In this document: one piece after another, positions 1 through 20,740 of the stretch
Layout: the number at the start of each line of letters is the position of its first letter
How positions within the stretch are numbered: position 1 is the first letter of the stretch
IMG/VR virus record: IMGVR_UViG_3300035698_010760
Coordinates: 1-20,740 of that record
Reading direction: 5' to 3' (one strand)
Length of the DNA stretch: 20,740 nucleotides
From: a virus
Position numbers and translations under genes: made by a program
The notes under the pieces: generated by a model
Told to the model about the DNA's origin: nothing
What the model saw: the letters and a program-made list of their open reading frames with translations, nothing else
Database searches by the model: none

Positions 1-1423
1 CCAGATGGTTGAATGCACCTGACGCGGCGTCTACCTGATCCTTATACTTACCGCGGGGGAAGTGCCTCAGCTCTGTCCAGAACTCTATACACCATGGACA
101 GCGACGGAGGAGTACGTTCCCGTGGTTGACCTGACAGGCAAATGGGGTGGCCCGGACGATCTTGTTCTTGCTCACGTTCTCACAGTCGACGACAAAGCCA
201 GACAGGTTGCGTATGGTGTTCTGCGCCGATTCTTTACCACCACTGCCCGGTTCCTGCTCTACCCACACCTCACACTCTTTCCCGTCGAAGATTGCTGTCT
301 GGAGTATGATGTCTTCTCGTTCGGCCGCGTCCCACTGTCCACGAACGACGTCGAGCACTACGAACTTCCCGTCGGGCATCGTGGCCATCTTGACGCCTGC
401 GGTGTAGCACCCCGCCCCCTCGGTGCCTGCCTTGTCCCAGTACCGCACGATCTTGATCAGCTGGGCCGGGTCGTAGTCGATGCAAGCGAGTCCATCGCGG
501 GGTACTTTGAAGATCCCACCACCACGGGGAGTCGGTCGTTGCTGCTCTTGGGTGGCGATAGTGGCTGGATCTGCCATCCGTGCTTCTCGCCCAGCCAGTG
601 CGTCTTCATCATACCGCTCGGGCCAAAGGGGCTGGCCCTCTGTACTGCGGGGGTCTACCACGTCGAGAGAAGTAAAGATCCTGTTCCCCTCATCTGCTTC
701 GTAACGGGCTGGTAGACAGAGCACTTCCCAGTCTTCTTGCTCCATGACGTGACCGAACAGATCGAGCATGTGTGATCTTTGACCGACCAACACATACGCA
801 CCATACCGTTCGTCGTTGAGACGGGTAGACATCGAGTTGTCCCACCAGTCGAGCGTGTTCTGGCGTTCGACATCAGACTCGCCATCCAAGATGTTGTGCG
901 GGTCATCCACTACGATGACGTCGCCGCCCTCCCCAGTCAACCCACCACCTGTCGACGTGGCCAGTCGTGTTCCACCGAAGTTGTTCTCGAACCGTGTCTT
1001 CTCGTTCTGGTCACTCACCATCTTGAAGTCGGCGTACTGCTGCGCCATGAGGGTCTGATAGTAGGGGGCCTGCACGATTCGACGACACTTCACACTGTCT
1101 CTCGTCGACAGCCGCTGGTCGTAAGTACTGTACAGGAACCGTGTGCCTGGTCCACCAAGGAAGTTCGGGTTGTCTACTTCGTCGTCTGAGAGTCGTTGCA
1201 ACCACGACCAGGCGGGCCAGAACACGGACACATTCAGACTCTTCATGTGTCGTGGGGGCATGTTGATGATCAGCCGCTTGATCTCTCCACGGGTTACTGC
1301 TTCGAGATGTTCGCAGACACAGTCGATGTGCCAACCGGACACATAGCCCCGCGACTCAACGTAGATCCACTCACGCGGAATGAAGTGACGCAGCTTTCGC
1401 AGGGAGAGCTCGCGGTTTATCAT
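1..1423 (-). CDS. terL: Terminase large subunit (partial, C-terminal tail cut by window edge)
   Basis: The reverse strand is open without a stop from an ATG at 1423 to position 2 (474 codons). The product is the packaging motor: an N-terminal ATPase that pumps DNA into the prohead and a C-terminal nuclease that cuts the concatemer. The translation shows a Walker A variant MPPRHMKS near residue 57, a Walker B stretch DVIVVDD near residue 175 followed by PHN, the family signature PLWPERYDED near residue 270, and the nuclease strand IVRYWDKAGT near residue 330. It ends in FPRGKYKDQVDAASGAFNHL, the typical last conserved block, so only a short tail is missing. The start overlaps the terS end by 53 bases. 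No strong Shine-Dalgarno precedes it, but MINRELSLRKL matches the usual N-terminus. Identification is secure; the exact start is less so. Confidence 0.95.
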   Translation of the reverse strand, partial: MINRELSLRKLRHFIPREWIYVESRGYVSGWHIDCVCEHLEAVTRGEIKRLIINMPPRHMKSLNVSVFWPAWSWLQRLSDDEVDNPNFLGGPGTRFLYSTYDQRLSTRDSVKCRRIVQAPYYQTLMAQQYADFKMVSDQNEKTRFENNFGGTRLATSTGGGLTGEGGDVIVVDDPHNILDGESDVERQNTLDWWDNSMSTRLNDERYGAYVLVGQRSHMLDLFGHVMEQEDWEVLCLPARYEADEGNRIFTSLDVVDPRSTEGQPLWPERYDEDALAGREARMADPATIATQEQQRPTPRGGGIFKVPRDGLACIDYDPAQLIKIVRYWDKAGTEGAGCYTAGVKMATMPDGKFVVLDVVRGQWDAAEREDIILQTAIFDGKECEVWVEQEPGSGGKESAQNTIRNLSGFVVDCENVSKNKIVRATPFACQVNHGNVLLRRCPWCIEFWTELRHFPRGKYKDQVDAASGAFNHL

Positions 1424-2096
1424 CTCGGCTGGGGGTAGCTTTTGCTGTAAGGTGCTCAAGGAGTTCCAGTTCCTCTATGGAGAGTTTGCTCAAGTCCAGC
1501 TCTGCTTTGTCGACGTCCATGTGCAAGTGCGCATGGTCTATTCGTCCTGCGATGTTCCCTTCCATCTTACGAGCCCACCCATAGCGGTTCTGCATGTTCA
1601 TCATAAACAGTGTCGGGTTGAAGTGTGGGTTGTACAGGTTCTTCCGGCCTCTTGTGTACCACCATGCCTTCGAGAGTTCGGTGCCGATCTTTATGGCTGT
1701 AGCAAACCGCGGATACTTCTCTGTCCACTGGTGGAGTACGTTCTGCGGCTTCCCGAGTACTGGTACGAGTTCGCAAAGGGCGGCGCCGGAAGCGAGCATC
1801 TGCAAAGCTATGACCGGGTGCCAGTTCGGGTTGTAGTGGGTGGGTGTTCCCCCCTTCGGTCCCGGTCTGATCATCTCATAGGATTCTGGTTCTGGTAGCT
1901 CTGCGAGTATGGGAGTGAGGTCTACTGAGTCGGGCATGTACTCGACGGGGATTTCGTTTAGTTTCTTCTTCGTCTTGTCCTGCTGGGCTTGCAGGTCAGC
2001 TTTCGTAGGGGTCGGTGGGTGTCGCCGAGTTCGTTTCTTCTTCGGCTTGTCCTCAAGGGGGACGTCTAAGAGTTTGCGTATTCGTTTGGCCGCCAT
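1371..2096 (-). CDS. terS: Terminase small subunit
   Basis: This 241-residue protein lies directly upstream of the large subunit on the same strand, the usual terS-terL order. Small subunits recognise the packaging site and hand DNA to the large subunit. Residues 1-45 are very basic (KPKKKRTRRH). Residues 85-185 hold the recognisable core: an LQMLASGAALCELVPVLGKP helix-turn-helix-like segment, then WWYTRGRKNLYN and MMNMQNRYGWARKM, a pattern typical of phage small terminases. The C-terminal part (from about 195) is charged and probably contacts TerL. An AAAGGA sequence stands just before the ATG. Assignment rests on the core pattern and on the neighbour. Confidence 0.85.
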   Translation of the reverse strand: MAAKRIRKLLDVPLEDKPKKKRTRRHPPTPTKADLQAQQDKTKKKLNEIPVEYMPDSVDLTPILAELPEPESYEMIRPGPKGGTPTHYNPNWHPVIALQMLASGAALCELVPVLGKPQNVLHQWTEKYPRFATAIKIGTELSKAWWYTRGRKNLYNPHFNPTLFMMNMQNRYGWARKMEGNIAGRIDHAHLHMDVDKAELDLSKLSIEELELLEHLTAKATPSRDDKPRALPAKAASLHSA

Positions 2097-2353
2097 GGTG
2101 TGTCCTTTGTTGCGTATAATATACTTTGGGTTGGGTAGGAATACTAAATTCGTGGGGTCGGTAAGGGGGTAGAGGGGGTGAGAAGTGTAGAAAAGTGGGT
2201 TTTCCCGGTGTTGTAAGTACTTGGTGGGAGTAGGATTAGGGGAAAAGTGTAAAATAGTTGAATTATTTTGCCTGGAAGGGTTTTACTTTGTGTTAAGTTA
2301 AGTTACTTTAATTAGTAGTGAGAGAGAAACACACAACACAGGGAGAAAGCAAG
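2097..2353. promoter_or_regulatory. Divergent control region between packaging and replication genes
   Basis: These 257 bases hold no credible gene. The terS side has an 11-base palindrome GTATAATATAC (2114-2124) that could serve as a -10 for the minus strand (TATATT), with TTTAGT 19 bases further upstream as a weak -35. The middle (about 2150-2210) is G-rich with three runs of four or five G. The right end (2282-2353) is the promoter and leader cassette that recurs at 8939. Transcription probably leaves this region in both directions. Confidence 0.6.
2282..2309 (+). promoter_or_regulatory. Promoter P1 upstream of SNF2 gene
   Basis: TTTACT (2282-2287), 16 bases, then TACTTT (2304-2309), followed by AATTAGTAGTGAGAGAGAAA. 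The same boxes, with the same spacing, occur at 8939-8966, and a close version at 5879-5906. Recurrence upstream of three separate genes supports promoter function. Box strength is moderate by sigma70 standards. Confidence 0.55.
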
Positions 2354-2356
2354 ATG
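2282..2356 (+). repeat. Promoter/leader cassette, copy 1 (copy 2 at 8939-9010)
   Basis: The 75 bases from TTTACT to the start codon align almost end to end with 8939-9010. Shared blocks are TTTACTT, TACTTTAATTA, AGTGAGAGAGAAACACA, and a purine-rich leader ending GCAAGATG. The only notable length difference is about three bases before the Shine-Dalgarno. The cassette places the same transcription start and ribosome site before two unrelated genes. Confidence 0.8.
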
Positions 2357-4039
2357 AAAAACACAGCATCTGATAGCATTCATGACCATAACCGTCCTCC
2401 ACGCCTGCGGGGCGTTCTGATGCAGACTGTCCGGCACAACCGACGCGAGGACGTACTCGAAGTCAGATTCGAATTCAACTGGGACACGGTCGACTGGCTC
2501 CGGGCCACGATGGAAGGTCGACGCGAGTTCGTCAGGTCGAAACAGATCTGGCTGGTCGATGCAAACGTCCACAACACCCACCACCTCCGGGTCCGTGGGT
2601 TCCGGTTCGACAAGTCTGTCCGGGATATGATCACACGACGTAAGGCGAAAGCGATCCAGTTGAAGAAAGGCATCCACCTGGGCGGCATACCCGGACTGAA
2701 AGGCGACCTCCACCCGTTCCAAGAAGAGGGTGTCCTGTTTGTAGAGCAACACGGGGGGCGCGTGCTAATCGGTGACGAGATGGGACTCGGTAAGACAATC
2801 GAAGCCCTGGCGTGGCTACAGTACCGCCAGGACATTCGCCCCGCTGTCGTCGTGTGTCCCGCCTGCGTGAAGTGGAACTGGGAAAGAGAAGCACTCACCT
2901 GGACTTCTATGACGACTCAAGTACTGGAGGGACGGAAGCCGAATCCCGACTTGCTGAAGGCCGATCTCATCATCCTCAATTACGCAATTCTGGGTGGGTG
3001 GAGTCGTCTGCTGAAAGAGAGGGGCATGAAGGCCCTGATCGGTGACGAGATCCAGTACATCAAGAACAGAAAGGCGAAGCGGACAACAGCGTTCAAAGAG
3101 CTGGCACGAAAGATCCCGAATGTCCTTGCCCTGTCCGGGACACCGATCATCTCGAAGCCGATCGAATTCTTCGAGTGCCTGAACATGCTAAGACCGAATC
3201 AGTTCTCCTCCTTCTGGAACTACGCGAACCGATACTGCAACGCACACGAGGCACAGTGGGGCTGGGTGTTCGACGGGGCCACACACACCGACGAACTGCA
3301 CGAGCTGGTGAGCAAGGACGTCATGATTCGGCGGCGGAAGGTTGACGTACTGAAAGATCTACCGGACAAAGTACGAACGGAGATCCCGATCAAGCTCGAC
3401 ACCGAAGGGCAACGGGAATACAACCGCATCCTCAACCACTTCGAGGACTGGTTAATCGAGAAGGGGAAAGATCCAGACAAAATCCCGCCGATGGTACAGA
3501 TGAACTATCTCTGGCAAACTGCTGGGATTGGCAAGGTGAAGATGGTAGCCGAATGGGTCAGGGACTTCCTGGAGAGCGGCGAGAAGCTCGTCCTATTCGC
3601 GTTCCACGTCGAGGTACTGGACCTGCTGGAGAAGGTGTTCCCAAACATCAGTGTCCGTGTGGACGGGTCGACGGCGGGGCGGCAGCGAGAGGAGCACATT
3701 CTCACGTTTCAGAACGCGAAGAAGACACGCCTGTTCCTCGGTAACATCCGAGCGGCTGGGATGGGTATTACTCTGACAGCAGCGAGCAACGTGGCTTTCG
3801 CGGAGTTGCCCTGGACACCGAGCGAGCTGGTACAGGCTGAGGACAGGTGTCACCGGATAGGGCAGGAGGCCGACAGCGTGAACTCGTGGCTCCTGACGGC
3901 ACGTGGTACGATGGACGAGGTGATGAAGAAGATGCTGGATTCGAAGATGCGGACAGTCGGGCAGGTGGTGGATGGTTCGGCCTCGTCGCTAGACATCCAT
4001 TCAGACGTGCAGCAGTGGCTACAGAAGGAGACGAAGTGA
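2354..4039 (+). CDS. SNF2-family DNA helicase/translocase (SMARCAL1-like)
   Basis: This 561-residue superfamily 2 ATPase translocates along duplex DNA and may reanneal or remodel forks. Motifs: GDEMGLGKT (140-148, Walker A), VVCPA (motif Ia, about 166), GDEIQYIKN (230-238, motif II, DEIQ instead of DEAH), LSGTP (260-264, motif III). Near the C-terminus come AAGMGITLTAAS and QAEDRCHRIGQ (motifs V and VI). The basic 20-100 segment resembles the accessory N-terminus of phage SNF2 proteins. The start at 2354 is preferred over an in-frame ATG at 2318, because the latter lies inside the repeated leader and GGGAG precedes 2354. Its stop shares one base with the next start (TGATG). Confidence 0.93.
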   Translation: MKNTASDSIHDHNRPPRLRGVLMQTVRHNRREDVLEVRFEFNWDTVDWLRATMEGRREFVRSKQIWLVDANVHNTHHLRVRGFRFDKSVRDMITRRKAKAIQLKKGIHLGGIPGLKGDLHPFQEEGVLFVEQHGGRVLIGDEMGLGKTIEALAWLQYRQDIRPAVVVCPACVKWNWEREALTWTSMTTQVLEGRKPNPDLLKADLIILNYAILGGWSRLLKERGMKALIGDEIQYIKNRKAKRTTAFKELARKIPNVLALSGTPIISKPIEFFECLNMLRPNQFSSFWNYANRYCNAHEAQWGWVFDGATHTDELHELVSKDVMIRRRKVDVLKDLPDKVRTEIPIKLDTEGQREYNRILNHFEDWLIEKGKDPDKIPPMVQMNYLWQTAGIGKVKMVAEWVRDFLESGEKLVLFAFHVEVLDLLEKVFPNISVRVDGSTAGRQREEHILTFQNAKKTRLFLGNIRAAGMGITLTAASNVAFAELPWTPSELVQAEDRCHRIGQEADSVNSWLLTARGTMDEVMKKMLDSKMRTVGQVVDGSASSLDIHSDVQQWLQKETK

Positions 4040-4251
4040 TGAGTGACTGGCAAAGGTTTGAGAGACGGAGTGGGACGTTTCGTCAATGCTCGTTCTGCGG
4101 GCACGGACACAGCTGGCAGAACGATGATTTCCCCTGTCTTTCGCCGTCTCCGAGTGGCAGGCTGTGTGCCCGACCGAAAGGACACGACGGACCTCATGTG
4201 TCCTGTGGGACAGACTCACACAATCTCGAACGATGGGAGAACAAGAAATGA
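4039..4251 (+). CDS. Small cysteine-rich (zinc-binding) protein
   Basis: A 70-residue protein translationally coupled to the SNF2 gene (TGATG). It contains CSFCGHGH (17-24), single cysteines near 34 and 46, and the block CARPKGHDGPHVSC. The C...GH.GPH pattern is common in small phage proteins and looks like a metal-binding site. AGGAG lies about ten bases before the ATG. No specific function can be given; it may bind nucleic acid or a partner protein. The stop overlaps the next gene by ATGA. Confidence 0.75.
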   Translation: MSDWQRFERRSGTFRQCSFCGHGHSWQNDDFPCLSPSPSGRLCARPKGHDGPHVSCGTDSHNLERWENKK

Positions 4252-4505
4252 TTCCCTGCAGAGTGAGAACAAATGACGACGAGCTGAAAAGGTATACATG
4301 GCCTGAGATGCTCTGTTGCAGGCCACTTCAAGGGGATATGCTCCGGAGTACGACAGATAGGGAAGAAAGACACCACACCAGAATTGCAAAGATCTGCCGA
4401 ATCGTACACTCGGCCCGTCCTGGTGGAGTACCGATACTCGAAGTGGAGATTACACCGATCAGCATGGCAGCATCGGACCATGCTGGTGAGACAGCGGCTT
4501 ACTGA
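4248..4505 (+). CDS. Small protein of unknown function
   Basis: An 85-residue product starting in an ATGA overlap with the preceding gene. I do not recognise a family. It has a cysteine pair (LCC, about 25-27), a charged middle (STTDREERHHTR) and a beta-strand-like C-terminal half (ILEVEITPI). Its position inside a string of coupled replication genes, with start and stop fitted to its neighbours, argues that it is expressed. A Shine-Dalgarno for the next gene follows its stop. Confidence 0.6.
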   Translation: MIPCRVRTNDDELKRYTWPEMLCCRPLQGDMLRSTTDREERHHTRIAKICRIVHSARPGGVPILEVEITPISMAASDHAGETAAY

Positions 4506-4517
4506 GCAGGAGAACGA

Positions 4518-4985
4518 ATGATGAAAAAAGGCACGATCATACTGCTCACCGGGAAGGTGCAGGGCGGGAAGATGACAGTAGCCCAGCATCTCGTAAGCCG
4601 CCACGAATACAAATGGGAATCGTTTGTAAGACCGCTTAAACAGGCAATCTGTGAAATAATGGGGACAGGACCAACCCACCGAGAAGACGGGGACCAATGT
4701 CTCTGGACAGATCTACTGCTCAGAATCAAACTCACGAACAGCCACAAATGGGTGATCTCTAAAGCAGAGTTCGTAGACAAACTGATACTAGAGGATGTGC
4801 CACCAGAACTGACGGAGAGTTTTGACATCTACACAGTTCGGGTCGCGCAAGGTAAATCTGACTTCAACCCTGCCCCTGTAAATCTCCTCCTGGGACACGA
4901 TGGGACGATTGCCCAGCTGGGGCACAATACAGATTTGATGATGACCATGATTAATGAGGGAAGGGTGTGTCATGAAAGATATTGA
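4518..4985 (+). CDS. P-loop protein, deoxynucleoside monophosphate kinase-like
   Basis: 155 residues preceded by AGGAG at 4508-4512. The start IILLTGKVQGGKMTVAQHLV is a Walker A in the dNMP-kinase style (family: LTGKx.SGKDTVA), where the usual Asp after the loop Lys is Met here. WESFVRPLKQAICEIMG follows, matching the segment just after the loop in phage dNMP kinases. Such enzymes phosphorylate dNMPs for phage DNA synthesis. The protein is shorter than the usual 200 or more residues and its second half is not recognisable, so it may be a reduced or repurposed version. ATGs at 4518 and 4521 are both possible starts. Its end overlaps the primase gene by 14 bases. Confidence 0.6.
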   Translation: MMKKGTIILLTGKVQGGKMTVAQHLVSRHEYKWESFVRPLKQAICEIMGTGPTHREDGDQCLWTDLLLRIKLTNSHKWVISKAEFVDKLILEDVPPELTESFDIYTVRVAQGKSDFNPAPVNLLLGHDGTIAQLGHNTDLMMTMINEGRVCHERY

Positions 4986-5874
4986 TTTCGTCAAATTCTG
5001 CCGGGACCACGGGGTCGACTACGATACGACGGACAGAGGGTGGATTCAGGTCCGTTGTCTGTCGTGCGGGGACCCGCTGCACCATCTCGGGTTCCACCCT
5101 GAGTCAGGCGCCATGAATTGCTGGCGCTGCGGCAAGCAAGATCTCGTCACCTACATTCAGCGTCTAACGTCTGTTTCCCTCGGAGCCGCGTATAGTATAG
5201 CCCTCCGCTACAAGACCAGGCACACGGGATTTCTACCATCCCTACAGCGACGTAAGGGAGGAGCCGCTGTGTGCGCTTGGCCCACAGGAACAGGTCTGAC
5301 TTTGGGAACACCAGCAGCCCGATATCTGGTTGAACGAGGATTTGATGCGAGAAAGACGATGCAAACGCACAGTCTGAAAAGCACGGGACCGACTGGCCCC
5401 TACAGATTTCGAATCGTCATTCCGATCAGACTCAACGGAGAACTCGTGAGCTGGCAAACACGGGACTATACCGGGAGACAGGAACCGAAATACCTCACCT
5501 GTGCGGAAAGTGACGAAGTCATCCACCACAAATACATGGTCTATGGTGCCGATCAGGCACCGACACACATGCCAATTCTGGTCGTCGAAGGTGTAACGGA
5601 TGTCTGGCGATTCGGACGTGGCGCTGTTGCTACTTTCGGGACAGGCTGGACGAAGGAGCAGGCAGAGTTTATTGGGGCCAGGTGGAAGAGCATATTCGTC
5701 GCCTACGACCCGGAGCCAGCTGCGCAGAAGAAAGCACGGGAGCTGGCGGAGACGATCGAGATCGTGTGCCCAGACTCGGAGGTCATCGTGCTCGATACAT
5801 CTGAACTGCACGACGGGGATGTGGGAAGCATGAACGCAGGACAGATCAAGGAGCTGCGTGGTATTATTATGTGA
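4972..5874 (+). CDS. DNA primase (zinc finger + TOPRIM, DnaG/T7 gp4 type)
   Basis: A 300-residue primase that makes RNA primers for lagging-strand synthesis. The N-terminus has a four-cysteine zinc ribbon (C29, C32, C50, C53; WRCGK) of the kind that reads the priming trinucleotide. The TOPRIM domain follows: ILVVEGVTD (202-210, with the metal-binding Glu206) and the acidic motif AYDPEPA (244-250). There is no helicase-binding C-terminal domain, so it is smaller than bacterial DnaG. The start at 4972 is chosen over 4954 because GAGGGAAGGG lies ahead of it and MKDIDFVKFC is a natural N-terminus. It pairs with the DnaB-type helicase at 7429. Confidence 0.93.
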   Translation: MKDIDFVKFCRDHGVDYDTTDRGWIQVRCLSCGDPLHHLGFHPESGAMNCWRCGKQDLVTYIQRLTSVSLGAAYSIALRYKTRHTGFLPSLQRRKGGAAVCAWPTGTGLTLGTPAARYLVERGFDARKTMQTHSLKSTGPTGPYRFRIVIPIRLNGELVSWQTRDYTGRQEPKYLTCAESDEVIHHKYMVYGADQAPTHMPILVVEGVTDVWRFGRGAVATFGTGWTKEQAEFIGARWKSIFVAYDPEPAAQKKARELAETIEIVCPDSEVIVLDTSELHDGDVGSMNAGQIKELRGIIM

Positions 5875-5878
5875 TTTC

Positions 5879-5906
5879 TTTACTTTTTAGTTAGATAGTG
5901 TATATT
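5879..5906 (+). promoter_or_regulatory. Promoter P2 upstream of ribbon-helix-helix gene
   Basis: TTTACT (5879-5884), 16 bases, TATATT (5901-5906). The -35 and spacing match P1 and the 8939 promoter. The gene's AAGGAGTAAGTAATATG leader follows at 5929-5945. Confidence 0.6.
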
Positions 5907-5911
5907 ATCTA
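5892..5911. promoter_or_regulatory. Inverted repeat overlapping P2 -10 (candidate operator)
   Basis: TAGATA (5892-5897) and TATCTA (5906-5911) form perfect six-base arms around eight bases that include most of the P2 -10 box. The adjoining gene encodes a ribbon-helix-helix protein, a class that often represses its own promoter through such half sites. Function is inferred. Confidence 0.5.
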
Positions 5912-5942
5912 TAGAAAGTAACACATACAAGGAGTAAGTAAT

Positions 5943-6098
5943 ATGAGCAAGAAACTAGACAAAGCACTGCATCTTCAGCCGTTCCCGGAAGAGCTGAAGA
6001 ACAAGCTGAAATCCAATGCGGCCCTAAAGGGCATGACACTGAAGGGGCTGATCGTCAAGATCTTCACCGACCACCTGGAAAGGGAAGCGGTGTCCTGA
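5943..6098 (+). CDS. Ribbon-helix-helix (Arc-like) DNA-binding protein
   Basis: A 51-residue protein with a strong AAGGAG eight bases upstream of ATG. The sequence begins with a short beta-strand-like LHLQPF (9-14), then helix PEELKNKLKSNAALKG and second helix TLKGLIVKIFTDHLERE, the layout of the Arc/MetJ/CopG ribbon-helix-helix fold. Such proteins dimerise and insert a two-stranded sheet in the DNA major groove. It has its own promoter (5879) overlapped by an inverted repeat, which points to autoregulation and perhaps to control of the replication genes downstream. Confidence 0.8.
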   Translation: MSKKLDKALHLQPFPEELKNKLKSNAALKGMTLKGLIVKIFTDHLEREAVS

Positions 6099-6104
6099 GC
6101 GTGG

Positions 6105-6132
6105 TTGAACCCGCTATGATCCCTTATATATT
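6105..6132 (+). promoter_or_regulatory. Promoter P3 upstream of initiator operon
   Basis: TTGAAC (6105-6110), 16 bases, TATATT (6127-6132). This lies in the 91-base gap after the ribbon-helix-helix gene and would serve the 43-codon gene, the initiator and the helicase. The boxes are closer to sigma70 consensus than those of P1. Confidence 0.5.
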
Positions 6133-6189
6133 ATCGTTGGTTTTTGAACCCCCTTGTAGCACCGAGGGCCTCATAAAAGGAAATGAATA

Positions 6190-6321
6190 ATGACTTTCAA
6201 ACGAACTGGATCATCGAGAATCCTCGACGAGCTGAAACGGTGCTACCCTCATTTCGCGCAAGGCGGAACCTTTTATGGCGGCTCGTCGAGGACTTTCGGT
6301 GATTTAGGGGATCTCACATGA
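6190..6321 (+). CDS. Small 43-residue protein or leader peptide of the initiator
   Basis: ATG at 6190 follows AAAAGGA (6176-6181) with eight bases of spacing, and the frame ends in a TGA that overlaps the initiator's ATG (ATGA at 6318). The product is basic with a Gly/Ser-rich tail and matches no family I know. Coupling to the initiator start suggests either a small protein or a leader whose translation sets initiator expression. The two 12-base inverted-repeat arms lie inside it. Confidence 0.55.
   Translation: MTFKRTGSSRILDELKRCYPHFAQGGTFYGGSSRTFGDLGDLT
6221..6292. repeat. Perfect 12-base inverted repeat of CTCGWCGAG sites
   Basis: TCCTCGACGAGC (6221-6232) and GCTCGTCGAGGA (6281-6292) are exact reverse complements separated by 48 bases. 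Each arm also holds its own small palindrome (CTCGACGAG and CTCGTCGAG). It could be a pair of protein-binding sites or a long RNA stem just ahead of the initiator's ribosome site. Confidence 0.75.
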
Positions 6322-7424
6322 CTCACGGCCAACCGACGAACCAGCCCTGCTACTTCTCTATTCTGCCCGCTAACGTGCGATACGACACCGAAGTGTCTGC
6401 CAGTGCCAAACTCCTCTTCTCGGAGATTACTGCACTGAGCAACGTCCACGGGTACTGCTGGGCGACGAACGCCTACTTCTGCAAGCTGTACGGGGTGCGG
6501 TCCTACACTGTGACACGGTGGCTGAAGCTCTTGTCGTCGCGTGGTTATATTCGCGTTGCGGTGGACAGGGGCAAGGAGGGTACGGCGAGAACTATCGAGC
6601 CATTGCTGGATGCGAAAGGCAACACCGAATGTGAGGGGGGGATAACAAAAATGTTAGGAGGGGGGGTAACAAAAATGTTACCCCCTCTTAGTAATAGTAC
6701 AAGAAAAGAACAAGAAGACAAAAAAACTAAAGCAAAAAAAGCCAAACCCTCCTTCCGTCAAGAAATACAGAACACCTCCCCGAGAAGAAAACAAGAGGAA
6801 CAGATTGTTCGCCGGATAGTACAGAAGTGGAACCGTCTCGCAAAGACCACAGGACTTCCCGCCACCCGCACGAATGACCGGCTACACGCGAAGATCATGG
6901 CGCGGTGGAAAGACTTCCCCTCCCCGACCTACTGGAAGAAGCTGCTCGAACGAGTTGAACACTCTCCGCACCTGCACGGTGCGAGCTGGTTTTCGTTGCA
7001 CTGGATCATCAAGAACACGGAGAACACTGAGAAGGTGGCCCGTGGCTGGATGGACTGGAAGAAAGAGAAGCCAGGGAAAACCGCGGACCAACCGGGGCAG
7101 AGCGAGAAGGTGACCAAGATCATCGGCGGCATTAAACAGGACCCGGACATCGGGGGGCTGATCCCGGACGAGATCGTGTGTGCTGCTGTGCTCAATTTGG
7201 AGAGCTGGTATGTGTCAATTTCAGACCTCGACCGTTCCCGGCTATATGCTGCACTGAATCCGCTATCAAAGGAATACGTTCGGTTCCTGCTCAAGAACGA
7301 AAGCTGGGTAGATAACTGGGGCACGAAGATCGTCGGACCGACTGGGATTCTGTGGAAGCGGTTCCTCGAACACCAGACCAAGTCATGCAGCCACACTTTT
7401 ACAGACGGACGGGAGCTGGGATAA
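6318..7424 (+). CDS. Replication initiator / helicase-loader-like protein with N-terminal winged helix
   Basis: 368 residues. The N-terminus (about 8-90) reads YFSILPANVRYD, SASAKLLFSEITALS, CWATNAYFCKLYGV, TVTRWLKLL, RGYI: a winged-helix domain found in lambda O/DnaD-like phage replication initiators. A lysine-rich linker (about 125-165) follows, then an alpha-helical domain ending about 240 and a further C-terminal region that I do not recognise. It sits immediately before the replicative helicase, as O precedes P or DnaC-type genes in other phages. The gene contains an iteron-like repeat followed by an A-rich tract (6633-6760), as the lambda origin does within gene O. AGGGGAT stands before the ATG. 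Specific biochemical role is inferred. Confidence 0.75.
   Translation: MTHGQPTNQPCYFSILPANVRYDTEVSASAKLLFSEITALSNVHGYCWATNAYFCKLYGVRSYTVTRWLKLLSSRGYIRVAVDRGKEGTARTIEPLLDAKGNTECEGGITKMLGGGVTKMLPPLSNSTRKEQEDKKTKAKKAKPSFRQEIQNTSPRRKQEEQIVRRIVQKWNRLAKTTGLPATRTNDRLHAKIMARWKDFPSPTYWKKLLERVEHSPHLHGASWFSLHWIIKNTENTEKVARGWMDWKKEKPGKTADQPGQSEKVTKIIGGIKQDPDIGGLIPDEIVCAAVLNLESWYVSISDLDRSRLYAALNPLSKEYVRFLLKNESWVDNWGTKIVGPTGILWKRFLEHQTKSCSHTFTDGRELG
6633..6760. other. Candidate replication origin (iterons, hairpin and A-rich tract inside initiator gene)
   Basis: Two tandem copies of about 24 bases lie here: seven Gs, then TAACAAAAATGTTA (palindromic cores at 6643-6656 and 6667-6680). The second copy is extended on its right by CCCCC, giving a perfect stem GGGGGTAACA / TGTTACCCCC with an AAAA loop (6662-6685). 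A purine-asymmetric A-rich stretch follows (6698-6752), suitable for unwinding. In protein terms the repeat is simply GGITKML/GGGVTKML in the linker. The iteron-then-AT-rich order inside the initiator gene mirrors the lambda origin. No other origin candidate is visible in the window. Confidence 0.6.
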
Positions 7425-7428
7425 AACC

Positions 7429-8895
7429 ATGGCGAAGATCCGAAGACGGAAGCTGGACTCTACGCGGGAGCGGCTGGTGCTGACCGGGATGATTGTGTCA
7501 ACACCTTTCCTGAGAACAGTGAGGCAGATGTGGGGAGACGACTGTCTAACCAGTGCCTATGCTCGCACGCTAGCTGAGTGGTGTTTGAACCACTACGAGA
7601 AATATGAGCAGGCTCCGGGCAAACTCATTCAGGAAATCTTTTACGAACGGATGGCGAGACTGCAAGAGATTGACCGGGAGCTGATCGAGAAGTTGCTGTC
7701 CCGGCTGTCCGACGAGTTCGAACATGCTGACAAGACGAACGTGGACTACCTGATCAACCAGGCGGAGATCCTATTCCGACTGAATCGCATGAGATCCATC
7801 CACGAGGACATGGGAATAGCCCTGGACGAGGCAAACCATGAGCGGGCAGAGGAAGCCATCCTCAGATACAAGACGGTTGAGCTGGAGGTCCAGACCTGGA
7901 TCAACCCGTACACCGATCAGAACGCGATACAGAACGCGATCACAAGAATCGAGGAGCCACTATTCCGCTTCCCCGGTGCGTTCGGCCGAATGGTGAACAG
8001 ACAGTTCGTCCGAGGTGGGCTCTTTGCTTTCCTCGGTCACGAGAAAATAGGGAAGACATGGGGACTGGATGCGTTAGCCCACCAGGCAGGTAAGTGTCGT
8101 TGTAACGTAGTCTTCTTCTCAGCCGGAGACATGATAGAGGGAGAACTGATTCTACGGAAGGGATCGAGGATGACTGGCATCTGCTCGGACCCGGACTTGG
8201 TCGGGGAGACTGCTGTGGTGCCAGACCAGATCGTAGAGACAAGCGAAGACGGCAACATGGATGAGCCAGGCTATGAGCTGTTCACTCATGAGGAGACGAT
8301 GGAGCGGATGATCACACCAGCCGACATCATCAAGGCAGGCAAGCGATATAGCCGACGAATGCGGGGGAAGGACTATCGACAATTCTGTCTCCCGAATGAC
8401 ACGGTATCTGTCGACTTCATCAGGGGCAGGTTGGATATGATGGAAGAAACGGACGGGTGGGTCCCGGACGTGATCGTGATCGACTATGCTGACATCCTTT
8501 GCCCAGGCAAAGACTACCCGAAGGAGTTCCGACATCAGGAGAACGCAAAGTGGAAGGATATGCGGCGGCTCGCTCAGGAGCGACACTGTCTCGTAGCAAC
8601 GGCGACCCAGACTAATGCAGCAGCGTATGAAACGAAGCTATTAACGAAGAGCAATTTCAGTGAGGATAAGCGGAAGATGGCACAAGTCACAGCCATGCTC
8701 GGACTGAATCAGACCGAGGCTGAGAAGGAGCTGGGTCTGATGCGAGTGAACTGGATTGCCATGAGGCAGGGACGGTCACGATCTCATCAGGTCTGTACCA
8801 TGCTTCAGTGTTTGGAAAAAGGTCAATGGCTGCTAGATTCCTACTTTTTACGAAAAAAAGATTCTGCTGTAAGTGTCGACGAATCAACAGGTTAG
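7429..8895 (+). CDS. Replicative DNA helicase, DnaB-like
   Basis: A 488-residue RecA-fold hexameric helicase that would unwind the fork. Residues 1-130 form an alpha-helical N-terminal domain of the DnaB type. The ATPase core begins about 190: FVRGGLFAFLGHEKIGKTW (Walker A GHEKIGKT, 203-210), then a Walker B strand DVIVIDYADIL and the ATQTN segment (sensor/H3-like). A stretch around 225-330 is longer than in compact DnaB proteins. It follows the initiator by four bases and the window has a matching primase. No separate DnaC-type loader is seen, so the preceding gene may load it. Confidence 0.9.
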   Translation: MAKIRRRKLDSTRERLVLTGMIVSTPFLRTVRQMWGDDCLTSAYARTLAEWCLNHYEKYEQAPGKLIQEIFYERMARLQEIDRELIEKLLSRLSDEFEHADKTNVDYLINQAEILFRLNRMRSIHEDMGIALDEANHERAEEAILRYKTVELEVQTWINPYTDQNAIQNAITRIEEPLFRFPGAFGRMVNRQFVRGGLFAFLGHEKIGKTWGLDALAHQAGKCRCNVVFFSAGDMIEGELILRKGSRMTGICSDPDLVGETAVVPDQIVETSEDGNMDEPGYELFTHEETMERMITPADIIKAGKRYSRRMRGKDYRQFCLPNDTVSVDFIRGRLDMMEETDGWVPDVIVIDYADILCPGKDYPKEFRHQENAKWKDMRRLAQERHCLVATATQTNAAAYETKLLTKSNFSEDKRKMAQVTAMLGLNQTEAEKELGLMRVNWIAMRQGRSRSHQVCTMLQCLEKGQWLLDSYFLRKKDSAVSVDESTG

Positions 8896-8938
8896 ATAGA
8901 AAGTGCTGGGAATGTGTGGTTTTCTTTCCAAAAGTGAC

Positions 8939-8966
8939 TTTACTTATGTGTTATATGTATTACTTT
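8939..8966 (+). promoter_or_regulatory. Promoter P4, same boxes as P1
   Basis: TTTACT (8939-8944), 16 bases, TACTTT (8961-8966). It lies in a 112-base gap between the helicase and the next small gene. Sequence conservation with 2282-2309 extends through the leader. Confidence 0.6.
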
Positions 8967-9010
8967 AATTATTAGTGAGAGAGAAACACAAGCAAGGAGA
9001 GAGCAAGATG
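8939..9010 (+). repeat. Promoter/leader cassette, copy 2
   Basis: Near-duplicate of 2282-2356: same -35/-10 candidates, TTTAATTA, AGTGAGAGAGAAACACA, GGAGA ribosome site and GCAAGATG at the start codon. Both copies also encode the accidental in-frame peptide MREKH-QGESKM upstream of the true ATG, which reflects nucleotide conservation rather than a longer protein. Confidence 0.8.
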
Positions 9011-9199
9011 AAGATCCAAATCGAACTCAGAGACACCAGCAGAGTGCGTGACACCGTCACCGGGCATAGTAGGGACAACATGATTCGTCGCATGTTTGGA
9101 AGCACTGCGAGAGGAATCAATGTGAGAATGGGTGCCCCCTTAACTATCGTGAACAACCAAGGGCAAGTTCTCGGACAGGCCATCTTCTATGAGGTGTGA
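9008..9199 (+). CDS. Small protein of unknown function, first gene of the P4 transcript
   Basis: 63 residues from the ATG that follows AAGGAGAGAGCAAG in the repeated leader. The sequence begins MKIQIELRDTSRVRDTV and ends VLGQAIFYEV; it looks like an alternating strand/helix small fold with several Arg, no cysteines and no membrane segment. I do not recognise it. Having the same strong promoter cassette as the SNF2 gene suggests it is made in quantity, like phage early small host-directed or DNA-binding proteins, but that is only an inference. An upstream in-frame ATG at 8975 is rejected as part of the leader. Confidence 0.65.
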   Translation: MKIQIELRDTSRVRDTVTGHSRDNMIRRMFGSTARGINVRMGAPLTIVNNQGQVLGQAIFYEV

Positions 9200-9282
9200 A
9201 AAGAGCAAGGAATAAGGAACAAGCAGTCCAACAAAAAACAGAAACCGGAACGAGAACAGGCAGAAGCAAGGAGAAAGAGACA

Positions 9283-10113
9283 ATGTACAAGAAACTGCAA
9301 AAGATCGTGAAAGCACTGGCCGAAATCGTCGGAGAGAAAGTCAAAATCGTCGGGGCCAAGAAAGACGCCCTGTACGAGTCTGCCAAAGTACTGGCGAAAC
9401 AGGTCACGGACAAGGACGGGGGCCTCGACGCGATCCCTGAGGATGTGTGGGACATGATGGTTGAGCTGAAGCTGGCCAAGAATGAAGAGACGACTGAAAC
9501 ACCTGACGACACCGAGACGGAAACTGACACGGAAGAGACCACCGAAGACGAAACCGTGGATGATGGCGCCCCCCACGGCGAGAAGATCGTTGACGGGGAG
9601 TCCGACCCGGAGCCGGAAGGGCTGTCCGCAGTGGACACCGTCGCCCTTGCGGAAAAGGTGAACGCGGTCATGCTCTTCCCCGCGGAAGAGTCAATCCAGA
9701 CCGAGGGTGAGGAACCCGAAAACATCCTGAAGGAGATCACAGACGTCCTCGGTGAGATCGAGGAAGGCGATTTCATGAAGCGGAAGGGACAGGCATACTT
9801 CGACAAGAAGGACATGGCCAAGCTCGCAGCGATCGGCTGCAAGGCAGCGATCAAAGCCCAGAAGGTCACGGCCCCGGTGAAGGGGAAGAAGGTCACGGAG
9901 ACCACGGAGACGACGAAAGCCCCGAAGAAGACCACTGGGCCTTCTCAGACGGACATCATCCGGAAGGGGATCAAGAGTAAACACACCAGGGAAAAGATCG
10001 TGGAAACCCTGGTCTCCACCTTCGATGGCAAGCCGGCGTGGGCCAATGCCCGGATGAAGATGTACGAAGGGGCATACGGAGTGATGGGCAAAGACGACAA
10101 GAAGATTGGATAA
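9283..10113 (+). CDS. Modular acidic protein of unknown function
   Basis: 276 residues. Residues 1-65 are a helical, mixed-charge domain (KLQKIVKALAEIVGEKVK). Residues 66-112 are a low-complexity Thr/Glu/Asp linker, strongly acidic. Residues 113-195 form a second helical domain. Residues 196-220 are a Lys/Thr-rich basic linker. Residues 220-270 are a small C-terminal domain (TDIIRKGIKSKHTREKIVETL) of helix-turn-helix-like character that resembles short domains at the end of other phage proteins. AAGGAG lies nine bases before ATG 9283. A GTG at 9196 overlapping the previous stop would add 29 residues but has a poor ribosome site. Function unknown; it could be a scaffold or nucleic-acid-binding protein. 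Confidence 0.65.
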   Translation: MYKKLQKIVKALAEIVGEKVKIVGAKKDALYESAKVLAKQVTDKDGGLDAIPEDVWDMMVELKLAKNEETTETPDDTETETDTEETTEDETVDDGAPHGEKIVDGESDPEPEGLSAVDTVALAEKVNAVMLFPAEESIQTEGEEPENILKEITDVLGEIEEGDFMKRKGQAYFDKKDMAKLAAIGCKAAIKAQKVTAPVKGKKVTETTETTKAPKKTTGPSQTDIIRKGIKSKHTREKIVETLVSTFDGKPAWANARMKMYEGAYGVMGKDDKKIG

Positions 10114-10124
10114 AGGAAGACACC

Positions 10125-10161
10125 TCCCAGGACCCAGTCGGCTCCAGGCTGGGTCCTGGGA
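10125..10161 (+). promoter_or_regulatory. Strong RNA hairpin abutting a ribosome-binding site
   Basis: TCCCAGGACCCAG (10125-10137) pairs perfectly with CTGGGTCCTGGGA (10149-10161) around an 11-base loop. The right arm ends in the first base of AAGGA (10161-10165), the Shine-Dalgarno of the HAD gene at 10175. There is no following U-run, so it is not a standard intrinsic terminator. It may protect the 5' end of a processed transcript, attenuate, or modulate access to the AAGGA. Confidence 0.7.
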
Positions 10162-10174
10162 AGGACCGATGGTC

Positions 10175-10423
10175 ATGAAAGTACTCGCCATAGATTTCGA
10201 CGGAACGGCTACTGTGTGTGTGGAACGCGTGAACAAGCTGTATGAGGACCCGGAGAATCTCATCATCATCCACACAGCACGCAGTAGCCGTATCCGGGGA
10301 CGGACAGAGAGAGAGCTGGACGCCCTGGGCATCAGATACCACGCACTCGTGATGGACAAGCTGAGAGCGGACGTGTATATCGACAACAAGAATGCAGGAG
10401 GGTTATCGTGGGACCTACAATAG
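10175..10423 (+). CDS. Small HAD-superfamily phosphatase-like protein
   Basis: 82 residues starting MKVLAIDFDGTATV, which holds the HAD nucleophile motif DFDGT (7-11). IIIHTARSS follows at about 31-39 (motif II, Thr/Ser after a strand), and DVYIDNKN near residue 70 is the acidic motif IV. No cap domain is present, and the length is at the low end for the fold. Substrate cannot be read from the sequence; in this island a nucleotide or pterin phosphate is conceivable but unproven. ATG 10175 has better spacing to AAGGA than ATG 10169. Its end overlaps the first queC-like gene by 16 bases. Confidence 0.75.
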   Translation: MKVLAIDFDGTATVCVERVNKLYEDPENLIIIHTARSSRIRGRTERELDALGIRYHALVMDKLRADVYIDNKNAGGLSWDLQ

Positions 10424-11139
10424 TCAATCTCTTCAGCGGCGGGATGGACAGCGTGGCAACGGCCATGGTTTTCCCTTGCGACCTCCTGTTGCACATCCAG
10501 ATTGGAACCACGGACAACGTCTGGGAGACGGAGAGGGTCCGGGGGATTGCCAAGAGCCTGGGACGACCGCTCGAGATCGTTTCCCTCGACCTGAGCCGCT
10601 GGGAACTACCGAACAAGATCATCCCGTTTCGCAACCACATGCTTGTCCTCACCGCAGCACAGTACGGGAACACGATCCACATGGGGGCAACGGCCGGGGA
10701 CACGACACGCGACAAAGACTTTCACTTCGTCTCAGACATGGAACAGGCCCTCAACTATTTTGGCAGCGGACCGACAGAGAAGCGTCCTCCACACGGGGAG
10801 CCGGACTACCATGTATCGCTTCCGTTCAGGACGAGGACCAAAGGGGAGATTGCGCAGATCGTCGACCGGGACACGGAATACTCGGCCCTGGAACTCCTGT
10901 CCTGGAGCCGGAGCTGCTACGAAGGGGCACAGGATAAGGAATGCGGGCAGTGTCGGGCCTGCTTACGGAAGTACGTGGCTATGAGAGCCGTGCTGGGACA
11001 TCATCACGTCGCAGATCACTTTCAGAATGACCCTCGTTCCTTCCTTCCCCAGATGATCGAAGAGTCGGAGAGGAAGGGCCGTTGTGGCAGAGAGATCACG
11101 GAACTGAAGTTGGCGGCCGAGGGAGCAGCTGCAAAATGA
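10408..11139 (+). CDS. queC: QueC-like 7-cyano-7-deazaguanine synthase family protein, copy 1
   Basis: 243 residues from a GTG start with AGGAGGG six bases upstream. QueC converts 7-carboxy-7-deazaguanine to the amide and then to preQ0 using ATP and ammonia. The PP-loop is LFSGGMDS (8-15). IIPFRNHMLVLTAA (71-84) corresponds to the QueC V-P-x-R-N segment, and a zinc site CYEGAQDKECGQCRACLRK has C170, C179, C182 and C185. The third and fourth core segments are diverged from bacterial QueC (GDTTRDKDFHF). Its stop shares ATGA with the second paralog. It could make preQ0, stop at the amide, or amidate another 7-deazaguanine. Confidence 0.85.
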   Translation: MGPTIVNLFSGGMDSVATAMVFPCDLLLHIQIGTTDNVWETERVRGIAKSLGRPLEIVSLDLSRWELPNKIIPFRNHMLVLTAAQYGNTIHMGATAGDTTRDKDFHFVSDMEQALNYFGSGPTEKRPPHGEPDYHVSLPFRTRTKGEIAQIVDRDTEYSALELLSWSRSCYEGAQDKECGQCRACLRKYVAMRAVLGHHHVADHFQNDPRSFLPQMIEESERKGRCGREITELKLAAEGAAAK

Positions 11140-11813
11140 TCAGAAGAGCAATATTAGCAACCGGGGGCATCGACAGTACGGTGCTGATATATAAGGAGAC
11201 AGCCGAGAGGAGGCGGGTGGATGTCATCACTGTGGACTATGGACACATAGCAGCAAAAAAGCAGGTTGAATTGCTTCAGTGGCACTGTTCTCATCTGGGT
11301 CTGAAGGAGCCGACAGTGCTCCACTTTCGTTTCCCTCCGCCCCTGTGTGAGACAGGGCTTTTCGAAGAAGGGGGAACAAGCAAAGATCCCGACCCCCTTG
11401 GGAACTGGAACGAGGTTCGGTATGGTGACTTCTTCATAGAAAGCCGGAACGGGGTTATGGTGCTTCTCGCCATGGGGTTGTGCAGCGTCTCCCGTATCGA
11501 CGAGCTTTTGGCCGGGTATCTCATGAGCGAAAAGGAATGGGAACAGATATGGAGTTATCGTCTGTCCCGCCAAGATAATACCCCGTCCTTCGTGGATGCC
11601 ATTAACACCCTCACCCAACATGGTCTCCGCCATCCCACACGTTTGCGGGCTCCATATCTGGAAGAAAGAATGGACAAGAACGCAGTGATCGAACTGGGAA
11701 AATCTTTGGGGGTCCCATTCGACAAGACCTACAGCTGCTACTTCGTTCCCGAGTGTGGTGTTTGTGACAACTGTCTTCTGCGAAAGAAATATCTGTTAGG
11801 AGAAGAGAAGTGA
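11136..11813 (+). CDS. QueC-like protein, copy 2
   Basis: 225 residues, coupled to copy 1 by ATGA. The PP-loop is LATGGIDST (7-15), with Thr in place of the usual first Ser. [15 protein letters not shown] (99-113) matches the family's R-N segment and [12 protein letters not shown] (146-157) the DCRPEF-type segment. The zinc site is [13 protein letters not shown] (C201, C207, C210, C213). The overall plan is that of QueC, but identity to copy 1 is low apart from these motifs, so this is not a recent duplication. A split of labour is likely: one copy for preQ0 and the other for a different amidation. Which does which cannot be told here. Confidence 0.8.
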
Positions 11814-12715
11814 CAAGCAGGAAAGACTACTCGGCATCAGAATTCAAGCGGGACGTCGATGTCCTGTGCCTGACGATCAAAAGGGGAGGAGCCCACTATG
11901 AGGGTGTGTATGGCGTGCCAAGGGGCGGGTGTACTCTTGCCCTGGCTGTATCAGCTCGTCTGGAACTCCCTCTGTTCGACGACATCCCGGACGGCCCCCA
12001 CCCTTCCTTGATCCTAGTCGTGGACGATGTGGTGGATAGTGGGAAGACTCGAAAGCTGTACGGTGCCCACCCCTTCGCTTGCCTCCACAGGAAGAACACC
12101 GATGTCCCGTGCTACTTCGTCCACGACGAAGTGAAAGACTGGATCGTGTACTGGTGGGAGGGAAGTGAATCCGGCTCCATCCACGACACCGTCACCCGGC
12201 AACTGCAATTCCTCTGCGAGGACGTAGACCGGGAAGGGCTGAGAGGGACCCCGGAGAGAGTGGTCCGCAGCTGGAAAGAACTCTACGCCGGCTACCAAAT
12301 GAAGATTGAGGATCTGCTCACCGTATTCGACGACGACTCCTGCGACGAGATGGTCGTGCTCAAGGACATCGAGATGTTCAGCACCTGCGAACACCACCTC
12401 CTCCCGTTCTTCGGACGGGCTCATGTGGCCTACATCCCGAACGGCCGGGTTATCGGCGTATCGAAATTGGCCCGTATCGTCGAGATGTACGCCAGACGGC
12501 TCCAGATACAGGAAAGGATCGGAAAGCAGGTTACAGCAGCCCTCATGGCTCATCTGGACCCGTTGGGGGCTGCGTGTGTGATCGAAGCTCAGCATCTGTG
12601 TATGATGGCCCGCGGGGTCGGGAAACAGAACAGCACAATGGTGACGAGCAGCCTCGAAGGGGTATTCCGTTCGGACGACAAGAGCAGGGCAGAGCTGATG
12701 AGGCTGATAGGATGA
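11810..12715 (+). CDS. folE: Phosphoribosyltransferase-GTP cyclohydrolase I fusion
   Basis: 301 residues from a GTG start (AGGAG at 11798, GTGA overlap with the previous stop). Residues 1-117 are a type I phosphoribosyltransferase: VYGVPRGG (33-40) and the PRPP loop [12 protein letters not shown] (69-80), ending WIVYWWEG as in purine PRTases. Residues 120-301 are FolE, which turns GTP into dihydroneopterin triphosphate, the first step toward preQ0. [22 protein letters not shown] (zinc C193 with H195/H196), [17 protein letters not shown], and [10 protein letters not shown] (zinc C264) are all intact. The PRTase substrate is probably a purine base. Guanine released by the DNA transglycosylase is an attractive candidate. 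Confidence 0.9.
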
Positions 12716-12885
12716 AGATCTTTTTGGTGCATCCCTTACCATATGGGGAAGAAATGCAGAACCTGGAGGAGTCGAGCAACTGGCTGTATTCCTATTCTCG
12801 TTCCCTATTTGGAAAAGGGATAAACGACAAGTGCTGGGAGTTGCTTCGTCGTTACAATCAGGAAAGAAAAGAGAAAAAGAAATGA
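12712..12885 (+). CDS. Microprotein A of the MKxFxAG array
   Basis: 57 residues, starting in an ATGA overlap with folE and ending in an ATGA overlap with the next member. It starts MKIFLV and contains [20 protein letters not shown], ending in a Lys/Glu tail. The start motif and the R/W-L-x-S-Y segment recur in all following members, including the N-terminus of the transglycosylase. It shares INDKCW with member B. No catalytic motif is visible. The exact fit of both junctions supports real translation. Confidence 0.6.
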
Positions 12886-13065
12886 AGGTTTTCCTAGCCG
12901 GAAACACAGCTCTGGTAAGCAGAGAGAGAGAGATCTTCGACAAGAGTCGGGGACGCCTGTTCTCGTACCACCACTGCCTCCCCGGAGGGATAAACGACAA
13001 GTGCTGGAAGTTGGTCGTCGACATAACCCGGAGACAGAAGAATGAAGGTGTTCCTAGCCGGAGAC
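12817..13065 (+). repeat. Tandem DNA duplication within the microprotein array
   Basis: 12817-12905 and 12987-13065 share blocks: ATAAACGACAAGTGCTGG at 12820 and 12990, then AGAAATGAAGG/AGAATGAAGG, and TTCCTAGCCGGA. The pair covers the end of one microgene and the start of the next, about 165 bases apart, as expected if a whole unit was duplicated. Confidence 0.75.
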
Positions 13066-13154
13066 GCATACGGGAAAGAGAGAGAGAGAGAGTGGAATCA
13101 AGTAATCCGAAACAGGTTGGTTTCCTTCCACTTGATAAAGGACAAATGGCATGA
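12882..13154 (+). CDS. Microprotein B of the array, with read-on over C
   Basis: 90 residues. The first 50 or so are family-like: [32 protein letters not shown]. From about residue 55 the frame runs over member C in another phase, giving an Arg/Glu-rich tail, and stops in an ATGA overlap with member D. Compared with the A/B junction, the B/C junction lacks one A before the ATG, so B may have lost its original stop by a one-base deletion. The purine-rich end of A (GGAAAGAAAAGAG) could act as a weak ribosome site, and ATGA coupling would do the rest. Confidence 0.55.
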   Translation: MKVFLAGNTALVSREREIFDKSRGRLFSYHHCLPGGINDKCWKLVVDITRRQKNEGVPSRRRIRERERERVESSNPKQVGFLPLDKGQMA

Positions 13155-13197
13155 AGTGCTTCATGGCAGGAAAGAACGGAAACTTGACGTCCTATGA
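13042..13197 (+). CDS. Microprotein C of the array
   Basis: 51 residues. ATG 13042 has GGAG eight bases upstream (13030-13033). The product starts MKVFLAGDAYGKEREREW, where the GA tract encodes the ERERE run, then RLVSFHLIKDKWHEVL, aligning with RLFSYHHC-INDKCWKL of B. It lies inside the read-on part of B in a different frame and runs 47 bases into D. The family fit is better than for the overlapping tail of B, so C is the more credible product of this stretch. Confidence 0.55.
   Translation: MKVFLAGDAYGKEREREWNQVIRNRLVSFHLIKDKWHEVLHGRKERKLDVL
13077..13092 (+). repeat. (AG)8 dinucleotide tract
   Basis: Eight AG units in member C. Shorter tracts occur at corresponding places: (AG)6 at 12921-12932 in B, (AG)5 at 13256-13265 before dpdA, (AG)6 at 13400-13411 inside dpdA. 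All are translated as RERE-type peptides in at least one frame. Confidence 0.8.
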
Positions 13198-13300
13198 CGG
13201 TACTATGAGAAACAGGATGCTTAGTTTTGTGTCACCTTATCGTGAGCCAATACTAAGAGAGAGAGAAATACACAGCAATGAAGTGCTTCATGGCAGGAAA
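13151..13300 (+). repeat. 23-base direct repeat at the starts of D and dpdA
   Basis: 13151-13173 and 13278-13300 are identical and both encode MKCFMAG plus the next lysine or asparagine position. The spacing is 127 bases. The exact match shows a recent copy of the transglycosylase 5' end. Confidence 0.85.
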
Positions 13301-13429
13301 TTGTGGGGGCAACGTGAAACAGAACGACCCAAACATCACGACCGGCGTGAACCGGATGAGAAGTTTCATCGTATTGCGGACACAGGGGAAAAATCGTCAA
13401 GAGAGAGAGAGATACATGAAACCAGCTAA
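13151..13429 (+). CDS. Microprotein D of the array, overlapping the transglycosylase start
   Basis: 92 codons with AAAGGA eight bases before the ATG (13137-13142). The first 40 residues are family-like: MKCFMAGKNG and RMLSFVSPYRE. The rest passes in another frame over the first 150 bases of the transglycosylase gene and is highly charged, so the functional part is probably N-terminal. Its first 23 bases are identical to 13278-13300 at the start of the next gene. Translation of D would deliver ribosomes past the dpdA start, so it may serve as a coupling leader. Confidence 0.45.
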   Translation: MKCFMAGKNGNLTSYDGTMRNRMLSFVSPYREPILREREIHSNEVLHGRKLWGQRETERPKHHDRREPDEKFHRIADTGEKSSREREIHETS

Positions 13430-14306
13430 AGAACTCTTCGTGGACAGCGGGGCATACTCGGCCTGGAACCAGGGTGTCGAGATCAATATCCAAGAGTACA
13501 TCGCGTTCATCAAAGAACACGAAGACATGATCGACGTCTATGCAAATCTGGACGTGATCGGGGACGCCGAAGCAACTTGGAAGAATCAGCTCATCATGGA
13601 AAAGGCTGGACTCTCCCCTCTTCCCACCTATCACTACGGGGAGTCAATCGTGTTCCTCAGACGCTACCTCGACAGAGGACATGACTACATTGCGCTCGGA
13701 GGGACGGTGGGTGTCAGCAAGCAGATGGTGGTCTCGTGGTACGATAGAATATGGAAAGAGGACATCTGTGACAAAGACGGAATGCCGAAGGTCAAAGTCC
13801 ACGGATTCGGACTGACCACCATCCCCCTCATGCTTCGTTATCCGTGGTACAGTGTGGACAGCACGACTTGGGTGGTAGTGAGCCGGATGGGCGGAATCCT
13901 CGTTCCCAAACTCAACGAATCTGGGGACTGGGATTTCTGCAAAGTTCCGATGGTCGTCCCGGTCTCGAACAAGCCCAGTAAGAAGAGCCCACCGAAGAGA
14001 CACATCGGAACCCTCTCAACGGAGGTCCGCAAGATCGTGGACAGGTATGTGTCGGAGATGGAGTTCACCCTGGGGAAGAGCGATTTCCGATCAGTGCAAG
14101 ACGGATACGAGCTGAAGGAGGGGGAGCGGTGGACAGGGAAGAAGGCAGAGCTGGTCGTTGAAACCGTGCTCGAATCCGGTCTGGCAAACAGATATCAGGA
14201 CCGGGACATCCTGAACGTCCTCTACTTCGAGAACATGCAGGATCAGTGGAGGAAGTGGCCCTGGCCCTTCCGACCGAAGATCCAGACCCAGAGATTCCCG
14301 GTATGA
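13278..14306 (+). CDS. dpdA: DpdA-like DNA guanine transglycosylase (queuine tRNA-ribosyltransferase family)
   Basis: 342 residues. DpdA enzymes swap guanine in DNA for a 7-deazaguanine base, by analogy with tRNA-guanine transglycosylase. The TIM-barrel core starts at about 52: LFVDSGAYSAW (53-63, Asp56), VYANLDVIGD (87-96), YIALGGTVG (137-145), KVHGFGLTT (173-181), and WYSVDSTTWV (190-199, Asp194). The two aspartates fit the TGT catalytic pair. The first 46 residues (MKCFMAGN, RMRSFIVLR) form the N-terminal piece repeated in the microproteins. ATG 13278 has only a distant GAGAGAGAG; ATG 13416 (residue 47) has a GA tract four bases away and is a possible second start. Adjacent folE and queC genes support the assignment. 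Confidence 0.88.
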   Translation: MKCFMAGNCGGNVKQNDPNITTGVNRMRSFIVLRTQGKNRQERERYMKPAKELFVDSGAYSAWNQGVEINIQEYIAFIKEHEDMIDVYANLDVIGDAEATWKNQLIMEKAGLSPLPTYHYGESIVFLRRYLDRGHDYIALGGTVGVSKQMVVSWYDRIWKEDICDKDGMPKVKVHGFGLTTIPLMLRYPWYSVDSTTWVVVSRMGGILVPKLNESGDWDFCKVPMVVPVSNKPSKKSPPKRHIGTLSTEVRKIVDRYVSEMEFTLGKSDFRSVQDGYELKEGERWTGKKAELVVETVLESGLANRYQDRDILNVLYFENMQDQWRKWPWPFRPKIQTQRFPV

Positions 14307-14485
14307 AGATCTTCCCAGCATCAGGAGCACCAGGAAATGAGCCGGGACTGGAGCGAGAGGTGGTCCGGCGTCTCTTCTCTTATCATCATATAGCCGAGAA
14401 GATGTTCGGTTGTGATACCGCCTGGGATTGGTACAAAGAAAACAAAAGGAGCGAGCATGAAAATCAAGCGGACAGAGTTTCTTGA
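14303..14485 (+). CDS. Microprotein F of the array, downstream of dpdA
   Basis: 60 residues beginning in an ATGA overlap with dpdA: MKIFPASG, then LEREVVRRLFSYHHIAEKM and WDWYKENKRS. It keeps the MK-x-F start, the ERE run and RLFSYHH almost exactly as in member B, although it lies on the other side of dpdA. The end overlaps the sliding-clamp gene by 29 bases and its AAAAGGAG provides that gene's ribosome site. Role unknown. Confidence 0.6.
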   Translation: MKIFPASGAPGNEPGLEREVVRRLFSYHHIAEKMFGCDTAWDWYKENKRSEHENQADRVS

Positions 14486-15461
14486 CACACTGAAGACGGT
14501 GGCCCCCGGTCTGGCCAGTCGGGAGATCTTGGAGCAGACCGCGTCGTTCATCTTCACCGACGGAATGGTGTCGACGTTCAACGACGAGGTGAGCATCTCC
14601 CACCCGATCGATCTGAACTTCCGATGTGCTGTCCCGAACGAGGAGCTGACGAAGCTGCTGAACCGGCTGAGGACGGAAGACATCGACGTGGAGCTGGACG
14701 CCTCGGTCCTGAAGATACGGACCAAGAACAGCCTGGGTGAGATCAACGTGCAGACGGACATCACCTGCCCGATCGAGGAGGTCCCGAGGCCAACGAAGTG
14801 GTGGAAGATTCCCGCGGGCTGGTCCGAAGCGATCAACTGGTGCAAGACGACGATCTCGAAGGACCTGAGCCGTCCGACACTGTGCTGTATCCATTTCAAG
14901 GGAAACGCCGCCACCAGTACCGACAGCTTCCGTGTCATGGCCGCGACCATGAAAGGCAACGTCAGACAGGAGTTCTTGCTCCCTGCGAAGGCAATCCCAG
15001 AGCTGGCAAAGCAGGTGTACACGGGATGCTGTGTGAAGGGTGGCTGGGTGAACCTGAAAACGGCAGAAGGTGCTGTCCTGTCCTGCCGAACCTTCGGGGA
15101 CGACTTCCCAGATCTCCTGAGCATGATCAGCATCGAGGAGCCCAAGCACTTCACCCCACCGGACGGGCTGGCTGACTCCGTGAGGAAAGCCAGTGTGTTC
15201 ACAGAGAACGAGGACTTCGAAGCCGATCGGTTCGTCCTCCTCCAAGTGAAAACGGGCAAGGCGATGGTGTCCGGGAAGAGTGTGACAGGCCGATACCGCG
15301 AACGCATGGTGACGTCCTACGAGGGACCCGACTTCAGCGTTCATGTCAACCCCTCATTTCTCCTGCAGGCATGTGAGTTGGGAGCCAAGTTCCTGATAGG
15401 AGACGGCAAGCTGGTCATCGAGAACGAGCAGTTCGTACACGCAATTCTTTTGGCGGAGTAA
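14457..15461 (+). CDS. DNA polymerase sliding clamp (beta-clamp-like)
   Basis: 334 residues. Clamps encircle DNA and tether the polymerase. The N-terminus MKIKRTEFLDTLKTVAPGL is the usual beta-clamp start, and EQTASFIFTDGMVSTFNDEVSISHP is the first repeated strand pair. FLLPAKAIPELAKQVYTG and FGDDFPDLLSMI match later clamp domains. The end ENEQFVHAILLAE resembles the beta C-terminal strand, though the canonical MPMR-like end is absent. ATG 14457 follows AAAGGAG; an upstream ATG at 14412 lies inside the previous gene and is not preferred. A clamp loader gene follows at 18246, which fits. Confidence 0.85.
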   Translation: MKIKRTEFLDTLKTVAPGLASREILEQTASFIFTDGMVSTFNDEVSISHPIDLNFRCAVPNEELTKLLNRLRTEDIDVELDASVLKIRTKNSLGEINVQTDITCPIEEVPRPTKWWKIPAGWSEAINWCKTTISKDLSRPTLCCIHFKGNAATSTDSFRVMAATMKGNVRQEFLLPAKAIPELAKQVYTGCCVKGGWVNLKTAEGAVLSCRTFGDDFPDLLSMISIEEPKHFTPPDGLADSVRKASVFTENEDFEADRFVLLQVKTGKAMVSGKSVTGRYRERMVTSYEGPDFSVHVNPSFLLQACELGAKFLIGDGKLVIENEQFVHAILLAE

Positions 15462-15467
15462 AGACAA

Positions 15468-16688
15468 ATGCAGCAGGGATCGTTCTTTAACACAAAAGAG
15501 ATCTCGGATCTGACGCAGAGCGGCATGGCCCGATGTGGATCGTGTGGCCTGTGGGCGGATTGTATCTCCCCACGGATGGGGGCAACCGGAGAAGGCAAGA
15601 AAGGAATACTGATAGTTGCAGAGGCGCCCGGACAGACTGAGGACAGACGGAACGAGCAGCTCGTCGGGGAAGCTGGTGCTGTCCTGCGAGCCAAGCTCAA
15701 AGAGCTCGGCGTTGACTTGGAGCAAGACTGCCGAAAAATCAACGCGGTGAACTGTCGGCCACCAAAGAACAGGACACCGACAGACGCGGAGATAACAGCC
15801 TGTCGACCGATGCTGTTCGACGAGATGAAGAGATGGGAACCAAAGCTGGTTCTGCTCCTTGGGAACTCTGCGATCCGGGCCTACCTCGGGCACAGGTGGC
15901 GGAAGCGGCTGGAAGGCGTCTCTCGGTGGCGAGGATACCTGATCCCGGATTGGGAGAACAGGTGCTATGTACTCGCGACCTACCACCCCTCGTTCCTGCT
16001 CAGGAGCAAGGGACGGAAGGAGCTAGATCTCGTTTGGGGCCAGGACATCGGAAAGGCCCTCGGTGCGCTGGCGAAAGCACCTCTCACGGACAGGACTTTC
16101 GAGGACAGAATCTGTACGGACTACGACACGGCCATGAACCACTGCAAAAGCATGTTCCAAGGTGACGACAAGACCCTCGTGGCGTTCGACTACGAGACAA
16201 GTGGACTGAAACCACACGCGAAGGGCCACAAGATCCGAACTGTATCGTTCGGCTGGGATGATGGGCAGGTGGACGCTTTCGAATTGGATCACGAGGCAAA
16301 ACGGATGCTGCTCCGGTTTTTGATGGAGTCCCGCTTCCGCAAAGTCGCGAGCAACATGGCCTTCGAGACCGCCTGGAGCTGGCACATCCTCGGAGTACCT
16401 GTCCGGGGGTGGGTGTGGGACACCATGCTCGCTGCCCACTGTCTTGACCAGCGGCCAAAGGTCACGAGCATCAAATTCCAAGCGGCTATCCGGTACGGAG
16501 TATTCGACTACGACAGCGAGATTGAGCCGTACCTGAAGGCAGACGGAAAGGACTCCAACGCAGTGAACCGAATTGACGAGGCTCCGCTCGACAAGCTCCT
16601 CTACTACAATGCGATGGACAGCCTGTTGGAATTTGACGTGGCGGTGGATCAGAGCAGAGAGATGGGGGTTGACCTATGGACACTGTAA
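15468..16688 (+). CDS. Uracil-DNA glycosylase (family 4) fused to 3'-5' exonuclease
   Basis: 406 residues, two domains. Residues 20-200 are a family 4 UDG: four Fe-S cysteines (C23, C26, C96, C112), motif EAPGQTED (52-59), LLLGNSA (129-135), and YHPS (172-175). Residues 235-400 are the DnaQ-type proofreading exonuclease of DNA polymerase I: FDYETSGLKP (ExoI, D241/E243), SNMAFE (ExoII, usual Asp replaced by Glu300), WDTM (D318) and YYNAMD (ExoIII, Y380/D384). The polymerase domain is the next gene, overlapping by 13 bases. The glycosylase may remove or sense uracil, as in polymerases of SPO1-type phages that carry a UDG-like domain. Confidence 0.9.
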   Translation: MQQGSFFNTKEISDLTQSGMARCGSCGLWADCISPRMGATGEGKKGILIVAEAPGQTEDRRNEQLVGEAGAVLRAKLKELGVDLEQDCRKINAVNCRPPKNRTPTDAEITACRPMLFDEMKRWEPKLVLLLGNSAIRAYLGHRWRKRLEGVSRWRGYLIPDWENRCYVLATYHPSFLLRSKGRKELDLVWGQDIGKALGALAKAPLTDRTFEDRICTDYDTAMNHCKSMFQGDDKTLVAFDYETSGLKPHAKGHKIRTVSFGWDDGQVDAFELDHEAKRMLLRFLMESRFRKVASNMAFETAWSWHILGVPVRGWVWDTMLAAHCLDQRPKVTSIKFQAAIRYGVFDYDSEIEPYLKADGKDSNAVNRIDEAPLDKLLYYNAMDSLLEFDVAVDQSREMGVDLWTL

Positions 16689-18073
16689 TGAAACCAAGCA
16701 CACCGGCAGCATACAGGCTTCTGCACGATGGGATGATGGCTCTGTCCTTCGCCGAGAGGGTCGGGATGCGGGTCGACGTTGAATACTGTGAGGAGATGCT
16801 TCGCGGACTGGACGCGAAGGAGAAAGCAAACGAGCAGGCAATCAGGGACACCCACCACGGGAAGATCTGGGCCGGGCAGTATGGCACCAAGACGAACATC
16901 GACAGCGACAAGCAACTGATCTGGCTCCTGTTCAAACGACTCGGGATCAAGCCAGAGAAGATGACGGCGGGGAACCAGCCCGCAACCGATGCGAACGCCT
17001 TGCGGAAAGTCGACTCGCCCCTCATCCCGCTACTCCTCGAACGTCGCAAAATTCAGAAGACGGGCGGCACCTACTTGAAGTCAATCCTGCGAGAGCAGGT
17101 GGACGGGGTTCTCCGTCCTCACTTCAACCTGCACCTAGCCCGGACGTTCCGGTCGTCTTCGAGCGATCCCAACTTTCAGAACATCCCTGTCCGAGACCCT
17201 GAGATGGGCAAGATCGTCAGGCGTGCTTTCCTTGCCAGTCCGGGTTGCCGATTCACGGAGCTGGACTACGGTGGACTGGAAGTCAGAATCGCCGCCTGCT
17301 ACCACAAGGACCCGACGATGGTGAAGTATCTGAAGACAGGGTACGACATGCACCAGGAGCAGGCGATGCGGTTATTCGTGCTCCCTCGGGAAGAGGTCTC
17401 GAAGATGACACGGTTCGCGGCGAAGAACGGGTTCGTGTTCGCAGAGTTCTACGGAGACTATTGGAGAGACTGCGCGCGCAGCCTGTGGAACATGATCGAC
17501 GATCTCAAGCTGGCAACAGTGACGCACAAGACCCCGCTGAAACGCTGGCTGCTCGCAAAGGGGATCACCCACCTCATTTCCCGTACCGAAGCAGGGGGCA
17601 AGCCGACGGACAGGGCTTCCTTCGAGCACCATGTCTTCACGGTCGAGCGTTACTTCTGGGACAGGACGTTCCCGGTCTACGACTCGTGGCGGACTGCTTG
17701 GTGGGAAGAGTACAGGAAGCAGGGCTGGTTCCAGATGAAAACGGGCTTCACCTGCCATGGCGTCTTCAAACGAAACGACGTGATAAACTACCCTGTGCAG
17801 GGGGCCGCGTTCCACAGGCTGCTCCGAGCATACATCGACCTGACCAAAGCGATGCTGAAAGCGAAGATGAAATCTCATCTGATTGGACAGATCCACGACT
17901 CGATCGTGGGTGATATCCGGGAGGAGGAGTTCGACGATTACCTGGCGATGGCCGAGAAGATCATGACGAAGAACCCGAAAGGCTGGGACTGGATCACTGT
18001 CCCACTGGAGATCGAAGCAGAAGCAAGCCCCGTGAACGGTAGCTGGCATGAGAAAAAGGAGGTAGGAAAGTGA
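16676..18073 (+). CDS. DNA polymerase I family, polymerase domain only
   Basis: 465 residues with palm, fingers and thumb of family A. Motif A is ELDYGGLEVRIAA (D197, E202); motif B is TRFAAKNGFVFAEFYG (R246, K250, YG 259-260); NYPVQGAA is at 371-378; motif C is QIHDSIVGD (H407, D408). Motif C has Ser409 where Glu is usual. No exonuclease domain is present; that activity is on the preceding protein. The start at 16676 has GGGGG about seven bases upstream; an in-frame ATG at 16688 forms TAATG with the previous stop and is also possible. The gene ends in GTGA with the next one. Confidence 0.93.
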   Translation: MDTVMKPSTPAAYRLLHDGMMALSFAERVGMRVDVEYCEEMLRGLDAKEKANEQAIRDTHHGKIWAGQYGTKTNIDSDKQLIWLLFKRLGIKPEKMTAGNQPATDANALRKVDSPLIPLLLERRKIQKTGGTYLKSILREQVDGVLRPHFNLHLARTFRSSSSDPNFQNIPVRDPEMGKIVRRAFLASPGCRFTELDYGGLEVRIAACYHKDPTMVKYLKTGYDMHQEQAMRLFVLPREEVSKMTRFAAKNGFVFAEFYGDYWRDCARSLWNMIDDLKLATVTHKTPLKRWLLAKGITHLISRTEAGGKPTDRASFEHHVFTVERYFWDRTFPVYDSWRTAWWEEYRKQGWFQMKTGFTCHGVFKRNDVINYPVQGAAFHRLLRAYIDLTKAMLKAKMKSHLIGQIHDSIVGDIREEEFDDYLAMAEKIMTKNPKGWDWITVPLEIEAEASPVNGSWHEKKEVGK

Positions 18074-18246
18074 GCGAGAGTACCGAGATAAAATTTGGTG
18101 ACGAGGTAAGCTTCGAGCTTGGGTGTGGGAGGATGACTGGTCATGTAACGAAGGTGAACACGAATACTATCTGGGTCGTGGTGGGAGAAGGTGGTCCAGA
18201 AGTCAAACGTCACAGAGTAAAACATAACGTCAAGAAGGTCAAGTAA
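18070..18246 (+). CDS. Small beta-rich protein between polymerase and clamp loader
   Basis: 58 residues from a GTG start (GTGA with the polymerase stop; AAGGAGG at 18057-18062 as ribosome site). The stop overlaps the clamp-loader ATG (TAATG). The sequence KFGDEVSFELGCGRMTGHVTKVNTNTIWVVV followed by a basic tail has the alternating pattern of a small SH3/KOW-like barrel (GD-V-F ... G-V-x-x-V-N ... V-V). Similar segments are found attached to other phage proteins. A nucleic-acid or polymerase accessory role is likely but unproven. Confidence 0.7.
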   Translation: MSESTEIKFGDEVSFELGCGRMTGHVTKVNTNTIWVVVGEGGPEVKRHRVKHNVKKVK

Positions 18247-19154
18247 TGCTCTACCAGAAACACAGGCCGACCGACTTCTCCGGGATCGTGGGCAACGTGT
18301 CCACGGTGAAGGGGTTGTCACAAGTGCTCTCCCAAGAGGAACACCCCCACGCATTCCTGCTGCACGGGCCTCACGGTTGTGGGAAGACCACGATAGGCCG
18401 GATCATCAAGAACGTGCTCGAATGTCACCGGGACGACTTTCACGAGATGGACACGGCTGACTTCCGTGGGATCGACAGTATGAGAGAGATTCGCCGGAAG
18501 GTCCATTTCAGGCCGATGGCTGGTCCGTGCCGGGTGTGGTTGCTAGACGAAGTTCATCAAGTGACGAAGGACGGGCAAGACGCCCTGCTGAAGGCGCTGG
18601 AGGACTGTCCGAAGTTCGCCTACTTCGTCCTCTGTACCACCAACCCGGAAAAGCTGAAGAAGACGATACGGTCTCGGTGTGCTCAGTATGAAGTCCGTCC
18701 TCTCGAAGAGCGGGAGATCGGGCAGATCCTGATGAACGTCTGCAAGGCCGAGAAGACACGCCCACCGAAGGACGTGCTGAAGAAGATCGCTCTGGAGTCA
18801 ATGGGTAGTCCGCGAGACGCCTTGGTCATGCTGGAGCAGATCATCGGGATGGACGAAGCCGACATGGAGGACGCGGTTGCGCGGTTCGCGTCGGAGCAGA
18901 GTGAGATCAACAAACTCTGCCAGGCGTTCCTGAAGGGCAAGACGTGGAAGGAGGTTGCGAAGATTCTTGGGGAAATCAAGGCAGAGCCAGAGTCAGTGCG
19001 TCGAGCTGTGAACGGATACATGGACGTCGTTCTGTGTAGGAGTGGCAACCCGGTCGCTCGTGACGTGATGTACTACTTCCGGGACAACTATTTCGACAGC
19101 AATCACGCTGGCCTAACGGCGTCTTGTTATGACGTCTGCAACCCACCAGAATAG
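18246..19154 (+). CDS. Clamp loader AAA+ ATPase (DnaX/RFC-small-subunit-like)
   Basis: 302 residues. YQKHRPTDFSGIVGN is the standard clamp-loader opening. Walker A is GPHGCGKTT (41-49), Walker B is VWLLDEVH (97-104), sensor 1 is CTTNPEKL, and the arginine-finger motif is SRC (143-145). GSPRDALVMLEQ corresponds to sensor 2. The DnaX zinc module between Walker A and B is missing, as in RFC-type loaders and short phage forms. It loads the clamp encoded at 14457. No second loader subunit is in the window, so it may form a homo-oligomer. Confidence 0.92.
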   Translation: MLYQKHRPTDFSGIVGNVSTVKGLSQVLSQEEHPHAFLLHGPHGCGKTTIGRIIKNVLECHRDDFHEMDTADFRGIDSMREIRRKVHFRPMAGPCRVWLLDEVHQVTKDGQDALLKALEDCPKFAYFVLCTTNPEKLKKTIRSRCAQYEVRPLEEREIGQILMNVCKAEKTRPPKDVLKKIALESMGSPRDALVMLEQIIGMDEADMEDAVARFASEQSEINKLCQAFLKGKTWKEVAKILGEIKAEPESVRRAVNGYMDVVLCRSGNPVARDVMYYFRDNYFDSNHAGLTASCYDVCNPPE

Positions 19155-19166
19155 AGGAGACGAGAG

Positions 19167-19679
19167 ATGGACAAAGAAATGAGATTTGAGGAGCTGATCG
19201 AGATCGACCCGCTCGCTCTCGACAAGGAGTGGCGAGATCAACCGAAGCTGTTCCTGATGGTCGCCCAGCAGCTGGCGGAGATGAGGGCTATGCTCGACAA
19301 CGAAAAGGAGCAGCTGTCTTTCCTTATTGGCAAGACGGCTTTGGACTTCCGCATGAACCCGGAAGCACACGACCTGCCCCAAGGGAGCCGGGGTGTTACG
19401 GACTCGACGGTCACGGCCGCTTTGGACACCGACTTGGACATACTGACCAAGAAAGAAGAAGTTCGGAAAGTACAGGAAGCCCACGACAAGACGAAGGCCG
19501 CGGTGGAAGCCTTCGATGAGCGCAAATATGCCTTACAGGGTTTAGTATCACTGCACGGGCAGTCTTACTTCGCGACACCGTCGGAACCGAAAGACCTGAA
19601 ACCCGGAGCCGGACAGGAGTTGAGAGATAAGCAAAGGACAGCGAGAGTGAGACGACGGAGAACGAGACAAGCCGAGTAA
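19167..19679 (+). CDS. UvsY-like recombination mediator (tentative)
   Basis: 170 residues with AGAGGAG ahead of the ATG. LDKEWRDQPKLFLMVAQQLA, a long heptad-like helix through EKEQLSF, and DERKYALQGLVSLHGQSYFA give the layout of phage proteins annotated as UvsY-like, which load recombinase on SSB-coated DNA. The tail (150-170) is very basic. The gene stands immediately before a gp32-like SSB, the expected partner. The call rests on pattern and context, and it could also be an unrelated coiled-coil protein. Confidence 0.5.
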   Translation: MDKEMRFEELIEIDPLALDKEWRDQPKLFLMVAQQLAEMRAMLDNEKEQLSFLIGKTALDFRMNPEAHDLPQGSRGVTDSTVTAALDTDLDILTKKEEVRKVQEAHDKTKAAVEAFDERKYALQGLVSLHGQSYFATPSEPKDLKPGAGQELRDKQRTARVRRRRTRQAE

Positions 19680-19714
19680 CGAACCAACGAACCAACGAGA
19701 GAAGGAGACTGGGA

Positions 19715-20740
19715 ATGGCTACACGAAACAGACGCGGATCATCGGGCAGGCAGAGACGCGGATCGGACCGTGCGTTGCAGCGGCAGAGGGCACACGAGCA
19801 CCGGGCGGGAACATCGTCCCGGTTTCTCGATCTTCCAGCCGATGTTGAAGAGTGGGCACCCGAGGAAAAGGGTTCCTACATGTTCGACGTACTGCCCTAC
19901 GAGGTGACGAAAAAGAACCATCCGGACGACATCAAAGTCGGGGAAATCTGGTATCGCCGAGGCGTCTTCGCTCACTTCAATGTGGGTGTGGACAAGAAGG
20001 CCCTGGTGTGTCCCCGGAAGACACTCGGTCTTCCTTGCCCGATCTGTGAACGGAGGGACCACCTCTGCGAAGAAGACTATGACCAGAACGAGGAGGAGAT
20101 CAAGCAGATCAAGCCGAAACACCTGGAAGCCTTGAACATCGTCCTCGACGGTGAGGTGAAGGTGTTCCTGTTCTCAGCGTTCAAGTTTGCAGACAAGCTC
20201 GAAACGGAGATGGATGAAGGTGAGGAAAAGAACCTCGGGTTCGAAGACCCGGATGACGGCAAGACCCTGAAGGCTCGGTTCCTCACGGAGAAGTTCATGG
20301 GCAAGGACTTCCTGAAGTGTGACCAGATCACCTTCCGGGACCGGGACCCGATCTCCGATGAGCTGCTTGACCTGGCTGTCAAGCTAGATGACGTGATCGT
20401 GGTCAAGAGCTACGACGAGATCAAGGCTGTGTTCCTCGGGCTGGACGAGCCGGAGGGTGAGGACAAGGAGGAACCCGACGAAGACGAGGAACAGTACGAA
20501 GAACTGGTGATCCCGGAAGGGCACATCAAATGCCCGGCGTGTGAGGGCTCGGGAGAGAACAGCCGCGGACGGACCTGTGATCCGTGTGGTGGTCTGGGTC
20601 ACATCGAAGACAAAGACGAAGAGACGGAGGAGAAGCCGAAGACCCGCAAACGTAGGGCAAAGCCTGTCCCGGTCGAAGAGGAAGAGGAAGAGGAAACCCC
20701 TCCCCCGCGCAGACGACGCTCCAAGCCTGCCGAGAAGGAC
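19715..20740 (+). CDS. gp32-like single-stranded DNA-binding protein (partial at right edge)
   Basis: Open from ATG 19715 (GAAGGAG ahead) to the window end, 342 residues. The first 35 are very basic. A zinc-ribbon stretch VCPRKTLGLPCPICERRDHLC (C99, C108, C111, C118, with H116) sits in an OB-fold-like core, as in T4 gp32 and related phage SSBs. Residues 246-265 are acidic, then come two CxxCxGxG motifs (273-280 and 288-295) of the DnaJ zinc-centre type. A mixed tail of poly-Glu and poly-Arg follows. SSB identification is from the core pattern and the adjacent UvsY-like gene. No stop is in the window. Confidence 0.75.
   Translation, partial: MATRNRRGSSGRQRRGSDRALQRQRAHEHRAGTSSRFLDLPADVEEWAPEEKGSYMFDVLPYEVTKKNHPDDIKVGEIWYRRGVFAHFNVGVDKKALVCPRKTLGLPCPICERRDHLCEEDYDQNEEEIKQIKPKHLEALNIVLDGEVKVFLFSAFKFADKLETEMDEGEEKNLGFEDPDDGKTLKARFLTEKFMGKDFLKCDQITFRDRDPISDELLDLAVKLDDVIVVKSYDEIKAVFLGLDEPEGEDKEEPDEDEEQYEELVIPEGHIKCPACEGSGENSRGRTCDPCGGLGHIEDKDEETEEKPKTRKRRAKPVPVEEEEEEETPPPRRRRSKPAEKD

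Follow-up and report, generated by a model that had tools for sequence, protein, structure and literature searches.

The window analysed here, a stretch of 20,740 nucleotides (20.7 kb) of viral DNA, carries a dpdA gene surrounded by five small ORFs whose products begin like DpdA itself. The locus raises the question of what these ORFs encode and what their products might do next to a DNA transglycosylase.

The dpdA Locus and Its Small ORFs

The dpdA gene of the window (13278..14306, + strand, as are the preQ0 pathway genes, small ORFs and GA tracts described below) codes for a 342-aa DNA 7-deazaguanine transglycosylase (phrog_887, E 4e-55) and is located between folE on one side and a DNA polymerase clamp gene on the other. 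Genes of the preQ0 pathway adjoin it, namely those of FolE, a GTP cyclohydrolase I (11810..12715; Pfam GTP_cyclohydroI, E 6e-68), and of two QueC-like ATPases (10408..11139 and 11136..11813), which form a tandem pair, both matching Pfam QueC (E 4e-14 and 3.4e-25, respectively). QueD and QueE were not identified within the window. The FolE protein has an N-terminal extension of ca. 120 aa that weakly matches phosphoribosyltransferases, and a protein encoded upstream of dpdA in another locus (L028, 1641-2495) has a similar N-terminal text.

The original prediction had placed five ORFs of 57, 90, 51, 92 and 60 residues around dpdA, and this observation is confirmed. Module A (57 aa, 12712..12885; ...WLYSYS...INDKCW) is followed by module B (90 aa, 12882..13154) and by module C (51 aa, 13042..13197; MKVFLAGDAYGKEREREWNQVIRNRLVSFHLIKDKW...), which lies inside B in a different frame. 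Module D (92 aa, 13151..13429; MKCFMAGKNGN...RMLSFVSPY...) begins with a stretch also found at the start of dpdA, and module F (60 aa, 14303..14485; MKIFPASGAPGNE...RRLFSYHHIAEK...), which belongs to the APGNE subfamily, lies beyond the end of dpdA. The tail of B runs through C in a different frame and terminates at the ATGA of D, whereas D overlaps dpdA by 152 nt and stops just beyond the internal ATG of the dpdA core. Such deep overlap of B, C and D in different frames is unusual. Our DpdA search of viral contigs retrieved no close relatives of the window in which frames B, C and D could be tested singly, and a DNA search in phages gave only scattered FolE and core matches.

As had been noticed earlier, most junctions in the array are ATGA overlaps; they are present at folE/A, A/B, B/D and dpdA/F. 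The common start MK[IVC]F[LMP][AV] and the [RW][LM]xS[FY] segment are found in all five ORFs and are also shared with DpdA. INDKCW is common to A and B, where it is part of a repeat identical at 27 of 28 nt, and RLFSYHH is common to B and F.

A leave-out profile HMM based on 130 modules from other phages, with the window excluded, was run on the six-frame translation of the window. Modules A, B, C, D and F were exactly the five top-ranked ORFs. Scores of 34.9, 32.5 and 32.4 bits were obtained for F, B and C, and of 6.9 and 5.3 bits for A and D. Among 50 windows shuffled with a Markov model, the highest score was 8.4 bits; F, B and C are thus far above the null, whereas neither A nor D is significant alone, and the assignment of these two, which leans on position and shared repeats, is weak. 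The best match of B was a module of L033 (E 8e-12) and that of F a module of L022 (44% over 52 aa), and C is 53% identical over 38 aa to the N-terminus of the fused DpdA of L068.

The Modules Correspond to the First Two Units of the DpdA Barrel

An AF2 model of the window DpdA, obtained with a 40-sequence alignment, had a pLDDT of 90.3 and a pTM of 0.88. DSSP assigned its barrel strands to residues 2-5, 26-29, 53-56, 87-89, 117-119, 137-141, 173-176 and 192-195, and the best Foldseek match in the PDB was archaeosine TGT (1iq8, E 3.7e-4). The window DpdA is thus predicted to be an eight-stranded, TGT-like TIM barrel. The catalytic aspartates D56 and D194, which belong to the motifs DSG[AG][FY] and SVDS, do not vary in alignments of 51 and 40 sequences.

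The counterpart of the small ORFs in this barrel is its first pair of beta-alpha units, made up of strand 1, the loop, strand 2 and helix 2. In DpdA, the fused N-terminal module with strand 1 (residues 2-5) and strand 2 (residues 26-29) is encoded by 13278..13415. The core with strands 3-8 follows at 13416..14306, and ATG 13416, which is preceded by a GA tract, may serve as its independent start. The catalytic motifs DSGAY (strand 3) and SVDS (strand 8) both lie outside the module. Stand-alone modules, which are ca. 60 aa long, have neither the catalytic residues nor a complete barrel, and the earlier statement that the catalytic part is missing from them holds.

Modelled in isolation with AF2, module F folded poorly (pLDDT 64), which counts against the module as a unit of its own. 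A profile search of the module against PDB sequences found no real relative, PHROGs, Pfam and NCBIfam assigned no family to modules, and no Pfam match to HsdS target recognition domains was found among 23 modules. Being outside these families, the small genes are probably unannotated or called "hypothetical" in most phage genomes.

Module Arrays Are Linked to dpdA in Other Phages

We scanned IMG/VR with a DpdA alignment and retrieved 80 loci (36-52% identity). Short ORFs of module form were present before and after dpdA in most of them; arrays of the kind noticed in the window are conserved in related phages. With the module HMM, 104 loci yielded 266 six-frame segments at E<=0.1, every one on the coding strand, and reversed sequences yielded none at E<=1. 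Module arrays were also found in MAG contigs labelled Pacearchaeota, Firmicutes, Syntrophaceae, Sulfuricurvum and Spirochaetes, on which the profile had not been trained. The modules fall into subfamilies, including ATWL, APGNE, GTPGIERE, NTPDR, MNVKGRERE and ADTxQR.

When viral contigs were scanned with the ATWL subfamily only, dpdA was found on the same strand within 6 kb at each of the 33 loci retrieved, eight of which had not been retrieved before. The first module 3' of dpdA overlaps the dpdA stop by ATGA in 32/71 loci (the window included) and starts within 30 nt in 47/71, and some stand-alone modules are located 1-2 kb from dpdA. In all 31 module pairs of usable divergence, dN/dS was below 1 (median 0.30; window modules B, C and D have no close relatives). 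Judging by these ratios, the modules are under purifying selection.

None of the 11 canonical single-chain DpdA proteins of cultured phages that we examined is accompanied by stand-alone modules. Edwardsiella phage ZHS, which has two modules of a divergent type, is the only such case among phage records, and a tblastn search with two module subfamilies against 50,697 phage records gave no match.

Locus L123 (1839-3430) encodes two DpdA-like proteins in tandem, each with a fused module. The DpdA cores of L139 (4007-5989) and L159 (432-2306) carry an in-frame intein-like insert between RYPWY and SVDST; it starts with CMTEE, ends with VTGN and is located at the catalytic aspartate motif.

Many DpdA Cores Are Split from the First Barrel Segment

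A core was called split when at most 30 open codons lay ahead of strand 3, so that strands 1 and 2 cannot belong to the same chain. The 85 non-redundant cores comprised 31 split, 35 fused and 19 unclear ones, several of the latter having strand 2 in frame but strand 1 out. An intact stand-alone module was present in the flank of 26 of the 31 split cores. Split cores L093 (with a refined profile) and L077 (elsewhere in the record) also had a module, in L091 and L100 the module was weak, and L086, a short fragment, had none. In the available sequence of L112, a split core in a MAG, no clear module was found.

On the core tree, the fused or split state changes 15 times, and at least six of these changes are forced by well supported branches. 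Of 25 fused environmental DpdA genes, 24 have an ATG no more than 20 codons ahead of the core, 13 of them with a Shine-Dalgarno-like site (such sites precede 12.7% of background ATGs).

The segment absent from split cores is the one that modules encode, which suggests that the barrel may be assembled in trans. Many phages carry a fused module plus stand-alone ones, so a role in trans is not obligatory.

Repeat Tracts and Frame Breaks in Modules

The four longest dinucleotide tracts of the window are all (GA)n and are all located in the array. Two of them lie between strands 1 and 2, in module B (12921..12933) and in module C (13077..13092), the third follows strand 2 of module D and precedes the dpdA start (13256..13266), and the fourth separates the fused module of dpdA from the core start (13400..13412). 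In all window modules, strands 1 and 2 currently share one frame. Compared with the rest of the same contigs, tract density in modules was 30 times higher for poly-G>=7, 120 times higher for poly-C>=7 and 36 times higher for (GA)>=4.

Modules with strands 1 and 2 in different frames were classified as frame-broken; the heuristic that we used returned 31, a few of them on weak profile scores, and contig errors at repeats could mimic some of the broken frames, yet cannot create the tracts. A strict tract was present between the strands in 23/31 broken modules versus 33/182 intact ones (Fisher 1.4e-9; 2e-8 without near-duplicates).

Four phages that are 90-92% identical in the dpdA core, L015, L016 and L079 among them, differ in tract length. 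Their poly-C module is intact at 8 C and broken at 7 or 9, and their poly-G module is intact at 9 G and broken at 8. We rejected the possibility that the dpdA-fused module of L079 is in frame; on translation, all four members of the group proved to have this module out of frame. The set of modules also differs between close relatives. RERE runs of modules used AGA in 40/45 and GAG in 35/44 cases versus 44/144 and 80/256 in the cores of the same phages, a skew that indicates that the DNA repeat itself is favoured.

Taken together, tract enrichment and tract-length frame changes in close relatives (four contigs) suggest that the modules are partly phase-variable, and we infer that switching may be reversible during growth. 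A rival reading that concerns only the phase variation holds that the GA tracts, instead of being switching repeats, are purine runs for ribosome binding or simply RERE codons. Some window tracts are indeed found 4-12 nt before a start codon, but most tracts occupy codons 11-17 of a module and are not followed by a start, poly-G and poly-C tracts behave alike and RERE codons are skewed to AGA/GAG, so we regard this reading as unlikely.

Possible Role of the Modules

We consider it fairly probable that the modules are an exchangeable, partly phase-variable first barrel segment, either fused or separate, of a modular DNA transglycosylase DpdA, and that they tune its target choice. The sequence data contribute to this proposal demonstrated module homology, dpdA linkage, split architecture, selection, repeat enrichment and repeat-associated frame breaks. 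The first two beta-alpha units of the TIM barrel would be available in interchangeable versions, one per small gene, and the conserved catalytic core (strands 3-8) would be made from its own start codon. One of several (beta-alpha)2 modules would either be fused in frame or complete the barrel as a separate small protein, and a phage with several modules could thereby produce several enzyme versions. Slipped-strand mispairing at mono- and dinucleotide repeats would put modules in or out of frame and change which of them are made; such slippage would explain why the module set varies between close relatives.

The modules may also determine or adjust the choice of DNA sequences for modification, since the loops that follow strands 1 and 2 are located on the active face of the barrel. 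This position and the parallel with exchangeable specificity subunits make DNA target choice the most likely function. A further-reaching scheme, in which one core is shared combinatorially by separate phase-variable segments, each with a different target, and the modification pattern of the population shifts against host restriction, is conceivable, and we advance it tentatively, as rather doubtful.

Another explanation is that the modules are a silent store of recombination donors, themselves inactive, that replace the fused N-terminus of dpdA by gene conversion. Fused N-termini of different phages do sit in different subfamilies common to stand-alone modules, that of L040 is 65% identical to a stand-alone module of L020, D and dpdA of the window have a start stretch in common and module content varies among close relatives, all of which gene conversion would account for. 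It appears improbable given purifying selection, start codons and ATGA coupling to dpdA, which point to expressed proteins, and the existence of cores without any fused module.

There is little likelihood, too, that modules are independent small proteins derived from the DpdA N-terminus, such as anti-restriction peptides, decoys or DpdA regulators, that do not complete the barrel. The linkage to dpdA at 33/33 loci of the module scan and the split cores that lack exactly the module-encoded segment speak against such proteins, although several modules per phage, beside a fused one at many loci, and the distance of 1-2 kb between some modules and dpdA would fit them.

Debris of repeated partial dpdA duplication, which could have left the 31 frame-broken copies and the short direct repeats of the window, is very improbable in view of the low median dN/dS, wide conservation, conserved slots with ATGA overlaps and concentration of frame breaks at repeat tracts, and because dpdA itself is in many phages without the segment that the small genes encode. 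Among the roles offered in the original prediction, the subunit-like one is thus supported, regulators and decoys come out as much less probable, and debris is disfavoured.

An exchangeable barrel segment, if it is what the modules are, would make DpdA a natural enzyme with a TIM barrel of interchangeable gene-encoded segments, and the arrays a repeat-based switching system for DNA modification in phages. It would offer a direct handle on how the sequences for 7-deazaguanine insertion are chosen, a route by which phages could vary their protection from restriction, and a natural model of barrel assembly.

Comparison with Known Systems

Split or fragment-complemented TIM barrels are likewise assembled from separate segments; the segment described here is a natural quarter of the barrel that exists in many variants. 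To our knowledge, split TIM barrels have been studied as engineered fragments or in connection with half-barrel evolution.

Phage DpdA proteins such as that of Enterobacteria phage 9g (Hutinet 2019, PMC6884629) resemble the one of the window in core sequence, catalytic motifs (DSG[AG][FY] and SVDS) and TIM barrel, and their loci resemble it in preQ0 neighbours and in gene order before the clamp and polymerase. The known phage DpdA is, however, one fused chain with no stand-alone N-terminal modules, whereas the loci described here have several separate modules, many of them out of frame. The shuffling of HsdS subunits of Type I restriction-modification systems is similar in that one catalytic core is served by several exchangeable small parts, but there is no sequence relation, and the module belongs to the catalytic barrel, whereas HsdS is a DNA-recognition subunit of known fold. 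Phase-variable mod genes and other contingency loci of bacteria likewise have homopolymer or dinucleotide coding repeats that break the frame; they involve one methyltransferase gene, in contrast to the many short paralogous modules found here in phages.

The terms "N-terminal" and "split" are absent from Hutinet 2019 (PMC6884629), the only DpdA paper covered by a term search. Titles and opening lines of abstracts of the literature on DpdA, 7-deazaguanine and phage, which leave most subscription papers and preprints uncovered, mention no such arrays, and those that pair phase variation with 7-deazaguanine or phage-encoded genes contain no such report. The core is a DpdA, and we take the module arrays to be new, though an earlier description is possible. 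Three points, the defined structural unit (barrel strands 1-2), the frequent split of the enzyme and the slippery tracts in modules, go beyond what had been predicted for the window.

Other Features of the Window

Two observations concern genes of the window outside the array. A family A polymerase is apparently split into two ORFs (15468-16688 and 16676-18073), the first of which combines a uracil-DNA glycosylase domain with a 3'-5' exonuclease domain. ORF 6318-7424 contains two 7-G tracts (6635-6641 and 6660-6666), 18 nt apart, in a GGxTKML repeat, which is possibly another switching site.
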